DNA from: an uncultured Fibrobacter sp.
Lineage (GTDB): Bacteria > Fibrobacterota > Fibrobacteria > Fibrobacterales > Fibrobacteraceae
Assembly (NCBI RefSeq): GCF_947166265.1
Contig: NZ_CAMVDO010000027.1
Span: 1-35,458 of the forward strand
DNA length: 35,458 nucleotides
Reading direction: 5' to 3'
Both the position numbers and the translations under genes were made by a program. Under the pieces are notes generated by a model. That model did no database searches. It had not been told where the DNA came from and saw only the letters and a list, made by a program, of their open reading frames with translations. Position 1 is the stretch's first letter, and each line of letters begins with the position of its first letter. Shown here in pieces: positions 1 to 35,458 of the stretch.

Positions 1-88
1 TCCTTAATTTTGTATTCCATGTTTATATATCCTTTTTTATGGCACGATTTTTGCGACGATTCATAAGGTCGCATGCCTCGTACAGATT

Positions 89-124
89 CTTTTTATGCAT
101 AAATATAGTTATATGCATAAAAAG
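89..124. repeat. Perfect 13-bp inverted repeat
   Basis: Arms CTTTTTATGCATA (89-101) and TATGCATAAAAAG (112-124) are exact reverse complements separated by 10 nt of A/T. Each arm contains the palindrome ATGCAT. It lies beyond the terminator of the neighbouring minus-strand gene, so it could belong to the promoter of a gene to the left of the window. Protein binding site or cruciform is inference. Positions 1-88 show nothing else I can name. Confidence 0.6.
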
Positions 125-149
125 CGTCAACTCCATGGCCCCATAAAAT

Positions 150-182
150 GCCGTAAAAAGAAAAATCCCCACGCGGGGGATT
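150..182 (-). terminator. Rho-independent terminator of the 255-1268 gene
   Basis: On the minus strand the stem AATCCCC/GGGGATT (164-170 with 176-182, loop of 5) is followed by T5CT5. It lies about 70 nt past the stop codon of the minus-strand gene that ends at 255. Confidence 0.75.
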
Positions 183-254
183 GTTTTGGGCGGTCGAAGG
201 AGGGCACTTTTTTATCAAGCGGCTCATTTCGACGCTAAAATGGATTAACTGGGG

Positions 255-1268
255 CTATTCTTCTACCGTGGATTCCTGCGGAATGCCCTGGGCGAGGTAG
301 TCCAGGTAAAGCTGCTGGGCCTTGGGGTCGTACATCACCACGTCGTAGAGTTCGCCAAGCTTTCCGGTGCGCGATTCCACCATGAGGCCTGCGAGCGAAC
401 CCTTTTCGGTGGGCAGGTAGGCGACGCGACCTTCGGGCGAGGTTTTGAGTTCGAGGTAGCCTTCTGCCACGTACCAGTCGCGAATTACTTTGTAGTAGAT
501 TCGTTCCATGTCGGGGCCAACCAGCGTGTTCAGGCGCCTTGCGATTTCGCTCACGGGGATGGGAGTTTCTTCGTTCGGGTAGCCCTTAAGCTCTTCGGCG
601 GTTACCTGGAATTTCTTTTTCGCCTTGCGGGCGGGCTTTTCGGTCCATTCGTCCTGATTGGCCTTGCGGTTTGCGAAACGTTCGTTTGCTATAGCGACGC
701 ATTTCTGGATGTTGTCCAGAATGTACTGCTGGGCCTGCTGCCAGCATTGCGTATAAATGTTGTGATGTCCGCGCAGGTCCGATTCGCCCTTCTCGAATCC
801 GTAGGTTTCACCGGTGGGCGTCGGCAGGTTCGCTTCCTTGCCGTCTTCGGCGACCTGTCTCGAGAGGATTCCCTCCTGCACCAAGAAATTTGCTACGTCG
901 GCGTAGAGCAGGTGGTTCATGTTGTTGGGGAGGAGTTCGTTGATGTTGCGTACCACGCGCGAAATCGAAACCGGATAGTCGAAGAAGCGGTAGCGCTTGA
1001 GAGCCTCGGCGTCGATCGAAAGTTCCTGCATCTGGGGCTTTGCGTTACGTTTCGTGTTGCGCGGAGTCTCCGATGGAACGGGTGCCACCTGGTCGTGGTT
1101 GAGCTGCTGTTGCAACAGGGAGGCCACGTAGGCGAGACATCTGCTGATGCGTTCCTGCTTGCAGGAATCCCCTTCGGGCAGAATTTCGTCTGTCAGCGGG
1201 TTCACGCCGCAGGACAGCTTGCGCAGGTACATTTCGGCACGTTCGATAATTGCGTTTTCAGAGGCCAT
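255..1268 (-). CDS. Hypothetical protein with a duplicated winged-helix-like domain
   Basis: I do not recognise the family. The 337-residue protein has no signal peptide or membrane segment, so it is probably cytoplasmic. It contains two similar blocks, residues about 94-158 and 228-296. Each has a Pro-Val-Ser start (PVSISRVVRNIN, PVSEIARRLNTL), a helix leading to a Gly (VQEGIL, VAEGYL), a short hairpin and a LPTxxG end (LPTPTG, LPTEKG). That pattern is typical of winged-helix DNA-binding domains, so a regulator or DNA-associated protein is possible, but this is inference. A basic linker (KPARKAKKK) precedes the second block. The start at 1268 is supported by GGAG 6 nt upstream and a TATCTTTG box at 1297-1304. 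It is a single-gene unit ending in a hairpin terminator. Confidence 0.8.
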   Translation of the reverse strand: MASENAIIERAEMYLRKLSCGVNPLTDEILPEGDSCKQERISRCLAYVASLLQQQLNHDQVAPVPSETPRNTKRNAKPQMQELSIDAEALKRYRFFDYPVSISRVVRNINELLPNNMNHLLYADVANFLVQEGILSRQVAEDGKEANLPTPTGETYGFEKGESDLRGHHNIYTQCWQQAQQYILDNIQKCVAIANERFANRKANQDEWTEKPARKAKKKFQVTAEELKGYPNEETPIPVSEIARRLNTLVGPDMERIYYKVIRDWYVAEGYLELKTSPEGRVAYLPTEKGSLAGLMVESRTGKLGELYDVVMYDPKAQQLYLDYLAQGIPQESTVEE

Positions 1269-1296
1269 AAAAACTCCATCTTAGCAAATAGCTGCG

Positions 1297-1304
1297 CAAA
1301 GATA
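1297..1304 (-). promoter_or_regulatory. TAnnTTTG-type -7 box, 255-1268 gene
   Basis: TATCTTTG on the minus strand matches the Bacteroidetes -7 consensus exactly. It ends 28 nt before the start codon, leaving room for a short leader with a GGAG ribosome binding site. Confidence 0.5.
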
Positions 1305-1345
1305 GCTTATTTTGGGCGGGGAATGGCGTTGCCGATTTCTATAAA

Positions 1346-1512
1346 TAAAAAAAAGGCATTCCGCACGGTGGAACACTCGAAGCTACTCATTCAAAAATGA
1401 TAGCAGTGCCTCGGGGCTTTGTTTTTCGCGTCGGAGCGCGCCTAAACTGAACACCAAGAGCGACGAGCTTTAATAATACTGTTAGATCGGGCGTTAATCC
1501 GTGGGATGCCTG
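1346..1512 (-). ncRNA. Candidate structured small RNA, about 165 nt
   Basis: This 410-bp gap (1269-1678) holds no convincing ORF. On the minus strand an 11-bp closing stem with two bulges joins AGGCATCCCAC (1511-1501) to GTGCGGAATGCCT (1366-1354), followed directly by T8. Inside is a second hairpin, GCTATCATT/AATGAGTAGC (about 1409-1387), extended by CACT/AGTG, and a small CGCG hairpin near 1430-1440. Upstream, TTG-N20-TATATTAG (about 1549-1518) fits a Fibrobacter/Bacteroidetes-type promoter and would start transcription at the closing stem. The size and terminal closing stem are reminiscent of 6S RNA, but I could not match it to 6S, SRP RNA, tmRNA or RNase P RNA. Confidence 0.45.
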
Positions 1513-1678
1513 TATCCCTAATATACCCAACTTGAAGGACAAAAACAAGAGCAAAATCGAAAAATTTTTTTTGAGCTCCGGCAAAGCCCCGTAAAGTAAA
1601 CATTTGTTTTCGGTAATTGGCGAATTTGAGGCGTAATGGGCATTTGTAGACAAATGGGCCCTATTCCACCTTGGAGTA

Positions 1679-3580
1679 TTATTTTTCGCTGGCGTCGCCT
1701 TCGGCGGGGGAGCCGTCGTCCTTTTTTTCGTAGTCGGGCGTGATGAAATTGGCACAATACTCGGCGACTTTTTCGCGGAGGTTGTTGCCGCGGACCTTGC
1801 CGAGCAACAGTTCGATGTCTTCGAGGGGGGCCGCCATGAAAGATTCTGCGCTGCGGTATTTCGAGAGAATTTTCACGCGCGTCTCGTGGCCGACACCAGG
1901 CATCTTGAGCCATTCGACTTCGAGGTCCTTCTTGCGCTTGCTGCGTTGGTAGGTGATGGCGAAACGGTGCGCCTCGTCGCGGGCGTTCTGCAAAAGCTTT
2001 AGCGCGGGGCTTGTGCGGTGCAGCACGATGCTTTTGCGGTCGTCGGGGAATACGATTTCTTCGAGGCGTTTCGCAAGTCCGATGAGCGGTAAATCTTGGT
2101 CGTGGCCTAGTTCCTTGAGAATCTGCATCGTGGCGTCCACCTGGCCCTTGCCGCCGTCGCATACCCACAGGTCGGGCATGGGCACGCCCTCGTTTTCGAG
2201 GCGTTTAATGCGGCGGGTCATCACCTCGCGCATGCTCGCGAAGTCGTCAACGCCTTCGACGGTCTTGATGATGAACTTGCGGTAGTTGCTCTTGTCGGGG
2301 CGCCCGTTCTTGAAGGCGACGAGGCTTGCCACGGTGTTGGTTCCGCTGAGGTGCGAAATGTCCACGCACTCGATGCGGAAAGGCGTCTTTTTCAGTCCGA
2401 GAACTTTTTGCAGCTCGAAAACGCTCTGGTCGATTTCGCTGTACTTCTGCACTTCGGCGCGCATTTCCACGAGGATCATGTCGGCGTTTGCGCCGGCGAG
2501 CCTCAGGAATCCGAGTTTTTCGCCGCGCTGGGGAACCGTGAACTGTACCTTTCGCCCCGCCTGCTTGCTGAGCGCCGCTTCGAGTTCTTCCTTGTCGTCG
2601 GGGAGTATGATGTCGGTCGCGATTTCGGCAGGGATCAGGGGCGCCTCCATGTACCACGGGAGCACCATCTGCCTAAAGATTTCCGTCTCGTCGTCTTCGA
2701 GCTTGCATTCGAGCCGGTAGTGCCTGCGCCCCATGAGTACGCCCTTGCGGTACTCGAGAATCACCGCCGCGGCCATGTCGCCGTTGCGCCGGAGCGTCAC
2801 CACGTCCAGCGAGAGGTTCGGGTCGCTGGTGTCGGTTTTCTGGTGCGTGCCCGTCGCCTGCAGCGCCTGGATGGCGTCGCGTTTTTTCATCGCGGTTTCA
2901 AAGTCCAGGTTCGCGCTCGCCTCTTCCATTTCGCGCTGCCATTGGTCTATCAGGTCGTCACGCTTGCCTTCGAGCATGAGCCTTGCGTTGGCGACATCCT
3001 TGGCGTAGTCTTCCTGGCTAATGAGCCCTGCGCAGGGGGCGCTGCAGCGGCCGATATGGTAATTGAGGCAGGGGCGTACGGGGCGTTTGGCGGGCAGTTC
3101 CATGGAGCATTCCCGCAACTTGAAAAGCCTTGCCCCGAGATCTATTAGTTTGTCTATAACACGGGAGCCCATGTAGGGGCCGTAGTACTGGCGACCGTCT
3201 TTCTTGACCGAACGCGAAAGGGTGAGTCTCGGGAAGGGTTCCTTGACTGAAAATGCCAAGTACGGAAAGTGCTTGTCGTCTTTCAGGAGTACGTTGTACT
3301 TGGGCGTGTGCTTGCGGATCAGGTTTGCCTCGAGGATCAGCGCTTCCTGTTCGCTTTCGGTGATAATCCACTCGATATCGCGGATAAAGGGGAGCATGAG
3401 CGTTGCCGCGCGGTGCCCGTTGTGTTCGCTGCCGTCGAAGTAGCTGCGCACGCGGTTCTTGAGCACTTTCGCCTTGCCGATGTAAATGATTTTCCCCTGG
3501 GCGTTCTTCATGATATAGACGCCGGGGCGGTCGGGCAATTCCGAGAGCCTTCGCTGTATATGTTCATTTACAGAAATCAT
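1679..3580 (-). CDS. uvrC: Excinuclease ABC subunit C
   Basis: UvrC makes the dual incisions around bulky DNA lesions after UvrAB loading, in the cytoplasm. The 633-residue protein has the expected order. First is a GIY-YIG nuclease (RPGVYIM at about 18-24, IIYIGKAK at about 31-38). Then come a four-Cys cluster (CSMEL...CLNYHIGRCSAPC), a UVR motif (LDFETAMKKRDAI), an RNase H-like endonuclease (CVDISHLSG, CDGGKGQ) and a C-terminal helix-hairpin-helix (MPGVGHETRVKIL). The reading frame extends upstream to 3742, but the protein begins like other UvrCs at the ATG at 3580, so I chose that start. No strong ribosome binding site precedes it. A short acidic tail (KKDDGSPAEGDASEK) follows the HhH. It is divergent from the coiled-coil gene at 3651. 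Confidence 0.96.
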   Translation of the reverse strand: MISVNEHIQRRLSELPDRPGVYIMKNAQGKIIYIGKAKVLKNRVRSYFDGSEHNGHRAATLMLPFIRDIEWIITESEQEALILEANLIRKHTPKYNVLLKDDKHFPYLAFSVKEPFPRLTLSRSVKKDGRQYYGPYMGSRVIDKLIDLGARLFKLRECSMELPAKRPVRPCLNYHIGRCSAPCAGLISQEDYAKDVANARLMLEGKRDDLIDQWQREMEEASANLDFETAMKKRDAIQALQATGTHQKTDTSDPNLSLDVVTLRRNGDMAAAVILEYRKGVLMGRRHYRLECKLEDDETEIFRQMVLPWYMEAPLIPAEIATDIILPDDKEELEAALSKQAGRKVQFTVPQRGEKLGFLRLAGANADMILVEMRAEVQKYSEIDQSVFELQKVLGLKKTPFRIECVDISHLSGTNTVASLVAFKNGRPDKSNYRKFIIKTVEGVDDFASMREVMTRRIKRLENEGVPMPDLWVCDGGKGQVDATMQILKELGHDQDLPLIGLAKRLEEIVFPDDRKSIVLHRTSPALKLLQNARDEAHRFAITYQRSKRKKDLEVEWLKMPGVGHETRVKILSKYRSAESFMAAPLEDIELLLGKVRGNNLREKVAEYCANFITPDYEKKDDGSPAEGDASEK

Positions 3581-3650
3581 TTGGCATTTATGCAAAAATT
3601 TAGTTATCTTAATATTGTAAAAGTTCTGAAAATCTTTATACGGAGCAAAG

Positions 3651-4550
3651 ATGAATTTAGAAAAAATGAGTATGCTTTCCCAGAAAATCGAGGGTGTCCT
3701 GGGAACGGTTCGAACCCTTAAAGAAGAAAATGCAAAAATCAAGCGGGAACTGGCTGCCGCGCACGCAACGCTTCAGGACAAGTCGCTTCTCCTGGAGACG
3801 GCCAATTCGAATCTTGCCGAATGCAAGGCCGCTCTTGACGCGAGTGTGAACCAGGCGAACGCCCAGAGCGATATGCTTGGAAAGCGCGAAGCGGAAGTTG
3901 CCTCGCTCAACGACCGTGTAACGGTTCTCGGTCAGCAGCTGGTGGAAAAGGACGGCTGCATCGAAAGCCTCGAAGCCAAGGTTCGCGAACTGACTTCCAA
4001 TGCGGAACTGCTTGGCGGACAGATTAACGAAAAGTCCGAACTCTTGAATGCCGTGAATGCGCAGGTCATCGAAAAGGATGCGACCATCGCCTCGCTCATG
4101 ACGCAGCTCAACGAAAAGAACAACATCATCGAGGGCCTGAACGAACAGCTGGAAGCCCAGAACGAAGAAATCGCCGAGGCTCAGGAAAAGTTCACGCAGC
4201 TGGTGGAAACCATCGAAAATGAACTCGGCACGGATATCCAGCTCGACCAGGGCGATGATGCCCCGGCAGCAGAAGATACGACCGAGGCCTCTCTCGAAAA
4301 TGAAGCCGAAGAAGCGGTGTCCGAAGATGCCGTCGCCGAAGAGGTAGCATCCGAAGAACCTTCCGCAGAAGAACCGGTCGCCGAAGAGTCCGTGGAAGAA
4401 GCTCCGGTTTCCGAGCCGCAGGTAGACGAATCTGTGTCGCAGGAAACCGAAGAGGACATTCCGACGATTGAAGTCCACAGTGCAGACGAAAATGACAACG
4501 ACTTGTTCGCGAGCAAGCAGGAGGGCTCGCAGACAAATTTTTTCGGATAA
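3651..4550 (+). CDS. Coiled-coil protein upstream of zapA (ZapB-like candidate)
   Basis: The 299-residue protein has a long heptad-rich coiled coil from about residue 5 to 185, with many Glu/Lys/Gln/Leu positions and no membrane segment. It is followed by a highly acidic low-complexity tail (about 195-285, repeated EE-A/S-V units) and a short C-terminal motif DLFASKQEGSQTNFFG that could be a docking peptide. The start has GGAG 8 nt upstream. It is followed after 43 nt by a ZapA-like gene, so the pair probably forms one operon. By context it may be a Z-ring accessory protein resembling ZapB in shape, though ZapB itself is only about 80 residues. The cell-division role is inference from the neighbour. 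Confidence 0.8.
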   Translation: MNLEKMSMLSQKIEGVLGTVRTLKEENAKIKRELAAAHATLQDKSLLLETANSNLAECKAALDASVNQANAQSDMLGKREAEVASLNDRVTVLGQQLVEKDGCIESLEAKVRELTSNAELLGGQINEKSELLNAVNAQVIEKDATIASLMTQLNEKNNIIEGLNEQLEAQNEEIAEAQEKFTQLVETIENELGTDIQLDQGDDAPAAEDTTEASLENEAEEAVSEDAVAEEVASEEPSAEEPVAEESVEEAPVSEPQVDESVSQETEEDIPTIEVHSADENDNDLFASKQEGSQTNFFG

Positions 4551-4552
4551 GG

Positions 4553-4594
4553 ATGCTGATGGATGACGATCCATTTGGCGTAGGGATAAAATAA
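4553..4594 (+). CDS. Possible 13-codon mini-ORF coupled to zapA
   Basis: ATG at 4553 opens a 13-codon frame (MLMDDDPFGVGIK) whose TAA overlaps the next ATG as TAATG (4592-4596). It fills almost the whole gap between the two division genes, and a GGATAAGG stretch lies before it. It also contains the hairpin ATGGAT-GACG-ATCCAT. It may couple translation of zapA to the upstream gene, or the overlap may be chance. Confidence 0.25.
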   Translation: MLMDDDPFGVGIK

Positions 4595-4908
4595 TGGCTA
4601 CTATCGAACCTTTAAGATCGGTAAATATCTCCGTTGCACAGGAAATGATCCAGATCCGCACCGACTTGCCCGATGCGGAACTTTCCGAAATCGTAGATAG
4701 CATCAACCAGCGGTTTGAACGCTCTGCGAAATTCCAGATGGACAGCCGAAAGCGCATGGCTCTGCTTGCAGTCGAGCTGATGTCCGAAATCAAGGAAATG
4801 CGCAAGCAGCTCTCCCGAGCAAAGATCTACTACGACCAGATGGAGAAGGAGATTCAGAACATCACGCTCCTGCTGGACGAGGGCATGGACGGTCTTGAAC
4901 GGTTGTAA
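4594..4908 (+). CDS. zapA: ZapA-like cell division protein
   Basis: The 104-residue protein has the ZapA layout. A short N-terminal beta-rich head binds FtsZ (VNISVAQEMIQIRTDLPDAELSEIVDSI, about residues 9-36). A long helix and coiled coil follow (MALLAVELMSEIKEMRKQLSRAKIYYDQMEKEIQNI) that would dimerise and tetramerise. ZapA family proteins bundle FtsZ filaments at mid-cell. The length is typical. It follows a long coiled-coil gene, as expected for a division accessory operon, and a strong terminator follows it. Sequence similarity to ZapA is moderate, so the call rests on fold pattern, size and context. Confidence 0.75.
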   Translation: MATIEPLRSVNISVAQEMIQIRTDLPDAELSEIVDSINQRFERSAKFQMDSRKRMALLAVELMSEIKEMRKQLSRAKIYYDQMEKEIQNITLLLDEGMDGLERL

Positions 4909-4931
4909 GGTATCGATATTCTAAAAAAATG

Positions 4932-4958
4932 AAACCCGGACTTTTGTCCGGGTTTTTT
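4932..4958 (+). terminator. Rho-independent terminator after zapA
   Basis: A perfect 10-bp stem AAACCCGGAC/GTCCGGGTTT (4932-4941 with 4946-4955) with a TTTT loop is followed by a T run. It lies between zapA and the convergent lipoprotein gene. Confidence 0.9.
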
Positions 4959-4982
4959 GCTGTAACTTTGTACGTGACGGAC

Positions 4983-5891
4983 TTAGTCCTGTACGCAGCG
5001 TACGCTGAAGAGCTTCGACTGGTCGTCGTTCTGGAATTTCATTTCGCAGTTCTTATCGCCATAGTCGCAGGACTTCGCTACAAAGATGACTCCGCATTTG
5101 TCTGTTTTGCAGTTTTGGTCATCTGACGATTGGGTGGCTTCGCCGGCTTTTAGCCAGTAGAATCCCATTTGGTCGATGTAGTTGTAGTCATTGGATTTAC
5201 GTCCACCGTATTGCCAGAAGGTGGTGTCGGCCATGGCGGCGTTAAACTGCGCGCGCGTGGGGAGCGACCAGCCCAAGGGACAGGCCTTTTGTGCCGAGAC
5301 GTAGCTGTACATTCTACCGTAAGAGGCGCACTTGGAGTCGTCGTCCTCGTAACAGGGATCACCGGTGTTGTAGGCGATGTTTTTTGCCATCCAGAGCTTG
5401 CCGCCGATGTTGGCTAGAGCGTAGGTCTGGTTGTCTCGCGTATCGGTCATTGTCATACCGTTGACTACGGGAGCTTTCTGCGCTTCTTGCGACATGTTGA
5501 TGTCGATGGTGTAAGACGAAGAAGACTTGGGGGCAGACGAGGAGGATTCGTTCGCGTGTTCCTTTTTGCACTCGTCGCTCCAGCAGAAGGTTCCGCTGCT
5601 GTAGTAGTCGTGGTCGCGGGTGCCGCCGTCTAGGTTGATTTCGACCTGGGTCCTGATGACGGTCGTGTCGCCCGGAGTAGAAGAGGAATTGCTGCTAGAA
5701 GGCTTCTTGTTGTCCTTGGAAGCCGAACTGGTAGGAGCGGTTGAGGTAGAAGATGATTTCGTTTTTGCAGAAGAAGACACCTCGGCCGTTGCATTGTCTG
5801 CGGTGACAATGGACTCGAGGTTATCAGACGTACATCCCGAAAATAAGCACACCACACCCACACATCCCAAAAATGTAGTGATTTTTTTCAT
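4983..5891 (-). CDS. Lipoprotein with Fibrobacter succinogenes major paralogous domain
   Basis: This 302-residue protein has a lipoprotein signal peptide with lipobox FSGC (Cys20), a Ser/Thr/Lys-rich linker (about 38-75), and a second Ser-rich stretch near 115-125. The C-terminal domain starts near residue 145, with the hallmark order DTRDNQTYALANIGGKLW, MAKNIAYNTGD, CPLGWSLPT and FSVRCVQD. This matches the Fib_succ_major family (TIGR02145), expanded in Fibrobacter and of unknown function. Several Cys in the domain could form disulfides. It should sit on the outer membrane, probably exposed outside. A TATATTTG box ends 5 nt before the ATG. It is a single gene, divergent from nuoA. Confidence 0.92.
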   Translation of the reverse strand: MKKITTFLGCVGVVCLFSGCTSDNLESIVTADNATAEVSSSAKTKSSSTSTAPTSSASKDNKKPSSSNSSSTPGDTTVIRTQVEINLDGGTRDHDYYSSGTFCWSDECKKEHANESSSSAPKSSSSYTIDINMSQEAQKAPVVNGMTMTDTRDNQTYALANIGGKLWMAKNIAYNTGDPCYEDDDSKCASYGRMYSYVSAQKACPLGWSLPTRAQFNAAMADTTFWQYGGRKSNDYNYIDQMGFYWLKAGEATQSSDDQNCKTDKCGVIFVAKSCDYGDKNCEMKFQNDDQSKLFSVRCVQD

Positions 5892-5896
5892 GCCTG

Positions 5897-5904
5897 CAAA
5901 TATA
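5897..5904 (-). promoter_or_regulatory. TATATTTG -7 box, 5 nt from start codon (lipoprotein)
   Basis: This is an exact match to TAnnTTTG on the minus strand. The 5-nt gap to the ATG at 5891 implies a leaderless or near-leaderless transcript. No Shine-Dalgarno sequence fits in between. Confidence 0.5.
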
Positions 5905-5944
5905 GTTTACATTTCGGGGCTTAACTAGCAAAAAGATTTTTACT

Positions 5945-6352
5945 ATGTTTGATCTCACTATGACGAACGTTGAAATCTTCGATACTACTTTTGCGATGAC
6001 CATTTTGGTGGTGCTTGCACTCGTTGTTCCTACCGCACTTCTGGTGGCGAACTGGTTTTTGCATCCGGGAAAGATCAAGGGGACTTCGATCAAGGGTACG
6101 TCTTACGAATGTGGTGTTGCCCACGTGTCCGGTACTTCGGGCGAACGCTATCCCGTCAAGTATTACATGGTCGCCATGCTGTTCCTGGTCTTTGACCTCG
6201 AAGTGGCGTTCCTCTATCCCTGGACCGTCCAGTTCCTCAAGGGCGGTTGGGACCTGTTGTTCGTGCTGCTCGGCTTCCTCGTGATTCTCGAAGCAGGCTA
6301 TATCTACCTGGTGAAGAAGGGAATCCTCAACTGGACCCGCATCCAGGATTAG
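5945..6352 (+). CDS. nuoA: NADH-quinone oxidoreductase subunit A
   Basis: NuoA is a small inner-membrane subunit of complex I lining the quinone channel. The 135-residue protein has three membrane segments (about 17-39, 75-95, 101-123). It carries the family signature in the loop and second helix: SYECG near 52-56 and KYYMVAMLFLVFDLEVAFLYPW near 70-91. No other nuo gene lies beside it and a terminator follows, so it is transcribed alone, which is unusual because nuoA normally heads a nuo operon. The start is uncertain. The ATG at 5945 lies inside a TATGTTTG promoter-like box (5944-5951). If that box is the promoter, the ATG at 5960 (MTNVEIF) would be used. Confidence 0.93.
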   Translation: MFDLTMTNVEIFDTTFAMTILVVLALVVPTALLVANWFLHPGKIKGTSIKGTSYECGVAHVSGTSGERYPVKYYMVAMLFLVFDLEVAFLYPWTVQFLKGGWDLLFVLLGFLVILEAGYIYLVKKGILNWTRIQD

Positions 6353-6379
6353 TTCAAGAATATTCTATCTCAACTAGCG

Positions 6380-6408
6380 AACGCGGTCCTACGGGGCCGC
6401 GTTTGTTA
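6380..6408 (+). terminator. Terminator after nuoA with UACG tetraloop
   Basis: A 10-bp stem (6380-6389 with 6394-6403, one G-U pair) is closed by the stable C(UACG)G tetraloop and followed by a T-rich stretch. It isolates nuoA from argA. Confidence 0.8.
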
Positions 6409-6465
6409 TTCGCCCTTCGCCTTGACAATAGGCGGCCCGCCTATTGCCGCGGCTCGGCATTTTTC

Positions 6466-6473
6466 TAACTTAT
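6466..6473 (+). promoter_or_regulatory. TAACTTAT -7 box, 5 nt from argA start
   Basis: This TAnnTTxx box is preceded by TTG at 19 nt spacing (6444-6446). It ends exactly 5 nt before the ATG at 6479. No ribosome binding site fits between them. Confidence 0.45.
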
Positions 6474-6478
6474 TTAAT

Positions 6479-7837
6479 ATGAGTAACGCGACATCTGACT
6501 TTAATTCGCAACATTTTGAGGTTGCCGGTTTCATTCGCGAAGTGTTTGGTTATATGGAACGCTTCAAGGGCCAGCTGTTCGTGCTGAAAATCGAGGATGA
6601 CCTGATGAGTCACCCCCTGTTCCCGGTGCTCATGCGCGATATCGCCATTCTGCACAAGTCGGGAATCCGCATCATTATTGTGCCGGGTACGCGTAACAGT
6701 ATCGATGCTCAGCTCAAGGCGTGGGAACTGGAATCTACGTTCCATGCCGGTGTGCGCCTTACAAGCGAAGAAGCCCTGCCGCATATCGAGCAGGCGTCCT
6801 TGGGCGTTGCACAACACATTATGAGTCACCTCACGGCAAGCGGCCTTAGGGGTATTCAGGGTAACTGGGTACTTGCCCGCAGCATGGGTGTCATAGACGG
6901 TGTGGACTACATGCGCACCGGTCGTATCGAACGTATTCAGCGCGATATCCTGGAACAGCTTCTGGACGAAAATTTTGTGCCGATTATCCCGCCGATTGGC
7001 TGGAACAAGATTGGACACGCCTACAACATCAGCTCGACCGAACTTGCGACCGAACTCTGCAAGTACATGAAGGTCGGGAAACTTTTCTTTATCGGTAACC
7101 AGAACGGTATCAAGCTCGAAGGCCTTGTGACGGGCCGCAACACCAAGTACCTGGAACCCACGGATTCCGGCGTTATTTCGGCTATGGACGTGGACCAGGC
7201 GAAGGAACTTCTGGAACTCAATTCCGACCAGCTCGACTTTGCGCAGATGGATTACCTGATGAACGCCATTCGGGCGTGTGAAGCCGGTGCGAACCGTGTT
7301 CACTTGCTGAGCGGTGAATTCCAGGGAAGCGTGCTGCAGGAAGTGTTCAGTGCCCGTGGCGACGGCACCATGGTGTACGCAAACCAGTACTCCAGTATCA
7401 GGCCCGCAAACATCGAGGACATTCCCGATATCCTGCGCATTATGCAGGACTACATCGACAAGGGATTCCTGGTGCCGCGTACGCAGGAAAGCATTTCCGA
7501 AAAGCTCAAGGATTATGTTGTCTACAGCATCGACAACAGCATTCACGGCTGTGGCGCCCTGCACGAATTCGAAGACGGTATGGCCGAAGTCGCAGGCATC
7601 GCGGTGGGCGCGAACTACCGCAAGTCGGGCATTGGCGACGCTATCGTTCGTCACCTGATTTCTGTCGGTCGCATGAAGGGCTACAAGAAGCTGTTCTTGC
7701 TTACCACGCAGGCGCTCGACTGGTTCTACCATTTCGGATTCGAAGACGGTACGGTCGAGGAACTGCCGAAGAGCAAACGCGACCATTACAACCAGAAACG
7801 GAAATCGCGCATTCTGATTATGCCGCTGGAGAAATAA
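6479..7837 (+). CDS. argA: Amino-acid N-acetyltransferase (N-acetylglutamate synthase)
   Basis: ArgA makes N-acetylglutamate from glutamate and acetyl-CoA, the first step of arginine synthesis. The 452-residue protein has the two-domain ArgA layout. The N-terminal half is an amino-acid-kinase fold (LFVLKIEDDLM, IIIVPGTRNSID). The C-terminal half is a GNAT domain from about residue 305, with the acetyl-CoA loop RKSGIG (381-386) and ALDWFYHFGF. Length matches ArgA. The reading frame is open back to 6422, but MSNATSDF at 6479 is the better start because it directly follows the promoter-like box and the nuoA terminator hairpin lies not far upstream. The stop overlaps the next start (TAATG), so the nitroreductase is translationally coupled. 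Confidence 0.92.
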   Translation: MSNATSDFNSQHFEVAGFIREVFGYMERFKGQLFVLKIEDDLMSHPLFPVLMRDIAILHKSGIRIIIVPGTRNSIDAQLKAWELESTFHAGVRLTSEEALPHIEQASLGVAQHIMSHLTASGLRGIQGNWVLARSMGVIDGVDYMRTGRIERIQRDILEQLLDENFVPIIPPIGWNKIGHAYNISSTELATELCKYMKVGKLFFIGNQNGIKLEGLVTGRNTKYLEPTDSGVISAMDVDQAKELLELNSDQLDFAQMDYLMNAIRACEAGANRVHLLSGEFQGSVLQEVFSARGDGTMVYANQYSSIRPANIEDIPDILRIMQDYIDKGFLVPRTQESISEKLKDYVVYSIDNSIHGCGALHEFEDGMAEVAGIAVGANYRKSGIGDAIVRHLISVGRMKGYKKLFLLTTQALDWFYHFGFEDGTVEELPKSKRDHYNQKRKSRILIMPLEK

Positions 7838-8427
7838 TGAACGTCATAGAAGCGATCAAGACACGCCGCAGTACGCGCAAGTTCAAGGCTGAACCTGTGG
7901 AATTGGAAAAGTTGCAGGCTATCGTCGAGGCGGGCCAATTCGGACCCACCGGCGGTAACGCGCAGAGCAACCACTTTTTCGTGATTTCGGATGCTTCGGT
8001 GATTGCAAAGCTCAAGGAGCTCGTGCAGTCGGCCTTTGCCGCAATGGAACTCCGCGAAGACCTTTACAAGAGCCTCAAGAATTCGATTACGCTTTCGCGC
8101 AAGGGCAACTATTCTTTCTGCTACACCGCACCTGTATTGATCGTGGTCGCGAACAAGAAGGAATACGGCAACAACATGGCCGATGTTGCCTGCGCCGTAG
8201 AAAACATGATGCTTGCCGCGAACGAACTCGATCTTGGCAGCTGCTACATCAATCAGCTCAAGTGGCTGAACGAAGATCCGACGCTCCTCGAATACCTGCG
8301 TTCGCTTGGCCTTAAGGAAGACGAACGCGTGTACGCCTCGGTCGCCCTCGGCTATGCCGATACCGAAAGCGGCCTCCCGAACCGTACGGAATCCCCGCGC
8401 GTCGGCAACGAAGTCGTGTTCGTCTAA
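7837..8427 (+). CDS. Nitroreductase family flavoprotein
   Basis: The 196-residue FMN-dependent oxidoreductase belongs to the nitroreductase fold. It has the N-terminal phosphate-binding signature KTRRSTRKFK (about 8-17), the PTGGNAQSNHFFV segment (about 38-50) and a C-terminal ASVALGYAD strand. It contains several Cys and no metal-cluster motif. Members reduce nitro compounds, quinones or flavins with NAD(P)H, and the substrate cannot be read from sequence. It overlaps argA by 1 nt (TAATG), so the two are co-translated. A role in arginine metabolism is not implied by family knowledge. Confidence 0.9.
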   Translation: MNVIEAIKTRRSTRKFKAEPVELEKLQAIVEAGQFGPTGGNAQSNHFFVISDASVIAKLKELVQSAFAAMELREDLYKSLKNSITLSRKGNYSFCYTAPVLIVVANKKEYGNNMADVACAVENMMLAANELDLGSCYINQLKWLNEDPTLLEYLRSLGLKEDERVYASVALGYADTESGLPNRTESPRVGNEVVFV

Positions 8428-8470
8428 AAAAACAATTTTTTATCGCGTCATCTTTTGTCGCAGTAAAACC

Positions 8471-8493
8471 TATTTTGATAGTATATCAAAATA
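8471..8493. promoter_or_regulatory. Perfect palindromic operator candidate
   Basis: Arms TATTTTGATA (8471-8480) and TATCAAAATA (8484-8493) are exact reverse complements with a 3-nt spacer GTA. The palindrome ends beside the AAGGAG ribosome binding site (8494 region) of the small ORF at 8506 and overlaps a TA-rich -7-like box. This position suggests a repressor site, possibly autoregulatory. Confidence 0.6.
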
Positions 8494-8505
8494 AGGAGTG
8501 CAAAT

Positions 8506-8682
8506 ATGAAAAAGGGGAAGGGCTACGTGGAAACCCTGGGACCAAACGGATCCCGCCGCGTATGGACGCCAGAAGAGTACGATGCGTTCTTGAAGAAGCT
8601 TGACTCTCACCCCGACCAGCACGGGGCCGAATTATTAAGGCGTATGTTAAATCCGATATATCATGAGCCCGCGAAAGGCTAA
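8506..8682 (+). CDS. Small protein of 58 residues, unknown function
   Basis: The ATG at 8506 has a strong AAGGAG ribosome binding site 8 nt upstream and opens a 58-codon frame. The product is hydrophilic and mixed-charge, with a basic N-terminus (MKKGKGY), a GPNGSRRVWTPEEYDAFLKKL helix and no membrane segment. The TPEEYDAFLKKL part resembles a helix start in small DNA-binding proteins or antitoxins, but I recognise no family. Its stop overlaps a second ATG (TAATG, 8680-8684) that starts an 11-codon frame (MAKLRRIRTEL). This is the arrangement of a two-gene toxin-antitoxin type operon whose second gene has been lost. That reading is inference. Confidence 0.6.
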   Translation: MKKGKGYVETLGPNGSRRVWTPEEYDAFLKKLDSHPDQHGAELLRRMLNPIYHEPAKG

Positions 8683-8717
8683 TGGCTAAATTGAGAAGAA
8701 TCCGTACAGAATTATAA
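8682..8717 (+). pseudogene. Possible 11-codon remnant of a downstream gene
   Basis: ATG GCT AAA opens directly on the stop of the small ORF and ends at TAA after MAKLRRIRTEL. A coupled start with a basic N-terminus followed by early termination suggests a truncated second gene. The rest of 8718-8844 contains only short, broken frames. Confidence 0.2.
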
Positions 8718-8844
8718 ACGCGGATTGACGGATATTTTTTCAATCAGTACATGGTAAATTTCCGTGTTTTCAATCTGCATGATGGTAGTGATTTTATTGC
8801 CTGCATCGTTGCTCTACAAGCCAAAATACTTGACCTCGGCAATG

Positions 8845-10218
8845 TCAATGCAAGCATTGCCGCTGCTCTCGGTCTTCGTATTTTATTCTTGAAGCTCCGC
8901 AGTGACCCACTATTAAAAAACCTGCAAATCCAATAATTAGCGAAAGCCCAAAGAACAGCGAAAGGAGCTTGATAAAGAACATCGCCTCGTCGCGGGTGAT
9001 GGATTCCATGGAAATGTCCGCGCCCACGTAAGCAACCGTCTTCCCGGCGGCATTTTTGAGGGGTCTATACACCGAGAGGAGCCTGCCAAACTGGTCATCC
9101 GAAATAATGGGTTCAACTTCCTCGCCGTTCAAAAACTTCGGCAGATATTCTTTAAACGAAGGTTCAACGGCAAAGACTTCGCCCGGTGCGTTAGCCGGCA
9201 CGCCTTCGGTATCGAGGTCAAAAACCACATGGCAGCCATCAGGCAAAAATTTGTACACATATATATACTTTATCTGCGAGAAACTTTCTCGGATGCCAGA
9301 AAGAACTTCGCGCGTGCGCTGGTAGCCTTCGACCTCGTAACCCCGAGCCAGGTAATCATCCACCTTTTCGGCATCGACGGCAATAGACGCCGCTTCGGTC
9401 ACGCCATTGGCGATACTGACAAAATTATTGATGCAGTTGTCGCGGTACAAGAAAAATCCAATCATGCTCGCAAGCCCGCCCAAAAGGACTTCCGCAACAA
9501 TCACCATGATTACAACCTTGTTCAGCAAGGAATGGCGAATCGACATTTTGTCCGAAGAAAATCCCTTTTCAGATCCTTTAAGATGGATGAGCTGGACATC
9601 CTTCAGTTCATCTTTGAGTCTATGCGGGATAAATCGATAAATAAGTGCAGACAAGAGAACAATGACGCCCTTGTCAAAAATATCTATCACGAAATCGGCA
9701 ACGAGCTGCGCATTGAAGCGGTTCCAGTGAAAAACGTCGTGGAACGCAATCGCGAACGGCGCAGAGATGCCCTCGCCAAAATTGAACCCGTACAAAGCAT
9801 ATGTAAAGACGGAACCGATACCACCGCTAATCAACGCAAAGAGCAATATGACTATGAGCAGTTTCCAGATATGATGGAAGAATCCTCGACGAAAAAGGAA
9901 TGTCGCAAGCGTCGCAATTAAAATGCTCAGGACGCCATAGTAAGTCGCGACCGGCTCGGAAATTCCGTTGATGGCGTTCACGCTGAAGCCCACGATGACC
10001 GCAGGTAGGTAACCGCCGAGCATAGCTGTAAGTACAGTGCCCAGGCAGTCCAAGTACAAGGGAATTCCGAAGAAAATTGCAAGCTTAGCGGGGATAACGT
10101 TCAGGAGCAAACCCACAAGCATCAGTAGCAAAGCATTCCTCGAACGCGAGAAAAAAACACGGACCAAGTCCCACAATTTTTTTAGGTTTTGCTTCAATTT
10201 CAAAACATACTTTCTCAT
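8845..10218 (-). CDS. Membrane sensor protein lacking an output domain (probably truncated)
   Basis: The 457-residue protein begins with a multi-pass membrane domain (about residues 28-215). It resembles ECF-S/MASE-like integral sensors (LLNVIPAKLAIFFGIPLYLDCLGTVL, FSVNAINGISEP). A further membrane helix follows near 232-256, then a periplasmic ligand-binding-type region (about 260-410, ending GKTVAYVGADISME) and a last helix near 418-440. Proteins with this layout normally continue into HAMP plus a kinase, GGDEF or HD-GYP domain. Here the frame stops 17 residues after the last helix (GASRIKYEDREQRQCLH). Another frame downstream stays fairly open (ESSGNACIDIAEVKYFGL, stop, SNDAGNKITTIMQIENTEIYH), so a frameshift or rearrangement is likely. 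It may still bind a signal but cannot transmit it in the usual way. Confidence 0.75.
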   Translation of the reverse strand: MRKYVLKLKQNLKKLWDLVRVFFSRSRNALLLMLVGLLLNVIPAKLAIFFGIPLYLDCLGTVLTAMLGGYLPAVIVGFSVNAINGISEPVATYYGVLSILIATLATFLFRRGFFHHIWKLLIVILLFALISGGIGSVFTYALYGFNFGEGISAPFAIAFHDVFHWNRFNAQLVADFVIDIFDKGVIVLLSALIYRFIPHRLKDELKDVQLIHLKGSEKGFSSDKMSIRHSLLNKVVIMVIVAEVLLGGLASMIGFFLYRDNCINNFVSIANGVTEAASIAVDAEKVDDYLARGYEVEGYQRTREVLSGIRESFSQIKYIYVYKFLPDGCHVVFDLDTEGVPANAPGEVFAVEPSFKEYLPKFLNGEEVEPIISDDQFGRLLSVYRPLKNAAGKTVAYVGADISMESITRDEAMFFIKLLSLFFGLSLIIGFAGFLIVGHCGASRIKYEDREQRQCLH

Positions 10219-10284
10219 ACCAAAATTCTTCCTTTTAACTTACATAATATAAAAAAAAAACGGTCAGCATACACAATTCTGCCA

Positions 10285-10316
10285 TAAAAAAAGATGCCCA
10301 CACGGTGGCGGGCATG
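10285..10316 (-). terminator. Terminator downstream of the pectate lyase gene
   Basis: Read on the minus strand, ATGCCC/GGGCAT (10315-10310 with 10299-10294) forms the stem and T7 follows. It is about 125 nt past the pectate lyase stop and before the sensor gene start. Confidence 0.65.
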
Positions 10317-10378
10317 ACAAACCATTCTTCCAGGATGAAGACAATGTGTTTAGCGGTATTCGAATTTAGCTTCGAAGA

Positions 10379-10418
10379 GGTGCTGAAAGAAACATAAAAC
10401 GGGCGCCCATTCAGCACC
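10379..10418. repeat. Inverted repeat with nested GGGCGCCC
   Basis: Perfect 9-bp arms GGTGCTGAA (10379-10387) and TTCAGCACC (10410-10418) enclose a 22-nt loop containing the palindrome GGGCGCCC. It lies just past the pectate lyase stop codon on the minus strand. It may protect the mRNA 3' end. There is no T run. Confidence 0.45.
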
Positions 10419-10440
10419 TAAACGGTAATCTTTAAATCAA

Positions 10441-12189
10441 CTACTTTACAATCTTCAATCTGTTACCCTGCCGCACAATGTAGGCGCCGGGGGTCCTGAA
10501 TTTGGTGCGGAGCACTTCGGCAACGGTGCCGAATCTAAGCTGTTCGGGATGTAGGGTTCCCAAGTAGCGTCCCTGCATGTCGAATACGAGCGCGGCGCCA
10601 CGAGCATTGTGCAATGCGGGCAAATGGCCGTTGCGGGGCGTGGCGATGAACGCGGCAGTTCCGGAAGAAGAACCCGCGGCAGAACTAGATGAGATTGCGG
10701 AATTGCTTGATGAAAGCTGCGCCGAGTTGCTCGAAAGTCCGTATTCGAATGCGCCGAGGTCGGGGGCCTCGCCCACAAACGGGAATCCGATTTTTTCGCC
10801 CTTGTCAATCGCGCGGCTCCCCTTCTTGAGTTTCAAGAAGCCCACATTAGGTATGCTTCCGTCGGCGTTGCGCGGGCCCAAGATTCCCACGATAGTCGAA
10901 AGGTCCTTGCCGGTTACGGTCATGCTCGGGTCGTCGAGACTTTCAAAGTCGTTTTCGGTCAGGTCGAGTTTCAGGTTCCATGTGTTGTTCTCGCCGGCGG
11001 GGCATTCCACATAACGGTCGATGTTCTGGCTCGGTATATACTCCCAGCATTCTCCGACTTGCGAATTCTTGTTCGGGAAGGCAATGTTGTTCTTGAGCAC
11101 GTGGGCGTTGTCGCCGGTGAGGGGCGCTACCTCGGCAATGCGGTTCCCCTGCGAATCAAAGAGCGTCGATGCCATGGCAAATTCGCGGTCCTTGTTCATG
11201 TACGACGTGTTGTTGAGCCACTTGCTGCCCACGCCGGTGTAGTTCGCGTAAAAGCCCGTCGACTTGTTTTTCCAGGCGGCGCAGAACTTTATGGTATGCC
11301 GCCCGCCGCCGAGGGTGCTTTCGCCCATCTTGATGCCGTGTCCGTTGCCGTTCTTCGGGTTGCCAAGCCCGTAGTCGCTGTAGCCGTTCCCCATCGCGTA
11401 GCAGTTCTCCAGCACCACGGGGAATTCCTGGTTGATGAAGTCGAAACCGTCGTCGCTGTTCCACCAGGCGCGGCACCCGATGAACTTCGTGGTATCGCCC
11501 TCGCCGGGTTTCTGGTAATGCGCGCCGAAACCGTCGGCATTTTCGCCGTCGCCCTGCCAGCCCAAAGGATCGTAGTTGTCGTGTGCATCGCAGTTCAAGA
11601 AGATGTGTCCACCGCCATCGGCGGCACCGTCATTCGCAAAGAATCCGGGGCCTGCATTGTGGTGGCTGTCAATCTGCTCCAAGAAAATATGCTTGCTCGC
11701 GTAAAGGAAAACGCCGGAATTGGAATTGTGTATCATGGGCGTATTGCGGACCTCGAAACCCTTCAGGTGAAGGTACTTTGCCGCAATCACGATAGGCGAG
11801 GTGTACATCGCCCCTTCGGGGGTACCGTCGCTATGTTCCCCGCCTGCGGCCACGGGGAGGTTTGCCGCGTCAAAAATCGGACGCTCGCCAGGATAGGCCA
11901 GGTAGTGGATGCGGTTGTCATCGCTTTCTCCGCTCGCGGTCAATAGGATGCCCGCCGTCATCTTGTATCGCGAATAAAAGACCGTGTCGTGCAGGTCGTA
12001 AATACCGCCGCGAATCCATACGGTATCGCCTGCGGCGACCACCTTGTTCGCCTTGTTGAGCGTCGCGAAGGGCTTGTCTTTAGAACCCGCGTTGTTATCG
12101 CTGCCGTCGGTCGCCACGTAATAAACGGCTCCGAACGCCTGTGCCACCGAAAGGGCGAACCCCATTGTCAATAAGAACTTTGCTCCCAT
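10441..12189 (-). CDS. Secreted pectate lyase, PL9-like, with C-terminal sorting tail
   Basis: The 582-residue protein should cleave pectate by beta-elimination outside the cell. It has a signal peptide (about 1-20). The start of a parallel beta-helix is typical of PL9/DUF1565 proteins (YYVATDGSDNNAGS, KPFATLNKANKV, AAGDTVWIRGGIY). Later come the PL9-like signatures ENADGFGAHY and CRAWWNSDDGFDF, rich in Asp for calcium. After SRAIDKGEKIGFPFVGEAPDLGAFEYG come a Ser-rich linker (485-510) and a 70-residue C-terminal domain (FDMQGRYLGTL, GAYIVRQGNRLKIVK) that looks like a type IX secretion sorting tail. It is divergent from the HEAGH gene at 12276. An alternative is another right-handed beta-helix polysaccharide lyase. 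Confidence 0.88.
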   Translation of the reverse strand: MGAKFLLTMGFALSVAQAFGAVYYVATDGSDNNAGSKDKPFATLNKANKVVAAGDTVWIRGGIYDLHDTVFYSRYKMTAGILLTASGESDDNRIHYLAYPGERPIFDAANLPVAAGGEHSDGTPEGAMYTSPIVIAAKYLHLKGFEVRNTPMIHNSNSGVFLYASKHIFLEQIDSHHNAGPGFFANDGAADGGGHIFLNCDAHDNYDPLGWQGDGENADGFGAHYQKPGEGDTTKFIGCRAWWNSDDGFDFINQEFPVVLENCYAMGNGYSDYGLGNPKNGNGHGIKMGESTLGGGRHTIKFCAAWKNKSTGFYANYTGVGSKWLNNTSYMNKDREFAMASTLFDSQGNRIAEVAPLTGDNAHVLKNNIAFPNKNSQVGECWEYIPSQNIDRYVECPAGENNTWNLKLDLTENDFESLDDPSMTVTGKDLSTIVGILGPRNADGSIPNVGFLKLKKGSRAIDKGEKIGFPFVGEAPDLGAFEYGLSSNSAQLSSSNSAISSSSAAGSSSGTAAFIATPRNGHLPALHNARGAALVFDMQGRYLGTLHPEQLRFGTVAEVLRTKFRTPGAYIVRQGNRLKIVK

Positions 12190-12275
12190 ATACGCCTCAA
12201 GTAAGTAATTTTAATATACACTTTTCTCGTGCCACCGTCAGCCAAATTTTGTATTATTTAGGCAGAGATTGAAAT

Positions 12276-12767
12276 ATGTCAGAACAAATTTTAACTCGTG
12301 AATCCTTAATTGAATTTTTCGGTGAACAGGAATATGAAAAACTTTGCCGCCACGAGGCTGGCCACGCGCTGATCGCGATCCTGTTCAAGCGCCCCGTCGA
12401 TTACGTCAAAATCAACAACTCCAAGGAAAAGCCGAGCGTCACGCGTATGCCGGGGAACTCGCTCGAAGGGTCTGCCCATATCGCGATTGCGGGGCACATG
12501 TCAGAGTTCTTGATGCGCAAGAATTTCGCCTGCGACCTGGACACCGTCATGAAGGAACTCCCGATGGAACTTTACCGGAGCGATCCGGATTACCAGAGTT
12601 TCCAGGCATCCTGCTACTACTATCAGCTTTCCGAAGCGAATGTTGTCGAGCAGGTGTACAACCTGATGATGGCCTGCCAAAAGCAGCTTGCCGCGATTGC
12701 TGCCGCCCTGAACGAAAAGACGAATTTGAGCAACGCGGACCTCGTCGCGATTTTAAGTGCGAAGTAG
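12276..12767 (+). CDS. Stand-alone HEAGH metallopeptidase-like protein (FtsH/M41-like)
   Basis: The 163-residue cytoplasmic protein carries HEAGHALIAILF at residues 26-37, the HExxH zinc motif in the form found in the FtsH peptidase domain (HEAGHA). It has no AAA ATPase part, no membrane segment and no signal peptide. After it come SAHIAIAGHMSEFLM, a second short helix as in M41, and an acidic stretch (CDLDTVMKEL, SDPDYQSF) where M41 has its third Asp zinc ligand. It may be a small peptidase lacking its unfoldase, or a regulatory relative. The ATG at 12276 follows a weak ribosome binding site and a TATTATTT box at 12252-12259. A terminator follows. Confidence 0.7.
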   Translation: MSEQILTRESLIEFFGEQEYEKLCRHEAGHALIAILFKRPVDYVKINNSKEKPSVTRMPGNSLEGSAHIAIAGHMSEFLMRKNFACDLDTVMKELPMELYRSDPDYQSFQASCYYYQLSEANVVEQVYNLMMACQKQLAAIAAALNEKTNLSNADLVAILSAK

Positions 12768-12790
12768 CGACTCCCACCTGTTTGATAAAT

Positions 12791-12825
12791 CGTCCACGCT
12801 ATTTTCGGCGTGGATTTTTGTTTTT
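12791..12825 (+). terminator. Terminator after the HEAGH gene
   Basis: The stem TCCACGC/GCGTGGA (12793-12799 with 12808-12814), loop of 8, is followed by TTTTTGTTTTTG. Confidence 0.85.
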
Positions 12826-12897
12826 GTCGCGACAGGATGTATATTTAGTGTGGGTTGTTTAAATAAGGGTTGCAAGCGCATCCCTAAAGGGTTGTTT

Positions 12898-14427
12898 ATG
12901 CTTAAAAGCATTTTACGGACTGCGGCAGTGGCCGCTTCCTTCTCTATGGTTTCGTTGTCGGCGGGGGTTTCGCCGGTACAGGCCGAAACGCTTCCGACTG
13001 CAAATGAGATGTTTGCGAAGATGGGCTTTGGCATTAACATTGGAAACACGATGGAAGTTCCAGGGAATCCAACGGGGTGGGGCAACAAGTTCCCGACCGA
13101 GGCGTATATTGATTCGGTCAAGGCGGCGGGCTTCAGCACGATTCGCATTCCGTGTGCGTGGTACAGCCATTCGAACGCCATGTCGCGCGATTCAAGTAAG
13201 GCAGACATTGTTCCGGGCGGTGGCCCGAACGAAATTGCCGCAAGTTGGATGGATTCGGTGCAGACGGTTGTCGATATGTGCATGCGCGCAGGTCTCGTGA
13301 CGATTCTCAATATCCACTGGGATAACGGCTGGCTCGAAGGCAAGCTGAACGATACCGACAAGGACGCCGTGAACGCCCGCCAGAAGGATTTCTGGACGCA
13401 GATTGCAAGCCACTTCAAGAACTACAATGAGAACCTGCTTTTCGCGAGTGCGAACGAGCCTGCCACAACGGATGCGAACTACAAACACGAAACCGAAATC
13501 CTGATGACGTACCACCAGACCTTCGTGGATGCGGTGCGTGCGACGGGTGGCAACAACGGAAGCCGTACGCTCATTATTCAGGGGCCTTCCACGAGCATTG
13601 ACCGTACTTCCGAAGTGATGCCGGTCGACAAGCTCCCGAAAGACGTGATTGAAAATCGCCTGATGGTCGAGGTACATTTCTACGATCCTTATACCTATAC
13701 GCTTCTGAATGACGTGGTGAACTGGGGAGCCGAAGTTTATCCGCAATACTACTGGGGCGATGACCTTGCGACAGGTGCGGATATCGTGCATAACTGTGGA
13801 TACAACGCCTGGGCGGGAGCTATGGGTGACAAGTGCACCAGCGCCCAGATTCAGGACCAGTTTGGCAAGATGAAAAAGAACTTTGTCGATAAGGGCGTGC
13901 CTGTGATTATCGGCGAGTTCGGCGCCAATGACCGCGTGGACGTTCTGACGGGCGACAAGTATGCCAAGCACCGCAAGGGCCGTCTTGCGTATTACGATGC
14001 CGTGATGAAGCTTGCCAAGGAAAATCAGGTGGTGCCTATCGCCTGGGATACCGGCCACGAGGGCGAAAACAACATGACCATTATCCGTCGCCAGACGGAA
14101 CCGGACGGCTCCGTGTTCGACATGGATGTGCTGAAGATTATGCGCAGCGCTTATGGCCTTGACGATTACGTGAACAATGGAATTACGCATATCGATGATT
14201 TTGGCGGTCCGACAGGAATCGAGCCGCGTTCGGTGTCTGCCAGGGTGAATCTCGGACGCATTGTTCGCGTGAGGAAGCGCCTGGAATCTGACGGTGAAAT
14301 TTCGTTATTCGACATGAACGGAGCGCTGGTGCGCCGCGGAATGAGGAGTCTTTCGCTGGAAAGCCTTCCGCTCGGCATCTATTTTGCCAAGAGCAGGGGC
14401 GACCTGATTAAGGTAAATGTTAGATAA
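12898..14427 (+). CDS. Secreted GH5 endoglucanase with C-terminal sorting tail
   Basis: The 509-residue protein belongs to glycoside hydrolase family 5, retaining enzymes that cut internal beta-1,4-glucan or related links. It has a signal peptide (about 1-30, ...SPVQAE). The GH5 TIM barrel shows TIRIPCAW (R83), NIHWDNGW (H140), ASANEP (acid/base Glu187), VEVHFYDP (H260) and IIGEFGAN (nucleophile Glu340), then PIAWDTG. All catalytic positions are present. Residues about 445-509 form a tail (LFDMNGALVRRGM, LPLGIYFAKSRGDLIKVNVR) of the type IX secretion style. The frame is open to 12757, but the ATG at 12898 begins a clean signal peptide and has AAAGGG upstream. It probably acts on cellulose. 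Substrate range is not readable from sequence. Confidence 0.94.
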   Translation: MLKSILRTAAVAASFSMVSLSAGVSPVQAETLPTANEMFAKMGFGINIGNTMEVPGNPTGWGNKFPTEAYIDSVKAAGFSTIRIPCAWYSHSNAMSRDSSKADIVPGGGPNEIAASWMDSVQTVVDMCMRAGLVTILNIHWDNGWLEGKLNDTDKDAVNARQKDFWTQIASHFKNYNENLLFASANEPATTDANYKHETEILMTYHQTFVDAVRATGGNNGSRTLIIQGPSTSIDRTSEVMPVDKLPKDVIENRLMVEVHFYDPYTYTLLNDVVNWGAEVYPQYYWGDDLATGADIVHNCGYNAWAGAMGDKCTSAQIQDQFGKMKKNFVDKGVPVIIGEFGANDRVDVLTGDKYAKHRKGRLAYYDAVMKLAKENQVVPIAWDTGHEGENNMTIIRRQTEPDGSVFDMDVLKIMRSAYGLDDYVNNGITHIDDFGGPTGIEPRSVSARVNLGRIVRVRKRLESDGEISLFDMNGALVRRGMRSLSLESLPLGIYFAKSRGDLIKVNVR

Positions 14428-14461
14428 CATAACATTGTAAAAATTGACTAAATGTCCATGG

Positions 14462-14495
14462 AAACTCCGAATTTTTTGAAATTCGGAGTTTTTTT
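14462..14495 (+). terminator. Strong terminator after the GH5 gene
   Basis: A perfect 13-bp stem AAACTCCGAATTT/AAATTCGGAGTTT (14462-14474 with 14479-14491), loop TTTG, is followed by T's. The frame of the next gene is open across it, which argues that translation begins only later, at 14536. Confidence 0.92.
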
Positions 14496-14535
14496 GATAT
14501 ATATTTTATATGAAATTATGAATAAAGGAGGAGGT

Positions 14536-17118
14536 ATGTCATACCCGTTTGGCAAAGTATTTGGGGTACTTTTGCTTGCAACAGCTCTTTCGGCGGATGC
14601 CTATACCATCAAGTATAATTTGAATGGGGGTGTCAATGACCCTGAAAATCCGACAAGTTATGTTCAGGGGAAGACCAATCTTGTTTTAAAGGATGCGACC
14701 CGTGAAGGGTATTCCTTTATGGGGTGGTATATTGTCGATTCCGATTCGAGCCAATTGCGGGATGCCGTGAATTTTGAGAAGTATCAAGGTAAAACGATGC
14801 ATACGGTTGGCTACTACCTTGGAAGTTTTACCGTAGAGGCTCGGTGGGGGCTTGTCCCGCAGATTCCCCAACAGGATGAACGAGGCTGTTACCTTATTCA
14901 TAATGCCAATGAACTTTACGGTATAGCATCCGTTTCTGTCAACAACGTTTATTATTCGTATCCCCGTTCGGTTTTTGAGGGGTGTATTTCTCTCCAAAGT
15001 GACATTGTGGTGAACGAAAATGTGCTTGACGAGAGCGGAAAGCTGGCGAAAGATGACTATGTGTCATGGCATGAACTTGGATTCAAAGGTACGTTTGAAG
15101 GCAATGGATTCAAGATTTCGGGCCTTGTGGCCGAAAGAGGTCTTTTTGCAGAACTGGGGGATAAGGAAGGTAGCTGGCGCAACAACATTACCTATGTGAG
15201 GAACCTTGGAATCGAGGATTCCTACTTTTTCGGCGCAACTGCAGGGAGTGTTGCGGCTTTTGCTGTTGGTCCTGTGCGATTGAGGAATGTCTATTCGAAT
15301 GCGACGGTCCATGCTTCAGGGAATGCGGGTGGACTCATCGGTGTAATTAATGTAACGAATGACGCCTGCCCGACGGCAGCCCCTTCGCCGATATCCACCG
15401 CGAAGTATGCTTCGAAGGCGGAGGGTGTTGATTCATCTCATGTGACTATTATCGAAAACGCCTACAGCAGGGGAATTGTTGAAGGCGAGTCTGTGGGAGG
15501 CATCGTTTCGGAAATGGATGCCGCGGTCTTGAGAAATGTCTATTTTGCCGGCGAACTGAAAGGGAAGTATTCGGACTGCATTGTGCAGGAGGAAGGATTT
15601 GCCTGCTATGCAAGTGAAAGCATTTTTGAAGTGGAGAATGCGCTGTGTATGAATTCCAAGAATACGAAAATTTCGCTGGCTTTGTCACTTGACGAGACCC
15701 AGTTTGCAGATGGAACGGCTCTTGGAATGCTTTCGGCGGGTGTGAATGGTTCTGCCTGGATTCAGGAGTTGGGCACGGATGCCTTCCCTGTCCTTGATGC
15801 GAGCCGGTTCGCGATACATTATGTGCTGAATGGTGGTGTAAATAGCGAACAGAATCCGAGTATCTATTCTATAAATGATGGCCCCTTCGCCCTAGAAGAT
15901 GCCGTGAAGGAAGGTGACGAATTCGAGGGATGGTACACGGATGAAATGTTTACGCAAAAGGTTGAATCTATAAACACGGCCCTTTATGGGGACTGGACTC
16001 TCTATGCGAAATGGAAAAGTTTCTTTTTCGTCAATATTGACCTGAATGGCGGAACTCGTTATAGGGGCAATCCTCAAAGTGGAACATTGAAGTTCAAGTG
16101 GTCGGCGGATTCGTCGGTATTTGCTCTTTACGATGCCAGCCGTGACGGGTATGAATTCGAAGGCTGGTATACGGATCCCCTTTTCGCAGAAAAGATTGAA
16201 CGGATTCCTGCAGGGAATACGGAAGATGTTACGGTGTATGCCAAGTGGAAGATGCTTGAATACACAATCACGTACCACTTGAACGGCGGCGTTAATGATT
16301 CTGAAAATCCGACGACGTTTACGGTCAAGGATGCGGGTTATGTATTCAAGGAACCGACCCGTGAGGGGGCGGAGTTCCTGTACTGGGCGAATTTTAGGCT
16401 GGGGTACCACAGAACCCTCAAAATTGACGACATGAAGAATCTTAATTTGTATGCAGAATGGACTCCAGTTCCGCAGCAGCCGCAAAAGAATTCAAAGGGG
16501 TGCTATCTCCTTACGTCCAAGGAAGAATTGTATTGGTTTGCGGGGCTTGTAAACGGAACCTTGAAAGGCGTAATTGAGAATTATGAGGCGTGCGCTTTCC
16601 TCCAGAACGATATCGTCGTCAATGAGGCTGTTCCGAAACAATCTGCAGATGAACTTGACACCATTGCTTACTTTAATTGGGATCCTATGTGGAACTTCAG
16701 TGGGACGTTTATGGGGAACGGCCATTCTATCTCGGGCTTGCTGGTAAATGATGAATGCAAGAGTGCGGAACATTATGGAGGCCTGTTCTGCGAAGTCTGG
16801 AGTGAAAAGTCTCTTTCGAGGGTGACGGTAAAAAACTCGTATATCATGGGTTCTGGCTATATCGATAGTCTTGCTGTTACAAGCGAACGTATGGCTCTTC
16901 CGAGTGTTGCCGCGAAAAGTAACTGGCGCCTCGATGTCCAGGGAAAACAGGTTTCGCTTTCGGGGCTTGCCGCAGGAAAGTTGCTTCTTGTAATGGATGT
17001 GCAGGGCCGAGTCTTGCGCCATATGCGTACGGAATCGTCAATGATAATCGAATTGCCGAAGACGGGACGTTTCCTGATCCGCTACGGAAACGAAACCCGC
17101 GCTGTCATGATCCGCTGA
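14536..17118 (+). CDS. Surface protein with InlB-type repeats and a duplicated GLUG-like module
   Basis: The 860-residue protein has a signal peptide ([22 protein letters not shown]). It carries four Listeria-Bacteroides (InlB B) repeats, each LNGGxN...NPxxY ... EGYxFxGWY ... LYAKW, near residues 23-105, 447-520, 523-600 and 603-675. Between and after them are two copies of a module beginning GCYL, containing [18 protein letters not shown] and [26 protein letters not shown], related to GLUG-type surface proteins. The end ([11 protein letters not shown] ... [17 protein letters not shown]) looks like a type IX sorting tail. It is probably a cell-surface adhesin or substrate-binding protein. The start at 14536 is decided by AAAGGAGGAGG immediately upstream and the terminator at 14462. 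Base composition is more AT-rich than neighbours. Confidence 0.85.
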
Positions 17119-17124
17119 TTTTGC

Positions 17125-17132
17125 TATCTTTG
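17125..17132 (+). promoter_or_regulatory. TATCTTTG -7 box, 5 nt from folE start
   Basis: This exact TAnnTTTG match lies in the 19-nt gap between the adhesin stop and folE. The 5-nt gap to the ATG at 17138 has no ribosome binding site, so the transcript should be leaderless. Confidence 0.5.
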
Positions 17133-17137
17133 GCCCC

Positions 17138-17707
17138 ATGATGGATTTTAAGAAAATGGAAGACGGCTTCCGGATGATTCTGGAAGGCATGGGCGAAAAC
17201 CCGAACCGCGAAGGTCTTATCGATACGCCAAAGCGTGTCGCGAAGATGTACGCCGAACTCATGACGGGCCTTTCGGGCGAAATGCGCGCCGAGGATATTC
17301 TCAAGACGCGTTTCCACGAAAAGTACGATGAAATGATTATCGTGCCGGATATCGAGTTTGCGAGCATGTGCGAACACCATTTTCTGCCGTTCACGGGTAA
17401 GGCTCACGTGGCCTACATTCCGGGCGACTGTGTGGTGGGGCTTTCCAAGATTCCGCGCGTGGTGGAATTCTATGCGCGTTTCCCGCAGATTCAGGAACGC
17501 ATGACCCGCCAGATCGCGGAACTGATCCAGAAGGAACTGAACCCGAAGGGCGTTGCCGTGGTTTTGGAAGCGTCCCACATGTGCATGACGATGCGCGGAG
17601 TGAAAAAGCCCGGTGCCACGATGGTGACTACCCAGCTTTTGGGACGTTTCAAGACCGACGAAAAGACTCGCGCCGAATTTATGTCCAGAATTTACGCCCC
17701 GCGCTAA
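17138..17707 (+). CDS. folE: GTP cyclohydrolase I
   Basis: FolE converts GTP to 7,8-dihydroneopterin triphosphate, the entry to folate synthesis, as a cytoplasmic decamer. The 189-residue protein has the full family pattern: [16 protein letters not shown] (about 23-38), the zinc ligands in MCEHH (Cys78, His81) and HMCMTMRG (Cys149), and the core [23 protein letters not shown]. All key residues are present and the length is normal for short bacterial forms. Two ATGs lie in tandem at 17138 and 17141. I keep the first, although either fits the promoter box. A terminator follows, so the gene is transcribed alone. Confidence 0.97.
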
Positions 17708-17737
17708 TTATCGTCATTTTAGTGTAAAAATAATTGT

Positions 17738-17766
17738 GGCTGTTACTCCGGTAACGGCCTTTTTTG
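17738..17766 (+). terminator. Terminator after folE
   Basis: A 9-bp stem GGCTGTTAC/GTAACGGCC with TCCG loop (17738-17746 with 17751-17759) is followed by TTTTTTG. Confidence 0.88.
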
Positions 17767-17866
17767 CTTTTTATGGGGCGGTTTTATTGTGTAAGAATTA
17801 TCGTGTCCGGCTTGGATAAATTACAGATAAAATAACTGTCAAAATTGGCGTTTTTAGCGAAATTTA

Positions 17867-17905
17867 TGGATTTTTTGTCCATGACGCTTGGATTTTTTGT
17901 CCATG
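17867..17905. repeat. Two 17-nt direct repeats with 22-nt period before the hydrolase gene
   Basis: TGGATTTTTTGTCCATG occurs identically at 17867-17883 and 17889-17905, 5 nt apart. Each copy is also an imperfect palindrome (TGGA ... TCCA). The 22-nt period is about two helical turns, so both copies face the same side of the DNA, as expected for tandem regulator sites. They lie about 40 nt upstream of a TATCTTTA box (17947-17954). The rest of 17767-17866 is AT-rich with nothing I recognise. Confidence 0.6.
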
Positions 17906-17981
17906 GGAAAAAATCTCCGGGGTGCTTTTTTTGCTTTTTTCCAAGGTATCTTTATATCGGTGTTGGAAAAAAGGAGTCACA

Positions 17982-19292
17982 ATGAAAACGATGTTCTTCA
18001 GGAATTTGACAAGGGGCTTTGTGATAGCAGGTGCTGTCATGGCCTTGGTAAACTGCGACAGTTCTACTGCTGCAAACGATAATCAGAATACTACCGATCC
18101 GACGGCTGTTACCCCCACGGATAATCCTGCCAATCCGGGCGATCCTACGAATCCGGTGAATAATCCGGTCATCGATTCCGCAACCGGCCTGCCTGTCGAT
18201 CCTGCTTTGAATCCGACCGATCCCGCTCAGCAGGGAACGGATTCTATCGTTGATCCGAATAATGACCCTTGGGCGGACCCTTGTGTGGCCTCTAGCTTGC
18301 CGAACGCTTGTGGCGACGAACCCGTTCATGGTATGATAGACACGATTTTGACGTCAGTATCCAGCAGCTCCGAAGGCATCGCTGATCCTGTTCCGCTTTC
18401 CAGTTCCAGCGCTAGCGAAATTCCGGCAAGTTCGGCGGCCGAAGTTTCTTCTTCTAGCGAGGCTCCCGCCGTGTCTAAAATTTTCCTCGCGAACGACAAG
18501 GAAGAAGAAAAGAATTACATGGAAGTCGAGTACAAGACGAATACCGGCTGGGATGGGGAAGGAATCCTTGCGTACCCCAAGCGCTTGACCGACAATCCGG
18601 ACCAAAAGCATGCCGTCGTGGTATGGGGCCCCGGTGGTGGTACAAAACCGAGTGCTTACGAAGGCATGATTCGTAGACTCGCTTCCCACGGCTTTGTGGT
18701 GGTTGCCCTCAAGGAATCTCCGGGCAACGCGACCCAGGCTATCAAGGCTCTCGACTGGCTCGATGGGCTGAACAAGGATTCGAACAGCCCGCTGTTTGGC
18801 AAGCTCGACATGAATACGGTCGGTTGCTCTGGCCACTCTATGGGCGGTCTTGAATCTGAACAGGCCCTCATCAAGGACAGACGCGTGCTTACTGCATTCC
18901 TCAACAACAGCGGTGACTGGGACGGTGTCGGAGCTATGAAGGTGGCGGCCGACCGGACTATAGCTATCCTTTACGGTGAAGGCGGCATGGAACGCGGCAA
19001 CGCCGAGAACGATTACAACAACGCAAATGTCAAGGCACCTGCATGCCTTATCCAGATGACGGGTGGCATGGGTACCGAATGCTACGACGTCGCTCCTGGC
19101 CGCAGGGAATGTGGTTACGGTCACGGTTCCGGTTCCTGGGACGGCATGGCCGCTACGGTTGCCTGGATGCGCTGGCACCTCGGTGGTGAAGAATGGCGCA
19201 AGGCGGACTTCGTAGGCACCAGCGGCAAGTACATCAACGGAAACATCGCCGGCCACGATGGCAAGTGGAAAGGCCAATGTAAGAATTTCTAA
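17982..19292 (+). CDS. Lipoprotein-like alpha/beta hydrolase
   Basis: The 436-residue protein has a signal peptide ending in ALVNC (Cys25), a slightly unusual lipobox with Asn at -1. A long Pro/Asn/Asp/Thr linker rich in NPTDP units follows (about 35-100), then Ser-rich stretches (about 125-160). The catalytic domain starts near 165: AVVVWGPGGG as oxyanion-hole strand, nucleophile elbow GCSGHSMGG (Ser286), and a C-terminal GYGHGSGSWDG that may carry the catalytic His. It resembles cutinase/PETase or chlorophyllase-type esterases. An esterase acting on plant cell-wall esters outside the cell is plausible but unproven. The start at 17982 is set by AAGGAG 6 nt upstream. Confidence 0.85.
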   Translation: MKTMFFRNLTRGFVIAGAVMALVNCDSSTAANDNQNTTDPTAVTPTDNPANPGDPTNPVNNPVIDSATGLPVDPALNPTDPAQQGTDSIVDPNNDPWADPCVASSLPNACGDEPVHGMIDTILTSVSSSSEGIADPVPLSSSSASEIPASSAAEVSSSSEAPAVSKIFLANDKEEEKNYMEVEYKTNTGWDGEGILAYPKRLTDNPDQKHAVVVWGPGGGTKPSAYEGMIRRLASHGFVVVALKESPGNATQAIKALDWLDGLNKDSNSPLFGKLDMNTVGCSGHSMGGLESEQALIKDRRVLTAFLNNSGDWDGVGAMKVAADRTIAILYGEGGMERGNAENDYNNANVKAPACLIQMTGGMGTECYDVAPGRRECGYGHGSGSWDGMAATVAWMRWHLGGEEWRKADFVGTSGKYINGNIAGHDGKWKGQCKNF

Positions 19293-19313
19293 GAAACTCC
19301 ACACTCACTCCTT

Positions 19314-19343
19314 ACACCCCGTCCGAATGGGCGGGGTGTTTTC
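19314..19343 (+). terminator. Terminator after the hydrolase gene
   Basis: A 12-bp stem beginning ACACCCCG (19314-19325) pairs with a partner ending CGGGGTGT (to 19339), with a GAAT-type loop and a short T run. Confidence 0.85.
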
Positions 19344-19397
19344 CTTAAGAACGCCTTGCTATTCCTTTGGCATTTTTTATAATTACCGTTGAAAAAT

Positions 19398-19430
19398 AAT
19401 CACTAACCACTTTCTACTGTTTACTAACCT
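19398..19430 (+). promoter_or_regulatory. G-poor CACTA-rich 33-nt leader before glycogen synthase
   Basis: The 33 nt touching the ATG at 19431 begin AATCACTAACCACT and contain only one G. A similar 33-nt sequence touches the murJ start (24033-24065), with 24 of 33 positions identical in ungapped alignment. Neither has a ribosome binding site. It may be an unstructured leader for Shine-Dalgarno-independent initiation. Confidence 0.4.
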
Positions 19431-20660
19431 ATGAACGCTGCAATTTTGACTAACGAATTCCCGCCGGAAATCTATGGCGGTGCCGGTATCCACGTGAAGT
19501 TCCTGACGCAGGAACTTGCAAAACTTTGCCACATCGAGGCGCGTTGCTTTGGCGTACAGAACGTGAACGAAAATAACATCCACGCTCTCGGCTTTTCGCG
19601 CAAGCTCGGGCTCAATCCCGAAGATGACCGTTTCCAGAAAATTTTCAAGCCGATCGATATCGATCTCCAGTGGGCGGCATCGCTCAAGGATATCGACGTG
19701 ATTCATTGCCATACGTGGTACAGCCACTTTGGCGGCGTGCTTGCTAGCCGCCTTCTGCAGTGCCCGCTGATCTTGACGACGCATTCCCTGGAACCGCACC
19801 GTCCGTGGAAGGCGGAGCAGCTGGGTGACGGCGGCTATGCCATGAGTTGCTGGATTGAACGCACCGCTTACGAAGCCGCCGATGGCGTGATTGCTGTGAG
19901 CGAGGGCATGAAGCGTGACGTGATGAAACTTTACGGCGTTCCCGAGGATCGCGTGAAGGTGATTTACAACGGCATTGATCCGGATTTCTATGCGCCGACT
20001 TTCGACGAAAGCATCCTCACCAAGTGGGGTGTCGACCCGAAGCGTCCGTATGTGCTGTTCGTGGGCCGCATCACGCGCCAGAAGGGCATCAGTCAGCTGA
20101 TCCAGGCGATTCCGCAGATTGATAAGTCCGCCCAGGTGGTGCTCTGCGCAGGCGCTCCGGATACTATTGAACTTGCCGATGAATGCAAGGCTCTTATCGA
20201 GGACGTGCAGAAGACTCGCGACGGCGTGGTCTGGATTCAGGAAGCGGTTCCGCATGAAGAACTCCGCGTGCTTTACAGCAATGCGACCGTGTTTGCGACA
20301 CCTTCTCTCTACGAACCGTTCGGCATCATCAACCTCGAAGCCATGAGCTGCGGTACTCCGGTGGTGGGTTCCGCTGTCGGTGGCATTCCCGAAATCATCG
20401 TGGATGGCGAAACTGGATTCCTGGTGCCGCTCAAGGCGAAGTCCGAAACGGATTTTGAGCCGGCGGACCCGAAGGCATTCCAGACCGACTTTGCGAATAA
20501 GCTCAACAAGGTGCTCGGAAACCCGGAACTTGCAAAGAAGATGGGTGAAGTCAGCCGCAAGCGCGCTATTGACGTGTTCAGCTGGAAGTCGATCGCGAAG
20601 CAGACCTTCGACTTTTACCAGGAATGCATCGACCGCTACAAGAAAGAAGGAAAGAGGTAG
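19431..20660 (+). CDS. glgA: Glycogen synthase, actinobacterial type (GT4 glycosyltransferase)
   Basis: The 409-residue GT4 enzyme resembles the Corynebacterium-type glycogen synthase family (TIGR02149), which uses ADP-glucose to extend alpha-1,4-glucan or make maltose-1-phosphate. It opens with LTNEFPPEIYGGAGIHVKFL (nucleotide-sugar and acceptor loop). It contains IHCHTWYSH, LTTHSLEPHRPWK and the second-domain start YVLFVGRITRQKG. It carries the GT4 signature EPFGIINLEAMSCGTPVVGSAVGGIPEII. All expected motifs are present and length is normal. It is transcribed alone. A role in glycogen storage fits Fibrobacter physiology. Confidence 0.9.
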   Translation: MNAAILTNEFPPEIYGGAGIHVKFLTQELAKLCHIEARCFGVQNVNENNIHALGFSRKLGLNPEDDRFQKIFKPIDIDLQWAASLKDIDVIHCHTWYSHFGGVLASRLLQCPLILTTHSLEPHRPWKAEQLGDGGYAMSCWIERTAYEAADGVIAVSEGMKRDVMKLYGVPEDRVKVIYNGIDPDFYAPTFDESILTKWGVDPKRPYVLFVGRITRQKGISQLIQAIPQIDKSAQVVLCAGAPDTIELADECKALIEDVQKTRDGVVWIQEAVPHEELRVLYSNATVFATPSLYEPFGIINLEAMSCGTPVVGSAVGGIPEIIVDGETGFLVPLKAKSETDFEPADPKAFQTDFANKLNKVLGNPELAKKMGEVSRKRAIDVFSWKSIAKQTFDFYQECIDRYKKEGKR

Positions 20661-20725
20661 CCGAAGCTTTGGTTCGGCAAGCTCGCTAACCTTTAATAAG
20701 AGGTCCCTGAACTTGTCGAAGGGCC
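20660..20725. repeat. REP-like repeat pair in inverted orientation
   Basis: GCCGAA/TTCGGC (20660-20678) forms a hairpin whose 3' side runs on as TTCGGCAAGCTCGC. After about 10 nt, a second unit (20702-20725) is an inverted relative of it. The second unit is a widely dispersed intergenic type beginning GGTCCCTGA and ending CGAAGGGCC. Another copy lies at 23980-24003. The arrangement resembles BIME-type pairs between convergent genes (glgA and rsmA). Confidence 0.6.
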
Positions 20726-20738
20726 AGCTAGGTTCTAC

Positions 20739-21521
20739 CTACTTTCCCACAATCACCTTGTAGAATTCAAGGAATTGTGCGGGTGAGAGTTCTTCGGCAC
20801 GGACAGTTGTCGGATAATCCAGGAGTTCAATGGCTTCCTGGATTTTTTTCTTGTCGTAGGCGCGGCCGAAGGAATTGGCGAGCGTCTTTCTCTTTTGCGT
20901 AAAGGCGGCGCGCACGAAGTCGAAAAATCCCTCTGGGGCCTGGAGCGCGTCGGCGCGGGGCGTGAGGAGCATCGTGGCGCTGTCTACGTTCGGGCGCGGC
21001 GTAAAATGCTCGGGGCCGATTTTACGGAGAATTTGCGTGTCGGCGTAGGCGGATACGAGTACAGATAAACTACCGTAGTTGCTGCTACAGGGAGTGGCGC
21101 AGATGCGTTCGGCGACTTCGAGCTGTACCATGCCCATGAATCCCTTGGTCAGGTGAAGCCGTGGCATGAGTCCGGCGATAATCGCGGTCGATACGTTGTA
21201 CGGAAGGTTGCCGGTAACCCAGGGCTTGTCGTGCGCATCGAGAAATGCCTGCAGGTCGAACTTGAGAAAGTCGATGTTGGCGATGTGGAAATTTTCGCGG
21301 CCCTGGAATTTTTGTTGCAAAAATTCGACACACTGCTCGTCGATTTCGACGGCAGTGAGTTGCACGGCGCGGTCGAGCAGGTGTTCTGTAAGGGCGCCGT
21401 GCCCAGGACCGATTTCCAGTACGGCCTCGCCTTCGTTTGCGGGCAAGTCTCCTGCAATCATCTGTGCGGTGGGTACATCCAGGAAGTTCTGTCCAAATTT
21501 GCGGCGTCGTGCTCTGTCCAT
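20739..21521 (-). CDS. rsmA: 16S rRNA dimethyladenosine transferase
   Basis: RsmA (KsgA) dimethylates two adjacent adenosines at the 3' end of 16S rRNA during small-subunit assembly. The 260-residue protein shows FGQNFL (9-14), the SAM-binding motif VLEIGPGHGALTEHLL (34-49), AVEIDE, the catalytic NLPYNVS (105-111) and the C-terminal FTPRPNVDSATM plus FTQKRKTLANSF. All catalytic residues are present and the length is normal. A TATCTTTT box lies exactly 5 nt before the ATG at 21521. It stands alone, convergent with glgA and divergent from the metallophosphoesterase gene. Confidence 0.96.
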   Translation of the reverse strand: MDRARRRKFGQNFLDVPTAQMIAGDLPANEGEAVLEIGPGHGALTEHLLDRAVQLTAVEIDEQCVEFLQQKFQGRENFHIANIDFLKFDLQAFLDAHDKPWVTGNLPYNVSTAIIAGLMPRLHLTKGFMGMVQLEVAERICATPCSSNYGSLSVLVSAYADTQILRKIGPEHFTPRPNVDSATMLLTPRADALQAPEGFFDFVRAAFTQKRKTLANSFGRAYDKKKIQEAIELLDYPTTVRAEELSPAQFLEFYKVIVGK

Positions 21522-21526
21522 GGCCT

Positions 21527-21534
21527 AAAAGATA
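21527..21534 (-). promoter_or_regulatory. TATCTTTT -7 box, 5 nt from rsmA start
   Basis: This TAnnTTTT box on the minus strand has the gap AGGCC, 5 nt, to the start codon. There is no room for a separate ribosome binding site. Confidence 0.45.
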
Positions 21535-21598
21535 GAAACATAGACGGGGTACAGGGTGGCGCATCGGTTCCGCATTTCGTTTTTTCTATTATTACGAT

Positions 21599-22825
21599 AT
21601 GCTTATTTTTCTTGCAATTCTGGTGGTTGGACTAGTCCTGGTTTATATCAACCTGAGCACCCTTGCGAAGGGGCTTCCGGGAAAAATCATTGCACTTGCG
21701 GTTTTGCTTGCCATTTTTGCAAGCATGTTTTTCCGCGAGACGCTTGTCGGTGCGATTGTCATTTCGTTTTTTGCGGTATGGCTTTGCCAGTCGCTGTTGC
21801 TTTATATCCCCTGGACTCTGTACAGGATCGGCTATTACTTTACGCAACCTCACCACCTGAGCCGTCACAAGGTTCGCCGCGTTAGCCGCTGGCTTTTGGG
21901 AATTACGGTGGGCTTTACGGGACTGATTTTTGCGTTCGGGGTTCCGCACAACGACGATTACAAGATGAACCTGAAGACGATCACCTTGCCGTTGCAGTAT
22001 ACCGAAAGCTTTACGGCGGTGTTTTTTAGCGATGTCCACATCGATCCGCTGTTCAGTCGGCAGAAGCTTGAGCGCCTGGTTGCCGACGTGGATTCGATTG
22101 CGCCGGACTATCTGCTTTTTGGCGGTGACCTGATGGATGTCCCGACGACGACGCTTTCGGCATGGGGCTATGATACGTTATTCAAGAAGATGACTTCTTC
22201 GGCCAAGATTGCCGCGGTCGCCATTAACGGAAATCACGAGGGAATGCAGGAGCGGGGCAGCTCCGATCCTGATTCCTGGATGCGCGATGTGGGTTTTGTG
22301 GTCCTCGACGATTCTACGGAATGCATTGGACTTGCCTGCTTTACGGGCCGTACGGATTTCCAGGTGGCCCGCCGTCGCGGGACCTTGCGCAAGCCGCTTA
22401 CGGAGCTGATTCCTGTGATGCCTGCCGAAGCCAAGGATTCCCTGGAAGTAGATTCGTTGAAGACGGCTTCTGCGAAGGTTGCTGTAGAAGATTCTTCTGT
22501 GGCACCTGATTCGGCGAAGGCGGATTCCATTGTCATGGTGGACGATCCGCGTCCTTGGATTCTGTTGGACCATCAGCCCAAGGGAATCGAGAAAAGCCAT
22601 TCGGGACGTTTGCCCGATTATGCTTTTTCGGGACATACGCACGACGGACAGTTTTTCCCGGGAACGATCGTAATCAACTGGGTATGGAAAATTGCTTCCG
22701 GGGTTGGTGCCCTGAGTGGCGTCTACTGGATCGTGAGTTCCGGCTTTGACTGTTGGGGACCTCCGGTGCGTTTCGGATCGGATTCTGAAATCCTGGTCAT
22801 CAGATTCAAGGCTCACGAGCCATAG
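21599..22825 (+). CDS. Membrane-bound metallophosphoesterase (YkuE/YaeI-like)
   Basis: The 408-residue protein has about four N-terminal membrane segments (1-19, 29-46, 50-76, 97-115). A calcineurin-like phosphoesterase follows with all metal motifs: SDVHID (Asp145, His147), GGDLMD (Asp177), GNHE (Asn211, His213), LLDHQP (His325) and GHTHDGQ (His346, His348). Relatives such as YkuE and YaeI act on envelope lipids, the latter on UDP-diacylglucosamine in some bacteria. A 45-residue low-complexity insert rich in Ser/Asp/Ala/Val (about 275-320) sits between GNHE and the His325 motif and is unlike the core fold. The stop is 8 nt before the next ATG, so the two genes form an operon. Confidence 0.88.
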   Translation: MLIFLAILVVGLVLVYINLSTLAKGLPGKIIALAVLLAIFASMFFRETLVGAIVISFFAVWLCQSLLLYIPWTLYRIGYYFTQPHHLSRHKVRRVSRWLLGITVGFTGLIFAFGVPHNDDYKMNLKTITLPLQYTESFTAVFFSDVHIDPLFSRQKLERLVADVDSIAPDYLLFGGDLMDVPTTTLSAWGYDTLFKKMTSSAKIAAVAINGNHEGMQERGSSDPDSWMRDVGFVVLDDSTECIGLACFTGRTDFQVARRRGTLRKPLTELIPVMPAEAKDSLEVDSLKTASAKVAVEDSSVAPDSAKADSIVMVDDPRPWILLDHQPKGIEKSHSGRLPDYAFSGHTHDGQFFPGTIVINWVWKIASGVGALSGVYWIVSSGFDCWGPPVRFGSDSEILVIRFKAHEP

Positions 22826-22833
22826 GAATTTGT

Positions 22834-23949
22834 ATGGAACAGTCTTTGTTGACAAATTTGCGCGATGTTTTTACGCCGGCTGTTCGTGAGGCGATGCGTC
22901 GCAAGGATTTGACGCAAGAAGAACTTCTGATGCGTCTTGGTTATTCGCGCCGCACGTTGCTCGATTCCTTTTCGATGGAAAAGAGGTGCGAACTGGAGTT
23001 TCTGCTCGATGCGCCCGCAAATGAATTGTGGAATTTTTCGCCTGAACAGGCGGATGATTTCGAACTTGCCAGGAGAAGTTTTGAACAACGTTTCTGCACC
23101 GTTGAAGCGGTGGAATGGGCGAAGAAATTTCCGGCCCGCGATTTAGAGCGTCTAGGGATGATTTGCGGCACATCCGGAAAGAGTTTTGCGGAACGTTTCA
23201 AGTCGGGGCTTTTGCCGCGCGAACTGATGAAGTTCATGGGCGTGGTTTCGGTTGCTGCTTGGAAAAAGGCGTATGCCGTTGCGCAGGGAACCGTGAATCC
23301 GCAGGTCTATTCGGCGTGGATTCGCCTTGGTGAATTGCAGGTGAGGCGCCCTTCGGGCGAACTGTGCCTGTTCCGCGAAATCATTGCGAACAATATGATG
23401 TTCTTGCGCCGAAACGCCTTTATGCTTCGCGAAAATTTACGGCAAGTCGTCGTCGATACCTTGAAAAAATGCGACGTTACTGTGTTGCAGGTTCCTGCCT
23501 TTATTACGGCGCCTGCTCCCAGGGCTGCGTTTTTCTGGAAGGGGTTGCGGCCGGTTCTGCTTTTGCCGACGTCCCGTACAAGTGACAGCGATTTTTTGGA
23601 AGCGGTGTCGCACATGGTGGGGCATCTCTTGCAGTCGCATAGCAAGCGTCCGTGTCTCTTGACATCGAAACTTGCGGCGGAATTTGCAGAAAACGGCTTG
23701 CGTGAAAATAACCGTGACGCCCTAAAGGATCCCTGCTGTAAGGAAGCGGAACGTACGGCGGAAAATCTTTTGCTGACCGAGGCCGAGGAATGCGAGATTA
23801 TTTGTACGGGGCGTTTTGCCGAAAGGCGCTGCATTGAATTTTTCTCGGGTAAGTTCCATGTGCGTCCGGGCGTTATCGTGTCGCGGTTGCAGCAGCAGAA
23901 AAAGATTCCTGCAAGAAGTCCGTTGAATGCGCTCAAGGTCGCTGTATAA
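22834..23949 (+). CDS. XRE-family regulator with degenerate ImmA/IrrE-type domain
   Basis: The 371-residue protein has an N-terminal helix-turn-helix (about 15-45, LTQEELLMRLGYSRRTLLDSF). Its C-terminal part is laid out like ImmA/IrrE peptidase regulators: RPVLLLPTSRTSDSDFLEAVSHMVGHLLQ (about 239-267), then KEAERTAENLLLTEAE (about 303-318) and FSGKFHVRPGVIVSRLQQQKKIP (about 337-359). In active relatives the first part reads HELGH and the second EEADRFA. Here residues 260-264 are HMVGH, so the catalytic Glu is Met and the third ligand region is altered. It is probably a DNA-binding sensor without peptidase activity. It follows the phosphoesterase by 8 nt, with AGGAA as ribosome binding site. 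Confidence 0.72.
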   Translation: MEQSLLTNLRDVFTPAVREAMRRKDLTQEELLMRLGYSRRTLLDSFSMEKRCELEFLLDAPANELWNFSPEQADDFELARRSFEQRFCTVEAVEWAKKFPARDLERLGMICGTSGKSFAERFKSGLLPRELMKFMGVVSVAAWKKAYAVAQGTVNPQVYSAWIRLGELQVRRPSGELCLFREIIANNMMFLRRNAFMLRENLRQVVVDTLKKCDVTVLQVPAFITAPAPRAAFFWKGLRPVLLLPTSRTSDSDFLEAVSHMVGHLLQSHSKRPCLLTSKLAAEFAENGLRENNRDALKDPCCKEAERTAENLLLTEAEECEIICTGRFAERRCIEFFSGKFHVRPGVIVSRLQQQKKIPARSPLNALKVAV

Positions 23950-23979
23950 TGTTGCCTTCTTCTGTCAAATTCATCTCTT

Positions 23980-24003
23980 GGCCCTTCGGCAGGCTCAGGG
24001 ACC
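23980..24003. repeat. REP-like dispersed element
   Basis: This 24-nt unit (GGCCCTTCG ... CTCAGGGACC) is the inverted counterpart of 20702-20725, matching at 21 of 24 positions. The two copies flank rsmA, the phosphoesterase and the ImmA-like gene in opposite orientation. The type is widespread between genes in many bacteria. Confidence 0.6.
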
Positions 24004-24032
24004 TTACATCCGACCCCTGATCCCTGAAACCT

Positions 24033-24065
24033 AATCACTAGCCACTAATCACTGTCTACTTTTCT
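24033..24065 (+). promoter_or_regulatory. G-poor CACTA-rich 33-nt leader before murJ
   Basis: It touches the murJ ATG and is similar to the glgA leader at 19398-19430, with only two G's. No ribosome binding site is present. Tandem CACTA/CACTAATCAC units suggest a small expanding repeat. Confidence 0.4.
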
Positions 24066-25658
24066 ATGAATAAAGCTGCTATTATCGTTGCCGTTTCGAT
24101 GCTCCTGAGCCGTGTGCTCGGAATTTTCCGTGAAATGCTTTTGGCGCATGCCGCGGGTGTGTCGCTCGAGAAGAATGCCCTCGACCTTGCCTTCATGATT
24201 CCGGACATCCTGAATCACGTGGTGAGTACTGGGTTCCTCTCGATTATCTTTATCCCGATTTTCACCGGCTACAAGGTGGCAGGTGACGAACGTGGCGGCT
24301 GGAAGTTCTTCAGCAACGTGCTGAACACCTTCGGGATTGCGCTCCTGATTTTGGTGGTGCCTGCGTTTATTTGGATGAAGGAGCTTTTGCAGCTGTTGAC
24401 TGTTGACGGGGCCACGCCGGAACTGATCGAGCGCGCCACTTACTATGGCCGCATTATCTTGCCGGGGCAGGTGTTCATTTTTGTCGGGAGCATTCTGGTT
24501 GCGGTGCAGCATACCCGCAAGCAGTTCCTGATTCCCTCGCTTACGGGCCTGATTTATAACGTGGCGATTGTGGGCGGTGGCGCTTTGGGACTTGCGCTCG
24601 AGAAGTTCACCGGCACGAGTTACGGCCTCGAGGGATTCGCCTGGGGCGTGCCGGTGGGCGCCTTTATCGGCTTCTTTGCCTTGCAGATTTTTGGCGCCCG
24701 GCGTGGCGGGGTGCATTACGAGCTTCTGGTGCAGCCGACTCACCCTGATATCGTCCGCTATTTCAAGATGATGCTCCCGATGTCCTTGGGTGTGGGCTCC
24801 ATGTTCGGTCTCGAATTCATTATCCGTAGCTTTGGAGCGAATTTCGGTACGGGCGGCATTTCGAGCCTCAACTATGCCTACCGTGTGATGTACACGCTGG
24901 TGGCGGTCTTCGGATTTTCGGTGAGCGTTACGAGTTACCCCGACATGGCCCGCCTCGTTAAGGAAGGGGATTTTGGCCAGCTGAATCGCAAAATCTGGAA
25001 GAGCCTTTCCCGCATGTTCTGTATTCTGATTCCGGCAGTGGTCGCCGTATGGGCGCTCAGTTTCCCTGCCGTGCGTATCCTGTTTGAACGCGGAGCTTTT
25101 CAGCGCGAAACCACCGAGGCGATTTCCGAGATTCTCCGCTGGTACTTGCCCGTAAGCCTAGGCCTTTGCCTGCAGGCGGTGCTGGTGCGTAGTTTTTACG
25201 CCTGTGAACGCATGTGGGTACCGACGCTTCTCAATACCGGCATCTTTGCGGCGACGATTCCTGCCTACATTCTGCTCGGCGCTCCCGAGGTGGGGCTCGG
25301 CATCAAGAGCGTGCCGATTATCGGTGCGACGGGTGCGATTCTCCAGGTCATTTCGATGATCTTCATGTGGGCGAAAAAGAACGGCACCGACGGTATGAAG
25401 GATGCCCTTTTGAACATGGTGCGTGCCCTGGTCGCTTTCGGTATCATGATTGCGGTGGCAGTGGGTCTTGACCGCGTCTCTGGCGATTTTGTCCGGAACG
25501 CGAATTTTGTTGTGCTCGTTGTCTATGCCTGTGCGGCGGGAATCCTGCTGTTTACGCTCACGCTCATTGTCCAGCGTTACCTGGGCAGCAAGGATGCGAA
25601 GGATATCCTGAACGAACTCCTTGGAAAGGTGCTCCGCAAGCTGCACCTGAAACATTAA
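24066..25658 (+). CDS. murJ: Lipid II flippase
   Basis: MurJ (MviN) moves lipid II across the inner membrane for peptidoglycan synthesis. The 530-residue protein is hydrophobic, with about 14 membrane segments. It has the N-terminal family signature MLLSRVLGIFREMLLAHAAG (about 13-32), the loop TGFLSIIFIPIFTGY and the RILFERGAFQ region near 340-350. Length matches MurJ (about 510-530). Charged residues in helix 1 (Arg) agree with the flippase cavity. It is transcribed alone, with a G-poor leader instead of a ribosome binding site, and is convergent with the SLT-like gene. Confidence 0.95.
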   Translation: MNKAAIIVAVSMLLSRVLGIFREMLLAHAAGVSLEKNALDLAFMIPDILNHVVSTGFLSIIFIPIFTGYKVAGDERGGWKFFSNVLNTFGIALLILVVPAFIWMKELLQLLTVDGATPELIERATYYGRIILPGQVFIFVGSILVAVQHTRKQFLIPSLTGLIYNVAIVGGGALGLALEKFTGTSYGLEGFAWGVPVGAFIGFFALQIFGARRGGVHYELLVQPTHPDIVRYFKMMLPMSLGVGSMFGLEFIIRSFGANFGTGGISSLNYAYRVMYTLVAVFGFSVSVTSYPDMARLVKEGDFGQLNRKIWKSLSRMFCILIPAVVAVWALSFPAVRILFERGAFQRETTEAISEILRWYLPVSLGLCLQAVLVRSFYACERMWVPTLLNTGIFAATIPAYILLGAPEVGLGIKSVPIIGATGAILQVISMIFMWAKKNGTDGMKDALLNMVRALVAFGIMIAVAVGLDRVSGDFVRNANFVVLVVYACAAGILLFTLTLIVQRYLGSKDAKDILNELLGKVLRKLHLKH

Positions 25659-25667
25659 TATTGAAAT

Positions 25668-25696
25668 GTCATTCTCGCGAAGGCGGGAATCTCCAG
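25668..25696. repeat. Dispersed palindromic element between convergent genes
   Basis: GTCATTCTCGCGAAGGCGGG followed by AATCTCCAG matches a repeat type I know from many bacterial genomes. ATTCTCGC/GCGGGAAT forms an 8-bp hairpin with a GAAG loop (one T-G pair). It sits between murJ and the SLT-like gene and may act as a bidirectional transcription stop. Confidence 0.55.
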
Positions 25697-25712
25697 TTCT
25701 ATTGGAATGATT

Positions 25713-26636
25713 TTATTTCAGTCCGTTCGCCCTGTAGAATTGGATGTCGGAAAGTACCTGGTCTACCCAGCTCTTGGTGAGCGGGGACTTGTGCCAGTTT
25801 TCGGGCTTTGCACCGATTTCAGGTTCCGGGTAGAATGTCGCGATGGCGTTCTCCTGGCTGATTCCCACTCGCAGCTGCTTGCTTAGGCGATCTGCGCCGA
25901 TAAAGATTTGTTCGAGCCCTTCGCCTTCTTCGAGAGCGAGGATTCCGTGTGCGTCTTTTTGTCCGCGGAAGTCGAAGTTGAAATTCGACACGTGCCGTAT
26001 CAGCGACATGAGAAGTGCCGGGTCCAGCTTGTAAATCCGTGAGGCCTCCATAACGGGAAGCGCCGTCAGTTGCTCGGTATCCCAGGGGTTTCCGTTATAT
26101 GTAATTTCCAGCGTGTGGGTGGTTTCTTCGCTTGTGATTTTCGTGGTGTAGCGGTTGCCGAGTTTTTTTTGCAAAAGCTTGTTCAGACGGATGCCCCTGT
26201 TCTTGAATTGCTTGTAGCCGTTCATGGTAAAGTGGAGCGTGTCATCGAGGCGCGTTATTATGGGTAGCGTGGGCTTTTCGACAATTTCGTTGTAGGCGGC
26301 AATCACGAGCGGCAAAACGTAGGCGAGTTCCGGTTCGGCGTGCGTCAGGTCGCAACTGGAATCTACCGCGATTTTCTGCAGCGTATCGAGTTTCAGTACG
26401 GCTTCTGCGGCGTAACGTTCAAAGAGCTTTCTCTCGTCGGTGTCTTCGCGATTTGCGGCAGGGAGGAATACGTAGGTGAGCGTGATGGTTGCAAGGATAA
26501 GGACGGTCGCGATCAGGGTTCGCCAGATTCTCCGATTTCGCGAAAGGACTTTTAGCCAACCCCGCACCTTGGGACTTCGCCCGAGGTAAATGGCGAGAAA
26601 TACCAAAATGAGTGTCCACAATGCAACAAAAATCAC
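25713..26636 (-). CDS. Membrane protein with lytic-transglycosylase-like fold lacking the catalytic Glu
   Basis: The 307-residue protein has two N-terminal membrane segments (2-18, 39-58) with a basic loop, then a periplasmic region. From about residue 194 it resembles an SLT domain: VMEASRIYKLDPALLMSLIRHVSNFNFDF, then GILALEEGEG, then GADRLSKQLR. In active enzymes the first block reads IRQESGFNP with catalytic Glu. Here Val216 replaces Glu, and the GLMQLMP segment is GILALEEGEG. It is probably a peptidoglycan-binding or regulatory protein rather than an enzyme. The start is GTG at 26636, with TATAATAT 5 nt upstream. Similarity is partial and the fold call is inference. Confidence 0.65.
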   Translation of the reverse strand: MIFVALWTLILVFLAIYLGRSPKVRGWLKVLSRNRRIWRTLIATVLILATITLTYVFLPAANREDTDERKLFERYAAEAVLKLDTLQKIAVDSSCDLTHAEPELAYVLPLVIAAYNEIVEKPTLPIITRLDDTLHFTMNGYKQFKNRGIRLNKLLQKKLGNRYTTKITSEETTHTLEITYNGNPWDTEQLTALPVMEASRIYKLDPALLMSLIRHVSNFNFDFRGQKDAHGILALEEGEGLEQIFIGADRLSKQLRVGISQENAIATFYPEPEIGAKPENWHKSPLTKSWVDQVLSDIQFYRANGLK

Positions 26637-26641
26637 GTCCT

Positions 26642-26649
26642 ATATTATA
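26642..26649 (-). promoter_or_regulatory. TATAATAT -7 box, 5 nt from SLT-like gene start
   Basis: This minus-strand TATAATAT box has a 5-nt gap (AGGAC) to the GTG at 26636. It sits back to back with the promoter box of the GroES-like gene in a 44-bp divergent region. Confidence 0.4.
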
Positions 26650-26667
26650 GCAAAAGCGTTTTAATTT

Positions 26668-26675
26668 TATCTTTG
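26668..26675 (+). promoter_or_regulatory. TATCTTTG -7 box, 5 nt from GroES-like gene start
   Basis: This exact TAnnTTTG match has a gap TCGCT, 5 nt, to the ATG at 26681. No ribosome binding site is present. Confidence 0.5.
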
Positions 26676-26680
26676 TCGCT

Positions 26681-27073
26681 ATGCTGAATCCATTAAAGAA
26701 TGTCGTGGTCATTGGTGACCGAATCCTCTTGAAGCCCCTGGAATCCTCGAACAAGACGGGGAGTGGACTTTACCTGCCTCCAAGTGTCCGGGAACACGAT
26801 GCCGTGCATACGGGGCTTGTGGTGCGCGTGGGGCCGGGGTATCCGATTCCCGTAAACCAGGATGGCGACGAAATTTTTCGCAGCGAAAATCCCGAAAACG
26901 TGAAGTACTTGCCCTTGCAGGTCAAGGAAGGCGACGAGGCCCTTTATCTGCATGCGAGCGGACACGAAATCGAGATCGACGGCGAACGCTACGTGATTAT
27001 TTCGCAGAATGCGGTGCTCTTGGTGATGCGCCCCGAAGTCCCCGACGACATCGAAGGAATCCTCAGGGATTAG
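26681..27073 (+). CDS. GroES-like co-chaperonin homologue
   Basis: The 130-residue protein has a Cpn10 fold pattern: VVVIGDRILLKPLESS (about 8-23), a mobile-loop equivalent TGSGLYLPPSVRE (26-38) where LYL sits at the IVL position, GLVVRVGPG (45-53) and a C-terminal ERYVIISQNAVLLVM (102-116). GroES is about 95 residues. The extra length comes from an insert around 54-80 (YPIPVNQDGDEIFRSENPENVKYLPL) and a tail. No groEL is nearby. It may be a second co-chaperonin with its own partner range. It is divergent from the SLT-like gene and convergent with the AAA gene, with only 6 bp between the ends. Confidence 0.82.
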   Translation: MLNPLKNVVVIGDRILLKPLESSNKTGSGLYLPPSVREHDAVHTGLVVRVGPGYPIPVNQDGDEIFRSENPENVKYLPLQVKEGDEALYLHASGHEIEIDGERYVIISQNAVLLVMRPEVPDDIEGILRD

Positions 27074-27079
27074 AACCAA

Positions 27080-28531
27080 TTATTTATACAGTTCCAGGGT
27101 TTCTTTCAGCTTGGTCGCAACACCGTTGATCGTGTCGAACATGTCGCGCAGTTCTCCCTGAATATTGTCGAAGCGCGGAATGTCGCAGAAAAGATCGTTG
27201 CGGTAAACCTTGTTCGCTTGGTACAGGTCGCGCAGGCTGCGGAGAATTTTCGCCTGCTGTTCCATCTGCGTCTGCGTTTCCTTGCGGAGTTCTTCGAGCA
27301 GAATCTTTTTCTGTCTTGCCACGTCGGGATCGTTTTCGCGCAGAATATAGGTTGGCAGCGTCGCGAAGTCTTCGAACTTGGATGGCGAGGAATTGTTGTT
27401 CCTCATGGCGTTGTTTCGAAGTCCGATTCCCTTTACGGCGGAGTCGATAGAGATGGTGCAGCTGGATGTTCCGTGGAAATTGCAGCGGACGTGCTTTTCG
27501 ACCTGGCGAAGCTCATTGTAGGGGTTGAAGTCTTCGTCGGTTTCGACGTACTGTAGCGGCACGTAGAGCGGGGCCGGTTCGCCTGCGACGGTGATGCGGT
27601 AGCAGATGCAGGGTTCCCCGTTGAAATCCTTGGTTTCGTACAAGTTGTTGCTGCTGTGGAGTAGCGTTTTTACTCTGCGGAAAAGCCCTGCGGCGTCGTA
27701 GACGTTGTCGGCGACGTTTGCAAGCTCCTTGAGCATGACCGACTTGACGATTTCGTTGAAACTTTCGTTGATGGCCTTGTTCGAGGTGGAACGTCCCCAG
27801 ATGGGGGCTCCCAGGAACAGCGTGTCGATAAAGGTCGTGTGCGTCCTGCCGTTAAAGAAGGCGATCGCCTTTGCCATGTTGGTGAGCGCAAGCCACTTGC
27901 TGATAGGAACGTAGATGCCGTTCTGTGTGCAGATTTCTGCAAGCTTCCCGATGGTGGAAAGCGTGTCTTCGGAAAGCTCGATTTTCTTGATTTCTTCTTT
28001 CCAGGCGTTTTTTTCGTCTAGCGAAATTTTCAGGTTGTCGGGAACTTCGAAGTTTTGGGCTTTGCCCTGGCTCTGGAGTAGTGAACACAGAGCGCTTGGC
28101 GAAAGGTTGTCGGGCATCGAAATGGTGAGCGTGATTTCGTCGGCGATTTCGGCGCGGCCCATGGCATTTTCGGGGCGGATGTCGCTGCTCAAGATGACGG
28201 GAGCGTTTTCGCGGTCCTGTAGGGCGGCGCGGACGTTTTCCTTGGTGATGTCGTCAATCGGGTTGAAGTTCTGGAAAATGATAAGGTCGAATACGCCGAG
28301 CTTGGTCGGGAAACTGTGCTGGCGTGAACCTACCTGCAAGACCTTGTTGTCCTTGAATGCGGACGACAGACGCTTGACAAGAAACGATTTTCCCGAACCG
28401 GTACGGCCGTAAAGGTAGAAGGGCTCGTTGTTGACTACCGAGAGAAAGCCTAGGCTTAGGCAGGATTCCCTTTCGGGGAAGTCGGCGCACAGGACTTGCA
28501 AAAGTTCTTGAATACGTTGTGTCAGCGTCAT
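27080..28531 (-). CDS. AAA+ ATPase, MoxR/RavA-like, with degenerate Walker B
   Basis: The 483-residue protein has an N-terminal AAA+ domain. Walker A is at 42-49 (GRTGSGKS) after FYLY, as in RavA (LYGPPG-type loop). In the Walker B strand (FDLIIFQNF, about 81-89) the usual DE is QN. PVILSSDIRPEN (about 111-122) is at the sensor-1 position. The lid continues to about 230, with WGRSTSNKAINE near 255. A long C-terminal part of mixed alpha/beta, ending in a coiled coil (KKILLEELRKETQTQMEQQ), has no domain I can name. It has lost ATPase residues, so it may bind but not hydrolyse ATP. It is third in the aroC-lpxK-AAA operon, 14 nt after lpxK. Confidence 0.75.
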   Translation of the reverse strand: MTLTQRIQELLQVLCADFPERESCLSLGFLSVVNNEPFYLYGRTGSGKSFLVKRLSSAFKDNKVLQVGSRQHSFPTKLGVFDLIIFQNFNPIDDITKENVRAALQDRENAPVILSSDIRPENAMGRAEIADEITLTISMPDNLSPSALCSLLQSQGKAQNFEVPDNLKISLDEKNAWKEEIKKIELSEDTLSTIGKLAEICTQNGIYVPISKWLALTNMAKAIAFFNGRTHTTFIDTLFLGAPIWGRSTSNKAINESFNEIVKSVMLKELANVADNVYDAAGLFRRVKTLLHSSNNLYETKDFNGEPCICYRITVAGEPAPLYVPLQYVETDEDFNPYNELRQVEKHVRCNFHGTSSCTISIDSAVKGIGLRNNAMRNNNSSPSKFEDFATLPTYILRENDPDVARQKKILLEELRKETQTQMEQQAKILRSLRDLYQANKVYRNDLFCDIPRFDNIQGELRDMFDTINGVATKLKETLELYK

Positions 28532-28545
28532 GATTCGATCCTTCT

Positions 28546-29436
28546 TTATTCGCTTACTGTAGAATTTAACAAAACATCTTGTACTAAATGGACTAGACGT
28601 TCACCGGGGATCATTTTTTGGCGCGCAATGTAGATATTTTGGGGTAAATCCGGTGCCGTGCCGTGCAAAATCCTGAACCGTTCGGCATCTTTTTCCGAGA
28701 TGACGAAAGCTTGTTCGGGGTGTGCGGCGATTTCTTGCAACAATCTTTGTGCGAAATTTCGGTCGTGGTCTTTCAGGAAGGTTGTCGAGGCGATGGTAAT
28801 GCCTTGAGCCTTTATGTCGCTGCAAAAACGTTCCGGGTCGCCGATTCCGCAAAAAACGTTCACTTCCGTTTTGAGGGCGTCTTCGTCCTTGTTTGTTATT
28901 TTGTCTATAATGAAACGTAGATCGGAATCATTTCCCGTGCAGTGGATTTCTATGCAGTCGGAAGGGTGGTCCTTTGCGAGACTTCTGGAATTTCCGAGTG
29001 GCCAGAGATTTTGGATTTTGACAGGAGCCCTTTCCCACAGGAGGACGAACGTGACTGCGCCTGCCAGACGACTGTCCTCGAAACCGTCGTCGCAAAGGAT
29101 GAAGTCGAATTTTTTGGCCTGGTCGAGCTCGTGGGCGAGGCGGTAGCGGTTGCGTGTCTCGAAAATTTCGACTCGCGGATTAGTGTGGAAATGTTTCCGG
29201 AGCATTGCCGCTTCGTCGTAGGCGTATTCGTGACAGAGAATGGCTACTCGCTTGTCTTGTGCGGCGAGTGTTTCTGTAAGCCAGGTGCAGAAGGGCGTCT
29301 TTCCTGCGCCTCCGGTTCGGTACGCCCCGACAACGATTAACCGCGAATGCCTTAGCGGTTTCCCTGGCCTAAGGCAGATCGCATGATGCAACAGGTAGGC
29401 GGCACGGTAACAGAGGACAATGGCTAAGCTCATCAT
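28546..29436 (-). CDS. lpxK: Tetraacyldisaccharide 4'-kinase
   Basis: LpxK phosphorylates the lipid A precursor at the 4' position, at the inner membrane. The 296-residue protein has a hydrophobic N-terminal segment (about 1-18), a Walker A GAYRTGGAGKTP (37-48) matching the LpxK GxxTxGGTGKTP pattern, DDGFED (the family DDGFQ/H position) and LWPLGNSR. It ends near where LpxK proteins end, but is shorter than the usual 320-340 residues, mainly at the N-terminus. Two ATGs are in tandem (29436, 29433). It lies 51 nt after aroC and 14 nt before the AAA gene, so it is one operon. Confidence 0.9.
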   Translation of the reverse strand: MMSLAIVLCYRAAYLLHHAICLRPGKPLRHSRLIVVGAYRTGGAGKTPFCTWLTETLAAQDKRVAILCHEYAYDEAAMLRKHFHTNPRVEIFETRNRYRLAHELDQAKKFDFILCDDGFEDSRLAGAVTFVLLWERAPVKIQNLWPLGNSRSLAKDHPSDCIEIHCTGNDSDLRFIIDKITNKDEDALKTEVNVFCGIGDPERFCSDIKAQGITIASTTFLKDHDRNFAQRLLQEIAAHPEQAFVISEKDAERFRILHGTAPDLPQNIYIARQKMIPGERLVHLVQDVLLNSTVSE

Positions 29437-29487
29437 TCTTCTTGCTCAAACCTCATACCTCAAAGCGGCAACGCCGCGACCTCGCTC

Positions 29488-30570
29488 CTACAGGCAGTTT
29501 CTCTTTTGCTGCAGGAACAAGTCGGCCAAAACGAGGGCGGCCATGCTTTCGACAATCACCGGGGCACGTACGGCGACGCAGGGGTCGTGGCGTCCGCGAG
29601 CGGCGAGCGTTCCGTTTTCGCCACCGCGACCAGCGGTCTTCTGTTCCTGGGAGATTGTGGCGGTCGGCTTGAAGGCCATGCGGCAGTAGATGGGTTCGCC
29701 GTTGCTGATGCCGCCGAGGCTGCCACCCGCGTTGTTGGTGCGGGTGCGGTAACGGTGACCGTCAAAGTAGAGTTCGTCGTTGTGCTTGCTTCCGTGCATA
29801 CGTGCCGAGGCGAAACCGCTTCCGATTTCGAATCCCTTGCAGGCGGGGATGGACAGCATCGCCTGCGCGAGTAGCGCGTCCAGGCGGTCGAACACCGGTT
29901 CGCCCAGCGCCACCGGAGGATTCTTCACCAGGAGGCATACGGTGCCGCCGATGCTGTCGCCGTTTGCGCGTGCATCGAGTACGGCTTGTTCCATCTTGGC
30001 GCTCGCTTCCTTGTCGGGGCAGCGCACGGGGGATTCTTCGATTTGTTCAAGCGTAAGGGTGTTCAGGTCTACGGGGCCGCAGTCGACTTCGCCGATGGAA
30101 TTCACCCAGGCGATAATCTCGGTGCCGTTCACCTGCTTCAAAAGTTTTTTCGCGACGGCGCCTGCCGCCACGCGCCCGATCGTTTCGCGGGCGGAGCTGC
30201 GTCCACCGCCACGGTAGTCCCTGAACCCGTACTTGAGGTCGTAACACAGGTCTGCGTGTCCGGGACGGTACCATTTCTGGATCTCGGCGTAGTCGTGGCT
30301 GCGCTGGTCCTCGTTAAAGACGGCAAACGAAATCGGGGTGCCGGTGGTCTTTCCCTCGAATACGCCCGAAAGGATTTTCACCTGGTCCTTCTCGTCGCGG
30401 GCGGTGGTCATTTTCCCCTGCCCGGGGCGGCGGCGGTTGAGTTCCGCCTGGACTTCCTCTTCGGAGATTTCAAGACCTGCGGGGCATCCGTCCAGGACCG
30501 AACCGACGGCCGGACCATGGGATTCACCCCAAGTGGAAACGCTAAAAATTTTACCAAAAGTGCTGGACAT
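29488..30570 (-). CDS. aroC: Chorismate synthase
   Basis: AroC converts EPSP to chorismate with reduced FMN, the last shared step of aromatic synthesis. The 360-residue protein shows FSVSTWGESHGPA (about 9-21), RRRPGQGKMTTARDEKD, RPGHADLCYDLKYGFRDYRGGGRSSARETIGRVAAGA and the C-terminal AGGSLGGISNGEPI plus GRHDPCVAVRAPVIVESM. All FMN and substrate motifs are present and the length is normal. The frame is open to 30630, but MSSTFGK at 30570 is the family start and is preceded by TATATTTT at 5 nt. It heads the aroC-lpxK-AAA operon. Confidence 0.97.
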   Translation of the reverse strand: MSSTFGKIFSVSTWGESHGPAVGSVLDGCPAGLEISEEEVQAELNRRRPGQGKMTTARDEKDQVKILSGVFEGKTTGTPISFAVFNEDQRSHDYAEIQKWYRPGHADLCYDLKYGFRDYRGGGRSSARETIGRVAAGAVAKKLLKQVNGTEIIAWVNSIGEVDCGPVDLNTLTLEQIEESPVRCPDKEASAKMEQAVLDARANGDSIGGTVCLLVKNPPVALGEPVFDRLDALLAQAMLSIPACKGFEIGSGFASARMHGSKHNDELYFDGHRYRTRTNNAGGSLGGISNGEPIYCRMAFKPTATISQEQKTAGRGGENGTLAARGRHDPCVAVRAPVIVESMAALVLADLFLQQKRNCL

Positions 30571-30575
30571 GCCCC

Positions 30576-30583
30576 AAAATATA
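30576..30583 (-). promoter_or_regulatory. TATATTTT -7 box, 5 nt from aroC start
   Basis: This TAnnTTTT box on the minus strand has the gap GGGGC to the ATG at 30570. No ribosome binding site is separable from it. Confidence 0.45.
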
Positions 30584-30675
30584 GATAATCGCAACTTTTT
30601 ATAAGAAATTATCCCATAAGGACTTAACAACCGAAAGAAGTTTACTATCTTTTACATTGGATTTAGGAGATTCCT

Positions 30676-31263
30676 GTGAAAAGAATCGGATTTATCATAA
30701 CGATATTGACGCTGCTTCTGTCTTTAGAGGCGGTTGCTCAGCGTTATAACGACTTTGCCGGAATTCCGTTCGGAGCCTCCCGCGAAACCGTGATCGAAGA
30801 GGTGATGAAACTCGGATATGAACCTTACGGTCAGAGTGGCGAAGGTGAACGTGTGGTTATCCCCGTGTTCATGTTCGGTGAACTGCCGGTCCAGGTCGAT
30901 TTCATTTTCAACAAGAACGACAAGTTTTATTCCTTCGAAATCCGTACCGGTCGTGTCGAGCGCGCGCGCCTGAGCAAGTCCTTCGAGGCGGTCGCCTATA
31001 TGTCCGAGCAGTTTACGCTCAAGTATGGCAAGGCTTCCGGTAACCCCGCGATCGATGAAACCTCCACCCTGAAGGAAAATCTGCTGAACCTTTACCAGCA
31101 GTGGTTCTCCGTCAAGGTACTCAACATCTATACCGCGCTCGTGCAGAAGGACGGCCGCTATTTCGTGGTCGGCTCGGTAACGCACCGCAAGCTCGCCTCC
31201 GAAAAGAATACGGGTGCAAGCCGCAAGTCCGAAAAGGCCGTTTCGAATCAGCCGGTGTTCTAG
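30676..31263 (+). CDS. Exported protein of unknown function
   Basis: The 195-residue protein begins at GTG 30676, with TAGGAG 6 nt upstream and a TATCTTTT box 22 nt upstream. It has a signal peptide (MKRIGFIITILTLLLSLEAVA) and should be periplasmic or outer-membrane associated. The mature part starts YNDFAGIPFGASRETVIEEVMKLGYE, a pattern seen in many small periplasmic proteins where a helix follows a GIPFG turn, then beta-strands (PVQVDFIFNKNDKFYSFEI). I recognise no named family. The C-terminus is basic and low in structure (KNTGASRKSEKAVSNQPVF). Its neighbours (aroC divergent, ktrA convergent) give no clue to function. Confidence 0.8.
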   Translation: MKRIGFIITILTLLLSLEAVAQRYNDFAGIPFGASRETVIEEVMKLGYEPYGQSGEGERVVIPVFMFGELPVQVDFIFNKNDKFYSFEIRTGRVERARLSKSFEAVAYMSEQFTLKYGKASGNPAIDETSTLKENLLNLYQQWFSVKVLNIYTALVQKDGRYFVVGSVTHRKLASEKNTGASRKSEKAVSNQPVF

Positions 31264-31304
31264 CTACATCGTTTGTTTACAATACGCCTAAAAGCAGGCA
31301 AAAG

Positions 31305-31332
31305 AAAAACCGGTCATTAACCGGCTTTTTTT
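31305..31332. terminator. Bidirectional terminator between convergent genes
   Basis: CCGG/CCGG with A-T extension (AAAACCGG ... CCGGCTTTT, one bulge) has T runs on both strands. It lies between the exported protein gene and ktrA. Confidence 0.6.
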
Positions 31333-31368
31333 ATGCATATCCTTGTGTAAAGGAATGTACGACGAGTC

Positions 31369-32025
31369 TTACGCCTTCAGCTTGTCCAGGGCCTCGTTCG
31401 GGCCGATGACGAACAGCACGTCGTTTTCCTTGAGCACGTAGTCGGCGATGTTACCGATCTTGGGCGTGGGTTCCAAGGGGTCGCGGATGGCGATGACCTG
31501 GATGCCGTACTTGTGCGTCAGGGAGAGGTCCTTGAGGGTCTTGCCGAGGAAAGCGTCGGGGCATGCGATTTCGACGATGGAGAAACCTTCCATGAACGGC
31601 AGGTAGTCGAGCATGTTCGGGCGGTTGAGCCTTTCCGCCAAGGAAATGGCCATGTCGCGTTCCGGATGGAAGATGTCCGCTACGCCGAGCTTTTCGAGGA
31701 TAATGGTGTGGGCCGGGCTACTGGACTTCGCAATGATGTGCTTCACGCCCAGTTCCTTGAGGTTCAAAACCGTCAGGAGCGATGCCTGCAGGTCTTCGCC
31801 GATACAGCAGATGACGCTGTCCACCTTGGAAAGCGGGAGCGACTGGAGCTGCTTTTTGCGGGTGCCGTCGGCAACGACTGCCTGCGCCACTTGGTTCGAA
31901 ATGTCTTGGATTTTTTCAGGGCTTGGGTCCACGACCATCACGTCGTGTCCGAGTGCGGTCAGGTGGCGGGCCAAGAAGTAGCCCGTATTACCAAGTCCGA
32001 TTACTACGAATTGTTTAGAAGCCAT
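31369..32025 (-). CDS. ktrA: K+ uptake regulatory subunit, KtrA/TrkA-type
   Basis: The 218-residue cytoplasmic RCK protein gates the Ktr/Trk potassium channel. It has the Rossmann start FVVIGLGNTGYFLARHL (6-22), the acidic residue ending strand 2 (VVDPS), VADGT, and the C-terminal RCK_C domain (KTLKDLSLTHKYGIQVIAIRDP, about 160-181, and ENDVLFVIGP). Length fits KtrA (about 220) rather than the two-copy TrkA. It has its own TACATTTA box 4 nt before the ATG, although ktrB lies 117 nt upstream on the same strand, so the two may be transcribed separately or together. Confidence 0.93.
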   Translation of the reverse strand: MASKQFVVIGLGNTGYFLARHLTALGHDVMVVDPSPEKIQDISNQVAQAVVADGTRKKQLQSLPLSKVDSVICCIGEDLQASLLTVLNLKELGVKHIIAKSSSPAHTIILEKLGVADIFHPERDMAISLAERLNRPNMLDYLPFMEGFSIVEIACPDAFLGKTLKDLSLTHKYGIQVIAIRDPLEPTPKIGNIADYVLKENDVLFVIGPNEALDKLKA

Positions 32026-32029
32026 AGGC

Positions 32030-32037
32030 TAAATGTA
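32030..32037 (-). promoter_or_regulatory. TACATTTA -7 box, 4 nt from ktrA start
   Basis: This TAnnTTTA box on the minus strand has a gap of 4 nt (GCCT). It suggests ktrA can be transcribed independently of ktrB. Confidence 0.35.
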
Positions 32038-32094
32038 GTTAATAGCGCGGGCCCCCTCCCCTCAAAGCTGATTTTTAAGAGAAAAAATAGATGA

Positions 32095-32124
32095 AATTCT
32101 TTTTGAATAGTAGTCTAAAGAATT
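32095..32124. repeat. Inverted repeat between ktrB and ktrA
   Basis: Perfect 8-bp arms AATTCTTT (32095-32102) and AAAGAATT (32117-32124) with a 14-nt loop lie in the 117-nt gap after ktrB. No clear T run follows, so a terminator or processing role is uncertain. Confidence 0.35.
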
Positions 32125-32142
32125 GCCCGCTGCGGGAAGCAG

Positions 32143-33534
32143 TTAGCCCACCATGATGTCTTCTTCGGCGTACCACATGCCCTGCTCCTGCGTCTTTGCC
32201 ACGGCAGAAATCAGGAACAGTGGGCCCATTCGACCGATGAACATCACGAGGCAGATCACGATGCGGCCCGGAATCGAGAGGTCCGGCGTCAGTCCCATCG
32301 AAAGTCCGCAGGTACTGTAGGCCGATACGACTTCGAAGAACACCTTGAGGAATGAAACCTGTTCGATGGAGTTGCCCGCCGCTTCGGTTTCGAGCAACAC
32401 AAGCGTTGCCACCACCACGACCACGATGGCGACCACGAAGATTCGCACGGCCTTATCGACGGTGGTTTCGGGAATGGTGCGGCCAAGAATCTGGGTCTTG
32501 CTGCGGCCAAGCAGGCGGTTGAATCCGAGTAGGAAAATCACGGCGGTTGTCGTCGTCTTGATACCGCCGCCGCAGCTACCCGGGTTTGCACCGATGAGCA
32601 TGATAATCACGAAGAAGAACAGCGAACCCACGCTGAGCGCGGGAACGTTTACGTTATTGAGGCCCGCCGTACGGCTGGTGAAGGCCATGAAGGCGCTCGA
32701 TTCGAGTTTCTGGCCGAAACTCAGGTCGGCAAAGGTATTGCTCCATTCGCTGAACATGAAGAAAGCGATGCTTACGAGGACGATCATCAGGGTAAATCCC
32801 GTGGCGATGTGCGTGTGCAACGACACCTTGCGGATGGCACGCTTCTTGAGGTCGAATACGTAGCGCATTTCGGTGATGGCCAAGAAGCCAAATCCGCCTG
32901 CGAGCGCGAGTACGCAGGTGGTGATGTTCATGAGCGGGTTCAGCTGGAACCGCATGAGCGAATCGGGGAACAGCGTGAAGCCTACGTTACAGAAGGAACT
33001 GACCGCCTGGAATAGGGAGCAGAAAATGCGGTCGTAAAGTTCCATGTCGCTGAACTGGGTGAAGTACACGACGGCACCGATGGCTTCGAGGCCGAAGGTA
33101 AAGGGGAGCACGGCCTTGAGGATTCGGCCCGCGTCAACGTTTCCTTCTTGCGTGTAGTTTGCAAGCAGTGCCGACTGGTGGTTGAATCCCGGGTGCATGC
33201 CTGCAAGCAAGATAATCACGGTAGAAATCGTCATGATTCCAAGACCGCCCGCCTGCATCAGGAGTACGAGTACCCAGTTGCCGAAAGAGGTAAAGCTTGC
33301 GCTGATGTCGATGGTGGAAAGGCCCGTGACGCATACGGCGGACATCGCCGTGAAGAAAGCGTCGAGGACGCCGACAGGTTCACGCTGTGCAAACGGGAGC
33401 GACAGTAGGAGTGCTCCCAAACAAACCAATGCGAGGTAGCCCGACACGATCATCAAAATCGGGTTGCCCGACTTTTTTTTGACCTCGGCCTTCTTTTCCA
33501 CGAAGTCAAATGCTTCGTACCTAGAACGTAACAT
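32143..33534 (-). CDS. ktrB: K+ uptake membrane subunit, KtrB/TrkH-type
   Basis: The 463-residue inner-membrane protein forms the K+ channel of Ktr/Trk systems. It has four repeated membrane-pore-membrane units, each with a filter loop around a Gly: SAVCVTGLST, SSFCNVGFTL, TSRTAGLNN and SAYSTCGLSM. ANPGSCGGGIKTTT also fits TrkH/KtrB. The frame is open to 33612, but MLRSRYEAFDFVEKK at 33534 begins immediately after TATATTTG with TTG at 19 nt spacing, so I chose it. It pairs with KtrA downstream. A perfect palindrome lies in its promoter region. Confidence 0.95.
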   Translation of the reverse strand: MLRSRYEAFDFVEKKAEVKKKSGNPILMIVSGYLALVCLGALLLSLPFAQREPVGVLDAFFTAMSAVCVTGLSTIDISASFTSFGNWVLVLLMQAGGLGIMTISTVIILLAGMHPGFNHQSALLANYTQEGNVDAGRILKAVLPFTFGLEAIGAVVYFTQFSDMELYDRIFCSLFQAVSSFCNVGFTLFPDSLMRFQLNPLMNITTCVLALAGGFGFLAITEMRYVFDLKKRAIRKVSLHTHIATGFTLMIVLVSIAFFMFSEWSNTFADLSFGQKLESSAFMAFTSRTAGLNNVNVPALSVGSLFFFVIIMLIGANPGSCGGGIKTTTTAVIFLLGFNRLLGRSKTQILGRTIPETTVDKAVRIFVVAIVVVVVATLVLLETEAAGNSIEQVSFLKVFFEVVSAYSTCGLSMGLTPDLSIPGRIVICLVMFIGRMGPLFLISAVAKTQEQGMWYAEEDIMVG

Positions 33535-33539
33535 GGGTG

Positions 33540-33547
33540 CAAATATA
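33540..33547 (-). promoter_or_regulatory. TATATTTG -7 box with TTG at 19 nt, ktrB
   Basis: This exact TAnnTTTG match on the minus strand has TTG 19 nt upstream, the full Bacteroidetes-like layout. The gap to the ATG is 5 nt. Confidence 0.6.
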
Positions 33548-33565
33548 GAATAAGGTGAGAGTCGC

Positions 33566-33588
33566 GACAAGCATAAAATATGCTTGTC
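33566..33588. promoter_or_regulatory. Perfect palindrome in the ktrB/transporter divergent region
   Basis: Arms GACAAGCATA (33566-33575) and TATGCTTGTC (33579-33588) are exact reverse complements with spacer AAA. The left arm overlaps the TTG -33 element of ktrB, so a bound regulator would block RNA polymerase. A second small palindrome GCACGC-GAA-GCGTGC lies at 33609-33623. Confidence 0.6.
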
Positions 33589-33669
33589 ATGACCGAACCG
33601 ATCTATATGCACGCGAAGCGTGCCAATATAGAAATTAATCCCTATCTTGCCTAGGTTTTGGTGGTTTTC

Positions 33670-33677
33670 TACATTTG
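33670..33677 (+). promoter_or_regulatory. TACATTTG -7 box deciding the transporter start
   Basis: This exact TAnnTTTG match has TTG at 20 nt spacing (33647-33649). It lies 7 nt before the ATG at 33685 and inside the longer open frame from 33658, so the shorter start is favoured. Confidence 0.5.
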
Positions 33678-33684
33678 GGCGCGT

Positions 33685-34596
33685 ATGAAGAATTTACGTG
33701 CCGTTTTGATGCCGATTGCGATTTTGCTTGGGATTTTGCTCCCGCAGGCGCACGTGCTTTCGCCCCTGATGCCGTTTTTGATCGGGACCATGATGTTTTT
33801 GACATTCGTGACAAAGATTCCGCCGCAGACGCATGGCTACACGTTCAAGATTGAAATTCGAGCCCTAATTGTGAGCCTAATCCTGGTGGCGGTAATTGCG
33901 GGTATCGTGAAACTTTTCGACCTTCCGCGCGAGGTGCTTTTGGGGGGCGCGATCATTGCGCTTTGCCCGCCTGCAAACGCTGCCCCCGCCATGGCGAAAA
34001 TGCTCGGCGGTTCGGCCTCGCTTGCCTTGAAGATTTTCTTGAGTGGAAACCTGATCGCCTGTTTCTCGATTCCGATTGTGTTCGGTTACCTGACCGGCAC
34101 CGATGCGGAGCTGAGCGAAATCGCGATGAAGATTTTCAATACGATTCAGCCGATTATCAGTATTCCGCTCGCGTTTGCCTTGGGACTCCGCGCGTTCTAC
34201 CCGGAACTTGCCGACCGTGCCGCGAAATTCCAGAAGTACACCATGTTCGTGTGGACTTTCTCGGTGTTCGTCATCTTGGCGAAGGCGAGCTACGACATCC
34301 GCGAAATGGGATTCTCCGATTTGTGGAATAGCGGAAAGCTCCCGATGATGGCGGGCATCTCGCTGATTCTCTGCATTCTCCTTTACGCCCTCGGCTGGTA
34401 TGTCGAAAAGAATCGTCGCCCGATTGAAAGTGCGCAGAGCATGGGCCAGAAGAATACCACGCTCGTCATCTGGATTTCTACTTTGTATGCAGGCCCGGTG
34501 GTGGCGCTTGCCCCGACTTGCTATGTGGTGTGGCAGAACCTGGTGCTCAGCTATTTAAGCGCAAGGATTAAGCCTAAAAAGGACAACGCGCCATAA
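33685..34596 (+). CDS. BASS-type (bile acid:Na+ symporter family) transporter
   Basis: The 303-residue inner-membrane protein has 9-10 hydrophobic helices. It carries the BASS-like pattern ALCPPANAAPAMAKMLGGSASLALKIFLSGN in the fourth-fifth helix region (compare family CPGGTASN ... GN). The second half repeats the fold (VWTFSVFVILAKASY, VIWISTLYAGPVVALAP). Substrates in this superfamily include bile acids, pantoate, arsenite and others. None can be read here, and the Gly-Gly-Thr in the Na+ site is changed to Pro-Ala-Asn. It is divergent from ktrB. A dispersed repeat follows it. Confidence 0.8.
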   Translation: MKNLRAVLMPIAILLGILLPQAHVLSPLMPFLIGTMMFLTFVTKIPPQTHGYTFKIEIRALIVSLILVAVIAGIVKLFDLPREVLLGGAIIALCPPANAAPAMAKMLGGSASLALKIFLSGNLIACFSIPIVFGYLTGTDAELSEIAMKIFNTIQPIISIPLAFALGLRAFYPELADRAAKFQKYTMFVWTFSVFVILAKASYDIREMGFSDLWNSGKLPMMAGISLILCILLYALGWYVEKNRRPIESAQSMGQKNTTLVIWISTLYAGPVVALAPTCYVVWQNLVLSYLSARIKPKKDNAP

Positions 34597-34627
34597 CGTC
34601 GTTGCACAAAACGCATAATGCATTTGC

Positions 34628-34685
34628 ACGTCTTTGCGAGGAGCGTAGTGAGCCTGCCGCGAGCGAAGCGTGGTGGTGGCAATCC
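34628..34685. repeat. Dispersed TTGCGAGGAGCG-type repeat
   Basis: The gap contains CGTCTTTGCGAGGAGCG, then GCGAGCGAAGCG and GGTGGCAATCC. This order matches a repeat family I know from many bacterial genomes (GTCATTGCGAGGAGCGAAGCGACGTGGCAATCC-like). It is longer than the usual form because of an internal duplication of the GAGCG unit. It lies between the transporter and the AlkD gene, where it could stop transcription. Confidence 0.6.
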
Positions 34686-34699
34686 ATGGGGGAAATGTG

Positions 34700-35458
34700 A
34701 TGAATCATACTGAGCTTATCAAGCGCCTCTTGGCCGAACAGGACTTAAAGTACCGTGACTTTCACGCGTCGCTGTTGCCGAATATCGAGAAGAAATCGAT
34801 TATCGGCGTGCGCGTACCCACGATGCGAAAAATTGCGAAGGAGTTTGCGGAAAACGCTGGTAAAACTGCCGCGACGAAGGGGGCTGCGAAGGGCTCCGCA
34901 AAATTCATGCCGAAGGATGTCGCGAATTTTTTGGACAAGCTCCCGCACAAGTATTTTGAAGAAAACCAGGTGCACCTTTTTGCGGTAGAACGCATCAAGG
35001 ACTTTGACGAATGCCTGCGCCGCATAGAGCAGTTTCTCCCTTACATCGACAACTGGGCCGTATGCGACGGCAAATCTCCGAAGGCACTGCTCAAGGACGA
35101 AGCCCGCTTTTACGCCAAGATTTGCGAATGGTTAAAGTCCACCAAACCTTATACGGTGCGATTCGGCGTGAACATGCTGATGAACTTTTTCCTCGATGAA
35201 CGCTTCAGCAAGGAGCACCTGAAACTCGTTGCCGCCATCGACGAAAATCTTTTCGATGACAACGGCCGCGCGGAATGCCCCACCGACCGCTACTACGTGC
35301 AAATGGTTGTCGCCTGGTACATGGCGACCGCACTCGCCAAGCAATGGGACGCGACCTTCCCCTACATCAAGAATCGTAAGCTGTCCCCCTGGATTCATGC
35401 GAAATCCATCCAGAAAGCCTGCGAAAGCTACCGCATCACCGACGAACAGAAGAAAATC
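34700..35458 (+). CDS. DNA alkylation repair glycosylase, AlkD-like (partial, cut by window end)
   Basis: The frame from ATG 34700 is open for 253 codons to the last base. AlkD-type HEAT-repeat enzymes remove alkylated purines without flipping the base. The protein shows GVRVPTMRKIAKEFA (36-50), HKYFEENQVHLFAVERIK (83-100), the family signature FLPYIDNWAVCD (112-123) and later TVRFGVNMLMNFFLDERF and YYVQMVVAWYMA. A Lys/Ala/Gly insert (about 53-69, NAGKTAATKGAAKGSA) lies between the first and second repeats and is not typical. GGGGGA 7 nt upstream is the ribosome binding site. The C-terminus is missing. Confidence 0.88.
   Translation, partial: MNHTELIKRLLAEQDLKYRDFHASLLPNIEKKSIIGVRVPTMRKIAKEFAENAGKTAATKGAAKGSAKFMPKDVANFLDKLPHKYFEENQVHLFAVERIKDFDECLRRIEQFLPYIDNWAVCDGKSPKALLKDEARFYAKICEWLKSTKPYTVRFGVNMLMNFFLDERFSKEHLKLVAAIDENLFDDNGRAECPTDRYYVQMVVAWYMATALAKQWDATFPYIKNRKLSPWIHAKSIQKACESYRITDEQKKI

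Follow-up and report, generated by a model that had tools for sequence, protein, structure and literature searches.

A probable divergent 6S RNA in Fibrobacter, below detection by the Rfam 6S model

We suggest that a minus-strand gene at positions 1347 to 1513 of a 35,458-nucleotide stretch of Fibrobacter DNA (the window, taken from a 3.77 Mb genome of this genus) encodes the 6S RNA (ssrS) of Fibrobacter in a lineage-specific form that is too divergent for the Rfam model, and we put the probability of this reading at about 0.9. On this reading the RNA is an undescribed branch of the known 6S family and not a new kind of RNA. The assignment draws on a gene order that includes zapA, on a distribution complementary to that of RNAs recognised by the Rfam 6S model (RF00013), on reciprocal matches between covariance models, and on an anatomy like that of 6S RNA. 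An initial annotation had listed the segment as an unassigned structured RNA and remarked in an aside on its likeness to 6S RNA; the aside was well founded, and 'unassigned' becomes 'divergent 6S RNA'. Searches of the literature on Fibrobacter 6S RNA or ssrS turned up no description, and the main 6S survey (Wehner 2014) possibly holds a tentative candidate.

Read along the minus strand, the RNA segment (1511-1347) is closed at both ends by a stem, contains hairpins and finishes in a U8 tail; it starts with AGGCATCCCACGG (1511-1499), and its 3' end reads CCGTGCGGAATGCC followed by T8 (1354-1347). This T8, which had been placed directly after the stem, does abut it in the manner of an intrinsic terminator retained by most relatives, and its first T pairs with A1511. 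The promoter, described earlier as of the TTG-N20 type on the minus strand, resolves into a -35 element, TTGTTT (1548-1543), and a -10 element, TATATT (1525-1520), separated by a 17 bp spacer. TATATT stands just upstream of the RNA at 47 of 48 homologous loci, and a TTG at 16-17 bp spacing accompanies it at 42 of those 47; the promoter is kept across loci while the surrounding sequence is not. Judged from the promoter spacing and the U run, the predicted transcript extends from about 1513 to 1347, or about 165 nt, which agrees with the size first proposed. At loci L082-L084, L032 and L033 the U run past the closing stem is weak or absent and a separate terminator hairpin lies further 3' (in L083, ACTCCGCC-TA-GGCGGAGT-T7), which suggests that the 3' ends of these RNAs may be processed from a longer precursor.

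The predicted fold closes end to end, at -50.9 kcal/mol. Such stability does not stand out for a sequence of this composition (z = -1.67; 13 of 200 shuffled versions fold equally well), so support beyond chance comes from conservation and covariation. In covariation alignments that were fitted to the structure, and are biased towards it to that extent, 94.8% of cells are paired among 44 distinct sequences, a figure that falls to 34-44% when the partner is slid, and a broader set of 22 very divergent sequences has double changes at 31 of 40 pairs. The covariation check in relatives that had been proposed with the initial annotation gave double changes at 27 of 40 pairs in the 44 distinct sequences, against a shuffled mean of 10.4, and none of 500 shuffles reached 27. 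Compensations are also visible by eye in a plain alignment, as where GGCAUCC/GGAUGCC becomes GGCGGUCCC/GGGACCGUC in L028-L031. As a 1-bp stem insertion was misaligned by MAFFT, RNAalifold did not recover the closing stem from that alignment, and a named structure with a covariance model was used instead. With conservation across the genus, covarying stems and a promoter at nearly every locus, the proposal of an independent structured RNA, equipped with a promoter and a terminator of its own, holds.

All the structural elements lie on the minus strand. The closing stem P1 joins its 5' arm, AGGCATCCCACGG (1499-1511), to a 3' arm (1354-1368) identified by the predicted fold and covariation, and double changes occur at 13 of its 13 pairs. 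It had been described as 11 bp with two bulges; the two 1-nt bulges are present, both on the 3' side, but the predicted length is 13 bp. The stem bordering the bubble, P2, is formed by AACGCCCGA (1487-1495), with compensations from C-G to U-A and from A-U to U-A, and by the covarying UCGAGUGUU (1372-1380), which is also the proposed partner in a collapse helix. On the 5' side of the central bubble (1462-1486) the motifs CUAACA (1485-1480) and AGCUCGU (1469-1463) are invariant in the genus alignment, and on its 3' side a hairpin (1383-1406, CUGCU...AGUAG) is conserved in sequence and shows little covariation. The apical arm P3 (1408-1461), which includes a GUUU/AAAC pairing and a CGCG hairpin, has double changes at 12 of 14 pairs. 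The rod shape tested in this way, with covarying P1 and P2, an open bubble and a covarying P3, is the 6S architecture. Two departures from the common form were observed: the apical hairpin is about 40 nt longer in one Fibrobacter lineage (L032-L035, L098, L100), with loop motifs unchanged, and the bubble has clearly diverged (CGUUCUAACA) in genus g16 (L095, L096, L106-L114).

A coding reading was also considered and rejected. A real coding frame was looked for and none stays open across relatives, stops being found in all frames in most species; for this reason, and because relatives differ by about 40 nt in the length of the apical hairpin, the 122-aa open reading frame at 1387-1755 is not a gene.

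Scans of the RNA against Rfam, at gathering and at permissive thresholds, returned nothing relevant. That no catalogued RNA would match, as had been stated from the letters, was thus upheld at the Rfam gathering threshold, and the Infernal check against Rfam suggested at the same time had PhrS as its best match, at a chance-level 8.8 bits. Searching the window's genome with RF00013 gave no match even at E 10. The Fibrobacter RNA falls outside RF00013 in the form in which that family is modelled; detection by a model is not the biological definition of 6S RNA. Two other stable RNAs were tried and rejected, since the genes for tmRNA (RF00023) and small SRP RNA (RF00169) lie elsewhere in the genome and the RNA locus matches neither model. 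As a separate observation, genome G035 has no RF00169 match and two other Fibrobacter genomes are just above the cut-off; the SRP RNA of G035 may be divergent too.

By blastn, one copy per genome was found in 35 of 37 genomes of the genus, and none outside the genus among 60 relatives. R1, a covariance model of the Fibrobacter RNA, gave one match each in 76 of 80 genus genomes, the four misses being incomplete genomes, and located the RNA in 17 genomes of seven further genera of Fibrobacteraceae; across the Fibrobacterota sample its matches are confined to this family. A broader covariance model, R3, adds more genera and one member of another family of the order, and matches a zapA-linked RNA in family f2 at 35 bits. 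RF00013 matches occur in 21 of 120 sampled Fibrobacterota genomes, three of them above cut-off, and all are outside Fibrobacteraceae. The family carrying this RNA is the one that seems to lack 6S RNA, and the two distributions are complementary.

Reciprocal searches connect the two groups, at scores that are weak (about 22 bits) though significant in small, preselected sequence, and with E-values made rough by a shortened calibration: R1, run unfiltered on ten Rfam-6S loci, has as its best match the 6S RNA of L073 (21.3 bits, E 0.0012), end to end; R3 on Rfam-6S loci has as its best match the 6S RNA of L080 (21.6 bits, E 0.00055); and R2, a covariance model built from the 6S RNAs of family f9 only, has as its best match in 61 kb of Fibrobacteraceae sequence the RNA of the window (22.0 bits, E 0.00034), followed by L028. 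Among the top nine matches of R1, all those longer than 150 nt fall on Rfam 6S genes (L073, L074, L079, L076, L072), which they cover from end to end in the correct orientation. R3 does likewise with L080, L072, L078, L073 and L076, its matches off 6S genes being one short (rank 2) and one of 158 nt (last rank). On whole f1 genomes R2 returned noise and did not find the RNA; given the weak scores, the rough E-values and the lack of whole-genome significance, the likeness between models counts as support that falls short of proof. E. coli 6S RNA escapes R3 and scores just 7.9 bits with R2. In sequence, the Fibrobacter RNA and the f9 6S RNAs have CUAACA in common where the 5' bubble begins, and its apical arm has an AGG-capped GC hairpin like that of the Rfam-recognised 6S RNAs. 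Antisense matches of the covariance models at the same sites were discounted, being explained by the self-complementary long hairpin. A long inverted repeat (GGGCGUAU...AUACGCCC), met by chance by the models, adjoins a recognised 6S locus (L078, 2888-2985).

Gene order provides a line of evidence independent of sequence likeness. In 43 of 67 loci the gene directly upstream of the RNA, and on its strand, is zapA; the gap is usually 30-200 nt, and the linkage includes nearly all genera outside g16. The order (pheT)-zapB-like-zapA-RNA-ispA is found in L094, L115 and L116, with Pfam ZapA above cut-off; the last of these loci comes from a different family within the order, and the arrangement extends to that extent beyond the f1 basal genera. 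Judged from these genomes, zapB-zapA-RNA is a deep gene order. E. coli K-12 has zapA-ssrS-fau, ssrS lying 41 nt from zapA, and a survey reports that 6S genes of beta- and gamma-proteobacteria always come immediately after zapA in zapB-zapA arrays (PMC7641849). The Rfam-recognised 6S RNAs of family f9 do not adjoin zapA. Genus g16 (the loci listed above) has kept the RNA and not the zapA neighbourhood, the surroundings there being different.

In the window itself the upstream neighbour is uvrC (open reading frame limits 1679-3742, minus strand; Pfam UvrC and GIY-YIG domains), as it is in 13 of 67 loci, a neighbour confined to this lineage. Just beyond uvrC and in the opposite direction lie, within 3651-4908, a gene for a coiled-coil, ZapB-like protein (3651-4550, plus strand; Pfam ZapB weak, below cut-off) and zapA (4594-4908, plus strand), the latter recognised by tblastn to the RNA-adjoining zapA of relatives, with a Pfam ZapA match that is weak here and above cut-off in deeper genera. 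Because uvrC lies beyond zapA in the usual relatives, the uvrC-zapB-zapA block (1679-4908) looks inverted with respect to the RNA, and zapA was probably the ancestral upstream neighbour, displaced in the window by local rearrangement. Downstream of the RNA, the minus strand at 255-1268 encodes a 337-aa protein with no Pfam match, whose gene adjoins the RNA only in L001, L005 and L068 (and duplicates) among the fetched loci.

The intergenic position of the RNA, with its terminator 78 nt before the ATG of this same-strand downstream gene, would suit a cis-acting leader, riboswitch or attenuator; however, the 337-aa gene is near the RNA in few relatives and the RNA persists beside other neighbours. 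As the downstream gene is not conserved, we reject a leader or riboswitch and see hardly any chance of it at all. The RNA might instead be an unrelated lineage-specific regulator, such as an antisense or protein-binding sRNA, that sits near zapA by chance, as its very highly conserved loops and the lack of an Rfam match would allow, but its end-to-end reciprocal matches with recognised 6S RNAs, its distribution relative to RF00013 and its 6S-like anatomy make this very unlikely.

A change of target within a 6S-like shape deserves closer attention. Such an RNA would act on, for example, the RNA polymerase core, as the actinobacterial Ms1 does, and not on the housekeeping holoenzyme; the near invariance of CUAACA and AGCUCGU in the bubble and the precedent of Ms1 as a 6S-shaped RNA on the core enzyme (PMC9130861) speak for it, whereas the zapA linkage and the sequence match point to 6S and not to Ms1, and Rfam yields no match to any such family, so that we hold it decidedly improbable. 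It is also unlikely, on our estimate, that the molecule is a 6S-derived RNA with rewired polymerase recognition, in which the invariant bubble (CUAACA, AGCUCGU) would read a Fibrobacter-specific surface, the core enzyme or a particular sigma factor in place of generic promoter mimicry. We therefore retain the reading as a divergent 6S RNA.

As published, 6S RNA is a rod whose closing stem, bubble and apical arm together imitate an open promoter, and it is the template for pRNA, with release once P2 has opened; the collapse helix of B. subtilis 6S-1 then forms between the distal 5' bubble and the P2 3' strand set free in this way (PMC8876501). A Fibrobacter 6S RNA would mimic an open promoter by its shape, the closing stem and apical arm standing for duplex DNA and the central bubble for the melted region, and would occupy the housekeeping RNA polymerase holoenzyme when growth slows. 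Once nucleotides return, the polymerase would copy the 5' side of the bubble into a short pRNA, and once P2 opened, its 3' strand (UCGAGUG) would become available to form a collapse helix with the invariant bubble motif AGCUCG, and the enzyme would be released. What we infer for the Fibrobacter RNA is that it binds polymerase, is copied into pRNA, has a release switch and is regulated by growth phase. The E. coli pRNA has its start at U44, a position just within the closing stem. By analogy with this position, and by homology, the Fibrobacter pRNA (1486-1511, plus strand) is predicted to start opposite U26-U28 of the bubble and to read 5'-AUCGGGCGUUAAUCC..., and its candidate 5' starts are AUCGGGCG or AGAUCGGGCG; both statements are predictions only.

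The collapse helix can be followed in somewhat greater depth. With P2 formed by AACGCCCGA/UCGAGUGUU in the window, GCUCG of the AGCUCGU motif in the distal 5' bubble can pair with CGAGU of the P2 3' strand, and a pairing at the same place is possible, with changed sequences, in every f1 genus tested (GCUCGA/UCGAGC in L083, GUCUCGU/ACGAGAU in L097, GUCUUGU/ACGAGAC in L095, and a helix of 9 pairs in L115). Compared with shuffles sequence by sequence, p ranges from 0.007 to 0.31 in f1, the value for the window being a weak 0.25, and the helix is weak in f9. For f1 the collapse helix is suggestive only.

Fibrobacteraceae are leading cellulose degraders of the rumen and the horse gut. A 6S RNA in this family would fill a gap in the known distribution of a global transcription regulator: Fibrobacteraceae look 6S-less by Rfam, yet nearly every genome has one, and these RNAs can be found with a model drawn from the family-wide alignment. 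The contrast between a nearly fixed bubble and freely covarying stems singles out the bubble bases that polymerase may actually read.

Among known systems, Ms1 of Actinobacteria is a parallel in that it has a 6S-like shape in a group without an Rfam 6S RNA (PMC9130861), but Ms1 binds core polymerase, and no sequence or synteny link with the Fibrobacter RNA was seen. B. subtilis 6S-1 is probably alike in that the free RNA has a short hairpin in the 3' half of the bubble (PMC8876501), and possibly in a collapse helix between the distal 5' bubble and the P2 3' strand, that of Fibrobacter being predicted from sequence. The 6S RNAs of families f4, f7 and f9 resemble the Fibrobacter RNA in closing stem and AGG-capped apical hairpin, and those of f9 also in CUAACA in the 5' bubble, whereas they are recognised by RF00013 (three above cut-off) and do not adjoin zapA. 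From RF00013 6S RNAs at large the Fibrobacter RNA differs in falling below the model's detection, in its highly fixed bubble sequence and in the clean intrinsic terminator that its closing stem mostly carries, and it is about 20 nt shorter than that of E. coli. With these RNAs, E. coli ssrS included, it shares a weak end-to-end similarity by way of the Fibrobacterota 6S RNAs, and size, closing stem, central bubble and apical arm are alike, as is the placement of both genes, in E. coli and in Fibrobacter, directly after zapA.
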